Source of the DNA: a virus
Reading direction: 5' to 3' (one strand)
Virus record (IMG/VR): IMGVR_UViG_3300028025_003024
Coordinates: 1-35,540 of that record
DNA: 35,540 bases
The translations under genes were made by a program, and so were the position numbers. Of this stretch, positions 1 to 35,540 are shown one piece after another; the stretch's first letter is position 1, and every line of letters starts with the position of its first letter. The notes beneath the pieces are model-generated. The model did not search any database. It saw only the letters and a program-made list of their open reading frames with translations, and was not told the origin of the DNA.

Positions 1-1
1 G

Positions 2-409
2 GTGCCTCCCCCCTACCGAAAAAGCGAAATTGACTTAAACTCTCTTGCCCATCTTCCCGAAAGGAAAAAAGTGGAACCTAGGAAACGCAAGCTCGGCCCG
101 ATGACGATTCAGCAGTACGCTGTTAATCCGCCGTCTATATTGCCTAAGACGGATAACCAGAGGATCAAGGAACTCAAGGAGTTAATGATTCGATCTGGTG
201 GTAAGGATGTGGCGGAGAAGGTAATCCAGATCGCTCTTAATGATAATCACCCTGGTCAGATGGCGGCATTAAAGATGTGCATGGACAGATCTTTGCCGGT
301 GAGTATGTTTGAGAAAGATAAGGGTCAGCGAAGTGCGGTGACTATTAATATTACCGGCCTTGGCGAAACACCGACTATTATTGAGGCGGGGGATGTAACT
401 GATGTCTGA
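2..409 (+). CDS. Terminase small subunit-like protein (5' end at window edge)
   Basis: Predicted 135-aa basic protein from a GTG at position 2. It is the likely DNA-recognition subunit of the packaging motor. The assignment rests mainly on position: it overlaps the large terminase start by 8 nt. The middle (about residues 50-100) looks helical, with a Lys/Arg-rich N-terminal third, which suits a DNA-binding oligomer, but I see no clear helix-turn-helix. The start is uncertain because the window begins here. If the window ends are joined at their shared GGTGCC, the preceding codon becomes ATG and the gene would begin one codon earlier. Could instead be an unrelated small protein in front of terL. 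Confidence 0.6.
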   Translation: MPPPYRKSEIDLNSLAHLPERKKVEPRKRKLGPMTIQQYAVNPPSILPKTDNQRIKELKELMIRSGGKDVAEKVIQIALNDNHPGQMAALKMCMDRSLPVSMFEKDKGQRSAVTINITGLGETPTIIEAGDVTDV

Positions 410-1652
410 CCTTAACTTCAGCCTTCTGCCCTGGCAACAAGAGGTATTCAAAGACACGACCCGATTCAAGGTGATCGCTGCCGGACGGCGTTGCGGGAAG
501 TCTAGATTAGCAGCCACCACATTGATCATCGAGGGGCTACGCTGTCCGCCAGGCTCGGCGGTGTTGTATGTGAGTCCAACGATGGGGCAGTCCCGGCAGA
601 TCATCTGGGACTTGCTGCTGGACTTAGGGCGGGAGGTGATTCAGTCGAGCCATGTGAACAACCTGGACATCACGCTGATCAACGGCGCGCGTATTTACGT
701 CAGGGGCGCAGACCGGCCCGACACCCTGCGCGGCGTGAGTCTGACCTATGCGGTGCTAGACGAGGTGGCTGACATCAAGCCGGAGGCGTGGGAGCAGGTG
801 ATCCGGGCATCCTTGTCGGACAAGAAGGGTCGGGCGATGTTCATCGGCACGCCCAAGGGTAGGAACTGGTTCCATGATCTGTGGAAGTTAACTGATGATC
901 CTGAATGGAAGAGCTGGCACTTCACGACGCAGGACAACCCGCTGATCGACCCGAAGGAGATTGAGTCGGCGAAGAAGACGCTCAGTACCTTTGCGTTCAA
1001 GCAGGAATACATGGCGTCTTTTAGCAATGCTGGCGCGGATGTGTTCAAGGAGGAGTGGATCAAGTACGGCGAGGAGCCGCAGTACGGGAGTTATTTCGTG
1101 GCGGTGGACTTGGCGGGGTTTGAGGAAGTTGCCAAGCAGGCGGCGAACGCCAAGAAGCGCCTGGACGAGTCGGCCATTGCGGTGGTGAAGGTGACGGACG
1201 ACGGCAAGTGGTTCGTCAAGGAGATTGAGCACGGGCGGTGGGACATCCGGGAGACGGCGGCGAAGATTCTGATGAAGATGCGCGACTACCGGCCCCTGAG
1301 CGTGGGGATCGAGAGAGGGGCGCTAAAAAACGCTGTTTTGCCGTATTTGAGCGATCTGATGCGAAAAAACAATGTGTTTTCGCATATAGTTGACCTGACG
1401 CATGGCAACCGGAAGAAGGCTGACCGGATCATCTGGGCCTTGCAGGGCAGGTTCGAGCATGGGAGAATCGTGCTCAATAGCGAGGAAGACTGGGACACCT
1501 TCGTGGATCAGCTTCTCATGTTCCCATCCCAGGGGGTACATGACGATTTGCCAGACGCGCTAAGTTACATCGATCAGATGGCAATAACTAGCTACTTCGA
1601 GCATGAAGATGGCGACGAGTGGGAACCTTTAGACGTTATTGCGGGGATCTGA
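402..1652 (+). CDS. terL: Terminase large subunit (packaging ATPase-nuclease)
   Basis: 416-aa motor protein that pumps DNA into the prohead and cuts the concatemer. A Walker A motif GRRCGKS lies at residues 28-34, a Walker B strand ending in Asp120-Glu121, and a coupling motif GTPKG near 149-153. The C-terminal RNase H-like nuclease shows acidic residues in FVAVDLAG (Asp236), in the following GIERGAL segment, and in DDLPDAL (from residue 381). At 416 residues it is shorter than many TerL proteins but both domains look intact. The ATG overlaps the end of the upstream gene, as expected for translational coupling, and the portal gene follows at once. Confidence 0.95.
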   Translation: MSDLNFSLLPWQQEVFKDTTRFKVIAAGRRCGKSRLAATTLIIEGLRCPPGSAVLYVSPTMGQSRQIIWDLLLDLGREVIQSSHVNNLDITLINGARIYVRGADRPDTLRGVSLTYAVLDEVADIKPEAWEQVIRASLSDKKGRAMFIGTPKGRNWFHDLWKLTDDPEWKSWHFTTQDNPLIDPKEIESAKKTLSTFAFKQEYMASFSNAGADVFKEEWIKYGEEPQYGSYFVAVDLAGFEEVAKQAANAKKRLDESAIAVVKVTDDGKWFVKEIEHGRWDIRETAAKILMKMRDYRPLSVGIERGALKNAVLPYLSDLMRKNNVFSHIVDLTHGNRKKADRIIWALQGRFEHGRIVLNSEEDWDTFVDQLLMFPSQGVHDDLPDALSYIDQMAITSYFEHEDGDEWEPLDVIAGI

Positions 1653-1653
1653 C

Positions 1654-3681
1654 ATGGATCAAAACGAGTTCGACGAGCCTACGGAGAACGACAAAGAGCT
1701 AACCGCCTTCGTCGTTGACCATTGCGACCGCTGGCGCGACTACCGAAATGTGAACTTCTTGGACTCCTGGATGGAGTACGAGCGCATTTTCAGGGGTGAA
1801 TGGGCCGCAGAGGACAAGGTTCGGGACTCTGAGCGCTCGAGGATCGTCACTCCAGCGACGCAGCAGGCCGTCGAGACGCGGCACGCGGAGATCATGGAGG
1901 CGATTTTCGGTCAGGGCGAGTTCTTTGACATCTCCGACGACCTCAGAGATGTCAACGGCAACCCTCTGGATGTGTCTATCCTCAAGGCACAGCTCATGGA
2001 GGACTTCAAGCAGGACAAAATCCGCAAGTCTATCGACCAGATCGAGCTGATGGCCGAGATTTACGGCACCGGAATCGGCGAAATCATCGTCAAAACGGAA
2101 AAAGTGTTCGAACCGGCGACCCAAGCCATCCCCGGACAGACCGGCCAGGCGGCAATCGGTGTGGTGGAGAAAGATCGGGTGGCTGTGAAGCTCGTTCCGG
2201 TCAATCCGAAGAACTTTTTGTTCGACCCCAACGGCACCAGCATTGACGATTGCATGGGTGTGGCCATTGAGAAGTATGTTTCGATCCACAAGGTGGTCGA
2301 AGGCATCGAAAAGGGCATCTATCGCAAGGTCAACATCGCCCCGGCGTATGAAGACACCGATCTGGAGCCGACGCAGGAGCCGAGCCAGTACCAAGACGAG
2401 AAGGTTCTGCTGCTGACCTACTACGGCCTGGTGCCTAAAGAGTATCTGACCGAAGAAGACACCGATGTGGTGGAGCTTTTCCCCGATGACTCGGCGGCGG
2501 AGGACTACACCAACATGGTCGAGGCCATTGTGGTCATCGCCAACGGCGGGATGCTGCTCAAGGCAGAAGAAAACCCGTACATGATGAAGGACAGGCCGGT
2601 CATCTCCTATCAAGATGATACGGTGCCCAACCGCCTGCTGGGGCGCGGGACGGTGGAGAAGTCCTACAATATGCAGAAGGCCATCGACGCGCAGGTGCGT
2701 AGCCATCTGGACTCGCTAGCGCTGACCACAGCCCCCATGATGGGCATGGACGCGACCCGACTGCCTCGAGGGGCGCGGTTCGAGGTCAAGCCTGGCAAGG
2801 CGTTCATGGTCAACGGCAATCCGTCGGAGATTCTCTATCCGTTCAAGTTCGGGCAGTCTAGCCCGGAGAACTTGACCACGGCCAAGGAGTTCGAACGGAT
2901 GCTCTTGCAGGCAACCGGCACGCTGGACTCGCAGGGCATGGTGAGCCAGGTCAACCGCGACGGCGCGGGGCTGTCGATGGCGGTGGCGACCATCATCAAG
3001 AAGTACAAGCGCACGCTGGTGAATTTCCAGGAGGACTTCCTGATTCCGTTCATCCAGAAGGCGTCGTTCCGCTATATGCAGTTCGACCCTGAGCGCTATC
3101 CGTCGGTGGACATGAAGTTCATCCCGACGGCGACGCTGGGCATCATCGCCCGCGAGTACGAGCAGCAGCAGTTCATCGGGCTACTCCAGACCCTCGGCCC
3201 CAACACGCCGGTGCTGCCGCTGATCCTGAAGGGCATCCTGAACAACTCGAGCCTCACCAATCGGTTCGAGTTGATCGCGGCGCTTGAGCAGATGAACCAG
3301 CCCAATCCTGAAGCCCAGCAGATGCAGCAAATGCAACAGCAGTTGGCGCTCCAGGCGGCGCAGGCTCAGATTGCGGTTAGCACGACCCAGGCCGAGCAGA
3401 ACCGGGCAGAGGCGCAGAAGCTCCTGACCGAGACGCAGCTCATGCCGCAGGAGTTGCAGGTCAAGGCGATGAGTTCTGCCACGAAGAATCTGCCTGCGGG
3501 CCAGGAGTCGAGCGAGTTCGACAAGCGGGTGAAGATCGCGGAGTTGATGCTCAAGGAGGCGGACATCAAGAACAAGACGAAGATCGTCGAGTTGCAGATG
3601 GCCGATAAGCTCTCAGCCGCCGCCAAGACTGAGGAAGACTTCTTGAAAGAACTGACCAACGGCCTGAAGCAAAATGCCTAA
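1654..3681 (+). CDS. Portal protein
   Basis: 675-aa protein that forms the dodecameric DNA channel at the capsid vertex. The size suits large P22/epsilon15-type portals, and it sits directly after terL. The N-terminal 500 residues are mixed alpha/beta; from about residue 550 the protein is Gln/Ala-rich and predicted helical (runs such as QQMQQMQQQ), which resembles the helical barrel or crown of large portals. I chose the ATG at 1654 because GGGGA precedes it at good spacing; an upstream TTG at 1639 is in frame but lacks such a site. The stop overlaps the next gene by 8 nt. Confidence 0.88.
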   Translation: MDQNEFDEPTENDKELTAFVVDHCDRWRDYRNVNFLDSWMEYERIFRGEWAAEDKVRDSERSRIVTPATQQAVETRHAEIMEAIFGQGEFFDISDDLRDVNGNPLDVSILKAQLMEDFKQDKIRKSIDQIELMAEIYGTGIGEIIVKTEKVFEPATQAIPGQTGQAAIGVVEKDRVAVKLVPVNPKNFLFDPNGTSIDDCMGVAIEKYVSIHKVVEGIEKGIYRKVNIAPAYEDTDLEPTQEPSQYQDEKVLLLTYYGLVPKEYLTEEDTDVVELFPDDSAAEDYTNMVEAIVVIANGGMLLKAEENPYMMKDRPVISYQDDTVPNRLLGRGTVEKSYNMQKAIDAQVRSHLDSLALTTAPMMGMDATRLPRGARFEVKPGKAFMVNGNPSEILYPFKFGQSSPENLTTAKEFERMLLQATGTLDSQGMVSQVNRDGAGLSMAVATIIKKYKRTLVNFQEDFLIPFIQKASFRYMQFDPERYPSVDMKFIPTATLGIIAREYEQQQFIGLLQTLGPNTPVLPLILKGILNNSSLTNRFELIAALEQMNQPNPEAQQMQQMQQQLALQAAQAQIAVSTTQAEQNRAEAQKLLTETQLMPQELQVKAMSSATKNLPAGQESSEFDKRVKIAELMLKEADIKNKTKIVELQMADKLSAAAKTEEDFLKELTNGLKQNA

Positions 3682-4897
3682 CGTCAAAGACCTCCTACTC
3701 AAGATCGAATCTGGCGACATCTCCTACGAGGAGAAACTCGCCGCGCTGTCCCAGGTTGAAGCCTCCCTTCAGGAGCTAAAAGCCAAGAAGGAGGAGCGCG
3801 TCAAGTTCAATGTGCAGTTGATTATTGACGAGATCCGCAAGATTCGGCAAGAGACGAAAGAGCAGCTCGATTACGCTCGGTCTATCGTGCCCGAGCAAGG
3901 GCCGAAGGGCGATCAGGGTGACCGGGGGTTGGACGGTGCGCCAGGCCGAGACGGTGCGGACGGCAAAGACGGGCGCGATGGGCGAGATGGCAAGGACGGT
4001 CAGGACGGCGTGTCGGTCACGGACGCAAAGATCGACTTTGACGGCAGCCTGATCATCACGCTCTCGACCGGGCGCGAGATCAATGTGGGCGAGGTGGTGG
4101 CGGCTGATCTGGCGGAAAAGATCAAGGTCACGATGTCCACCAATGGCGCGGTGGCCATTCAGGATGAGGGGACGACGCTTACCAGCGGCGTTCGCAACAT
4201 CAATTTTGTTGGCGCCAATGTCACGGCGACTACATCTGGCGATAGCGTGACGGTCAATGTGACCGGAAGCACCGGCTCTGTCACCAGCGTCAACGGCCAA
4301 ACCGGGGTAGTTGTCCTGGGCGCTACGGATGTCAGCGCGCTCCCGATTACTGGTGGGACGGTCACTGGCCCGACGGTAGTGAGTATGTCTTCGACCAGCG
4401 CGGCGCTGCGGGTAACGCAGACCGGCACGGGCAACGCGCTACTTGTTGAAGACTCTACGAACCCGGACGCTACGCCTTTTGCGGTCACAAACGCTGGCCG
4501 AGTTGGCATTGGGACATCTTCCCCGATTAACGCTCTAGATGTCGTTGGGGCGGGCACCTTCTCATCCTATATAGAGGCCGGAGGAGACATAACGCTTGAC
4601 GGGGCGAATGTCTCTCTTTATTCAGACATAGGTGCCGGGGGCAGCGATTTCATTATCGAATCAAACGCGAATCTTTCCCTTGCGGCTGGCACGGTTGTCG
4701 GCTTCAAGATGGATTCTGTTACGCAAAATGTCGGTATTGGCGTTGCGCCCAACACTTCGAAGCTGGCCGTTGCAGGTGTGATTGAAAGCACGACCGGCGG
4801 TGTGAAGTTCCCCGATGGCACGACGCAAACAACAGCCGCAACTGGCGGGGCCACCGTTGATGATGTTATTGCCTTTAGCGTGGCTCTTGGAGGATAA
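3674..4897 (+). CDS. Collagen-like tail fibre protein
   Basis: 407-aa fibre. Residues 1-75 are charged and predicted coiled coil, probably a trimerising or virion-attachment stem. Residues about 76-115 are a run of Gly-X-Y triplets (GPKGDQGDRG... GRDGKDGQDG), a collagen-like triple helix. The rest is Gly/Thr/Ser/Val-rich beta-structured shaft. Near the C-terminus are two segments common in phage fibres: VGIGTSSP..ALDV and KFPDGTTQTTAA. It lies immediately after the portal gene, apart from the second fibre at 14885. Role in host attachment is inferred from these motifs. Confidence 0.8.
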   Translation: MPNVKDLLLKIESGDISYEEKLAALSQVEASLQELKAKKEERVKFNVQLIIDEIRKIRQETKEQLDYARSIVPEQGPKGDQGDRGLDGAPGRDGADGKDGRDGRDGKDGQDGVSVTDAKIDFDGSLIITLSTGREINVGEVVAADLAEKIKVTMSTNGAVAIQDEGTTLTSGVRNINFVGANVTATTSGDSVTVNVTGSTGSVTSVNGQTGVVVLGATDVSALPITGGTVTGPTVVSMSSTSAALRVTQTGTGNALLVEDSTNPDATPFAVTNAGRVGIGTSSPINALDVVGAGTFSSYIEAGGDITLDGANVSLYSDIGAGGSDFIIESNANLSLAAGTVVGFKMDSVTQNVGIGVAPNTSKLAVAGVIESTTGGVKFPDGTTQTTAATGGATVDDVIAFSVALGG

Positions 4898-4899
4898 AA

Positions 4900-5235
4900 A
4901 TGCCGAATACTTTTAACAATGCCCAGGCTCAACTTAGTACCACCAGCGTCACGGATGTCTATCAGGCACCAGCAACGGCAGGCAACACGGCGATAGTTCT
5001 GTCCGTCATGTGCGCCAATGTGAACGGCACCGCCTCGGCTGATATTTCGATCATCAAAACGAATAGCTCCAACACGATCCAGAGCTACATATGCTTTACG
5101 ACTCCGGTGCCAGCAGACACGACGCTAGAGGTCGTGGCAAACAAGATCGTGCTCAAGGCCGGTGAGAAGCTCAGAGCGCAGGCCAGCGCGTCCAACTACA
5201 TCCATGTGACCATCTCGGCCCTGGAGATTACATGA
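4900..5235 (+). CDS. Small structural protein of unknown function
   Basis: 111-aa protein with a strong Shine-Dalgarno (GGAGG) six bases before its ATG. It lies between two fibre genes and overlaps the LamG gene by 4 nt. The sequence is Thr/Ala/Ser/Val-rich with alternating hydrophobic residues and no signal peptide or membrane segment, which suggests a beta-sandwich. It resembles the 111-aa product at 11815 in size and style (TxVYxxPx opening, single small beta domain). It may be a fibre-tip or decoration protein; no family is recognised with confidence. Confidence 0.65.
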   Translation: MPNTFNNAQAQLSTTSVTDVYQAPATAGNTAIVLSVMCANVNGTASADISIIKTNSSNTIQSYICFTTPVPADTTLEVVANKIVLKAGEKLRAQASASNYIHVTISALEIT

Positions 5236-6686
5236 GCAAGTACCATGTCGTAAGCAGCGGGATGATAACCCGTCAAGCTCTACCGTCTATCACACGGCAG
5301 CGTGGCACGACTACTGGCAGCGCCAATGTGATGCTCTACGGCGCGGGTAAGACCACGGTATCGAACAACACGACATTCATTGACAGCAGCGCTAATGCGT
5401 TCACGATCACCAACAACGCCTCGACTGCTCAATCTGGATACAACCCGTTTAGTCAGGCCAGTTCAGGCGCGGGCTACTTTAATTCTGCCTCATCGAATTA
5501 CTTGCAAACCCCCACCAACACGGCGCTAAATCTGAGTTCTGGCAACTACACGGTTGAAGGTTGGTATTACTTGGATATGGCGACATACTCGTCATTTGAC
5601 CTTATTGGTAGAGGAATTGTTTCTGACTATCTGACAAACAGCAGCGGTCGTTGGTTTATTATTATAAATGGTTCTGGAAAATTAACATTTGCGGAGCAAG
5701 ATGCAATCGGTGCAAATACCGTTGAAATTTCTGACCCATCAAATTCACCATTGCAGCAATGGGTATATTTTGCCGCTGTTAAATCCGGCACTACGATGTA
5801 CTTGTTTAAAAACGGTACATTGGTAGCTTCCGCAACATCTTCTGTTAGAACTGGATTCCCCGGACGCCTTAATGTTGCACAAGCTACTGTTGACGCAAAC
5901 TATCGCGGATTCTTCCTTGGCTACATTAGCAATATTCGCGTTCTAAAGGGCACGGCGCTCTACACCAGCAACTTCACGCCGCCGACCTCTCCCCTGACGG
6001 CCATCACGAACACTTCGCTGCTGCTGCTGACGGACAACTACAGCATCGTCAATAGCACATCTACAAATCTGCCCGTCACCATCAACGGCAACACGACCAT
6101 CAGCACGGCGCAGTATCCGACGGGGATGAGTTCGTCCATCTACTTTGATGGGACGGGGGACTATTTAGCTTTCCCGACATTTAGCCCCTTCACTCTTGGC
6201 GGAGGCGCTTTTACCTTTGAGTTTTTTGTCAACTCGCCAACCGTCGCATCCAACACTTGCATCATTGATACCAGATCTGCTGCTGGTGCTGCTGGTTACT
6301 TTGTGTCGATTACAGCAAGCCAGCAGATTACATTTAACTATCTATCAAGCTACACCAGCACAACCACCTTAACCGCTAACACCTGGACTCATGTTGCGAT
6401 TGTAAGAATTGGCTCCACGGTTCAGATGTACATCAATGGCGTTGCAGAAAGTGGCACATTTACAAGCAGCGCAACGATTACTGCTCAGGCCGCAAATATT
6501 GGTCAGAAATCCAACACCTCATCATCACTGGTTAATTTCAGCGGCTATCTTTCAAATATTCGGGTAGTTCAAGGCGCGGCCCTTTACAGCTCCAATTTCA
6601 CCCCGCCATCGCTGCCAATGTCCACCACCGTCACCGTCCCAGCCTTCGTCACCAACGCCATCTATGGAGTGAACCAGATACCATGA
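5232..6686 (+). CDS. Tail protein with two LamG/concanavalin-like domains
   Basis: 484-aa protein with two homologous lectin-like units, roughly residues 45-265 and 285-470. Each has a sugar-binding jelly-roll pattern (GNYTVEGWYYLD and GAFTFEFFVNS near the start; WTHVAIVR-like strands). Each ends with nearly the same segment, LSNIRV(L/V).G.ALY.SNFTPP. LamG/Laminin-G_3-type domains in phage tails are usually receptor-binding. The gene overlaps both neighbours by 4 nt. Base composition is uneven: about 5580-5900 and 6160-6560 are clearly more AT-rich than the rest, as expected of an exchanged receptor-binding region. The exact ligand cannot be read from sequence. Confidence 0.8.
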   Translation: MSKYHVVSSGMITRQALPSITRQRGTTTGSANVMLYGAGKTTVSNNTTFIDSSANAFTITNNASTAQSGYNPFSQASSGAGYFNSASSNYLQTPTNTALNLSSGNYTVEGWYYLDMATYSSFDLIGRGIVSDYLTNSSGRWFIIINGSGKLTFAEQDAIGANTVEISDPSNSPLQQWVYFAAVKSGTTMYLFKNGTLVASATSSVRTGFPGRLNVAQATVDANYRGFFLGYISNIRVLKGTALYTSNFTPPTSPLTAITNTSLLLLTDNYSIVNSTSTNLPVTINGNTTISTAQYPTGMSSSIYFDGTGDYLAFPTFSPFTLGGGAFTFEFFVNSPTVASNTCIIDTRSAAGAAGYFVSITASQQITFNYLSSYTSTTTLTANTWTHVAIVRIGSTVQMYINGVAESGTFTSSATITAQAANIGQKSNTSSSLVNFSGYLSNIRVVQGAALYSSNFTPPSLPMSTTVTVPAFVTNAIYGVNQIP

Positions 6687-6901
6687 GCTACATTCACAGT
6701 AGTGGCGACACGAGCGAAACGCGGCCTACGCGGGTGCGCCTGCCCGATAGCACGACCCGGACGATGGAAGCGGTCACCGATGAAATCTTGGCTGAGGCTG
6801 GCTGGTCGTGGCATGAGCCGGTGGTCGAGCTAGTGGTAGATCAAACCGTAATCGCCTCAAGCACAGGCGTGTATGTGCCGGAGCCTGAAGATGGAAACTG
6901 A
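6683..6901 (+). CDS. Small conserved-context protein, unknown function
   Basis: 72-aa soluble acidic protein joined to the LamG gene by an ATGA overlap. The first half contains Arg/Thr-rich segments (ETRPTRVRLPDSTTRT), the middle EILAEAGWSWHEPVVE. No membrane segment. Small proteins of this type often follow fibre genes in phages and may be fibre chaperones or tip proteins, but that is a positional guess only. Confidence 0.6.
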   Translation: MSYIHSSGDTSETRPTRVRLPDSTTRTMEAVTDEILAEAGWSWHEPVVELVVDQTVIASSTGVYVPEPEDGN

Positions 6902-7100
6902 AATCGACCCGATCAAGTACGGCGTTCTTTGGGAGCGCGTCCAGACGATGGACAAGAAGATCGACAAGATGGAGCGCCAGCTTGAAGAACTTGTTGCCCT
7001 GGCGAACAAGGGCAAGGGGGGCTTCTGGATGGGCATGACCATTGCCTCGATGGTTGGTGGTGGGATCGCTTGGGTGGCAGGGCACTTCAAGGGTGGCTGA
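6891..7100 (+). CDS. Small coiled-coil membrane protein (XhlA-like)
   Basis: 69 aa if started at the ATG at 6891, which overlaps the upstream stop. An N-terminal coiled coil (WERVQTMDKKIDKMERQLEELVAL, about residues 13-36) is followed by one C-terminal transmembrane helix (GMTIASMVGGGIAWVAGHF). This arrangement resembles the XhlA family of phage-associated membrane proteins. It opens a run of four predicted membrane proteins. A GTG/ATG slightly upstream (6873) is in frame but leaves a larger overlap and has no better ribosome site. Confidence 0.65.
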   Translation: METEIDPIKYGVLWERVQTMDKKIDKMERQLEELVALANKGKGGFWMGMTIASMVGGGIAWVAGHFKGG

Positions 7101-7102
7101 CC

Positions 7103-7573
7103 ATGATCATGATCGACCCCATCGCCGCCTTGGAGGCCGTCAACAAGGCTGTCAAGATGGTCAAGATGGCCAGCAAGACCGCCAGCGATGTGTCTCAGCT
7201 CGGCCCGCTGCTGGGCAACTACTTTGATGCCAAGGCTACGGCCACCAAAGCCGCACGCCAGGCTAAGAAGAAGGGCGGGAGCAATCTAGGCGCGGCGATG
7301 CAGATCGAGATGGCGCTCAAGGCTCAGGCCGACTTCGAGCGCGAGGTGCAGGGGCTGTTCTTCTCGTCCAACAACATGGACATCTGGCACCAGATCAAGA
7401 AGCGCGAAGCTGAGATGAACGCCGAGGACAAGGCCGAGGCTGAGAAAGAGAAGCTCGCGGAGATTCAGCGCCAGCGCGAGATGAAAGAGTTTCGGGACAT
7501 CGGCATCGCAGTTGCCATCGCGGCGGTGCTGCTCGGCGGGGTTGGCTGGCTACTCGTACAGATAATCGCATGA
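7103..7573 (+). CDS. Membrane-anchored coiled-coil protein
   Basis: 156 aa from ATG 7103, preceded by AGGGTGG. Residues 1-40 form an amphipathic helix (AVNKAVKMVKMASKTASDVSQL). Residues 50-130 are Lys/Ala/Glu-rich and predicted helical. One transmembrane helix ends the protein (IAVAIAAVLLGGVGWLLVQIIA). No enzyme motif is seen. I associate similar proteins with podovirus genomes near fibre or lysis genes, but no function is known to me. It could act at the membrane during ejection or lysis. Confidence 0.7.
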   Translation: MIMIDPIAALEAVNKAVKMVKMASKTASDVSQLGPLLGNYFDAKATATKAARQAKKKGGSNLGAAMQIEMALKAQADFEREVQGLFFSSNNMDIWHQIKKREAEMNAEDKAEAEKEKLAEIQRQREMKEFRDIGIAVAIAAVLLGGVGWLLVQIIA

Positions 7574-7574
7574 G

Positions 7575-7748
7575 ATGCCCCGCAAACCCGTTGACATCCA
7601 TCTCATCCTCATTGATGCGATGGAGAAGTGGATCAAGGTCATCTGCTACCTCATCTTCATCAACTATTCCTTCGACTTCATCATCACGCTGCCGCCTGAC
7701 ATCGCTAACCGTATCTTTGCCATGATCTTCCAGAAGCTAGGTCTATGA
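7575..7748 (+). CDS. Mini membrane protein, 57 aa
   Basis: Short gene starting two bases after the upstream stop and sharing an ATGA overlap with the next gene. The product begins MPRKPVDIHLILIDAMEKW and carries one hydrophobic helix (about residues 18-38, ending near NYSFDFIITLPP), with a short amphipathic tail. It fills the only gap between its neighbours exactly, in the same direction, which supports it as real. No family recognised. Confidence 0.6.
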   Translation: MPRKPVDIHLILIDAMEKWIKVICYLIFINYSFDFIITLPPDIANRIFAMIFQKLGL

Positions 7749-8218
7749 TCAAGAAACCACCTCCGAGCGCCAGCCGGTCTGAGCGTGAAGCCTATGTCAA
7801 AGCCTGGGCGGCAATCACGATCAGCATTTTTGCCCTGCTGCTGGCGGTCAACGGCTACTACGGCGGGAGCAACTCTAGCCGGGTGCTGGGCAAGACCATT
7901 GAGGCGAACAACCTATGGGCCTGGTATCAGGCCAAGAACATTCGCTCGGTGATCTATGAGGAAGCTGGCAAGGCCGACAAAGCTGCCAAGCAAAAGGCCG
8001 ACATGGAAGAGATCAGCGCCAAGGCAAAGGCCGCAGAGGCTGACCGCGATGTCGCCAAGACCCGTAGCCCATGGTTCAGTTATGCAGGCATGGCGCTTCA
8101 GCTTGCCATCGTCCTATCCAGCGCGGCGATCCTGGCCGTGATGATGCCCATGCTCTACGCCAGCGTCGTAGTCGGTGCTGGCGGTGCAGTTTTGCTTCTC
8201 AACGCTCTGGCAATGTAA
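7745..8218 (+). CDS. DUF4337-like membrane protein
   Basis: 157 aa. A basic N-terminus is followed by a transmembrane helix (about residues 22-40), then a segment NNLWAWYQAKNIRS that resembles the signature of DUF4337 proteins, an Ala/Lys-rich coiled coil (residues 75-105), and two C-terminal transmembrane helices (about 112-155). So three membrane passes with a long charged linker. The DUF assignment is from memory of the WAWYQAK pattern. Function is unknown; it overlaps both neighbours by 4 and 1 nt. Confidence 0.7.
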   Translation: MIKKPPPSASRSEREAYVKAWAAITISIFALLLAVNGYYGGSNSSRVLGKTIEANNLWAWYQAKNIRSVIYEEAGKADKAAKQKADMEEISAKAKAAEADRDVAKTRSPWFSYAGMALQLAIVLSSAAILAVMMPMLYASVVVGAGGAVLLLNALAM

Positions 8219-8460
8219 TGGAACCCAAGCTACAAAAGTATTATGAGGACAGATTTGATCTGTTTGCCCATCAAGGCTGGATCGACCTCATCGAAGATAT
8301 TGACAATATGCTTGACGCATTAAACAATGTGTCTACCATTGCGGATGAGAAAAGTCTACAATTTCGCAAAGGTGAGATTTCTATCCTGACGTGGCTGAAA
8401 ACCTTGAAAAAGGTCAGCGAGGATGCGTACGAGGATTTGAACAATGCGAAGAATGTATGA
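8218..8460 (+). CDS. Small acidic protein, unknown function
   Basis: 80-aa soluble protein beginning with an ATG that overlaps the previous TAA by one base (TAATG). It is acidic and helical (YYEDRFDLFAHQGWIDLIEDIDNML) with no cysteines or membrane segments. It resembles small phage proteins predicted to fold as three helices. Function unknown. Confidence 0.7.
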   Translation: MEPKLQKYYEDRFDLFAHQGWIDLIEDIDNMLDALNNVSTIADEKSLQFRKGEISILTWLKTLKKVSEDAYEDLNNAKNV

Positions 8461-8671
8461 ATTTGCCTGCGAATGCGGGCAGCGCATCGAAACGCTCGTC
8501 GGTTATGAGACGAAGAGCGTTCGGTGTGGATGCGGCGGTACAGCCAGCCGCATCATGAGCGCACCCGCGTTCAAGCTCGAAGGTTGGTCTGGCGCTTTTC
8601 CGTCTGAATATGGGCGGTTTGAGCGCAAGCACATCGAAAAGCTGAACGCGGAGCGCAAAGCCAACTCATAA
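8444..8671 (+). CDS. FmdB-like zinc-ribbon protein
   Basis: 75 aa. The segment MYEFACECGQRIE followed by RCGCGG gives two cysteine pairs (Cys9/Cys11 and Cys28/Cys30) that could bind one zinc, as in FmdB-family ribbons, which open with M.IYEY.C..CG. The ATG at 8444 has GAGGA nine bases upstream; the ATG at 8453 would give the more typical FmdB start. Such ribbons occur before scaffold genes in several phages. Role unknown, perhaps nucleic-acid or protein binding. Confidence 0.65.
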   Translation: MRRMYEFACECGQRIETLVGYETKSVRCGCGGTASRIMSAPAFKLEGWSGAFPSEYGRFERKHIEKLNAERKANS

Positions 8672-8720
8672 GCCCATGGCCGAGTTGAATCTCCTACAAC
8701 CATTTTGGCAGGAAACATCT

Positions 8721-9452
8721 ATGCTGATTGACCAAGAACCCGAGTCGCAAAGTGAAATTGAGTCAGTAGAGTCGAAGCCCGCGCTCCCCGAAAAGTATCG
8801 GGACAAGAGTCTGGACGACATCATTCGGATGCACCAAGAGGCTGAAAAGCTCATTGGTAAGCAAGCCCAGGAAGTGGGCGAAGTCCGAAAGCTGGCCGAT
8901 GAGCTTATCAAGCAGAACCTCGGGTCGAAGCAACAGCAAGTAAAAGAGGAAGAACCGGAAGTAGACTTCTTTGAAGACCCAAAGAAGGCTGTTCAGGCAA
9001 CCATAGACAAGCACCCGGATGTTCTCGCGGCGCGCCAAGCGAGCCAAGAGTTCAAACGGATGCAGATTCAGCAAAAGCTGGCGCAAGAGCATCCCGATTA
9101 CACGCAAGTGGTCGGCGACGCTGATTTCCAGAACTGGGTGAAGGGTTCGTCCGTTCGCCTGGCGCTGTACGCAAAAGCCGATGCTGAGTTCGACTATGAC
9201 TCTGCCAACGAACTGCTGTCTACCTTCAAGCAACTGCGTGGCGTGAAAGCCAAACAGTCCGAGCAGGCAAGCGACGCCAGCCGGACAAAGAGCATGAAAG
9301 CCGCGCAGGTTGATGTTGGTGGCTCTGGGGAGAGTTCAAAGCGGGTGTACCGCCGCGCCGACCTCATTCGGCTGAAAATGACCGATCCGGCTCGCTACGA
9401 AGCCTTGTCTGATGAGATCATGCAGGCTTACCAAGAGGGCCGGGTCAAGTAA
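8721..9452 (+). CDS. Scaffolding protein
   Basis: 243-aa, highly charged, Gln/Glu/Lys-rich, predicted largely helical protein immediately before the major capsid gene. That position and composition are typical of podovirus scaffolds, which guide prohead assembly and then leave. The N-terminus is acidic (DQEPESQSEIESVES); the C-terminus is basic (KRVYRRADLIRLK ... QEGRVK), consistent with electrostatic docking on coat protein. An ATG at 8676 is in frame, but AGGA is well placed only before 8721. No protease domain is seen. Confidence 0.8.
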   Translation: MLIDQEPESQSEIESVESKPALPEKYRDKSLDDIIRMHQEAEKLIGKQAQEVGEVRKLADELIKQNLGSKQQQVKEEEPEVDFFEDPKKAVQATIDKHPDVLAARQASQEFKRMQIQQKLAQEHPDYTQVVGDADFQNWVKGSSVRLALYAKADAEFDYDSANELLSTFKQLRGVKAKQSEQASDASRTKSMKAAQVDVGGSGESSKRVYRRADLIRLKMTDPARYEALSDEIMQAYQEGRVK

Positions 9453-9476
9453 CCCACCTAAATCTGGAGATTTAAC

Positions 9477-10451
9477 ATGGCTAATACCGCCTTTTCCCCG
9501 ACAAATAGCGTCACCACCACTTCCGCAGCCAATTTCATTCCTGAAATTTGGTCTGATGAAATCATCGCTGCGTACAAGAAGAACCTCGTCCTGGCCAACG
9601 TGGTCAAGAAGATGTCCTTCCGTGGCAAGAAGGGTGATACCGTCAACATCCCCGCGCCTGTTCGCGGCTCTGCCTCTGCCAAGGCTGCTACCGATGCCGT
9701 TACTCTGATTGCTGAGAGCGACACCAACATTCAAGTGCTGATTAACAAGCACTATGAATACAGCCGCTTGATCGAGGACATCGTTGAAGTGCAAGCCCTG
9801 ACCAGCCTGCGCGCCTTCTACACGGAAGACGCCGGTTACGCTCTCGCTCGCCGCATCGATACCGACCTGGTGCAACTGGGCCGCGCTTTCAACGGCGCTA
9901 CCGTTGGCACCGACGACTACGCGACCAGCAACACCACCACCAAAGCCTACATCGGCTCTGACGGTACGACCGCGTACAACTCCACCAGCTCCAACGCTGC
10001 CGCCCTGACTGATGCTGCTATCCGCCGCACCATTCAGCGTTTGGACGACAACGACGTTCCCATGGACGGCCGTTTCTTCCTGATCCCTCCGTCGAGCCGC
10101 AACACCCTGATGGGTCTGGCCCGCTACACCGAGCAAGCGTTCATCGGCAACGGCGACGCTATCCGCAACGGTGAAATCGGTCAGCTCTACGGTATGGCTG
10201 TGTTCGCTTCGTCCAACGCCGACACCGGCGCTGGCGGCAGCGGCACCGACCGTATCTGCCTGATGGGCCACCGCGACTCGATGGTGCTGGTTGAGCAACT
10301 CGGCGTGCGTTCGCAGACGCAGTACAAGCAGGAATACCTGGGCACCCTCTTCACCGCCGACACCATCTACGGCGTGAAGGCTCTGCGTACCTCTGCTACC
10401 GCTGGCGCCGCTAACGCTTCCGCCGCCTACGCTCTGGCCGTTCCGGCCTAA
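9477..10451 (+). CDS. Major capsid protein
   Basis: 324-aa coat protein, predicted HK97 fold. Recognisable features: an N-terminal stretch NFIPEIWSDEIIAAYKKNLVLANVV, a strand-turn region GDTVNIPAPVRG, and the segment YEYSRLIEDIVEVQ, seen in this family of podovirus and siphovirus coats. It follows the scaffold with a good ribosome site (GGAG before ATG) and is followed by a strong terminator. Codon choice is the most uniform and C-ending in the window, as expected for the most highly expressed gene. Confidence 0.93.
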   Translation: MANTAFSPTNSVTTTSAANFIPEIWSDEIIAAYKKNLVLANVVKKMSFRGKKGDTVNIPAPVRGSASAKAATDAVTLIAESDTNIQVLINKHYEYSRLIEDIVEVQALTSLRAFYTEDAGYALARRIDTDLVQLGRAFNGATVGTDDYATSNTTTKAYIGSDGTTAYNSTSSNAAALTDAAIRRTIQRLDDNDVPMDGRFFLIPPSSRNTLMGLARYTEQAFIGNGDAIRNGEIGQLYGMAVFASSNADTGAGGSGTDRICLMGHRDSMVLVEQLGVRSQTQYKQEYLGTLFTADTIYGVKALRTSATAGAANASAAYALAVPA

Positions 10452-10458
10452 TGACTAG

Positions 10459-10493
10459 CCCCTCGGCCACAAGCCGGGGGGCGTCTTTTTATT
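10459..10493 (+). terminator. Intrinsic terminator after the major capsid gene
   Basis: A 9-bp stem (CCCCTCGGC at 10459-10467 with GCCGGGGGG at 10473-10481, one G-T wobble) closes a CACAA loop and is followed by CGTCTTTTTATT. This is a canonical rho-independent terminator on the + strand. It probably terminates part of the transcription from the coat gene; the next gene begins 12 bp later with an AGGAGG site. Confidence 0.85.
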
Positions 10494-10504
10494 AGGAGGT
10501 TCAA

Positions 10505-10831
10505 ATGGCTACCGCTTCTTCCGTTACTACCCGACGGGGAAACGACCAGTTCCGTGGTCTGTTCTCTGATACTTGGTTGGTCAAAGCTACTCTGGACGCC
10601 GGTTCGCTGGTGGACGGTGCTGGCGAAACTGACGATGTGACTGTCCCCGGCGTTGCGCTGGGCGATATGGTTATCGGCGCTTCTCTGGGCGTTGATCTGG
10701 TGGGTCTGACTGTTACTGGCTATGTCAGCGCAGCCAATACCGTCAAGTTCCGCATTCAAAACGAGTCCGGTTCTACTGTCGATCTGGCGTCTAGCACGCT
10801 GCGGATCGTCATCGCCCGTTCTCTGGCGTAA
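10505..10831 (+). CDS. Capsid decoration-like protein
   Basis: 108-aa protein with a near-perfect ribosome site (AGGAGGTTCAA before ATG). It sits between two terminators directly after the coat gene, suggesting high expression. The sequence is Val/Thr/Gly/Ser-rich, with alternating hydrophobic strands (DDVTVPGVALGDMVIGASLGVDLVGLTVTGYVS) ending in an Ala/Leu tail, consistent with a small beta-barrel virion protein. A decoration or head-fibre role is inferred from position and composition. Confidence 0.65.
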   Translation: MATASSVTTRRGNDQFRGLFSDTWLVKATLDAGSLVDGAGETDDVTVPGVALGDMVIGASLGVDLVGLTVTGYVSAANTVKFRIQNESGSTVDLASSTLRIVIARSLA

Positions 10832-10834
10832 TAG

Positions 10835-10860
10835 CAAGGGGGCTTCGGCCCCCTTGTTCT
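10835..10860 (+). terminator. Hairpin terminator with TTCG loop
   Basis: Perfect 9-bp stem CAAGGGGGC (10835-10843) and GCCCCCTTG (10848-10856) closing a TTCG tetraloop, then TTCTTGG. The extra-stable UUCG loop and GC stem fit an intrinsic terminator, though the T tract is short. Placed four bases after the decoration-like gene stop. Confidence 0.75.
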
Positions 10861-10870
10861 TGGAGTTCTA

Positions 10871-11080
10871 ATGGCAACCTTTCGATGCCTTCAGAGTGGT
10901 AATACGGTGACGTTCACTCTTCAGCACGACATTGATTCGATGCGCGGTCACGCTGGCTATGTCCGGGTGGACGAAGAGGAACAAGAGCCAGAGTTCGACC
11001 CTAACAAGCAGCGTGATGACACGCCGTTCACGGCTCCGGCTCGGCCCCGTGGACGCCCTCGTAAAGTAGTCACTATCTAG
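10871..11080 (+). CDS. Small acidic/basic protein, unknown function
   Basis: 69 aa with a GGAG ribosome site. It begins MATFRCLQSGNTVTF, a short beta pattern, and ends with a disordered charged tail (EEEQEPEFDP... ARPRGRPRKVV) containing an AT-hook-like PRGRPRK motif. Short proteins with this opening and a basic C-terminal tail are frequent near phage capsid genes. An AT-hook suggests contact with DNA, but this is inference. Confidence 0.6.
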   Translation: MATFRCLQSGNTVTFTLQHDIDSMRGHAGYVRVDEEEQEPEFDPNKQRDDTPFTAPARPRGRPRKVVTI

Positions 11081-11089
11081 GAGATTGAT

Positions 11090-11233
11090 ATGCCGATGGT
11101 TGGAGAAAAGAAGTTCGCCTACACTCAAAAAGGCAAGAAGCAGGCTAAAGAGTACGCCGCCAAAATGGGCAAGTCCATGAAAGCGCCGCCTATGAAGTCT
11201 GCCCCTATGAAGAAGATGGGCCGTAGCAAATGA
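11090..11233 (+). CDS. Lys/Met-rich mini-protein, 47 aa
   Basis: Short gene with AGGAG upstream, overlapping the following ATG (AAATGA). The product starts MPMVGEKKFAYTQKGKKQAKEYAAKMG and ends in KAPPMKSAPMKKMGRSK; about a third of residues are Lys or Met and none is Cys. Strongly basic and probably disordered. It opens a chain of four translationally coupled Lys-rich genes. It may be a DNA-condensing virion component; no firm family. Confidence 0.6.
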   Translation: MPMVGEKKFAYTQKGKKQAKEYAAKMGKSMKAPPMKSAPMKKMGRSK

Positions 11234-11385
11234 AAAAGACCAAGGCTGAGAAGAAAATCAGCAAGGTCATGCGCGAGTACAAGGCCGGAACCTTGCACTC
11301 GGGCAAAGGTGGCCCGGTCGTCAAGTCCCAGAAGCAGGCGGTGGCTATCGCCCTGTCGCAAGCTGGAAAGGCCAAAAAGAAATGA
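11230..11385 (+). CDS. DUF6496-like basic protein
   Basis: 51-aa basic protein coupled to the previous gene by a 4-nt overlap. The core SKVMREYKAGTLHSGKGG..VKSQKQAVAIALSQAG matches what I remember as the DUF6496 pattern (KVM.EFK.G.L.SG..K.V.SRKQAIAIALSEAG). This domain is widespread in bacteria and phages, with no established function that I know. The C-terminus is a Lys tail (GKAKKK). Confidence 0.7.
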   Translation: MKKTKAEKKISKVMREYKAGTLHSGKGGPVVKSQKQAVAIALSQAGKAKKK

Positions 11386-11528
11386 AGCAAGGACTCTATG
11401 CCAACATCGCAGCCAAGCGCGAGCGCATCAAAGCCGGTTCTGGCGAGAAGATGCGTAAGCCTGGCACGAAGGGCGCTCCTACGGCCAAAGCCTTCAAACA
11501 GGCGGCAAAAACCGCTAAGAAGAAATGA
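11382..11528 (+). CDS. Lys-rich mini-protein, 48 aa
   Basis: Short gene with ATGA overlaps on both sides. Product begins MKQGLYANIAAKRERIKAGSGEKMRKPG and ends in TAKAFKQAAKTAKKK. The opening GLYANI.AKR.RI..GSGE.MR.PG.KGAPT is, from memory, a recurrent phage pattern of small basic structural proteins. Highly positively charged, so probably binds DNA or an acidic virion partner. Confidence 0.65.
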   Translation: MKQGLYANIAAKRERIKAGSGEKMRKPGTKGAPTAKAFKQAAKTAKKK

Positions 11529-11818
11529 AAACCCCCGCCTGGCAGCGAAAAGAGGGACAGAACAAAAAAGGCGGCTTGAACGCCAAGGGCAGGGCGTCTT
11601 ATAATGCTGCAACCGGTGGATCTCTAAAAGCCCCGGTCAAATCAGGCGACAACCCGCGACGGGCCTCCTTCCTAGCGCGAATGGGCAATATGCCCGGGCC
11701 TGAGTACAAGGACGGCGAACCGACTCGCCTCCTGTTGTCCCTCCGAGCCTGGGGCGCGTCGTCCAAAGCGGATGCAAAAGCGAAAGCCAAGGCAATATCA
11801 GCGAGGAACAAGAAGTGA
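11525..11818 (+). CDS. DUF6321-like basic protein
   Basis: 97-aa basic protein, last of the coupled Lys-rich chain. The sequence PAWQRKEGQN..GGLNAKGRASYN..TGG.LKAPVKSGDNPRRASF is what I recall for DUF6321 domain proteins, found in many aquatic phages. The C-terminal third is Ala/Lys-rich (SSKADAKAKAKAISARNKK). Function not known; the pattern of Lys, Gly and Asn suggests a small nucleic-acid-contacting fold. Confidence 0.72.
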   Translation: MKTPAWQRKEGQNKKGGLNAKGRASYNAATGGSLKAPVKSGDNPRRASFLARMGNMPGPEYKDGEPTRLLLSLRAWGASSKADAKAKAKAISARNKK

Positions 11819-12150
11819 GGCCAATCTCGGTCGGCGTTAATCCAACGGCAGCTACGCTGACGACCGTCTATACGGTGCCGACCGGGTATTACGCTAAGTT
11901 CACCGTGATGTACATCCACAATACGGGTGGCTCTACGAAGCACATCACGGTGCAATGGATCGACTCTAGCGCAAGCGCGACTTATGACATCCTGACGCAG
12001 TATACGCTGTCGGCTAAGACCTACTTGCAGTTTGATGGCAATGCGTACATCGTGCTGGAAGAGGGCGACTCTATCAAGATCACAACTGAATCTGGCAGTT
12101 CGTTTAGCTTCATCGCAACCTTTGAAGAAACAGGGCTGACACGGCAATGA
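11815..12150 (+). CDS. Small beta-rich structural protein
   Basis: 111 aa from a GTG that overlaps the previous stop (GTGA). The sequence alternates hydrophobic residues (AATLTTVYTVPTGYYAKFTVMYIHNTGG) and ends with FSFIATFEETGLTRQ, consistent with a single beta-sandwich. Its length and opening resemble the product at 4900, and both are small virion-type proteins. It lies just before the adaptor gene. Likely structural; no named family. Confidence 0.65.
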   Translation: MRPISVGVNPTAATLTTVYTVPTGYYAKFTVMYIHNTGGSTKHITVQWIDSSASATYDILTQYTLSAKTYLQFDGNAYIVLEEGDSIKITTESGSSFSFIATFEETGLTRQ

Positions 12151-12794
12151 CCTACCTGCAACTGATCAACGATGTGCTGATTCGTCTGCGCGAGACGCAG
12201 GTGTCTACGGCCAACGAAACCAGCTACTCAACGCTCATTGGCAAGTTCGTCAACGACGCCAAGCGCCAGATCGAGGATGCCTACTCGTGGAACGTGCTGG
12301 GCCAGACGGTCACCTTCCCCACGGTGGCGGGCACCTATATCTACTCGATGACCGGCGCAGGCCAGAAGTTCCAGGTGATGGACGCGATCAATCCGACCTC
12401 TAATGTCGGGCTGACCAACATCTCGTTTGTCGAGATGAATCGCTTTCAGAACTTCACCACGCCAGTTACCGGCATTCCCCAAGCGTATTCGTTCGATGGT
12501 GTGGACGGTAACGGCGACACCAAGGTGGTTCTGTACCCGCGCCCGGATAATGTCTACACAATCAAGTTCTCGCTGACTATCCCGCAGGCCACGCTCTCGT
12601 CGGACAGCACCTCTGTGCTGGTGCCTGATGTGCTGGTCGCGCAAAACGCTTTCGCTCGGGCGCTGGTCGAGCGCGGCGAGGATGGCGGTCTGGCATCGTC
12701 TGAGGCGTACCAGCTCTATCGATCGATGCTGTCGGACTACATCGCGCTGGAAAGCACCCGCTACCCTGAGAACCAGGAGTTCGTCGCAATATGA
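12147..12794 (+). CDS. Head-tail adaptor (tail tubular A-like)
   Basis: 215-aa protein with the N-terminal helical pattern LQLINDVLIRLRE..VSTANETSYSTLIGKFVNDAKRQIEDAYSWNVL that I recognise from podovirus adaptor proteins (P22 gp4 / T7 gp11 position). A beta-rich middle and helical C-terminus follow. Its location directly before the nozzle-like gene supports attachment below the portal. Coupled by 4-nt overlaps to both neighbours. Confidence 0.75.
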   Translation: MTYLQLINDVLIRLRETQVSTANETSYSTLIGKFVNDAKRQIEDAYSWNVLGQTVTFPTVAGTYIYSMTGAGQKFQVMDAINPTSNVGLTNISFVEMNRFQNFTTPVTGIPQAYSFDGVDGNGDTKVVLYPRPDNVYTIKFSLTIPQATLSSDSTSVLVPDVLVAQNAFARALVERGEDGGLASSEAYQLYRSMLSDYIALESTRYPENQEFVAI

Positions 12795-14350
12795 GCCAGG
12801 CGCTGCAATCAGTCAGCATTTCGGCCCCCGGCTTCTACGGGCTGAACACGCAGGACTCGCCTCTAGACTTGCAGGCGGGCTTCGCGCTGGTTGCGACCAA
12901 CTGCATCATTGACCAGTATGGCCGGATCGGCTCGCGCAAAGGCTGGACGAAGGTCAACTCTTCGTCTGGCAACTTGGGCGCAAACGATGTCGGCGTCATC
13001 TGCGAGTTGGTGGAGTCTGACGGCGCGCTGACTGTACTGTTCGCTGGCAATAACAAGCTCTTCAAGCTGGGCACCTCAAATGCTGTTACCGAGCTGACCT
13101 ACGGGGGTGGAGGTACGGCCCCCACAATCTCGGCGAGCAACTGGTCGTGTGCCGCGCTCAACGGCGTGATGTACTTCTTTCAGATCGGCCACGATCCGCT
13201 GATCTATGACCCTGCGGTCAGCACCACGACCTATCGCCGGGTGAGCGAGAAGACCGGCTACACCGGGACGGTGACGAACTCCAATATCGTTCTGTCGGCC
13301 TTTGGTCGCCTGTGGGTGGCTAACAGCACCACCAACAAGAACACCGTTTACTTCTCTGATCTGCTGGCAGGCCATGTGTGGAGTACCGGCACGGCTGGCT
13401 CGCTCAATGTGGATCGTGTCTGGCCTAACGGCCCGGACGAGATTCAGGGTCTGGCCGCGCATAACGGCTTCCTGATCATCTTTGGCAAGCGCCAGATTCT
13501 GGTGTATCAGAACGCCACGACGCCCTCAACCATGAGCCTGAGCGACACGGTGGGTGGCATCGGCTGCATCGCCCGCGACTCTATCCAGACGACGGGCAAG
13601 GATGTCCTTTTCCTGTCCAACTCTGGTGTGCGCTCGTTCGCCAGGACGATTGTCGAGAAGTCCGCGCCGCTGGGTGACTTGTCCAAGAACGTCCGAAATG
13701 ACCTGATGACCGCCATCGCTGGCGAGACGCTGGCGAATGTAAAGTCGGTCTACTCAGAAACTGAGGCGTTCTATCTGCTGACCACGCCTTCAACAGATCG
13801 AGTGTTTTGTTTTGACACTCGGGTTCAGTTGCAGGACGGTTCATTCCGGGCGACGACTTGGGACTCGATTGATCCAACCGCGCTGTTGGCGCGACGCAAT
13901 GGCAACGTGTTGATCGGCAAGACCGGCTACATCGGCCAGTACACCGGCTATCAAGACGACGGAGCAAACTATCGGTTTGAGTACTTCACGAACCACGCCG
14001 ATCTCGGGAACCAGAACGTCACTTCGATTCTCAAGAAGATCAAGGCGGTCGTGATTGGCGGAACGAATCAGTATGTGACGATCAAGTGGGGCTTTGACTT
14101 TGCCACCAACTATCTGTCTAGCAACGTGCTGATCCCGACGCAAGGGGTGTCTGAGTACGGTGTGGCTGAGTACGGCGCCAACGGATCGCCTGTCGCCTAC
14201 TACTCCAGCGGCGTCGCCTTGCAAACGCTGGTTGCGTCTGCTTCCGGCAGCGGTAAGGTAGTGCAGACCGGGTACGAGACGAATATCAACGGAACGGCGC
14301 TGTCGATCCAGAAGATCGAAATCCAATCGAAAGATGGGAAGATGTCATGA
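12791..14350 (+). CDS. Tail nozzle (tail tubular B-like / P22 gp10-like)
   Basis: 519-aa, beta-rich protein. The opening GFYGLNTQDSPLDLQAGFALVATNCIIDQYGRIGSRKGW is a pattern I associate with gp10/tubular-B-like nozzle proteins of podoviruses, and later strands (NGFLIIFGKRQILVYQNATTPSTMSLSDTVGGIGCIARDSI) suit a beta-propeller. It forms the lower tail with the adaptor and probably bears fibres. The next gene is an HNH endonuclease, which separates it from the second fibre. Confidence 0.78.
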   Translation: MSQALQSVSISAPGFYGLNTQDSPLDLQAGFALVATNCIIDQYGRIGSRKGWTKVNSSSGNLGANDVGVICELVESDGALTVLFAGNNKLFKLGTSNAVTELTYGGGGTAPTISASNWSCAALNGVMYFFQIGHDPLIYDPAVSTTTYRRVSEKTGYTGTVTNSNIVLSAFGRLWVANSTTNKNTVYFSDLLAGHVWSTGTAGSLNVDRVWPNGPDEIQGLAAHNGFLIIFGKRQILVYQNATTPSTMSLSDTVGGIGCIARDSIQTTGKDVLFLSNSGVRSFARTIVEKSAPLGDLSKNVRNDLMTAIAGETLANVKSVYSETEAFYLLTTPSTDRVFCFDTRVQLQDGSFRATTWDSIDPTALLARRNGNVLIGKTGYIGQYTGYQDDGANYRFEYFTNHADLGNQNVTSILKKIKAVVIGGTNQYVTIKWGFDFATNYLSSNVLIPTQGVSEYGVAEYGANGSPVAYYSSGVALQTLVASASGSGKVVQTGYETNINGTALSIQKIEIQSKDGKMS

Positions 14351-14883
14351 GCGCCAATTTAAAATTGGTGCTCGCCACTAAGCAGTGTAATCGCTGCTTA
14401 GTGGATAAGCATCTTTCAGATTTCTCAAAAAACTCTAAAGCCAAGGACGGCCTTCAGTATCGGTGCAGAACCTGCGATCTAGCCTATCAAAACGAACGCA
14501 GGGTAAAAAACAGAGATTCTTTAACGCAGTATTACAGAGACTATCAGAAAGAGCGCCGAAAGAATTTCGACTATCGACTTCAGATGCTTGTTAACGCATC
14601 AAAGCAACGCGCTCGGCTCAATCAACGAGAGCATTCGATATCGGTTGAGGATGTTAAGGCCATCTATCCGCCTGACGGGAGATGCCCAATTTTTGGCTTA
14701 AAACTTGAGTTCAACGGGGCTGGGTTCAGAGACAATAGCCCCAGCATCGACAGGATAGACTCAACAAGAGGCTACACCAGCGACAATATTCAGATTATTT
14801 CTTGGAAGGCAAACCGTATAAAAGGCGCTTCGTCGTTACAAGATTTAGAGATGATGGTCGCATACCTGAAGCAAGGGGATTGA
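14347..14883 (+). CDS. HNH endonuclease with zinc-ribbon N-terminus
   Basis: 178 aa. Residues 14-43 hold a CxxC...CxxC ribbon (CNRCLVDKHLSDF..NSKAKDGLQYRCRTC) typical of phage HNH proteins. The C-terminal core SPSIDRIDSTRGYTSDNIQIISWKANRIKG contains the D.ID...GY...N......N..K pattern of the beta-beta-alpha metal nuclease. The gene is more AT-rich and less biased in codon use than flanking tail genes, and sits between nozzle and fibre genes. It therefore looks like a free-standing homing endonuclease acquired by transfer. No intron borders are visible. Confidence 0.85.
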   Translation: MSANLKLVLATKQCNRCLVDKHLSDFSKNSKAKDGLQYRCRTCDLAYQNERRVKNRDSLTQYYRDYQKERRKNFDYRLQMLVNASKQRARLNQREHSISVEDVKAIYPPDGRCPIFGLKLEFNGAGFRDNSPSIDRIDSTRGYTSDNIQIISWKANRIKGASSLQDLEMMVAYLKQGD

Positions 14884-14884
14884 A

Positions 14885-15847
14885 GTGGCAAATTACGTTC
14901 AAAGCACCAACTTCGCTACGAAGGATTCTCTGTCGCCTGGCGATCCTCTCAAGATCGTCAAGGGCACCGAGATCAACACCGAGTTTGTCAACATCGCTAT
15001 TGCGGTAGCGACAAAGGCTGATCTGGTATCGCCGTCGTTTACCACGCCGCTACTTGGCACTCCAACCTCTGGCACGCTGACCAATTGCACGGGGCTGCCG
15101 GTTGCTACCGGCGTCTCTGGCCTTGGTACTGGTGTGGCTACGGCCCTAGCGGTCAATGTCGGCTCGGCTGGCGCTCCGGTGGTCAACGGCGGCGCTTTGG
15201 GTACGCCCAGCTCGGGGACGCTGACTAACACCACCGGCTTGCCGCTAACTACCGGCGTGACCGGCACTTTGCCTGTTGCTAATGGCGGTACAGGCGTGAC
15301 AACCTCTACCGGCTCTGGAGCTAATGTGTTGGGAACTGGCCCCACGATTAGCGGAGCTGTGTTGTCGTCTATGGCATCCAGCGTGATTACATCTGGCACT
15401 TCGCAAGCCAGCACCTCGGGTACCAGCATTGACTTCACCGGCATCCCATCGTGGGTGAAGCGCATTACCGTGATGTTTAACGGAGTGAGCGTAAGTGGCA
15501 CCGCCGCGATTTTGGTTCAAGGTGGTAACAGTGGCGGCATCGTGAGTTCGGGTTACATCTCGACTTCAACTCATATTTCTCAGTCAAACACTACCGCTGG
15601 GGGGTCTAGCACTTCGGGATTTATTTTTTGGTCTAACCAAGCCTCCTACACGCATTCTGGGATCATTACTCTAACGAACCTAAGCGGTTCTACATGGGTT
15701 TCGTCGCACTCGGCAAAAAGTGCAACCAACTTGGTTGTTATGGGTGGCGGGGATGGAAGCATTTCTACGCTTGACCGCGTTCGCATCACCACCGTCAACG
15801 GCACCGACACCTTTGACGCAGGCTCCATCAACATCTTCTACGAATGA
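14885..15847 (+). CDS. Tail fibre protein
   Basis: 320-aa fibre from GTG 14885, one base after the HNH stop. The N-terminal segment (NYVQSTNFATKDSLSPGDPLKIVKGTEINTEFVNIA..ATKADLVSP) resembles fibre N-termini that attach to the tail. The middle repeats TPTSGTL(T)NCTGLPVATGVSGLGTG and TPSSGTLTNTTGLPLTTGVTGTLPVANGGTG are shaft repeats common in phage fibres. The C-terminus is a globular receptor-binding-type domain. Coupled to the cupin gene by ATGA. Confidence 0.8.
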   Translation: MANYVQSTNFATKDSLSPGDPLKIVKGTEINTEFVNIAIAVATKADLVSPSFTTPLLGTPTSGTLTNCTGLPVATGVSGLGTGVATALAVNVGSAGAPVVNGGALGTPSSGTLTNTTGLPLTTGVTGTLPVANGGTGVTTSTGSGANVLGTGPTISGAVLSSMASSVITSGTSQASTSGTSIDFTGIPSWVKRITVMFNGVSVSGTAAILVQGGNSGGIVSSGYISTSTHISQSNTTAGGSSTSGFIFWSNQASYTHSGIITLTNLSGSTWVSSHSAKSATNLVVMGGGDGSISTLDRVRITTVNGTDTFDAGSINIFYE

Positions 15848-16137
15848 TCACTCATCACTTCAGCGACGGACTGTACGCCAAGCAGGCTGAGTTTCCTGCT
15901 GGCACAGCCATCTTGAAGCACACGCACGACTTCAGCCATCTGTCGATCCTGGCGAAGGGCAAGGTGGCCGTGATGAAGGGTGAGGATGTTGAGATCATTG
16001 AAGCGCCAGCCTGCATTGAGATCAAGGCTGGGTTGACGCACGGCGTCAAGGCGCTGACAGATTGTGTTTGGTTTTGTATCCATGCGACCGACGAGAAAGA
16101 TCCGTCTAAGGTCGATGATGTTTTAATTGGAGCTTGA
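15844..16137 (+). CDS. Small cupin-domain protein
   Basis: 97 aa, one domain. The segment PAGTAILKHTHDFSHLSILAKGKVAVM has the cupin motif 1 layout: two histidines (HTH) and a further His upstream of a Gly-turn, all candidate metal ligands. A second motif near PACIEIKAGLTHGVKAL adds another His. Cupins bind metals or sugars. In tail gene clusters they may act as fibre assembly or sugar-binding proteins, but no evidence here decides this. Coupled to the fibre. Confidence 0.72.
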   Translation: MITHHFSDGLYAKQAEFPAGTAILKHTHDFSHLSILAKGKVAVMKGEDVEIIEAPACIEIKAGLTHGVKALTDCVWFCIHATDEKDPSKVDDVLIGA

Positions 16138-16138
16138 T

Positions 16139-17191
16139 ATGCCTATTGCATTGATTACCGCTGGTGCAGGTTTGCTTGGCGGCTACTTTGCAGGTGAATC
16201 CGCCAAGGACGCCGCAGAAACTCAGGCCAACGCGCAGAGGGAAGCCGCACAGCTTGCTACCAACGAGGCGCGCTTTCGTCCGGTAGGTATTACCACGCGC
16301 TTCGGTCAGTCACAGTTCCAGTACGGGCCTGGCGGTCAAGTTACCGGCGCGGGGTACACCATCTCGCCGGAGATGCAGGCGTATCAAAACCGCCTGATGG
16401 CGCTGTCTGGTCAGGGTCTGACGCAAGCAGAGCAGGCGCAGCAACAGTTTGCCCCCTTGCAGGCAGGCGCTCAAGGGCTGTTTGGCCTGGGGCAGCAGTA
16501 TCTGGCGCAGTCGCCACAAGAGGCCGCGCAGCAGTACATGGCTAGGCAGCAAGACTTGCTGGCCCCGACGCGGGAGCGCCAGATGGCGCAACTTCAGAAC
16601 ACGCTGTTCCAGCAAGGGCGCGGCGGTCTGTCTGTAGGCGCTACCGGCGCTCGGCCTAGTGGCGCGGCTGGTCTGGGTGCTACGACGCCTGAGATGGAGG
16701 CGTATTACAACGCCCTGGCGCAGCAAGACGCGGCGCTTGCTGCCCAGGCTATGCAAGCCGGTCAGCAGCAGACATCATTCGGCGCAGGGCTACTCGGCAC
16801 CGCAGGCAACCTCCTGACGCAAGGTTATCAGGGACAGGTCGGCGCTCTGGCCCCGTACCAGGCTTATCTGGGCGGCGTCGGGTCGCTGGAGGCGCAGGGC
16901 CAGCAGGCTCTTGAGCTTGGCTCCGCGCTGGGCGGTCGCATTGCCAACCCGACGGGCGCTAATGCACTATTGCAAGGCGGCATGGCTTCGGCGCAGACGC
17001 AAGCAGCGGCTAATGCCTACAACCCGTTTGCCACGGCGCTTGTCAACGCGTCTAGTAACCCGGCTTTCCAGAGAGGAATTCAAGGGATGTTTGGCGGCGG
17101 CGGATCGTCTACGCCGACTAGCTACTACATGGGTGGCCGGGGCGAAGCTGTACCTATGGGCGGTTTTGACGAGTACGCTTACGCACTCTAA
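16139..17191 (+). CDS. Ejection (internal virion) protein A, Gln/Ala-rich
   Basis: 350 aa from ATG 16139 with GGAG just upstream. Residues 1-22 are a hydrophobic Gly/Ala stretch (PIALITAGAGLLGGYFAGES) like the membrane-facing N-termini of P22 gp7 and T7 gp14. The rest is rich in Gln, Ala and Gly with predicted amphipathic helices and a Gly/Ser/Pro-rich C-terminus. First of three consecutive large virion genes before holin. Role inferred: ejected with DNA to form a conduit across the cell envelope. Confidence 0.65.
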   Translation: MPIALITAGAGLLGGYFAGESAKDAAETQANAQREAAQLATNEARFRPVGITTRFGQSQFQYGPGGQVTGAGYTISPEMQAYQNRLMALSGQGLTQAEQAQQQFAPLQAGAQGLFGLGQQYLAQSPQEAAQQYMARQQDLLAPTRERQMAQLQNTLFQQGRGGLSVGATGARPSGAAGLGATTPEMEAYYNALAQQDAALAAQAMQAGQQQTSFGAGLLGTAGNLLTQGYQGQVGALAPYQAYLGGVGSLEAQGQQALELGSALGGRIANPTGANALLQGGMASAQTQAAANAYNPFATALVNASSNPAFQRGIQGMFGGGGSSTPTSYYMGGRGEAVPMGGFDEYAYAL

Positions 17192-17200
17192 AGGAAGATC

Positions 17201-18898
17201 ATGGCCGACATCGTTCAATCTCTCTTCGGCGTCACGCCTGAGCTGTACCAGCAAGCGCAGGCGCAGCGCGCTGCCGAGCAGGCGCTGCAATACGCAAAAC
17301 TTGACCCGTTCCAGCAGGCTAACTTTGCCATCGGTCGTGGTGCGTATCAGTTGGCTGGCGCGCTAGGCGGTACTGACCCGCAGCTACAGATGATCAGCAC
17401 GCGCAACTCGATTGCTCGGCAGATCAACTACAACGACCCGAATTCGATCATGCAGGGCGTGCAGATGCTCAACCAGGCTGGCGATACGGTCGGGGCAATG
17501 CAACTGGCTGATGTGGCTCGCAAGATGGAAAGCGAGATTGCCCAGAGGATGCAACGCCAGGCGGCGGCTCTGGCTAGTGGTGCAGCGGCGCAAGCCAGCC
17601 AAGCCCAAGCCAGAAAAGATCAGGCTGAAATTGACGAGGTTGCTCGTCAGCGAGCTGCGTTTGAGCGTCTGTATCCGACTGCGGCTACTGCTCCATCGGC
17701 TGCTATTGCGGCTCCGGAGGCTGCTGCTCCGGAGGCGGTAGCGCCCGGTATGAGATTTGAAGATGTTTCCGCAGGTACGCGAGCAGGTATACCAATCGTT
17801 AACCGTGTGGGAGTTGGTACGATTGTTTCGCAACCCGATTTGACGGGCGTTCCGTTGCCTCCTGTTGGTGAGGCTCCTATGCCTGCTCCGGCCCCTGCTC
17901 CTGTTGCAGCTCCGGCTCCTGCGGCACCAGTAGTCCCAACGAGACAAGCCGCTGGCGCAAGAATTGAAACTCAGATTCAGGCTCTTGAAAAGGAACGAGA
18001 GCCTCTTCTTGGGTTGAAAAAAGACCCGCGAGCTGTGGCTCGAGCAGAGGTGCTGGGAGAGCAGATCAAGTTCTTGCGCGAAAGCACCAAGGCACGGAAC
18101 TTTACTGGCGATGCGGCAAACGCTGCGCGCTATTTGTACGGGACGACCGATTCCGAGGAAATCTATCGAAATTACGGCCCGGCAGGTCTTGCTGCAATTC
18201 AGGACAGGGAAAAACAGATGGCGCAAGAGAAGCGCCCTGTTACCACTATCACCAATCCTGTGACCGTCAATATGCAGAAGGGTTTTGGCGAGAATCTGAC
18301 GGAAACAATTACTGGCAATCAAAGGGCTGGTCGTTCCGCAGCTTCTACGCTTGGCACAGTTGAAAACATGGCTACCCTTCTTGATGAAGGCGTCAGAACT
18401 GGTTTCGGACAAGAAACCTTGCTCAAACTTGGGCAAGTTGGACAACTGTTCGACCCCAACTTCAACACCCGTGGTCTGGCTGGACAAGAGGCGTTCCAGG
18501 CATTCTCGACTCAGATTGTCTTGCCGCAGGTTAAGCAACTCGGTGCTAACCCGACCGATACTGACTTGAAGTTCATCGTTACCGGTTCGCCTGGCCTGTC
18601 GAAAACTGTTGAAGGTAACAAACTGTTGTTGGATACGCTGAAATTGAAACTTCAGCGGGAGCAAGATTTGGCTAGGTTCTCTAACCAATGGCTTGCCACT
18701 AACAGCCAACTTATCAAAACAGATCCGATTAATGCACAAGCAAAATACAACACGGATTTTGAGACTTACGCGCAATCTAGCCCGCTGTACGGCCCTGCCG
18801 CAAACACTCTGCGTGATCGCTTTGCGGCGCTTGGTGGTCAAACTCGAGGCTCTGAGCCTGCGCGTCGCGCATTGCAGTCCGGTGGTCTTACTCGCTAA
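17201..18898 (+). CDS. Ejection (internal virion) protein B
   Basis: 565 aa, AAGGAAG before ATG. Residues 1-120 are helical. From about 170 to 245 there is an Ala/Pro-rich linker (repeats of AAPEAVAP, MPAPAPAPVAAPAPAAPV), then a predicted helical domain. I see no muramidase catalytic signature. Size, position between two other large late genes, and helical content fit a T7 gp15/16-like or P22 gp20/16-like ejection protein. The Pro/Ala linker could join an envelope-crossing part to a DNA-bound part. Confidence 0.6.
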   Translation: MADIVQSLFGVTPELYQQAQAQRAAEQALQYAKLDPFQQANFAIGRGAYQLAGALGGTDPQLQMISTRNSIARQINYNDPNSIMQGVQMLNQAGDTVGAMQLADVARKMESEIAQRMQRQAAALASGAAAQASQAQARKDQAEIDEVARQRAAFERLYPTAATAPSAAIAAPEAAAPEAVAPGMRFEDVSAGTRAGIPIVNRVGVGTIVSQPDLTGVPLPPVGEAPMPAPAPAPVAAPAPAAPVVPTRQAAGARIETQIQALEKEREPLLGLKKDPRAVARAEVLGEQIKFLRESTKARNFTGDAANAARYLYGTTDSEEIYRNYGPAGLAAIQDREKQMAQEKRPVTTITNPVTVNMQKGFGENLTETITGNQRAGRSAASTLGTVENMATLLDEGVRTGFGQETLLKLGQVGQLFDPNFNTRGLAGQEAFQAFSTQIVLPQVKQLGANPTDTDLKFIVTGSPGLSKTVEGNKLLLDTLKLKLQREQDLARFSNQWLATNSQLIKTDPINAQAKYNTDFETYAQSSPLYGPAANTLRDRFAALGGQTRGSEPARRALQSGGLTR

Positions 18899-18908
18899 GG
18901 AATAGAAA

Positions 18909-20966
18909 ATGGCATCTCTAAACGACCAAATTCTTGATCTCCGAGACGAACTCAAAATTGCAAAAGAAGAGGGACGCATCACGCCAGAAGGGCAGAAGAT
19001 GCTTGACCAGCTTGATACTAAGAGCTGGTCAACTGGCGGATTCGGGCAGTTTCTGCAAGGGCTGTCTCTGAACTTTGCCGATGAGGCCATTGGCGCAATC
19101 AAGAGCTTTTTAAGCCCTGGGCCAGCGCAGGTTGCCAAGCAAGTCGGTCAAATGGCTCCTGAACAGGCTGCTCCTACGCCGCGTGCAGTAGGTACGGCAC
19201 TTGAGCGCATCGGCTTGCAAGAGTACGCCCAAGAGTCTCCTGTCAAAAGCATTGTTGCCAACATTGCCGGTGGCGCGACTCCAGCCATCATTAGTCGCCG
19301 TCCTCTTCCCGGAGCAACGCAAATCGGCTTGGCAACTGCTGCTGGCGCTACGGCTGGCCTTGGCGAATCTGAGGCTGAACTTTTCAGCCCAGAATCTGGC
19401 AAGTCTGCCGTCATTGGTGGCGGTGTTGGACTTGGGCTTGGGGCGGTTTCGATCCCAATTCAAAAAGTAGGCGGCGCAGTCTATCGCGGTATTGTCAAGT
19501 CCATCTTTGACAACCCGCAGCGCTTGGGAACAGATGAAGCACGCTCGCTGATCAAGCAAGCGCTGGTGTCTGATGTCGGCGGCGTTGACGAGGCTATCAA
19601 GTTCGTTCTTGATCGCAAGGGCAAGCCCTACACGCTCGCTGACATTGGCCCCAATACTCGGGCCTATCTTGATGGGGCTACCGCCATCCCTGGCCCTGGC
19701 AAGCAAGAGGCTCAGAGGTTCATCACCGAGCGCGATAAGGGGATGTTGTCTCGCCTGACCAGCGATCTGCAAGTTGCTTTTGGCTCTAAGGCTGCTTTCT
19801 TTGACGAGTTCAACGCGCTCAAGACAGCGCGTTCACAACTCGGTGGCGCTCTGTATGATCGCGCACTCAAGAAAGATGTGCCTGTCACGCCTGAACTGGT
19901 GACGCTGATGGAGCGCCCGAGCGTACAAGATGCCTATGCTCGGGCTGTAAATCTCGCCAAAGAGCAGGGCGTCAAACTCCCTGCCGTCAAGATTGAAAAC
20001 GGCAAGCTGGTTACCGAAACAGGCGATCCTGTCACCAACATCAATAGCACCTTCTTGCACTTCATCAAGATGGGCCTAGATGATGTGGTATTTACTGGCA
20101 AGAGTCCGACTAGCGGGATTGGCACTACGCAACTCAACGCTGTCAAAGACACGCGAACCAAGTTCCTCGAGCAACTTGACGCAGCCAACCCCAGCTACAA
20201 AAACGCCAGGCGTATCTGGGCATCTGACACGGCGGTTATGGATGCTATGGAAGAGGGCCGTACGGCTCTGCAAAAGACGCCAAAGGATGTTGATGTCCTG
20301 CTCAACGATATGAGGTCAATGACCAAATCGGAGCTGGAAGGTCTGCGTCTTGGCGTGATGCAAAACCTGCTTGATCGGATTGGCGGCGCTCAGACAGCAG
20401 AAACTGTTGTTGGGCCGACCGGAAACCCGGCACTTCGCATCATCAATGATCCCAAGAACCTGCGCGTGATTCGCGCAACTTTCCCGCGTGATCCGGCTGG
20501 CGATGAGGCTTTCGGTAACTTCGTCAAGAACCTCAAGACTGAAGTGGAGATGAAAAGCACCTCCAAGCAGGTAATGCAAGGCTCTCAAACTGCCGAGCGA
20601 ACAAAAGCTATTGAAGACATTAAAGCTGGTGGCAAAGCTGTGCGAGAGATGCCTGCGATGAGCGTGCAGGGAATCCTGATGCGTGCTTTGCAACGCGATT
20701 ACGCGCAATTGGGTGACGCTCAAACTCAAGCAGTTGCCAACGAGATGACGCGCATCTTGACGACCACCGACCCCAAGAAACTGCAACGGATTAGCAAAGA
20801 GTTGGCTGGCCGTAGTTTCTACGATGTTGTTAGCAAAGATGTGCCGGAGCTTCTACCGGCTCTTGGGCGCGCTGTTCTTGGGCCGTATTCGATTGGTGGC
20901 ATGGCGGGCAATGTGGCACCGAATGTCTTGCAGGCAGGTTCTGGTCTGCTAAGTGGTCAACGCTAA
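18909..20966 (+). CDS. Ejection (internal virion) protein C
   Basis: 685-aa protein, largest of the three in this block. It has a helical N-terminus (NDQILDLRDELKIAKEEGRITPEGQKMLDQL), Gly/Ala hydrophobic stretches near residues 135-195 (ATAAGATAGLG ... IGGGVGLGLGAVSIP), then a long helical core. The hydrophobic zones could insert in membrane during DNA ejection. The last residues (GMAGNVAPNVLQAGSGLLSGQR) are Gly-rich. No lysozyme or protease motif was found by eye. Confidence 0.6.
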   Translation: MASLNDQILDLRDELKIAKEEGRITPEGQKMLDQLDTKSWSTGGFGQFLQGLSLNFADEAIGAIKSFLSPGPAQVAKQVGQMAPEQAAPTPRAVGTALERIGLQEYAQESPVKSIVANIAGGATPAIISRRPLPGATQIGLATAAGATAGLGESEAELFSPESGKSAVIGGGVGLGLGAVSIPIQKVGGAVYRGIVKSIFDNPQRLGTDEARSLIKQALVSDVGGVDEAIKFVLDRKGKPYTLADIGPNTRAYLDGATAIPGPGKQEAQRFITERDKGMLSRLTSDLQVAFGSKAAFFDEFNALKTARSQLGGALYDRALKKDVPVTPELVTLMERPSVQDAYARAVNLAKEQGVKLPAVKIENGKLVTETGDPVTNINSTFLHFIKMGLDDVVFTGKSPTSGIGTTQLNAVKDTRTKFLEQLDAANPSYKNARRIWASDTAVMDAMEEGRTALQKTPKDVDVLLNDMRSMTKSELEGLRLGVMQNLLDRIGGAQTAETVVGPTGNPALRIINDPKNLRVIRATFPRDPAGDEAFGNFVKNLKTEVEMKSTSKQVMQGSQTAERTKAIEDIKAGGKAVREMPAMSVQGILMRALQRDYAQLGDAQTQAVANEMTRILTTTDPKKLQRISKELAGRSFYDVVSKDVPELLPALGRAVLGPYSIGGMAGNVAPNVLQAGSGLLSGQR

Positions 20967-20976
20967 GGAGTAACTG

Positions 20977-21477
20977 ATGCTTTCTCTTCTCTCAACTCTT
21001 GGCGGCATCCTGCTCGGCGGTCTGCCGAAACTGCTCGACTACTTCCAATCGAAGCAGGATCAAAAGCATGAGCTTGCCTTGGCGAAAGCGCAGTCTGAGC
21101 GTGAGCTGGCTCTGGCAGCGCAGGGCTTTGCCGCCCAGGCTAAGGTGGAAGAGATCAGGTCTGACCAGATTGCCATGCAGACTGAAGCGGCCATGACCCA
21201 AGGAGCTCAGGAGCATGACAAGAAGGTGCTTGAGAAGGCCAGCAAGTGGGTCGCCAACTATATCGGCACCGTGCGTCCGACTGTGACCTACTTGTTTGTG
21301 CTTGAGCTGCTGGCGATCAATGGCTTCCTTGCCTATTACCTCTGGTCGCACCCGGAACTGATCAAGAGCATTGACGATGTGATCAAGTACAGCGAGCTGA
21401 TCTTCTCCAGCGACGAGATGGCGATGCTAGGCGGCATCATCGGCTTCTGGTTTGGCTCTAGGGGCTTCAAGAAGTGA
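20977..21477 (+). CDS. Holin, 3TM GTA-type
   Basis: 166-aa membrane protein just before the lysozyme. A first hydrophobic segment at residues 1-18 is followed by a Glu/Lys/Ala coiled coil (about 25-75). Two more helices come near 105-127 (RPTVTYLFVLELLAINGFLAYYL) and 146-162 (EMAMLGGIIGFWFGSRGF). The RP.VTY motif and terminal GFWFGSR are, from memory, typical of the GTA-type 3TM holin family. It would form membrane lesions that release lysozyme. Stop overlaps the lysozyme GTG. Confidence 0.78.
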   Translation: MLSLLSTLGGILLGGLPKLLDYFQSKQDQKHELALAKAQSERELALAAQGFAAQAKVEEIRSDQIAMQTEAAMTQGAQEHDKKVLEKASKWVANYIGTVRPTVTYLFVLELLAINGFLAYYLWSHPELIKSIDDVIKYSELIFSSDEMAMLGGIIGFWFGSRGFKK

Positions 21478-21962
21478 AGTTGTCAGAGGCTGGCGCTAAC
21501 CTGATGCACCGCTACGAGGGGTGCAGGAACAAGCCCTACCTGTGCCCGGCGCACATCTGGACAATTGGGTATGGCCATGTGCTGTACCAGCAGCAGATTC
21601 GTTTGCCAATAGCAAACCGAAAAGAGTTCCCGCTGGCTGACAGCGACAACCGTGTCTGGAGCAAGGAAGAGATCAATGCGCTATTCGCAACTGATGTCGC
21701 AAGTTTTGAACGGGGTGTTCTACGTCTTGTTCCCGGCGTGGTTGGCCGTCAAGGAGCTTTCGACGCTCTGGTCTCTTTTGCCTTTAATGCTGGGCTAGGC
21801 AACCTCCAGCGCAGCCAGATCAGAATCCGCGCCAACCGAGGTGAGTGGGAAGGCGCGGCTGAGGCACTTATGGATTGGACAAAGGGCGGCGGTCGAGTTT
21901 TGCCTGGCCTGGTGAAGCGCCGCGAGGCTGAGAAAGCGCTCTTTCTGTCAGACGCTGCCTAG
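21474..21962 (+). CDS. Lysozyme / endolysin (GH24, T4-like) with E-C-T triad
   Basis: 162-aa muramidase, GTG start overlapping the holin stop. Catalytic Glu15 (HRYEGCRNKPY) is followed at the T4-lysozyme spacing by Cys24 instead of Asp, and by Thr30 in WTIGYGH. So the triad is Glu-8-Cys-5-Thr. The T4 Asp20-to-Cys variant is known to keep activity, so the enzyme can be active. No N-terminal signal peptide, so it depends on the holin. The final 95 bp overlap a convergent gene on the other strand. Confidence 0.9.
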   Translation: MKLSEAGANLMHRYEGCRNKPYLCPAHIWTIGYGHVLYQQQIRLPIANRKEFPLADSDNRVWSKEEINALFATDVASFERGVLRLVPGVVGRQGAFDALVSFAFNAGLGNLQRSQIRIRANRGEWEGAAEALMDWTKGGGRVLPGLVKRREAEKALFLSDAA

Positions 21963-22092
21963 AGTCAGGCACGACGCGCTCCTCAGTCGAGAAGCGATGC
22001 TCGTTACCGCACACGCGAGATCGCCGGACGAGCTGGTCGCTCGGGCGGGTTAGTTTCACTTGCGTCCACGCTCCGCAAACCGGACACTTCAT
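21868..22092 (-). CDS. Zinc-ribbon protein resembling NrdR N-terminus
   Basis: 74 aa. The N-terminal half MKCPVCGAWTQVKLTR.......RRSRVCGNEHRFSTEE follows the NrdR-like ribbon layout: Cys3 and Cys6, then RR.R.C and a His in place of the fourth Cys, and a closing RF.T.E. Free-standing copies are common in phages. GGAAG lies upstream of the ATG. The C-terminal third overlaps the lysozyme gene on the opposite strand by 95 bp and is less convincing as protein. Last gene of the leftward operon. Confidence 0.7.
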   Translation of the reverse strand: MKCPVCGAWTQVKLTRPSDQLVRRSRVCGNEHRFSTEERVVPDSRQRLTERALSQPRGASPGQAKLDRRPLSNP

Positions 22093-22189
22093 TTTTTGGC
22101 TTCCATCCGTGTTGTCTCCATTTGTCCTGAATATTGGTGGCTGTTGCCGGTATGTACTTGAATTTGGGGTCTAAGAGGCTTGGCTTCAT
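22004..22189 (-). CDS. Small protein partly overlapping the zinc-ribbon gene
   Basis: 61 aa with a clear ribosome site (TTAGGAAGC upstream of ATG). The first half, MKPSLLDPKFKYIPATATN followed by QDKWRQHGWKPKNE, looks like a genuine protein; from memory, a recurring small phage pattern. The second half lies in the first 89 nt of the zinc-ribbon gene in another frame and is Pro/Arg-rich. Function unknown. Either a real overlapping gene or a 35-40-residue domain whose end is incidental. Confidence 0.45.
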   Translation of the reverse strand: MKPSLLDPKFKYIPATATNIQDKWRQHGWKPKNEVSGLRSVDASETNPPERPARPAISRVR

Positions 22190-22205
22190 TTGACTGCTTC
22201 CTAAG

Positions 22206-22433
22206 TTATTTGAGCAACGCGCTCACTTTTTGCCGGACTTCAGCCGTTACGGCGTGACCCAGGTCTTCCGGGTCGATCAGGCGCGTCAGAAACGAGCGCA
22301 GGCGCTGTACCTCAAGTTCAGGCTTGAGCTTGGCCTTGATCGCGTCAACGAGCATCGCCCGGTCGAATGCATCCTCAGGGCTGTCCTCGATCCACCGCAG
22401 GCAGATCGCCAGAAGTTCTTTCTCAGTCGGCAT
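22206..22433 (-). CDS. Small helical protein, unknown
   Basis: 75-aa, charged, all-helical protein with AAGGAAG before the ATG; its start overlaps the preceding gene by 11 nt. Sequence opens PTEKELLAICLRWIEDSPEDAF and ends TAEVRQKVSALLK. No cysteine motif or membrane helix. Belongs to the small accessory gene run; function not recognised. Confidence 0.68.
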   Translation of the reverse strand: MPTEKELLAICLRWIEDSPEDAFDRAMLVDAIKAKLKPELEVQRLRSFLTRLIDPEDLGHAVTAEVRQKVSALLK

Positions 22434-22617
22434 GATCTTCCTTTACATACTTTTTTGTATGCTGTGGAGAAAACATCTCGCACCCATCCTCGTTCATGTC
22501 GGTGGAGATAAAGTAAACCTGCTGGTAGGGGTCGGGTTCTGTGCCAGACGCTTCGTTTCTGTAGCACTCAGTCCTACGGCGGCAGGTATCGCTGGCGCAC
22601 ATTGTGATGTCAGGCAT
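22423..22617 (-). CDS. Cys-rich mini-protein
   Basis: 64 aa from ATG 22617, overlapping the upstream stop by 8 nt. The N-terminal MPDITMCASDTCRRRTECYRNEA and the downstream EDGCEMF supply four cysteines (7, 12, 18, 46) that could hold one zinc. From memory, similar small proteins (MC....CP....CYR) recur in phages. A longer frame runs further upstream, but the part before 22617 is the shadow of the neighbouring gene. Function unknown. Confidence 0.65.
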   Translation of the reverse strand: MPDITMCASDTCRRRTECYRNEASGTEPDPYQQVYFISTDMNEDGCEMFSPQHTKKYVKEDHAD

Positions 22618-22933
22618 GGTTCCCCCTTGCGCGGATAGCGGCGGCGCATTCAAACGCAAAACCAGTGTCGTAGTCGGAGCGGATATCAATCTCATCGCAC
22701 ACCTGCGCACACGCCTCGCGCTCGGCCTCCACCGCCCGCCGAGTCTGCACACAAGCAAAGCGTTGGCAGTCGGCATGGCATGAGTGAATCTCGGTGGACA
22801 GCAGGTAGTCGCGGTGAAGTTCAACAAAACGACCAGCCTTTTCCATCGTTGGATGCCAACCCAGAACCCCGGGCGATTCCTCTTTCAACATTTCTGCTTT
22901 CTCTAACAAGTCAATCAATTGTCCCGGGGTCAT
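22610..22933 (-). CDS. Small helical protein with Cys/His residues
   Basis: 107 aa, excellent ribosome site (AGGAGATGG before ATG), 4-nt overlap with the upstream gene. Opens MTPGQLIDLLEKAEMLKEESPG. A central His/Cys region SCHADCQRFACVQTRRAVEAEREACAQVCDEI is followed by an Ala/Arg tail (ECAAAIRARG). The EREACA..CDE....AF.CA.AIRARG segment is very common in phage and prophage proteins of unknown function. No enzyme inferred. Confidence 0.72.
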   Translation of the reverse strand: MTPGQLIDLLEKAEMLKEESPGVLGWHPTMEKAGRFVELHRDYLLSTEIHSCHADCQRFACVQTRRAVEAEREACAQVCDEIDIRSDYDTGFAFECAAAIRARGNHA

Positions 22934-23091
22934 TCCATCTCCTTTATTTTTTCTGCCAACACCCTGATGTACTCACGTGCTTGTTCGACAGGAACTTCGG
23001 CGTGGTAGAAAATTAGCGCCGCTTCCACAAGTTTCGGGCTTTGTGGGGTGCTGGCGAACACCGCCCACAGATACTCTCGTTTTGCGCTCAT
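22930..23091 (-). CDS. Small helical protein, unknown
   Basis: 53 aa from ATG 23091, preceded by GGAGG at good spacing. It overlaps the next gene by 4 nt and the previous by 4 nt. Mostly helix (AREYIRVLAEKIKEME at the end). An alternative start 24 nt upstream would lengthen the overlap and lacks a better site. No family recognised. Confidence 0.6.
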   Translation of the reverse strand: MSAKREYLWAVFASTPQSPKLVEAALIFYHAEVPVEQAREYIRVLAEKIKEME

Positions 23092-23318
23092 TTCAAACCT
23101 CCATACATTGACCACTCCCTAGCCTTCTCCGTCATGAACAGCCCCTCGGCCCGGGTCATCTTGGATGAGCGCACAAACAGTTCGCCTTCCCAGTCGAAAG
23201 CAATGATCATCACATCGGTCAGGCCACCATCCTCACACATATCCAGCGCGGACTTGAGCGCCTGCTCTGGGGTGTAGTTCACGCTTGCGGGTAGGCTGAT
23301 TACTTTTTCGTTGTTCAT
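23088..23318 (-). CDS. Conserved small phage protein
   Basis: 76 aa from ATG 23318 with GGTGGGGG upstream. Sequence TPEQALKSALDMCEDGGLTDVMIIAFDWEGELFVRSSKMTRAEGLFMTEKARE has the pattern DV.IIA.D.DGELFVRSS.MTR.E that I recognise as frequent in phages, without known function. Compact alpha/beta protein. The start codon overlaps the stop of the previous gene by one base (TGATG). Confidence 0.68.
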   Translation of the reverse strand: MNNEKVISLPASVNYTPEQALKSALDMCEDGGLTDVMIIAFDWEGELFVRSSKMTRAEGLFMTEKAREWSMYGGLK

Positions 23319-23455
23319 CAGTACCCCCACCGGATTCGAAAGCACACCAGATAGAGGTGCAGGACAAACTCATTGCCGCCGCTGAAAAACCCCACGGCAA
23401 AGCACGGCCATAGGCGCGGGAAAAACTCGGTGGTCAGGTGCAAACTTTTTCTCAT
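23318..23455 (-). CDS. Mini membrane protein, 45 aa
   Basis: Starts at ATG 23455 behind AAGGAGAAATC, a strong ribosome site. The product has a Lys/Arg N-terminus (MRKSLHL) and hydrophobic stretches (PRLWPCFAVGFFSGG, EFVLHLYLVCF) predicted to span or lie on the membrane. A much longer upstream extension in the same frame is only the shadow of the next gene. One of several tiny membrane genes here. Confidence 0.55.
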   Translation of the reverse strand: MRKSLHLTTEFFPRLWPCFAVGFFSGGNEFVLHLYLVCFRIRWGY

Positions 23456-23772
23456 GATTTCTCCTTTGCTGCGGCGATGGCGGCGATTCGCTTCGCCTCT
23501 GCTTGTGCGCCAAGCATGGAGCCACTTGCCGGAATTAACTCCAGCGCCTCCAGCAGTTGCGCGTTGACTTGCTCCGCAGCATTCAGCCGCTGGGCCAATT
23601 CGCGGTATCCGTTCAGCCTCTGTGCTGCTTCTGGCGAAGCTAGCCACGTCGCCGCTTTCTTCTCCCACTCGGCGCACAAAGCATGAAGGCGGCGCAGTTC
23701 GGCGGCGGCATCGGGCCAGCCATCTGTTTCAAGCAAGTTGGCCAGCCGCAAGGCTTCGGGTTGTTGGGTCAT
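23452..23772 (-). CDS. Conserved coiled-coil phage protein
   Basis: 106 aa from ATG 23772 (GGAGAAAAGAA upstream). Opening MTQQPEALRLANLLE, then AAAELRRLHALCAEWEKKAA and a long coiled coil to the end (LLEALE... QAEAKRIAAIAAAKEK). From memory, the opening (M...PEALRLAD.LE....AAAELRRLHA) is widespread in phages and prophages of Betaproteobacteria. That is one reason for the host inference. Function unknown. Confidence 0.75.
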   Translation of the reverse strand: MTQQPEALRLANLLETDGWPDAAAELRRLHALCAEWEKKAATWLASPEAAQRLNGYRELAQRLNAAEQVNAQLLEALELIPASGSMLGAQAEAKRIAAIAAAKEKS

Positions 23773-23897
23773 TTCTTTTCTCCAGTGCGGCACTCGCCCG
23801 CTCCCTTGATGCAAACGTGGTAATCGATCAGATTGATCGCGCCGAGGCAAAACAGCAGCAAATGGATCGCCCCAAACCAAGCCAAAAAGTCTTTCAT
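23769..23897 (-). CDS. Mini membrane protein, 42 aa
   Basis: Exactly fills the gap between two genes with 4-nt overlaps on each side. One transmembrane helix (DFLAWFGAIHLLLFCLGAINLI, near residues 3-24), then a short tail with two cysteines (HVCIKGAGECRTGEKK) predicted outside the membrane. G-rich ribosome site upstream. Could act on the host membrane; no family known. Confidence 0.6.
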   Translation of the reverse strand: MKDFLAWFGAIHLLLFCLGAINLIDYHVCIKGAGECRTGEKK

Positions 23898-24283
23898 TCC
23901 CCACCCCCAATCCCGTGCTTGCGCTCGATGGCGCGGGCGAAGTCAATTGGGCCACCTGATTTCCAATCCCATGCAATCTCTACAATCTCCTCCTCCGTCA
24001 GCGGCTGGCGCTGGGGCGGGGCGGTGTAGAGGGCACGCCATGCGCCGGGCTCCGCATCCTTCGGCAGCTTCTTGCGGAATGTCCCGGTGTCCAACCATTG
24101 CCACGCCACCGGCTCCTGCTTCTCGGCCTGCTCAATGGCGAGGCGTAGAGTAGCTGCGGCGTTTTTTGCGACATGGTGCGGATAAATGCGACCGCTTTTA
24201 GTCGTGATGTTGGATGCCGGGTGTTCCCACTTAGCCAACATTTCCAGCGCCTCAAGCGCCTGCTTCATCACTTCGATGTTCAT
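23894..24283 (-). CDS. Conserved phage protein with EPVAW motif
   Basis: 129 aa. N-terminal helix MNIEVMKQALEALEMLAKW, then Ala-rich helix LRLAIEQAEKQEPVAW and YTAPP..RQPLTEEEIVEIAWD. The sequence ALRLAIEQAEKQEPVAW....ALYTAPPQRQPL is a pattern I recall in many phages of Proteobacteria, often with variable middle segments. It looks modular, with N- and C-terminal blocks that recur in different combinations. Function unknown. Confidence 0.72.
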   Translation of the reverse strand: MNIEVMKQALEALEMLAKWEHPASNITTKSGRIYPHHVAKNAAATLRLAIEQAEKQEPVAWQWLDTGTFRKKLPKDAEPGAWRALYTAPPQRQPLTEEEIVEIAWDWKSGGPIDFARAIERKHGIGGGE

Positions 24284-24453
24284 TGTTTGCGTTCCTTCTC
24301 GTCGCGGATAGTTGCTAGCGCCATACGAATGTCCGCGATGGCATTCAGGCCCGCGATCAGCGCGTCGTCGAGGCGGTTCTCCAGCATATAGTTGTGGAGG
24401 TCTTTGAGGGCTTTCTCGGCCATCATCGTGGGGTAGGCGTAGTCAGGTTGCAT
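24280..24453 (-). CDS. Small helical protein, 57 aa
   Basis: ATG 24453 behind GGAGAGAAAG. The product begins MQPDYAYPTMMAEKALKDLHNYMLENRLDDALIAGLNA and is helical throughout. It overlaps the next gene by 4 nt and the previous by 11 nt. Similar short proteins appear in phage accessory clusters with no assigned role. Confidence 0.62.
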   Translation of the reverse strand: MQPDYAYPTMMAEKALKDLHNYMLENRLDDALIAGLNAIADIRMALATIRDEKERKQ

Positions 24454-24634
24454 CTTTCTCTCCTGCCGGGCAGTACCGACCTTGGTGACATTGGCCGTCG
24501 CACGGCGGGCATTTGCGGCCCAACCATGGCGGGCCAGAATCTGGATCGGCAAAGCCGTCCATCCAGGTGTACGCCAGCGCGGTAATACAAGCGCCGATGG
24601 CAAGCCCACAGAACATTCCTAGCGCGAAGCTCAT
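24443..24634 (-). CDS. Small membrane protein with Cys-rich tail
   Basis: 63 aa, strong AGGAGG site upstream. An N-terminal membrane helix (FALGMFCGLAIGACITALAYTW) is followed by a tail with CPPCDGQCHQGRYC: a dense Cys/His cluster that could bind a metal or form disulfides. No lipobox is apparent. Function unknown. Confidence 0.65.
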   Translation of the reverse strand: MSFALGMFCGLAIGACITALAYTWMDGFADPDSGPPWLGRKCPPCDGQCHQGRYCPAGEKDAT

Positions 24635-24801
24635 TTGCGTGCCTCCTGCCTGCCTTGTTCAATAAGCCGCCGCGCCTCGGTCTGGTCTTCGGGCGTCTCG
24701 GACTCGAGCATGACGCGGATACGCTGGGCCTCGGCAAGCGATTGTTTGGCGACCTCGTACCGGTAGCCGGCGGTGATGTAGTCTGCCTCGGTGTGGTTCA
24801 T
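24631..24801 (-). CDS. Small helical protein, 56 aa
   Basis: ATG 24801 with GGTGATG upstream and ATGA overlaps to neighbours. Charged helical sequence MNHTEADYITAGYRYEVA... ending RRLIEQGRQEARK. A longer upstream extension is in frame but covers the 28-residue gene at 24798. No domain recognised. Confidence 0.6.
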   Translation of the reverse strand: MNHTEADYITAGYRYEVAKQSLAEAQRIRVMLESETPEDQTEARRLIEQGRQEARK

Positions 24802-24884
24802 GGTTTCATCACCCACAGAAAATAGTAGGCAAAGGGTGCGCCGATGAGGGCGGCGCAAAGGAGGGCGGCTAGGGTGTCGCGCAT
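24798..24884 (-). CDS. Micro-membrane peptide, 28 aa
   Basis: ATG 24884 to TGA 24798, coupled to the next gene by ATGA. The peptide is a single hydrophobic helix (TLAALLCAALIGAPFAYYFLW) flanked by Arg-Asp and a Lys-Pro end. Ribosome site is weak. Supported by exact fit before the next gene and by the hydrophobic coding pattern; could be spurious. Confidence 0.45.
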   Translation of the reverse strand: MRDTLAALLCAALIGAPFAYYFLWVMKP

Positions 24885-24906
24885 GGTGTTGTGTTGGTGA
24901 GGCTAA

Positions 24907-25119
24907 TTAAGCGGCGATGTAGCGCTCAACAGAAATGTCTGCGTCACGAACAACCATTTGTTGGTCAATCATCCATTGCAAAATGCCGCGAACCACCATC
25001 CAGTTAGTGATTTTGATGCCAGCCGCATTAATTGCTTTGACCATATCAGTCCATTCGCAATGACCAGTTTTGCTGATTGCCAATTGCAGAACGGAAACAA
25101 TTTTTTCGTTTCGTGTCAT
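24907..25119 (-). CDS. Small winged-helix-like protein
   Basis: 70 aa from ATG 25119 (AGGAGCAAACAAC upstream). Helix-turn-helix-like layout: NEKIVSVLQLAISKTGHCEWTDMVKAINAAGIK..NWMVVRGILQWMIDQQMVVR, then a short wing-like end. This resembles small winged-helix DNA-binding domains that regulate phage genes. More AT-rich than its neighbours. Regulatory role is inferred only. Confidence 0.6.
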   Translation of the reverse strand: MTRNEKIVSVLQLAISKTGHCEWTDMVKAINAAGIKITNWMVVRGILQWMIDQQMVVRDADISVERYIAA

Positions 25120-25192
25120 GTTGTTTGCTCCTGTTGCGTTGTTGATGGATGTATCTTCCCACAATTTCGCACATTGCACATAGGGACAAACC

Positions 25193-25351
25193 CTAGTTCT
25201 TCACTTTTTCTTGCGCCAGCCCCTGCTTCATGTAGTGGATGATCTGTGACACCAGCGTCCGGGTGTTGATCAGCGCCTGCTGGCGGATGTCCTGCTCAAT
25301 GTCGGCAGGCAGGCGAATGGTGAGGTATCGGTCTTTTTTCACTTTTTTCAT
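25193..25351 (-). CDS. Ribbon-helix-helix (Arc-like) regulator
   Basis: 52 aa. A basic N-terminus is followed by strand RYLTIRLPAD, then helices IEQDIRQQALINTRTLVSQIIHYMKQGL: the Arc/MetJ layout, where the strand (Tyr-Leu-Thr-Ile-Arg) pairs in a dimer and reads the major groove. Starts with ATG 25351 overlapping the VRR-NUC stop; its ribosome site AAGGAG lies within that gene. A short upstream gap (25120-25192) before the next gene may hold its operator. Probable early-gene repressor. Confidence 0.78.
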   Translation of the reverse strand: MKKVKKDRYLTIRLPADIEQDIRQQALINTRTLVSQIIHYMKQGLAQEKVKN

Positions 25352-25686
25352 GGTTGCTCCTTAAATTCGAGGATTTTTGTCTTGGCATCCTCCGCACCTT
25401 TCCCCACTATACACCAGTAATTGTGCGATTCCAGATATTCGATCCAATCGCGTTGCTCAGGACTGACAACGCCACCTTTCGCTCGCTTCATCTCAATCCA
25501 TAGCCGCCACGCTGGGACGCATAAATCAAGCACGCCGCTACTTACCCCTTCGGCCTTTAGCCGCGCCGCCACAGAGGGCGATCTAAGGCCACCGTTGGGT
25601 ATCGCAAAGATGCGGACGCCCGGATAGGTCTGGCGAAACCATTTCACCAGCTCGCGCTGTTCTTCATGCTCAGTCGGTAGTCGCAT
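25348..25686 (-). CDS. VRR-NUC domain nuclease
   Basis: 112 aa from ATG 25686. The pattern EHEEQRELVKWFRQTYPGVRIFAIPNGG.R....AARLKAEGV..GVLDLCVPAW..WIEMKRAKGG..SPEQ.DWIEYLE is the standard phage VRR-NUC fold: an initial Glu, the catalytic D in GVLDL, and E-x-K in WIEMKRA. Stand-alone VRR-NUC proteins are endonucleases, probably acting on branched DNA in replication or recombination. It overlaps the helicase end by 17 nt, suggesting coupled action. Confidence 0.9.
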   Translation of the reverse strand: MRLPTEHEEQRELVKWFRQTYPGVRIFAIPNGGLRSPSVAARLKAEGVSSGVLDLCVPAWRLWIEMKRAKGGVVSPEQRDWIEYLESHNYWCIVGKGAEDAKTKILEFKEQP

Positions 25687-27268
25687 TCCATTCCCTCTTG
25701 ATAACTCTAAAAAACTTTCCATCGCGCTTGTATTCGATGGTGCTTGGGTGTTGCGCCTGGTTGAGATAGATCACCGTTTCTTCTAGCGATTGCCGACCCG
25801 TGAGCTGTGCGCCAGCCTGTTGCGCGATAGATGCCACGCGCTGAGCCGCCATCTCTCCGGCGTATCCGTTGTGCAGCACGGGGAAATACTCGGTGACAGC
25901 CGGGTCGCTCAGGCATCCGTAATAACTGCAGGCGATCATCTCTCTGCCGCTTGCCTTGCTGATGTGCTTGCGCCAACTCCAGCGGCTGACCTCCATATCA
26001 AACCCATTCACACCCATGATGTCATCGTTGTGGAGCTGGAGCTTCTTACGCTCTGGCTCTGGGAATGGATTGCCGCAGGAAGGGCACTCGCGGGCCGAGA
26101 TGGGGCACAGCTCGTTGCAGTTGTCGCAGACTTTGACCGGTGCCTCGCCATTTCCGTCGCCAGCCTTTGTCGGCGGTCGCACAGCGGTGATGGGGCCATG
26201 CGTTGCCACCACGCCAGCAAAGTCCAACACTAAGCAATGGTCGGTGTGGCTCTTGACGCGCATCCCGCGACCGGCCATCTGCACATAGAGGCTGGCGCTC
26301 ATGGTCGGACGCAACATGGCGATCAGATCAATGTCGGGATAGTCAAAGCCGGTCGTTAGCACGTTGGCGTTGGTGAGCGCTCGAATCTTTCCTGCTTTGA
26401 AGTCGGCCAGGATTTGCTCGCGCTCGGCTTTTGGCGTGTCGCCGGTCACGCACGCGGCCGGGATGCCGTGGATCAAATCCAGCACGACCGCTATGTTCTC
26501 GGCGTGTTTGACACCGGCGCAGAAAAAGAGCCAGGCCTTGCGATCGCCCGCCAGGCCAATCACCTCCTGCACCACGGCAAGATTGTTGTCGTCGGTATCG
26601 ACCGCAGCTTGCAGCTCGCTCTCGATAAACTCGCCGCCGCGCTTATGCACGCCAGACACATCTAAACGGGCCTTGGTGACCTTGGAGCGCAGGGTCGATA
26701 GGTAACCCTTGAACACCAGCTCCTCAATGCCAACCGGCTCAATGAGCGCGTCGAAGAGCGCGGGCTTGTCGGTGATGAGGCCGTGGCCCAGGCGGTACGG
26801 CGTGGCCGTTAGCCCCACAACGCGCAGCGCCGGGTTAATGCGCGTGAGGTCGCCGAGCAACTTGCGATAACCGCCTTCGTCTTTGTGATTGACTAGGTGG
26901 CATTCGTCAACGATCACCAGATCAATGTGGCCGAGCAGATCGGCCTTGCTACGCACCGATTGGATGCCAGCGAATGTGATCGGCTCGCCGAGCTGGCGTT
27001 TGCCAATGCTCGCCGAATAGATGCCCATTGGCGCACCAGGCCAATGCAGACGCATCTTTTCGGCATTCTGTTCGATCAGCTCTTTAACGTGCGTCAGCAT
27101 CAAGATGCGCGTCTCGGGCCAGGTCTGGATCGCGTCTTTGCATAGCGCCGCGACAATGTGGCTCTTGCCCGAGCCTGTGGGCAGCACTAGGCACGGGTTG
27201 CCTTTGTTGCCAGCGTCAAACCAAGCATAGAGCTGGTCGATGGCGCGCTGTTGGTATTCACGGAGCAT
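25670..27268 (-). CDS. SF2 DEAD/DEAH-box helicase with zinc finger
   Basis: 532 aa from ATG 27268 (AGGAGCATATCA upstream). Walker A PTGSGKS at residues 30-36, Walker B DECH at 121-124, motif III LTATP, motif VI QMAGRGMR, all in order. Near the C-terminus CDNCNELCPISARECPSCGNPFP provides a four-Cys zinc ribbon. From memory, similar DEAD helicases with a VRR-NUC neighbour are frequent in siphoviruses and podoviruses and probably act in origin opening, recombination or fork repair. Starts 11 nt inside the methyltransferase end. Confidence 0.92.
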   Translation of the reverse strand: MLREYQQRAIDQLYAWFDAGNKGNPCLVLPTGSGKSHIVAALCKDAIQTWPETRILMLTHVKELIEQNAEKMRLHWPGAPMGIYSASIGKRQLGEPITFAGIQSVRSKADLLGHIDLVIVDECHLVNHKDEGGYRKLLGDLTRINPALRVVGLTATPYRLGHGLITDKPALFDALIEPVGIEELVFKGYLSTLRSKVTKARLDVSGVHKRGGEFIESELQAAVDTDDNNLAVVQEVIGLAGDRKAWLFFCAGVKHAENIAVVLDLIHGIPAACVTGDTPKAEREQILADFKAGKIRALTNANVLTTGFDYPDIDLIAMLRPTMSASLYVQMAGRGMRVKSHTDHCLVLDFAGVVATHGPITAVRPPTKAGDGNGEAPVKVCDNCNELCPISARECPSCGNPFPEPERKKLQLHNDDIMGVNGFDMEVSRWSWRKHISKASGREMIACSYYGCLSDPAVTEYFPVLHNGYAGEMAAQRVASIAQQAGAQLTGRQSLEETVIYLNQAQHPSTIEYKRDGKFFRVIKREWNATTD

Positions 27269-28649
27269 TGATATGCTCCTGAATACGCTTGCCAATCCAG
27301 CGCACCACAGGCACGGCCCAGCTATTGCCAAGCGCCTTGTATCGAGGCCCATCTGGGCACTTGTCTTTGATGTGGGTGTAATTGTCGGGAAAGCCTTGCA
27401 GACGCTCGCACTCAACGGGGGTTAGGCGGCGGACTTGCATCCCAATATGAACGGCTGGTTTGTTGTTACCTCCTCCTCCAGCTTCTAGAGAGGGTGCCAT
27501 TTCATTTTCATATCCAATACTTCGGGCGGCAGCGGATTGTCCGGGCTTGAACGACCCGACCATCACAGTCGGGCCAGTTCCTGTGCCATCCGACCTGTGC
27601 GTAAGAGGAACCGCCACATCGCCAGTCATCGCGGCGTTGAATATGTCTATTCCAATGTGTTGCACTTGTGTTGGATGAAAGGCAATCGGCGCTTCATGGT
27701 TGCAAGTCAATGTCGGCGTGCGATCTGCTGCAATCTCAGCGCCGGCTTGGCCGTGGGCCATTGTCATGATGGGTTGAAAGGTGACCGGGACATTTCCTCC
27801 GCCAGTTCCGTATTTGCTGGTAACAGTAGAGCAAACATCTCCCAGGTCACGCACTCGGCTATCTTGCCCATGCATCTCATAGACGGGCCTCACAATCTGC
27901 AAAGACTCGCAACTGTCTACATCTCGGCCTGGCCCATTTGAGCCACCGCCGTTAGAGCATCCTGCAATTGTGGGGGCAACACTTTGCCGCGCTTCTCTGC
28001 TCGGCGCAATATCCCGGCGGAAGCCTTCGAACTCAAAAAGTACCGCTGCGGGATCGAAGTCTGCTCTAGCACTTGCGACAACGAACACACGGCGGCGTCG
28101 TTGGGCCACTCCGAAATATTGGGCGTCGAGGACTCGCCACGCGACTGCTCTTTTTTGTCCAACAACAACACCAGCGGTTGACCACTTCCCGTTTGGACAG
28201 GTAACCGGGTCAATCTCCCCTGCAAGCGCACCAATGAAGCAACCGAAGGCGTTGTCTTTGGTGTTGAGGACTCCAGGGACGTTTTCCCAGAAGATGATTG
28301 ATGAAGAATCTCCTCGAACAGATCGAACATGGTCAATTGCATTGGCTATTCCTACGAATGTGAGCGAAAGATTGCCCCTGTCGTCATTCAATGATTGACG
28401 CAGACCGGCTACGGAAAACGCCTGGCACGGCGTACCACCACAGAAAATTTCAGGCGCTTCTATTTCTCCAGAAAGAATCCGATCTGGTAGCGCCGTCATA
28501 TCCCCGAGGTTTGGCGTATCAGGATAGTGGTGCGCCAGCACAGAGGAGGGAAACTTCTCAATCTCCGAGAACCATGCGGCTTTCCAGCCCAGCGATTCCC
28601 AAGCAACGCTGGCGGCTTCAATGCCTGAGCAGACAGAACCGAATCTCAT
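27258..28649 (-). CDS. DNA cytosine-5 methyltransferase
   Basis: 463 aa, m5C methyltransferase acting on duplex DNA with SAM. Motif I FGSVCSGIEA (residues 3-12), motif IV GGTPCQAFSVAG with nucleophile Cys75, motif VI ENV (122-124), motif VIII QRRRR (183-187), C-terminal RLTPVECERLQGFPD (motif IX) and ALGNSWAVPV (motif X). Residues about 220-400, the target-recognition region, contain several repeats of a PT(L/V/I)..-type unit with GGGN loops. It may protect phage DNA from host restriction. A second gene lies inside it in another frame (27917-28342). Starts within the nuclease stop. Confidence 0.93.
   Translation of the reverse strand: MRFGSVCSGIEAASVAWESLGWKAAWFSEIEKFPSSVLAHHYPDTPNLGDMTALPDRILSGEIEAPEIFCGGTPCQAFSVAGLRQSLNDDRGNLSLTFVGIANAIDHVRSVRGDSSSIIFWENVPGVLNTKDNAFGCFIGALAGEIDPVTCPNGKWSTAGVVVGQKRAVAWRVLDAQYFGVAQRRRRVFVVASARADFDPAAVLFEFEGFRRDIAPSREARQSVAPTIAGCSNGGGSNGPGRDVDSCESLQIVRPVYEMHGQDSRVRDLGDVCSTVTSKYGTGGGNVPVTFQPIMTMAHGQAGAEIAADRTPTLTCNHEAPIAFHPTQVQHIGIDIFNAAMTGDVAVPLTHRSDGTGTGPTVMVGSFKPGQSAAARSIGYENEMAPSLEAGGGGNNKPAVHIGMQVRRLTPVECERLQGFPDNYTHIKDKCPDGPRYKALGNSWAVPVVRWIGKRIQEHINAP
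27917..28342 (-). CDS. Overprinted gene nested in the methyltransferase (+1 frame)
   Basis: 141-codon open frame, same strand as the methyltransferase and shifted +1 nt relative to it, inside its codons about 103-245. It starts at ATG 28342 behind AGGA with a 7-nt spacer, i.e. its own ribosome site. The C-terminal half reads NISEWPNDAAVCSLSQVLE then IPQRYFLSSKASAGILRRAEKR, and the N-terminal half SSSGKTSLESSTPKTTPS. From memory, phages and prophages encode proteins with RYFLS.KACAGILRRAEKRGK..P, so this frame looks conserved as protein. Function unknown. Alternatively it is a frozen shadow maintained by methyltransferase conservation. Confidence 0.65.
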   Translation of the reverse strand: MQLTMFDLFEEILHQSSSGKTSLESSTPKTTPSVASLVRLQGRLTRLPVQTGSGQPLVLLLDKKEQSRGESSTPNISEWPNDAAVCSLSQVLEQTSIPQRYFLSSKASAGILRRAEKRGKVLPPQLQDALTAVAQMGQAEM

Positions 28650-29674
28650 CCGACGATCCTCCCGTCGAACTCATTGCGAAGTTGGGTCAATTGTTCGCTC
28701 GGATTCGCGCACGCCGACGGGTTCGCCAATATCTCGCGGCTGGTGTAGACATGGGCATCACCCTGCCCATTGGCAACATCTTTGCCGTCAATTACATAGA
28801 CCGCCGTCCAATCGTCGAGGCCGTCTTTACGCTCCCACGGTACGAGGTCTGGGTGTAGCGTATGGCTCTCGCAGGCGTTGCGTTGGAATTCAATCGGAAT
28901 ACCGTCGGCCTCGTGTAGCTCGCAACGCCAGGTGCTATCGGCCTTGGCGGTGCTATGCGCGCAGGTGCGGCAATTGACGTGTTTCGTTAGCCTGGTGCTG
29001 TGGCAGAACTCATGCGCGTCACAGAACTTGCATTGGTACCACGATGGATCGGTGCTGATCGGTGGCGGCATCCGGTCTGCGAGCGCCAGGTAATGACCGC
29101 GACGAATATACTTTTCGGCGGTTTCCTTGTCATATCGGACGCGTTCTGTATAGATTTCGTCGTTGTCTTTGCAGACGGCGACGTACAAAGCGCGGTCGAT
29201 TTTGGTGCCGTGCATATACAGTTGCATCTGCACGAAATGCTCGGGCTTTGATTTCTCTACGCCGTGTTTCTCGAGGTCGTCAAATGACTTCTTGCTGTGC
29301 GTCTTGAACTCGGCGATGTGGCGTTTCTTCGGTGCCTCGGGCACGCCAGACTCAATGATCGCGTCAATGCTCCCGGAAACGTGAGCGCCAAGGTCAACGC
29401 GCTGTTGCTTGGGGCCGGTCATGCGTAGGTCAAGGCCGATGGCGCGTAGGTCGCTGACAATCGTTGCCTCTTCGTTCTGTCCACGCCGGAACAGGCGCAG
29501 GACGCGACCGGGGAACTTCGGCTGCACGGCCCACCGAAATGACAGCCACAACCACCGGTCGCAGGGGTGACCGAGCTGGCTGCACCCCATATGACCCCTT
29601 GGCGGCTCGGCAAGCGATTCGTGATGCTTGTCAATCAGCGCCTGTATGCTATTCTCTGCTTCGGGTAACTTCAT
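28646..29674 (-). CDS. PD-(D/E)XK nuclease (Cas4/RecB-like exonuclease)
   Basis: 342 aa from ATG 29674 (AAGGAGCGGGCAA upstream). The core shows Asp104 in HVSGSIDAII and Glu122-x-Lys124 in IAEFKTH, followed by the HFVQMQLYMHG helix (QxxxY-type), which is the PD-(D/E)XK order. A C-terminal Cys-rich region (QCKFCDAHEFCHSTRLTKHVNCRTCAHS, about 225-250) may bind zinc or an Fe-S cluster, as in Cas4-type enzymes. An N-terminal Cys pair (GCSQLGHPCDR) may complete it. Likely resects DNA for the annealing system encoded upstream. Confidence 0.85.
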   Translation of the reverse strand: MKLPEAENSIQALIDKHHESLAEPPRGHMGCSQLGHPCDRWLWLSFRWAVQPKFPGRVLRLFRRGQNEEATIVSDLRAIGLDLRMTGPKQQRVDLGAHVSGSIDAIIESGVPEAPKKRHIAEFKTHSKKSFDDLEKHGVEKSKPEHFVQMQLYMHGTKIDRALYVAVCKDNDEIYTERVRYDKETAEKYIRRGHYLALADRMPPPISTDPSWYQCKFCDAHEFCHSTRLTKHVNCRTCAHSTAKADSTWRCELHEADGIPIEFQRNACESHTLHPDLVPWERKDGLDDWTAVYVIDGKDVANGQGDAHVYTSREILANPSACANPSEQLTQLRNEFDGRIVG

Positions 29675-29704
29675 TTGCCCGCTCCTTGTTTGAGTTGACC
29701 ATTT

Positions 29705-29732
29705 CCCCCGGCTAAACACCGGGGGATTTTTT
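29705..29732 (+). terminator. Intrinsic terminator facing + between minus-strand genes
   Basis: CCCCCGG (29705-29711) pairs perfectly with CCGGGGG (29719-29725) around a 7-nt loop, followed on the + strand by ATTTTTT. It is therefore a rho-independent terminator for + strand transcripts, although both neighbouring genes are read from the - strand. On the minus strand the same hairpin lies in the leader of the nuclease gene and lacks a T tract. Confidence 0.65.
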
Positions 29733-29737
29733 ATGGT

Positions 29738-29852
29738 GGGGGTAGCGTGGCCTCAAAGCCAGAGGAAACGCCATCGTGTGCATGTGTGTGAAAGTCTAAC
29801 GGGGACAAGTTAAAACCCCGGCACACGCATGGCGACTGCTCTTGCTACCCCC
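29738..29852 (-). ncRNA. Candidate structured RNA in the intergenic gap
   Basis: The 115-nt gap element is closed by a perfect 9-bp helix, GGGGGTAGC with GCTACCCCC, at its two ends. Inside, in the minus (mRNA-sense) direction: CGCCATGCGTGTGC pairs with GCACACGATGGCG (13 bp, one bulged G), enclosing a CGGGG/CCCCG hairpin with an 11-nt loop. A second arm can form CCTC/GAGG, or alternatively TGGC/GCCA, the two being mutually exclusive. The whole is a three-way junction. It starts 7 bases after the DUF669 stop and ends before a terminator-like hairpin. I cannot match it to a named RNA family; strand is inferred from neighbouring genes, and the + strand is possible. Confidence 0.6.
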
Positions 29853-29859
29853 GAAATTT

Positions 29860-30357
29860 TTACTTCATCCAGGGCGGCGTAGCACCCTTGGCCGTAGCAC
29901 TAGGTGCTACAGGCTTGGACGCCGCAGGAGCAGCGCCAGAGATTGCGCGGTAGCCCTTGACCTCATTGGCGGCATCGTAGGTCTTGCCGGTGCGCTCGTC
30001 AGTCCGTGCCGGGCGAATCGCCAGTTTGATGTTGACAGCGCCGCCGATCAGTTGATCGGTATCCTGCACTTTGGACAGGCCAATCGCTCGCATGATCTCG
30101 CCCAACTGCTGGCGACCAATCTCCTCTGCCTTCTGGCTCTGGTTCTTGATGTTCAGGTTCGCAAACACGACTCGACCCTGGTGGCTGGGGCCGGTGATGT
30201 CGAGGCGCAGCTTGATGTACTGACCGGTTCCGTCGTTGGTCGTTTTCAGTTCAGACTGGCTAATCGTCGCGTTATACGAACCCTCGGGGATCGGCTCGAA
30301 AGAGTTGGTCGATTGCGGCAGTTCAGCCGCGTCAAAAGATTGATTAAGCAAAGCCAT
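29860..30357 (-). CDS. DUF669 family protein, probable ssDNA-binding
   Basis: 165 aa from ATG 30357 (AGGAGTAATCAC upstream). The core FEPIPEGSYNATISQSELKTTNDGTGQYIKLRLDITGPSHQGRVVFANLNIKN is the DUF669 pattern; members sit in phage recombination operons and are thought to be single-strand-binding-like OB-fold proteins. The C-terminal tail (Ala/Pro/Lys then PPWMK) is disordered. It lies between the ATPase module and the nuclease, as in other Sak4/DUF669 operons. Confidence 0.85.
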   Translation of the reverse strand: MALLNQSFDAAELPQSTNSFEPIPEGSYNATISQSELKTTNDGTGQYIKLRLDITGPSHQGRVVFANLNIKNQSQKAEEIGRQQLGEIMRAIGLSKVQDTDQLIGGAVNIKLAIRPARTDERTGKTYDAANEVKGYRAISGAAPAASKPVAPSATAKGATPPWMK

Positions 30358-30361
30358 GTGA

Positions 30362-30772
30362 TTACTCCTGTTCGATTGAGAAAGATGGGCGACCGGGCTT
30401 GGTCGTGATAGCACCAGCCAAAGGGCCGGTAATGGACTCATCAGCGCTCTTCCAAGCGCTCATGTTGATCTCCGGCTTCCACCGGAAAAGGCTTGAGAGG
30501 TGCGCCGTCAAGCCATGTTCAGCAGCAAGGTCTTGCACCTTCTCGGCGTCTACCTTGCGATCAAGGCGGCTGACAACCTTGACTTTGTAGCCTGTGACCT
30601 TGATGGTTTCGGTGCCTTCAACATCGTCACGCACGCCAGTAATTTCCCTAATGCGATCCTCAATGTTTCGGCGGTCGGCAACAGCGGTGGCTTCGGCGGT
30701 CTTTGCCATGAGCCACATACTGGATAGCGACTCGAGGTCGCTCACGGTCTTAATGAACTCTGAGCGTTCCAT
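30362..30772 (-). CDS. Recombination-module protein (DUF7173-like)
   Basis: 136 aa from ATG 30772. Helical N-terminus (MERSEFIKTVSDLESLSSMW... AEATAVADRRNIEDRIREITGV) and a beta-strand part TETIKVTGYKVKVVSRLDRKVDAEKVQDLA. This layout is what I remember for DUF7173 proteins beside DUF669 and ATPase genes. No catalytic residue pattern visible. Two bases beyond the ATPase stop, so translationally coupled. Probable DNA-end or ssDNA accessory role. Confidence 0.65.
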   Translation of the reverse strand: MERSEFIKTVSDLESLSSMWLMAKTAEATAVADRRNIEDRIREITGVRDDVEGTETIKVTGYKVKVVSRLDRKVDAEKVQDLAAEHGLTAHLSSLFRWKPEINMSAWKSADESITGPLAGAITTKPGRPSFSIEQE

Positions 30773-30773
30773 C

Positions 30774-31445
30774 TCACCCGCCAATCTTCGCAATGATTTC
30801 GCCGAGGTCGGGGGCTTCCCAACCGGCCAACTTGCCCGAGCGATCCTTCGCCAGCCACAGCCCATCGCCGTCGCACATCAGCGCGCGCTGGGTGTTCCCC
30901 TCGCCATCGCGTTCAATGCGAAGGGCAAGAACCTCGTCAAAGAAGTACGGCAAGCTCTGCCCGGTCTTGTTACCCGGCATGGAAGGCGCATACAGAATGC
31001 GACCCATCTCGTCTTGCGTCTTCTCTAACTTCGCGCTCATATAGACATGGCGACCCGGCAAGTCGCGGAAGGCGCGAATAATGTCGGCCATCTGCTCTTG
31101 CATCGCACCATAGGCCTGCCTCGGGTCTTTCGTGGCCTTTTTCTCGGCGTTCAAGACCACCTCGGCGATCTCGCTGATGCTGTCAAGCGCCACGCTCTTG
31201 TAAGCCTTCGCCTCATTGCTCTCAGTCAGCCATTGATAGGCTTCTTTCAAAGCCTCCATGCTGTTGATTTCGATGTAGGGAATGTCCGCGTCCTGAATGG
31301 ACAGCAGGCCACCCTCGGCTGAGAGGACAATGGGGCTGGGCAGAGTTTTGACGAGCGATGTTTTGCCCGCGCCTGCCTGACCGTACACGAGGACTTTCAC
31401 CCCACCGGCAGACAAGCCACCGGTCTTTTTCACACTAATAGCCAT
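30774..31445 (-). CDS. Sak4-like RecA-fold ATPase (single-strand annealing)
   Basis: 223 aa from ATG 31445 (AAGGAGCCAGAG upstream). Walker A GQAGAGKT at residues 22-29; Walker B strand YKSVALDSISEI; then a RecA-like core through the arginine/Lys-rich C-terminal half. The AAA_24 / Sak4 family promotes annealing of single strands together with an SSB. First gene of the leftward early operon, so likely among the first expressed; DUF669 and a nuclease follow, giving a full recombination set. Confidence 0.85.
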   Translation of the reverse strand: MAISVKKTGGLSAGGVKVLVYGQAGAGKTSLVKTLPSPIVLSAEGGLLSIQDADIPYIEINSMEALKEAYQWLTESNEAKAYKSVALDSISEIAEVVLNAEKKATKDPRQAYGAMQEQMADIIRAFRDLPGRHVYMSAKLEKTQDEMGRILYAPSMPGNKTGQSLPYFFDEVLALRIERDGEGNTQRALMCDGDGLWLAKDRSGKLAGWEAPDLGEIIAKIGG

Positions 31446-31565
31446 CTCTGGCTCCTTTCGTTTGTTGCTGCGCCTTCGGCCAATTCCAATCGCGCAGGGT
31501 TGCAATGATGGCGAGGTCGGCGTAGGATGTCAACACAATTTGAAAAAAAACCCAGAAAGGTCAAG
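31446..31565. promoter_or_regulatory. Divergent control region between early operon and cro-like gene
   Basis: 120-bp gap between start codons of two oppositely read genes. On the + strand it holds a TTGCAA..17 bp..TAGGAT promoter (31500-31528). The TTGCAA is itself palindromic. On the minus strand only the ribosome site of the ATPase gene is evident; a convincing minus promoter was not found. As in lambda-like switches, the small regulator encoded to the right probably binds here. Confidence 0.6.
31500..31528 (+). promoter_or_regulatory. Sigma70-type promoter for the rightward genes
   Basis: -35 TTGCAA at 31500-31505 and -10 TAGGAT at 31523-31528 with the ideal 17-bp spacer. Transcription would start near 31535, downstream of the first possible ATG (31527), so the regulator should start at the ATG at 31566, which also has AAAGG in front. 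Confidence 0.6.
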
Positions 31566-31745
31566 ATGACTACAAAGGAAGCCGTTGCCTTCTATGGCGG
31601 CGTGAAGAAGCTAGCAGACGAACTTGGCGTCTGGCCGCAGGTGATCTACGCTTGGGGAGAACGACCGCCCATGTCTCGCCAGTACGAGCTGGAGGTCAAG
31701 ACAAATCACCAACTGAAGGCAGACACGGAGAAAGAGCTTGGCTGA
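31566..31745 (+). CDS. Cro-like small helix-turn-helix regulator
   Basis: 59 aa from ATG 31566 (AAAGGTCAAG upstream). The sequence TTKEAVAFYGGVKKLADELGVWPQVIYAWGERPPMSRQYELEVKT has the Cro-type helix-turn-helix: LADELGVWPQVIYAWG is the recognition unit, and the P..RQ.ELE helix is typical of the family. No partner CI repressor is present in the window, so it may simply turn down the early promoter. An earlier ATG at 31527 would lie inside the promoter. Confidence 0.8.
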   Translation: MTTKEAVAFYGGVKKLADELGVWPQVIYAWGERPPMSRQYELEVKTNHQLKADTEKELG

Positions 31746-32580
31746 CCCGTTCAAAATCATAGACCGCACTTGCATCAGCTTCAGCGGAGGACGCACCAGC
31801 GCCTATATGCTGTGGCGCGTTCTGCAATCGAACAATGGCTTACCAGATGAGGCAATCGTTTGCTTCGCTAACACCGGCAAGGAAGAAGAAGCCACGCTCA
31901 AGTTTGTAGATAGGTGCAGCAAAGAATGGGGAGTGCCGATCACTTGGGTTGAGTACAGAGACGCTGAAGAAACGAAAGATAGGTTTCAGGTCGTTACATT
32001 TGAGACGGCCAGCCGTAACGGCGAGCCCTTTGAGGCAATCATCCGCAAGCGCAACTATTTGCCCAATCCGGTGAGCCGGTTTTGCACCGTAGAGATGAAG
32101 GTGCGGGCGATTCATCGCTACCTGAAATCAATCGGCTGGACAGAGTGGGAGTCAATGCTTGGCATTCGCGCCGATGAGCAGAGGCGTCTAGCCAAGATTG
32201 GCAATCAGGACTACGGCAAGCATGAGGAGAAGATTGCTCCATTGGGCCGTGTTGGAATCACCAAAGAGGACGTTGGCGCTTTCTGGAGGGCACAACCGTT
32301 TGACCTTGGGCTTCCCAACATGAATGGCGTCACCATGCATGGGAACTGTGATCTGTGTTATCTCAAGGGCGGCGCACAAATTCTTAGCCTCATACAAGAA
32401 AAACCCGAGCGCGCAGTTTGGTGGGCCAAGATGGAGGCGTTGGCGTTGGCGTCTGCGCCGTCTGGTGCCAAATTCCGCACCGACCGCCCTAGCTACGCCG
32501 AGATGGCAAAGTTCGCCGCAGAGCAGCGTGATATGTTTGACAAGAACGAAGAGGCGATTGCCTGCTTCTGTGGAGACTAA
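31738..32580 (+). CDS. PAPS reductase-like ATP pyrophosphatase family protein
   Basis: 280 aa from a TTG overlapping the regulator stop. It has the PP-loop SGGRTS at residues 16-21, NTGKEEEATLKFV, then YLPNPVSRFCTVEMKVRAIHRYL and LGIRADEQRR, the usual PAPS-reductase-superfamily order. Late cysteines CDLC (204, 207) and CFC (276, 278) form a possible Fe-S or zinc site. The family binds and pyrophosphorylates or reduces adenylyl-sulfur substrates. In phages the actual role is not known; DNA or tRNA sulfur modification and salvage are options. It precedes the primase. Confidence 0.8.
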   Translation: MADPFKIIDRTCISFSGGRTSAYMLWRVLQSNNGLPDEAIVCFANTGKEEEATLKFVDRCSKEWGVPITWVEYRDAEETKDRFQVVTFETASRNGEPFEAIIRKRNYLPNPVSRFCTVEMKVRAIHRYLKSIGWTEWESMLGIRADEQRRLAKIGNQDYGKHEEKIAPLGRVGITKEDVGAFWRAQPFDLGLPNMNGVTMHGNCDLCYLKGGAQILSLIQEKPERAVWWAKMEALALASAPSGAKFRTDRPSYAEMAKFAAEQRDMFDKNEEAIACFCGD

Positions 32581-32582
32581 CA

Positions 32583-34601
32583 ATGGCTGACCTATCCAAC
32601 ATCCTCGGAGGCCCGTGGTCGCCTCCTGCTGAGAAGCACATTGACCCGCCAGAGGTTCAGCTCATTGACTCCATCCGTGCTGCTGGCCTCGAGCCACCGC
32701 AAGAGGTGCATCTGGATGGAAAGATTCATAGATTTCGATCAGGCACCAAAGGCTCACCGGGTCATGGTGACAAGGCAGGCTGGTATCTGGTCTTTGGTGA
32801 TGGCGTACCTGCCGGTCGCTTTGGCTGTTGGCGCTCAGGCATTGAGGTGACATGGCGCGCCGATATTGGGCGCAAGCTCACGCCAACTGAGGAGATGGCT
32901 CACGCCAGGCGCATCTCGGAGGCCAAGGCGCTTCGCGACGCCGAACTCCAGCGTCAGAGGGAGGTCGCTTCTGTCACCGTGGAATCAATCTGGTCGTCAG
33001 CCCAAGGCGCAAGCCCCGAGCATCCCTATCTCCAGCGCAAGGGTATCCAAACCCACGGCGCACGGGTAACAGGCGATGGCAGGCTGGTTGTGCCTCTGTA
33101 CGATGCCGACGGGACAATCTCGAGCCTTCAGTACATCGATCACGATGGTGGCAAGCTCTACCACCCTGGCGGTCAGACCGGCGGAAAGTTCTGGCAGTTA
33201 GGCTCACTTGATGAGCCTGGAACGCTCTATATCGCCGAGGGCTTTGCCACCGCCGCCACGATCCACGAGACGACCAATCGCCCAGTGATTGTTGCCTACA
33301 GCGCAAGCAATCTTGTGCCGGTCACCGGCACGATGCGCGAGATGCATGGTCAGCACCAGGACTTAGTGATTGTGGCTGACAATGATAAATCGGGCGTCGG
33401 CCAGCGTTACGCCGAGCAGGCAGCGGCCAAATTTGGGGCGAGGATTGTCATGCCGCCACTCGAGGGAGACGCCAACGATTATGCCCAAGCTGGGCACGAT
33501 TTGGCGGGTCTTTTGACACCGACAAAAGATGGCTGGCTTGTGTCGGTTGATGAGTTTTCGGCCCAGCCTGCACCGATCAGTTGGCTGGTCAAGCGTTGGC
33601 TCCAGAGCCAGGCGCTCATCATGGTGCATGGCCCCTCAGGCGGCGGCAAGACATTCGTCGTCTTGGATTGGTGCCTACGCATGGCAGCAGGCATAGACAA
33701 CTGGTGCGGCCAGAAGGTCAAAGCCGGGAATGTGGTTTACCTAGCAGGCGAGGGCCACCACGGCCTGCGCGGACGCATCGCGGCCTGGAAGCACCACAAC
33801 AGCGCCGGTCGCCTATCTATGTGGCTGTCCAAAGACGGCTGCGATCTGAACACACCAGCAGGCTACCTGCAGGTTGTCGAGCAGATCAGGCTCATCAAAG
33901 AAAAGCCAGAGGTCATCGTCGTTGATACCCTGCATCGGTTCCTATCAGGCGATGAGAACTCAGCTCAGGACGCCAAGACAATGCTCGATGCCTGCGGTAA
34001 CTTAATGCAGGAGTTTAATTGCTCGGTTATTTTGGTTCACCATACTGGAGTATCTGAGGAGGCCCAACATCGCGCCAGAGGATCTAGTGCATGGCGAGGC
34101 GCATTAGATATTGAGATTAGTGTTGTGCCGGGCAAAAAGGATGTACCTATGCAATTGGTACAGAGAAAATCTAAGGATGCTGAAATGGCGGCTACTGTTT
34201 ATTTGGAACTGCAAACTATCACTATTCCGGGTTGGTATGACGAAGATAATCAGCCAGTAACTAGCGCCGTGGTTATTGAGTCTAAAGCGCCGCCAGAGCC
34301 AAAGAAAGACACCAAGATAGACGCGCATCGAAAGATGTTTGAGAACGCCTGGTGGGCCTGCGGAGCAGAGGAAAGAGACGGCCAGCCGTATCTGAGCCGG
34401 TCTGGACTGAAGGACAAACTGCTCCAGGACGGCAATGCGGAGCGCACCGTGAGGAACATGGTGAATCCCAGCTACCCGGACAAGCTGATCGGAGCGCTGC
34501 TGACCGCCATGATCATTGAGGCCACCGAGCATGGTTGGGTCGTCGTTGATGAGGTGCAGGCAAGCGCCATGATACTGAGGAAAAATACAGGTAAGAGTTG
34601 A
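32583..34601 (+). CDS. Primase-helicase (Toprim fused to RepA-like ATPase)
   Basis: 672 aa. Residues 1-200 include an N-terminal region resembling phage primases (AGWYLVFGDGVPAGRFGCWR) but no obvious CxxC zinc finger. The Toprim part carries LYIAEGFATAATIHE (Glu219) and DNDKSG (266-271). From about 335 a RecA/RepA-like helicase has Walker A HGPSGGGKT (349-357), Walker B IVVDTLHR and SxxxxHHTG. Similar fusions of P4-alpha/RepA type both prime and unwind. The window has no DNA polymerase. The last 25 bases overlap the start of the GGGTCA cluster. Confidence 0.88.
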   Translation: MADLSNILGGPWSPPAEKHIDPPEVQLIDSIRAAGLEPPQEVHLDGKIHRFRSGTKGSPGHGDKAGWYLVFGDGVPAGRFGCWRSGIEVTWRADIGRKLTPTEEMAHARRISEAKALRDAELQRQREVASVTVESIWSSAQGASPEHPYLQRKGIQTHGARVTGDGRLVVPLYDADGTISSLQYIDHDGGKLYHPGGQTGGKFWQLGSLDEPGTLYIAEGFATAATIHETTNRPVIVAYSASNLVPVTGTMREMHGQHQDLVIVADNDKSGVGQRYAEQAAAKFGARIVMPPLEGDANDYAQAGHDLAGLLTPTKDGWLVSVDEFSAQPAPISWLVKRWLQSQALIMVHGPSGGGKTFVVLDWCLRMAAGIDNWCGQKVKAGNVVYLAGEGHHGLRGRIAAWKHHNSAGRLSMWLSKDGCDLNTPAGYLQVVEQIRLIKEKPEVIVVDTLHRFLSGDENSAQDAKTMLDACGNLMQEFNCSVILVHHTGVSEEAQHRARGSSAWRGALDIEISVVPGKKDVPMQLVQRKSKDAEMAATVYLELQTITIPGWYDEDNQPVTSAVVIESKAPPEPKKDTKIDAHRKMFENAWWACGAEERDGQPYLSRSGLKDKLLQDGNAERTVRNMVNPSYPDKLIGALLTAMIIEATEHGWVVVDEVQASAMILRKNTGKS

Positions 34602-34711
34602 CCCTGAATGACCCTAGGGTCATGTTTAGGGTCAGGGTCAAAGTTGCACAAAAAAGCGGCAAAGTTGACCCTCCCTGACCCCCAACCCTTAGGGTTGGGG
34701 TCATAGGGTCA
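34599..34711. repeat. Cluster of GGGTCA half-sites (iteron/operator-like)
   Basis: Nine copies of (A/G)GGGTCA or its complement lie in 113 bp. As TGACCCY on the + strand: 34599-34605, 34609-34615, 34666-34672, 34676-34682. As RGGGTCA: 34616-34622, 34628-34634, 34634-34640, 34697-34703, 34705-34711. One pair forms a perfect 16-bp palindrome, ATGACCCTAGGGTCAT (34608-34623). CAAAGTTG flanks a central A tract twice, 21 bp apart (34639-34646, 34660-34667). Near 34680-34700 CCCCAACCCT pairs with AGGGTTGGGG around one base. The order is roughly symmetric. Reads as a binding array for a dimeric regulator or initiator. Confidence 0.75.
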
Positions 34712-34736
34712 TGCCGCGTATGGGGTTTTTCGGGGT

Positions 34737-34765
34737 TTGTTGAGTAAGTTAGTGGGTCTTAACAT
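34737..34765 (+). promoter_or_regulatory. Possible promoter before the 81-aa gene
   Basis: TTGTTG (34737-34742), 17-bp spacer, TAACAT (34760-34765). Each box is a partial match to sigma70 consensus. It is placed between the GGGTCA cluster and the next gene, 26 bp before its ATG. Weak but positionally sensible. Confidence 0.35.
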
Positions 34766-34790
34766 TGGTGATGATTTTGGAGGGGTTGAG

Positions 34791-35036
34791 ATGGCGCTTC
34801 GTGGAGTTGGTAGACCGGCTAAACCAGACGCCAAGGCTTTTCATCGGAAACTTGATGACGGCCAGAGAGCGATCCTCCTGGCTGCTGGCCGTGGTGACAT
34901 CTCAGCCGGATGGCTCGAGGTGCTTGACGCGTATCAACATCTCTACAACCTCGGATACAGGCCTGGGATGGATTTGAGCATGGCGTCGCTATCCCTCCCC
35001 ATTGAGTGCTACAAAAACGCTTCTAGAGGCTTTTAG
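34791..35036 (+). CDS. Small protein, unknown function, beside the origin-like region
   Basis: 81 aa from ATG 34791, behind GGAGGGG. The N-terminus ALRGVGRPAKPDAKAFHRKL is basic with a GRPAKP motif, reminiscent of AT-hook edges; the middle DDGQRAILLAAGRGDISAGWLEVLDAYQHLYNLGY is helical. A TTG at 34737 would add 18 residues but is inside the candidate promoter and lacks a ribosome site. Sandwiched between the GGGTCA array and DnaA boxes, so it could affect replication; no family recognised. Confidence 0.62.
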   Translation: MALRGVGRPAKPDAKAFHRKLDDGQRAILLAAGRGDISAGWLEVLDAYQHLYNLGYRPGMDLSMASLSLPIECYKNASRGF

Positions 35037-35051
35037 ACGCGTTCTAGAGGC
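35021..35051 (+). repeat. TTCTAGAGGC direct repeat, 21-bp period
   Basis: TTCTAGAGGC at 35021-35030 and again at 35042-35051, each preceded by ACGC (with an extra G in the second copy). Spacing of 21 bp is two helical turns. The first copy encodes the end of the upstream gene. Contains the TCTAGA palindrome. Might be a small protein-binding site. Confidence 0.5.
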
Positions 35052-35088
35052 ATTGTCTGGCTGGAGAGCTTGATCTTGTGACAGAAAG

Positions 35089-35124
35089 AATTGGGGACAG
35101 ATCAAATTAATTGGGGACAGATCA
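35089..35124 (+). repeat. Tandem AATTGGGGACAGATCA repeat
   Basis: AATTGGGGACAGATCA occurs at 35089-35104 and 35109-35124, a 20-bp period with an intervening AATT. I have seen TTGGGGACAGA sequences near REP-associated tyrosine transposase (RAYT) elements in Proteobacteria, from memory only. No transposase gene is in the window, so this would be a relic or an unrelated site. Confidence 0.55.
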
Positions 35125-35160
35125 GAATGAGATGGAGGTCAGGTATGTGGGGAAGGCACC

Positions 35161-35185
35161 ATCTCACCCTCTTTTGTGGTGAGAT
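35161..35185 (+). other. Perfect hairpin ATCTCACC/GGTGAGAT
   Basis: ATCTCACC (35161-35168) and GGTGAGAT (35178-35185) pair fully around a 9-nt loop. No T tract sufficient for a terminator follows. It could be a regulator site or a weak end for the transcript of the upstream gene. Confidence 0.5.
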
Positions 35186-35234
35186 TTGACGGTTTCATTG
35201 GCTCTGCGTGAATGTAAGCGCTCACTAACTTATG

Positions 35235-35489
35235 CAATCCACAGCTTATCCACAGAACCAGGCCCGAGTTGTCCACAATTGGCCTGTGAACAGCCAGCAA
35301 AGTAATACTTTGATGCCTGGAAAGTTAAATTCTATTTGACATAAAGAGCGTTGTATTTCATTTCATTTGTCAGCTTCGCGTAAGTGTTCAATTAAATCAA
35401 CAACTTACAAACCTTTTGCACAAGTTATCCACAGTCCGTAGAAAGTAGTACATCAATCTGTGGATAACCTGTGAATTTCCTGTGTATAA
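35235..35489. other. Origin-like region with DnaA boxes and AT-rich stretch
   Basis: Four perfect TTATNCACA DnaA boxes: TTATCCACA at 35246-35254 and 35425-35433 (+), TGTGGATAA at 35459-35467 (-), TGTGTATAA at 35481-35489 (-). One-mismatch boxes: TTGTCCACA at 35269-35277 and TTTTGCACA at 35414-35422; weaker matches near 35235 and 35285. Between the outer groups, 35315-35410 is conspicuously AT-rich, a plausible unwinding element. AAAGTA-A-TACTTT at 35299-35311 is a short palindrome. No gene in this 500-bp tail. Arrangement resembles a bacterial or plasmid origin. Confidence 0.75.
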
Positions 35490-35496
35490 CTCGATA

Positions 35497-35520
35497 GGGG
35501 GGGGGAGGGGTCTGGCAGGG
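35497..35520 (+). other. G-run with quadruplex potential
   Basis: Nine consecutive G (35497-35505), A, GGGG (35507-35510), a TCTGGCA spacer and GGG (35518-35520): enough G tracts for an intramolecular quadruplex. Lies just after the DnaA boxes and 20 bases before the window end. May also mark a difficult sequencing stretch. Confidence 0.5.
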
Positions 35521-35540
35521 CTTGTGATAACGATGGTGCC

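Follow-up and report, generated by a model that had tools for sequence, protein, structure and literature searches.

M.EcoHK31I is a C5 cytosine methyltransferase (MTase) specific for YGGCCR. Its two genes are said, from work by Lee and colleagues in 1995, to be nested, with the second polypeptide read in another frame and lengths of 309 and 176 amino acids. The enzyme is made of two polypeptides, the smaller of which bears only motif IX, the motif that the alpha polypeptide lacks (PMC3404938), and a 1995 title by Lee in the references of the same article states that the two proteins are required. M.AquI is also a two-polypeptide C5 MTase, but a simple split one with motifs IX-X on its second chain (PMC3404938); its description, which is all that we compared, includes no overlapping-frame domain of the kind reported here. 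The bifunctional MTase gene of phage P1, dmt, can be dispensed with for plaque formation under laboratory conditions (PMC10695390), as expected for a modification function. We found no description of nesting in phage MTases in the literature searched.

The window, meaning the whole stretch of DNA analysed, is a 35.5-kb virus record with genes for terminase, portal, tail, helicase, primase and exonuclease functions. Its C5 MTase is complete, a single frame holding motifs IV, VI, VIII, IX and X, and the next gene on the minus strand is a helicase; further along, a PAPS reductase-like gene (phrog_424, 31738-32580) lies immediately 5' of the primase gene. The features of the locus are:

27258..28649, minus strand: C5 cytosine MTase, 463 aa (PF00145, E=1.7e-38; phrog_116, E=7e-92; motif positions)
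28646-29719, minus strand: Cas4-like exonuclease gene, with a 4-nt overlap with the MTase start codon
28278..28286, minus strand: MTase motif VI (ENV), inside the nested-gene overlap
28089..28103, minus strand: MTase motif VIII (QRRRR), inside the nested-gene overlap
27390..27431, minus strand: MTase motif IX (RRLTPVECERLQGF, residues 407-420), main frame, outside the nested gene
27917..28342, minus strand: nested gene, 141 aa (P0001), +1 frame of the MTase, proposed beta-like MTase partner
28340..28342, minus strand: nested start codon ATG, formed by the MTase Asn codon AAT plus G
28350..28353, minus strand: AGGA, Shine-Dalgarno-like site 7 nt 5' of the nested ATG
27938..28093, minus strand: conserved C-terminal helical domain, nested residues 84-135 (LSQVLE..RYFLS..AGILRRAEKRGK.LP), from near-frozen synonymous codons, AlphaFold and similarity to an E. 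coli nested polypeptide

A preliminary description of this DNA had reported a 141-codon +1 frame inside the MTase, its ATG preceded by AGGA at a distance of 7 nt, covering motifs VI and VIII and ending in a motif thought to recur in phage proteins. All three points are confirmed: the ORF runs from ATG to TAG, the motif positions place VI and VIII within it, and the motif IPQRYFLSSKASAGILRRAEKR is present, with relatives of the nested protein recovered by tblastn from 153 phage records and 413 IMG/VR stretches. Taken alone, the ORF is only mildly unusual. With the codons of the window gene shuffled synonymously, the exact stretch stayed open in 2.3% of shuffles and a +1 ORF of equal length arose somewhere in 9.8%, so that chance remains possible (2-10%), and the antisense frames of the same gene also contain open stretches of 150 and 171 codons. 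Since its length is within chance, the case for coding rests on comparison rather than on ORF length.

For this comparison we used 101 non-redundant phage MTases, chosen by MTase queries or similarity of the enzyme only, and counted stop codons from motif VI to 18 codons beyond the ILFE motif, with synonymous-codon shuffles providing the expectation. Frame +1 had no stops in this span (159.8 expected) and was open in 101 of 101 genes (23.5 expected). In control stretches the same frame held 233 stops upstream (263 expected) and 410 downstream (328 expected), and frame +2 of the 101 genes held 352 (450 expected). When synonymous codon entropy at conserved MTase residues was expressed as observed over expected, the ratios for class A (window and P1 types), class B (Caulobacter DMCA type) and class C (Firmicutes type) were 0.92, 0.83 and 0.87 before the nested gene, 0.67, 0.57 and 0.65 in its N part, and 0.25, 0.33 and 0.35 in its C part. 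Many MTase codons are invariant at the wobble position, which is the second position of the nested frame.

Frame-specific rates, estimated in OLGenie style from independent pairs with bootstrap, gave the same picture. In the C part, nested dSN/dSS was 0.16 (0.12-0.21) in class A, 0.23 (0.16-0.35) in class B and 0.20 (0.14-0.35) in class C, with dNN/dNS of 0.21-0.24 across the three, while dSN/dSS was 0.51, 0.73 and 0.93 in the upstream controls and 0.91, 0.53 (wide interval) and 0.90 downstream. Overall, nested-frame rates were 0.51-1.10 in controls vs 0.16-0.24 in the C part, where the bootstrap intervals do not meet those of the upstream controls in any of the three classes. The nested N part is weakly constrained (0.26-0.61). 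The MTase frame is itself relaxed in the C-part segment (0.27-0.33 vs 0.09-0.18 outside), and by point estimates constraint on the nested frame here matches or exceeds that on the enzyme. Doubly synonymous sites evolve at 0.71 in the nested C part and 0.74 upstream; because these sites vary freely, no constraint at the RNA level is needed, and an RNA or DNA signal is ruled out as the cause.

A further control kept the MTase protein fixed, shuffled its synonymous codons 300 times and scored the nested frame against a profile of the nested family. In 14 of 15 MTases the natural score exceeded all 300 shuffles, with 177 bits for the window (44 +/- 10 in shuffles; the window is among the 94 rows of the profile) and 156 bits for P1 (34 in shuffles); the fifteenth, the interrupted MTase of Mycobacterium phage Thibault, had been scored in the wrong frame and was disregarded. 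Relatives were unevenly sampled, and apart from the independent-pair test no tree correction was applied; a sample of one gammaproteobacterial class was too sparse for an estimate of prevalence. An overprinted gene, as the preliminary description had proposed, would have been refuted by +1 stops in relatives, by homologues that were mere shadows of the MTase or by the lack of codon-level constraint beyond that of the enzyme. The proposal survived all three: no stops occur in 101 relatives where about 160 were expected, the synonymous-shuffle control sets the homologues apart from shadows, although all but one degenerate copy are confined to MTase genes, and the second frame is under purifying selection (dN/dS 0.16-0.24 in the C part), with codon-level constraint far above that of the enzyme. 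We consider it nearly certain that the nested ORF is a genuine and ancient protein-coding gene in the C5 MTases of tailed phages, with translation in vivo being inferred in the absence of expression data.

The start site is also conserved, to a degree that differs between classes. Within the span searched, every one of the 46 class A genes offers an ATG, vs 41% expected under synonymous recoding; it is built in the expected place from AAT|G or GAT|G, with AAT at the Asn column in 31 of 32, and the enrichment of Shine-Dalgarno-like sites is modest. All 23 class C genes likewise have the ATG (51% expected), preceded by GAGGTG or GAGGG, and their predicted Shine-Dalgarno pairing is -9.2 kcal/mol vs -3.9 expected from recoded controls. 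In class B the nested start lies earlier, before motif IV, the ATG proposed for it is conserved in no more than 31 of 40, and a search for a Shine-Dalgarno excess over recoded controls gave no clear one. For P1 the scan took another ATG upstream; GGAG precedes the family-aligned ATG at a distance of 7 nt. From these sequence features, internal initiation at the nested ATG appears likely, with the strongest case in class C.

The nested protein has no family match in Pfam, NCBIfam or PADLOC, the curated models in which known defence and counter-defence families were sought. PHROG 16143 (139 positions), annotated only as 'DNA methyltransferase' with no statement of nesting, matches 62 of 103 nested proteins (best E=9.7e-10) and the window protein weakly (E=9.5e-4), and it probably collects nested ORFs reported by some gene callers. 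AlphaFold, given an alignment without the rows from annotated phage records, modelled residues 1-86 of the window protein as poorly ordered and residues 101-130, within C-terminal helices, with pLDDT 93-97; a protein of the Firmicutes class gave the same C-terminal helices and a weak model elsewhere. The protein would have an N-terminal part that is rich in Ser/Thr and poorly ordered, and a C-terminal domain that is small, basic and helical. A fold search of the PDB with the model found no match, and the best match among the viral folds of BFVD was gp104 of phage Thibault (G1FGG9).

Each of the first 85 loci that we looked at has a C5 MTase with the nested ORF open in the same +1 frame; among them are phage P1 dmt, phages of Vibrio, Pectobacterium and Enterobacter, and environmental phages. 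Further carriers are phages of Ruminococcus, Streptococcus, Faecalibacterium, Mycobacterium, Caulobacter and Brevundimonas, and the hosts span several phyla. In genomes, all 80 relatives found by a profile search with the nested protein are in frame +1 of a C5 MTase, and among all loci fetched 527 of 528 nested-domain ORFs have the MTase in frame -1. No stand-alone homologue was seen in the 80 genome loci, in 80 IMG/VR loci also found with the nested protein, or in the set of 528 with the exception of one copy, a degenerate deletion in Vibrio phage 1.088. Annotated records that we inspected show only the MTase at the locus, except for Thibault gp104 and Faecalibacterium phage Toutatis gp14. 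Phage ZF40 had seemed to have lost the frame through two stops, which was ruled out, as its nested ORF merely starts later. Prevalence is low outside phage-type MTases: of 59 chromosomal MTases taken at random, just 2 carry the nested domain, ruling out a general property of C5 MTases.

Some relatives are highly diverged. Three distant MTases (L518:1174-1767, L519:1276-1746 and L511:1276-1767) are without ILFE in the main frame and keep the nested-frame motif (ECTLSEVLE..KYYLS), with nested-frame scores above all synonymous shuffles. In jumbo phages of Brevundimonas (L091:2267-2674) and Caulobacter (L093:2249-2698) the nested C-termini have strongly diverged (LLANARAAGRTLS), and despite this they score far above shuffles.

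The P1 gene, which in addition to the C5 MTase encodes a Dam domain, contains a 157-aa nested ORF (ATG at AF234172 position 66728) that shares 49% identity with the window protein across the aligned region and is missing from the P1 annotation; about 519 P1-like plasmid records contain the greater part of this protein. In some other phages the locus looks different. In Thibault (L087:1320-3121) an HNH endonuclease gene interrupts the MTase just after motif VIII, and gp104, an annotated ORF with the same C-terminal domain as the window protein, is the C-terminal piece only. In Toutatis (L088:2066-3477) and Lelie (L094), both Faecalibacterium phages, the MTase is split by a frame change in a Gly-rich stretch that joins MTase parts to nested-frame parts, making Toutatis gp14 a hybrid; phase variation, mutation or sequencing error could each be the cause. 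In Pseudomonas abyssi (L433:2372-3652) and a Bosea MAG (L473:2174-4246) the nested frame continues, after a frame change, into the usual C-terminal half of the MTase, to which the nested domain is thereby fused. A frameshift-linked relation or a fusion near the C-terminal part of the MTase had been anticipated, and L433, L473 and Toutatis now provide examples. The L433 and L473 fusions resemble Rosetta-stone cases and point to a partner role, but they may be assembly errors or mutations.

A key relative is found in gammaproteobacteria. A C5 MTase recovered by profile match (L510) has a 304-aa main frame without motif IX and a 186-aa +1 ORF in which the nested domain is followed by motif IX, and relatives of this MTase occur in 106 of 5,426 complete E. 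coli genomes. In one E. coli locus (L533) the MTase has 309 aa, again without motif IX, and the +1 ORF is exactly 176 aa from its first Met and includes motif IX (RRMLPSEYERLQGF); a NotI-family endonuclease adjoins it. We take L533 to be EcoHK31I-like on account of its layout and the reported lengths, having no sequence match to the published gene. As for the beta polypeptide of M.EcoHK31I, whose nesting is reported and is directly visible in L533 and L510, the phage protein is read from an overlapping frame inside a C5 MTase, and with L533 it shares both the +1 frame and the helical domain. In hhalign comparisons the phage nested family matched the 176-aa polypeptide with 98.0% probability (E=2.3e-13, 35% identity, 69 columns) and the Firmicutes nested family matched it with E=9.8e-12. 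This similarity is not a shadow of the MTase, as the E. coli nested frame scored 49 bits vs 6.3 in synonymous shuffles (maximum 27.5). Between L510 and L533, a single pair, dNN/dNS is 0.52 in the +1 ORF vs 1.08 before it, and the ORF looks constrained.

The position of motif IX sets the two systems apart. In EcoHK31I it is on beta, whereas in the window and in the phage MTases that were motif-checked it stays with the main frame, beyond the end of the nested protein. Motifs IX and X of the window both belong to the MTase frame, and the motif check found no motif IX in the nested protein, which is thus not a strict EcoHK31I beta. An actinobacterial chromosomal locus (L586) has a main frame like that of the 309-aa E. 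coli MTase, with motif IX kept and the nested domain present; this combination suggests an order in which the nested protein preceded the transfer of motif IX, with L586 as a possible intermediate.

Given the domain shared with the E. coli nested polypeptide and the natural fusions, we propose that the phage protein is an ancient, beta-like accessory subunit of the C5 MTase, a reading to which we assign a probability of roughly 70%; binding and any effect on methylation are inferred, with no expression or binding data. The protein would be translated from its own start site within the MTase mRNA, bind the phage MTase made from that mRNA and help in assembly, stability or DNA engagement; its C-terminal domain is homologous to the EcoHK31I-like beta over the N-terminal two thirds of the latter. 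As the E. coli polypeptide can provide motif IX only by pairing with alpha, the shared domain is plausibly a docking module. Against a partner role, the phage MTase has motif IX in frame, so the known role of EcoHK31I beta is unneeded; the lack of a PDB fold match and the dispensability of P1 dmt for plaques also count against it. The preliminary description had offered an anti-restriction protein or an MTase partner as fitting functions; the latter fits, with the same domain in an EcoHK31I-like nested subunit, while nothing points to the former.

A real protein whose function is unrelated to the enzyme, such as anti-restriction or host takeover, could travel with the MTase simply because both help the phage. 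The nested frame is indeed conserved as protein, it encodes a small basic helical domain, and phage MTases are themselves counter-restriction genes. However, a free-standing activity should sometimes separate from the MTase, and all but one degenerate copy of 528 are inside it; for anti-restriction in particular, the occurrence of the same domain in a nested polypeptide of an MTase from a restriction-modification system, next to the NotI-family endonuclease of that system, would be unlikely, and the defence library gave no match. We regard an unrelated function as unlikely. It is still harder to support a regulator outside the enzyme complex, through which the protein or its translation would tune MTase synthesis by autorepression or translational coupling. 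Sharing an mRNA while having its own start would suit such a role, as would the control that phage MTase dosage often needs, but pure translational coupling would not preserve the amino-acid sequence of the C-terminal domain, and the E. coli homologue contains motif IX of the catalytic fold and hence must act as part of the enzyme.

Programmed ribosomal frameshifting from the MTase, yielding a hybrid protein in place of internal initiation, has natural in-frame hybrids in its favor (Toutatis gp14 and L433); yet, without a search for a common slippery site, the conserved ATG with its Shine-Dalgarno-like site, and the stops that in most class A genes close the nested frame shortly upstream of the ATG, make it very improbable. 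Least credible is an MTase shadow, a frame kept open and conserved only by enzyme residues and codon usage or by an RNA or DNA signal. The overlap does span conserved motifs VI and VIII, and the window ORF alone is within chance. With the enzyme sequence fixed, though, 160 stops were expected and none found, wobble positions are nearly frozen while doubly synonymous sites vary, nested-frame scores far exceed synonymous shuffles, and the feature is in only 2 of 59 random chromosomal MTases, so that the synonymous-shuffle and frame-specific tests rule out a chance or shadow ORF.

Recoding destroys the nested frame, so that, if the phage protein is an accessory subunit, phage C5 MTases studied in recoded or codon-optimised form would have been without their natural partner, the loss of which could account for inactive recombinant enzymes. 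Annotation misses the nested gene in a textbook phage (P1 dmt) as well as in many prophages, which is a clear warning for gene callers and recoding projects, and long, ancient, same-strand overlapping genes have rarely been established in bacteria and their DNA phages. The locus also bears on the evolutionary route to naturally split methyltransferases. We would put at about even odds a wider scenario in which an overprinted second subunit is ancient in a large clade of C5 MTases, both phage and mobile ones, has been selected at least as strongly as the enzyme in the overlap, and gave rise to EcoHK31I-type two-polypeptide enzymes through a move of motif IX into the nested frame, genes like L586 being the intermediates. 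Among the MTases collected, the prophage-type C5 MTase of Metarhizobium album (L472:1072-3657) contains an intein-like insertion exactly at the catalytic PC|Q motif.

Follow-up and report, generated by a model that had tools for sequence, protein, structure and literature searches.

A cluster of DnaA boxes at positions 35235-35489 of a freshwater phage genome is, on balance, probably one half of a composite theta-replication origin, the half at which host factors would act; the origin as a whole would be driven in part by the host and in part by the phage. The phage half would consist of an iteron-like array (34594-34720) and the primase-helicase encoded directly before it. Judging from the comparison of related phages, host DnaA looks like a helper and not like the sole initiator.

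Phage genome and DnaA-box cluster

The sequence analyzed (the window) is the complete IMG/VR virus record IMGVR_UViG_3300028025_003024 of 35,540 bp. The record probably represents a whole genome that is either circularly permuted or circularised, because the frame of the terminase small subunit gene (terS) runs from its likely ATG at 35533-35540 (plus strand) across the record ends to 1-409, the 6 bp GGTGCC are common to both ends, and relatives are continuous across this join. The record is listed without end repeats. The plus-strand genes include those for a terminase, an SU10-type portal, a major head protein, and an endolysin. A replication/recombination block on the minus strand encodes a VRR-NUC-like nuclease, a RadD-like helicase, a C5 methylase, a Cas4-type exonuclease, SSB, and a Sak4-like annealing protein. 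The second plus-strand group comprises a Cro-like regulator, a PAPS-reductase-fold protein, a Toprim_3+AAA_25 primase-helicase, and a small ORF. Among the scanned proteins, none was recognised as an integrase, a partition protein, or, as had already been noted, a DNA polymerase. No plasmid-maintenance or lysogeny genes were found among the ORFs scanned (small unknown ORFs remain), the sole regulator being the Cro-like HTH protein. The plasmid-like stage suggested in the original prediction therefore finds no counterpart in the recognised gene content.

No known phage gave a Megablast match to the first 25 kb of the record, and hundreds of metagenomic relatives were found. The genome-contig relatives are mostly metagenome bins, whose assignment is doubtful. 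The PAPS-reductase-fold gene (31738-32580), located directly 5' of the primase-helicase gene, is also present in relative L031 (1014-1856), without that primase. In relative L002 (50-1894), the terminase is 97% identical, yet the 614-aa replication protein is quite different and DnaA boxes are absent; judging from this case, replication modules are freely exchanged within this virion type.

We next counted the DnaA boxes. The exact box TTATNCACA occurs four times in the whole window, and all four copies are located within 35246-35489, against a mean of 0.50 in dinucleotide shuffles of the window; none of 100 shuffles reached four. The claim that four exact boxes lie on both strands within 245 bp, far above chance, was thus confirmed, as was, for exact boxes, the statement that the window holds no other such cluster. 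When one mismatch was allowed, 16 matches were obtained compared with 16.45 by chance, six of them inside the 245 bp. A search of the record with TTRTNCACA added the site at 35269 and one stray match elsewhere.

The exact boxes, identified by the count and by alignment, are box 2 (TTATCCACA, 35246-35254, plus strand; mean column conservation 0.99 among 12 aligned phages), box 4 (TTATCCACA, 35425-35433, plus strand, 179 bp from box 2), box 5 (TTATCCACA, 35459-35467, minus strand), and box 7 (TTATACACA, 35481-35489, minus strand). The two near-exact boxes that had been reported were also found on the plus strand: box 3, TTGTCCACA, at 35269-35277 (TTGTCCACA in 11 of 12 aligned sequences and TTATCCACA in the other), and TTTTGCACA at 35414-35422, 11 bp before box 4, where several relatives have TTGTGCACA or TTGTCCACA. 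Two further positions are decayed in the window. At 35235-35243 (position 1, plus strand), 11 bp before box 2, the window has CAATCCACA and 7 of the 12 sequences have TTATCCACA; at 35470-35478 (box 6, minus strand), the plus-strand sequence is TGTGAATTT, most relatives have TGTGGATAA, and the 11-bp phase is maintained.

The boxes encircle the AT-richest stretch of the genome. Near the cluster, A+T peaks in the 60 bp that start at 35303 (72%, the 99.99th percentile of the record), in agreement with the AT-rich stretch described originally; the AT-rich centre (35303-35420) is a candidate DNA-unwinding element. An IHF site, AATCAACAACTTA (consensus WATCAANNNNTTR), is located at 35395-35407 on the plus strand. 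In addition, a conserved element TTTGACATAA..TTGTATTT (35335-35360, plus strand) forms an imperfect dyad in the alignment and is a candidate operator or promoter, and a conserved G-run, GGGGGGGGGAGGGG, lies at 35497-35510 between the cluster and terS. Two exact copies of AATTGGGGACAGATCA (35089-35104 and 35109-35124, 20 bp apart) are found between the small ORF and the cluster. The GC skew switches near 22 and 31.5 kb, and its minimum lies away from the cluster, where an origin of the kind first proposed might have been expected to leave a switch. Since the skew tracks gene orientation, it is uninformative for the origin, and the absence of a switch at the cluster is not decisive for a 35-kb phage.

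An alignment of 12 phages (the window and 11 related freshwater phages) was used to evaluate the conservation of the cluster. The cluster aligned position by position, with eight box positions (35235, 35246, 35269, 35414, 35425, 35459, 35470, and 35481) and 11-bp phasing within groups. Column conservation was 0.946 in the boxes and 0.823 in the other columns of the region (p = 1.4e-7), and the perfect IHF consensus was kept in 12/12 phages, with changes at N positions only. Because the phased boxes are more conserved than the spacer and the IHF consensus is kept throughout, the cluster is, as far as the alignment can tell, functional and under selection. In near-complete relatives, almost every exact box of the genome is located in this same region. 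The presence of boxes was then compared with that of the primase in terminase relatives with enough upstream sequence. Where a related locus had a primase hit and its terS region was visible, at least three boxes were present (33 of 33 loci), bearing out the expectation that related phages share them, compared with at least two boxes before terS in 4 of 32 relatives without such a hit (Fisher p = 2e-14, with loci counted as independent despite their relatedness).

L018, L030, and L043 also have four or five boxes clustered before terS together with an IHF-like site; the helicase match is distant (about 30%) in the first two, and the L043 contig ends before that gene. In L018 (1-2050), a RepA-type helicase lacks the full primase match; the stretch behind it gives a repetitive peptide in the reverse frames and is probably a further array of the kind described below. 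Upstream of terS in phages with different helicases, a conserved ACATAATG/ACGTAATG element is preceded at 15 nt by a DnaA box (L036, 4500-4540; L043, 790-840; L094, 6954-6990; L126, 7738-7775; L145, 7771-7800), a pairing that is possibly a DnaA-linked promoter or operator.

Primase-helicase and iteron-like array

The statement that the genome has no recognisable initiator gene was not supported, because the primase-helicase adjacent to the cluster (32583-34601, plus strand, 672 aa) is a candidate initiator. Its Pfam domains are Toprim_3 and AAA_25 instead of those of the two-winged-helix Rep initiator family. The protein is similar to RSF1010 RepA, which was the sole match in a PDB sequence search (1g8y/1nlf/1olo, E 5e-11, helicase core). 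AlphaFold modelled the full-length protein poorly (pLDDT 59.6), and residues 572-672 (34296-34598, plus strand) gave an AlphaFold2 model of a C-terminal winged-helix domain with a pLDDT of 90.9. In a fold search with this domain, no PDB match reached E 0.001, and the top matches included several winged-helix proteins.

Directly behind this gene lies an iteron-like array (34594-34720), the candidate primary origin. In ~125 bp it contains nine TGACCC/GGGTCA words, of 26 in the window, arranged in two dyads that flank an A-rich spacer, with GCGGC/GCCGC closing the second dyad. The single-stranded DNA of the array folds with z = -7.2. Among the relatives examined, nearly all those with a full-length homologue at or above about 50% identity have a comparable array behind the gene, and none was seen in the 43%-identical L165. 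The words in freshwater phages are TGACCC, GTAAC, GGAAC, GCCCCC, and GCCCCT; those in isolated Salicola, Idiomarinaceae, and Alteromonas phages are GGGGACA, GGTACA, and GGTTCA, and genome contigs show further words in the same layout. No Rfam match to 32000-35540 was obtained at E up to 0.5 when a known RNA element was sought. A promoter or terminator was rejected as the explanation of array and cluster because no consensus match was obtained. Salicola phage CGphi29 carries a TIGR locus (PMC12045711); the repeats were not regarded as a TIGR-Tas array, because the array sits behind the primase gene and its words track the primase.

Next, we compared the array words with the sequence of the primase-helicase. 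The identity of residues 601-640 was 0.85-0.98 within a word type and 0.33-0.64 across types, except between the GTAAC and GGAAC types (0.83), whose words are one base apart; most of the remaining protein stays about 0.7-0.95 identical across word types. On a tree of residues 1-560, from which the winged helix was left out, the array word switches at least 13 times. Among close pairs, the domain differed by 4% when the word was the same and by 48% when the words were different. Between L130 and L144, a 4.7-kb stretch of 99.7% identity gives way to ~0.4 kb in which the two differ, after which identity returns to 99.5%; the differing cassette contains the part of the gene that encodes the winged helix, the array, and the pair of DnaA boxes. 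The GTAAC and GGAAC types are split perfectly by residue 625 (Q/V) and residues 631/632, which are in or just after a predicted helix (620-627). These results suggest that the winged helix of the primase-helicase probably reads the array. Linkage contributes to the co-inheritance of the two, since they are neighbours. Because the winged-helix sequence switches together with the array, it is more plausible that the phage supplies an initiator that has binding sites of its own. The proposal that host DnaA starts replication was retained in part: the oriC-like cluster under selection stands, and DnaA is improbable as the sole initiator.

Other candidate readers were less satisfactory. The small ORF between the array and the cluster (34797-35036, plus strand) lies within a 99-aa ORF starting at 34737, for which no homologue was detected in the GTAAC/GGAAC relatives that have the array, and it was rejected as the reader on this ground. 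The Cro-like HTH protein is unlikely as a reader, since L130 and L144 differ in their words though they are nearly identical through most of the primase gene.

We also examined the position of DnaA boxes relative to the array. In sister clades, a pair of DnaA boxes 11-12 bp apart and a third box about 180 bp further on bracket the array. This arrangement was found in GTAAC, GGAAC, and some TGACCC phages, and GCCCCC types usually have the third box only. In contigs G003, G017, G019, G020, and G024, the three bracket boxes are the only exact boxes of the record. The IHF-type cluster was found in 0 of 22 loci with bracket boxes compared with 13 of 13 loci without them, the window being among the latter, and the mean number of relaxed boxes was 3.4 and 7.4, respectively. 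Because the two distributions are complementary, in a clade-structured manner, they suggest that the cluster of the window may replace the bracket boxes and do their job. The array also occurs without exact boxes. In the closest primase relatives (L082-L085, 86% identity), the array is present and no exact DnaA box was found in the 39.4-kb contig G015, which is possibly incomplete. Isolated gammaproteobacterial relatives from marine and saline settings (Salicola CGphi29, Idiomarinaceae 1N2-2, and Alteromonas XX1924 and PB15) have the array without a box cluster, which indicates that replication of this type can do without DnaA.

Alternative roles of the cluster

The main rival to the composite origin is control of transcription by the boxes, with host DnaA acting at a late promoter of terS and the structural genes and the array alone being the origin. 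DnaA is a known transcription factor (PMC8203912), and the cluster is directly upstream of terS and contains a ACATAATG-type conserved element, before which several relatives have the DnaA box at 15 nt. Moreover, L036, L039, L051, and L060, morphologically related phages that have another helicase and no such primase, keep two boxes before terS. We nevertheless consider this role unlikely, because no sigma-70 promoter match was obtained in 34500-35540, the boxes of sister clades bracket the array, being in some the only exact boxes of the record, and eight phased boxes with an IHF site around the AT-richest stretch exceed what a promoter needs. The less likely alternative of an oriC-like origin opened by DnaA only would have DnaA melt the AT-rich centre and load host DnaB, with the array serving otherwise, for example, in single-strand initiation or copy-number control. 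The anatomy of the cluster, with boxes on both strands, 11-bp phasing, an IHF site, and an AT-rich centre, is what such an origin would show. This reading seems improbable, since nearly all members, including box-free ones, have their own primase-helicase and a co-evolving array, and TerL relatives with other replication genes are mostly without the cluster.

The number and closeness of the boxes would also suit a titration decoy, in which many phage copies soak up host DnaA and stop initiation on the host chromosome. A decoy would need neither the conserved strict phasing nor the IHF site and the spacing to the AT-rich centre, and box sets swap along with the reader domain of the origin, so that titration appears quite improbable. 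Finally, the decay of two box positions in the window (35235 and 35470) is what a chance assembly or functionless relic might display; we regard this as very improbable because the cluster is conserved column by column across 12 phages, the boxes more strongly than their surroundings.

Proposed composite origin and known systems

In the composite origin that we favor, the phage primase-helicase would bind the two dyads of the array via its C-terminal winged helix, and host DnaA would fill the phased boxes. IHF would bend the DNA at 35395, the AT-rich centre would be stressed and opened, and the 0.6 kb separating the array from the cluster would be looped. The RepA-type helicase with its Toprim primase would then be loaded and prime synthesis, and host polymerase III would be the extender, because no phage DNA polymerase was recognised. 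A broader proposal, for and against which we see about equal grounds, is that a RepA-type primase-helicase with an exchangeable winged-helix reader, its specificity written in an adjacent dyad array of about a dozen words, constitutes a widespread phage origin system, which freshwater lineages have tied to host DnaA and IHF on more than one occasion, using different layouts.

A large group of uncultured freshwater phages thereby gains a testable replication origin, and, to judge from the cluster, a tailed phage that has its own helicase-primase may still be able to recruit the host initiator DnaA. The same protein with a swapped winged helix and a swapped word also provides an unusually clear natural series of protein-DNA specificity, from which a recognition code might be derived, so that origins could be predicted from sequence and phages that compete for origins or exchange them could be recognised.

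The layout resembles that of PICI/SaPI pri-rep-ori and phage P4 alpha/ori, where a primase and an initiator are sometimes fused and the origin, directly 3' of the gene, has two iteron sets around an AT-rich spacer (PMC6092414). The likeness is limited to layout. Unlike PICI and P4, the phage has an AAA_25/RSF1010 RepA-like helicase with a Toprim primase and involves DnaA boxes, and unlike PICI satellites it is a complete phage with its own terminase, portal, head protein, and endolysin. The helicase core is shared with RSF1010 RepA (1g8y), which is a stand-alone protein, whereas the phage version shares one polypeptide with a Toprim primase and a C-terminal winged helix. RSF1010 has separate RepB'/RepC.

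With bacterial oriC, the cluster shares phased 9-mer DnaA boxes on both strands, an IHF site, and an AT-rich centre, but it is not set in a dnaA/dnaN neighbourhood. Of 150 genomes of one bacterial order, only one had the exact 11-bp tandem of two boxes, beside sugar-transferase genes. This sole match is not an origin, and direct copying of the tandem from a bacterial oriC thus found no support in these 150 genomes.

In function, the predicted origin is likened to the iteron plasmid origins (P1 oriR, pSC101, F, RK2, and R6K), which combine initiator-bound repeats, DnaA boxes, an IHF site, and an AT-rich element; in the phage, initiator binding to the repeats is a prediction. In these plasmids, Rep, DnaA, and IHF/HU jointly open the origins; pSC101 and R6K use Rep, DnaA, and IHF, and P1 uses Rep and DnaA (PMC5043065, PMC4980987). 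P1 likewise has a separate DnaA-box array beside an IHF site (PMC4980987). Unlike iteron plasmids, the phage has as its candidate initiator a RepA-type primase-helicase and not a two-winged-helix Rep, its repeats are dyads with variable words, and its DnaA/IHF cluster is 0.6 kb off. By this analogy, the phage origin would work like the iteron-plasmid type without being a member of it. What appears new from the sequence comparison is a variant of a known origin type in which the DNA-reading domain is linked to its repeats in a natural series.
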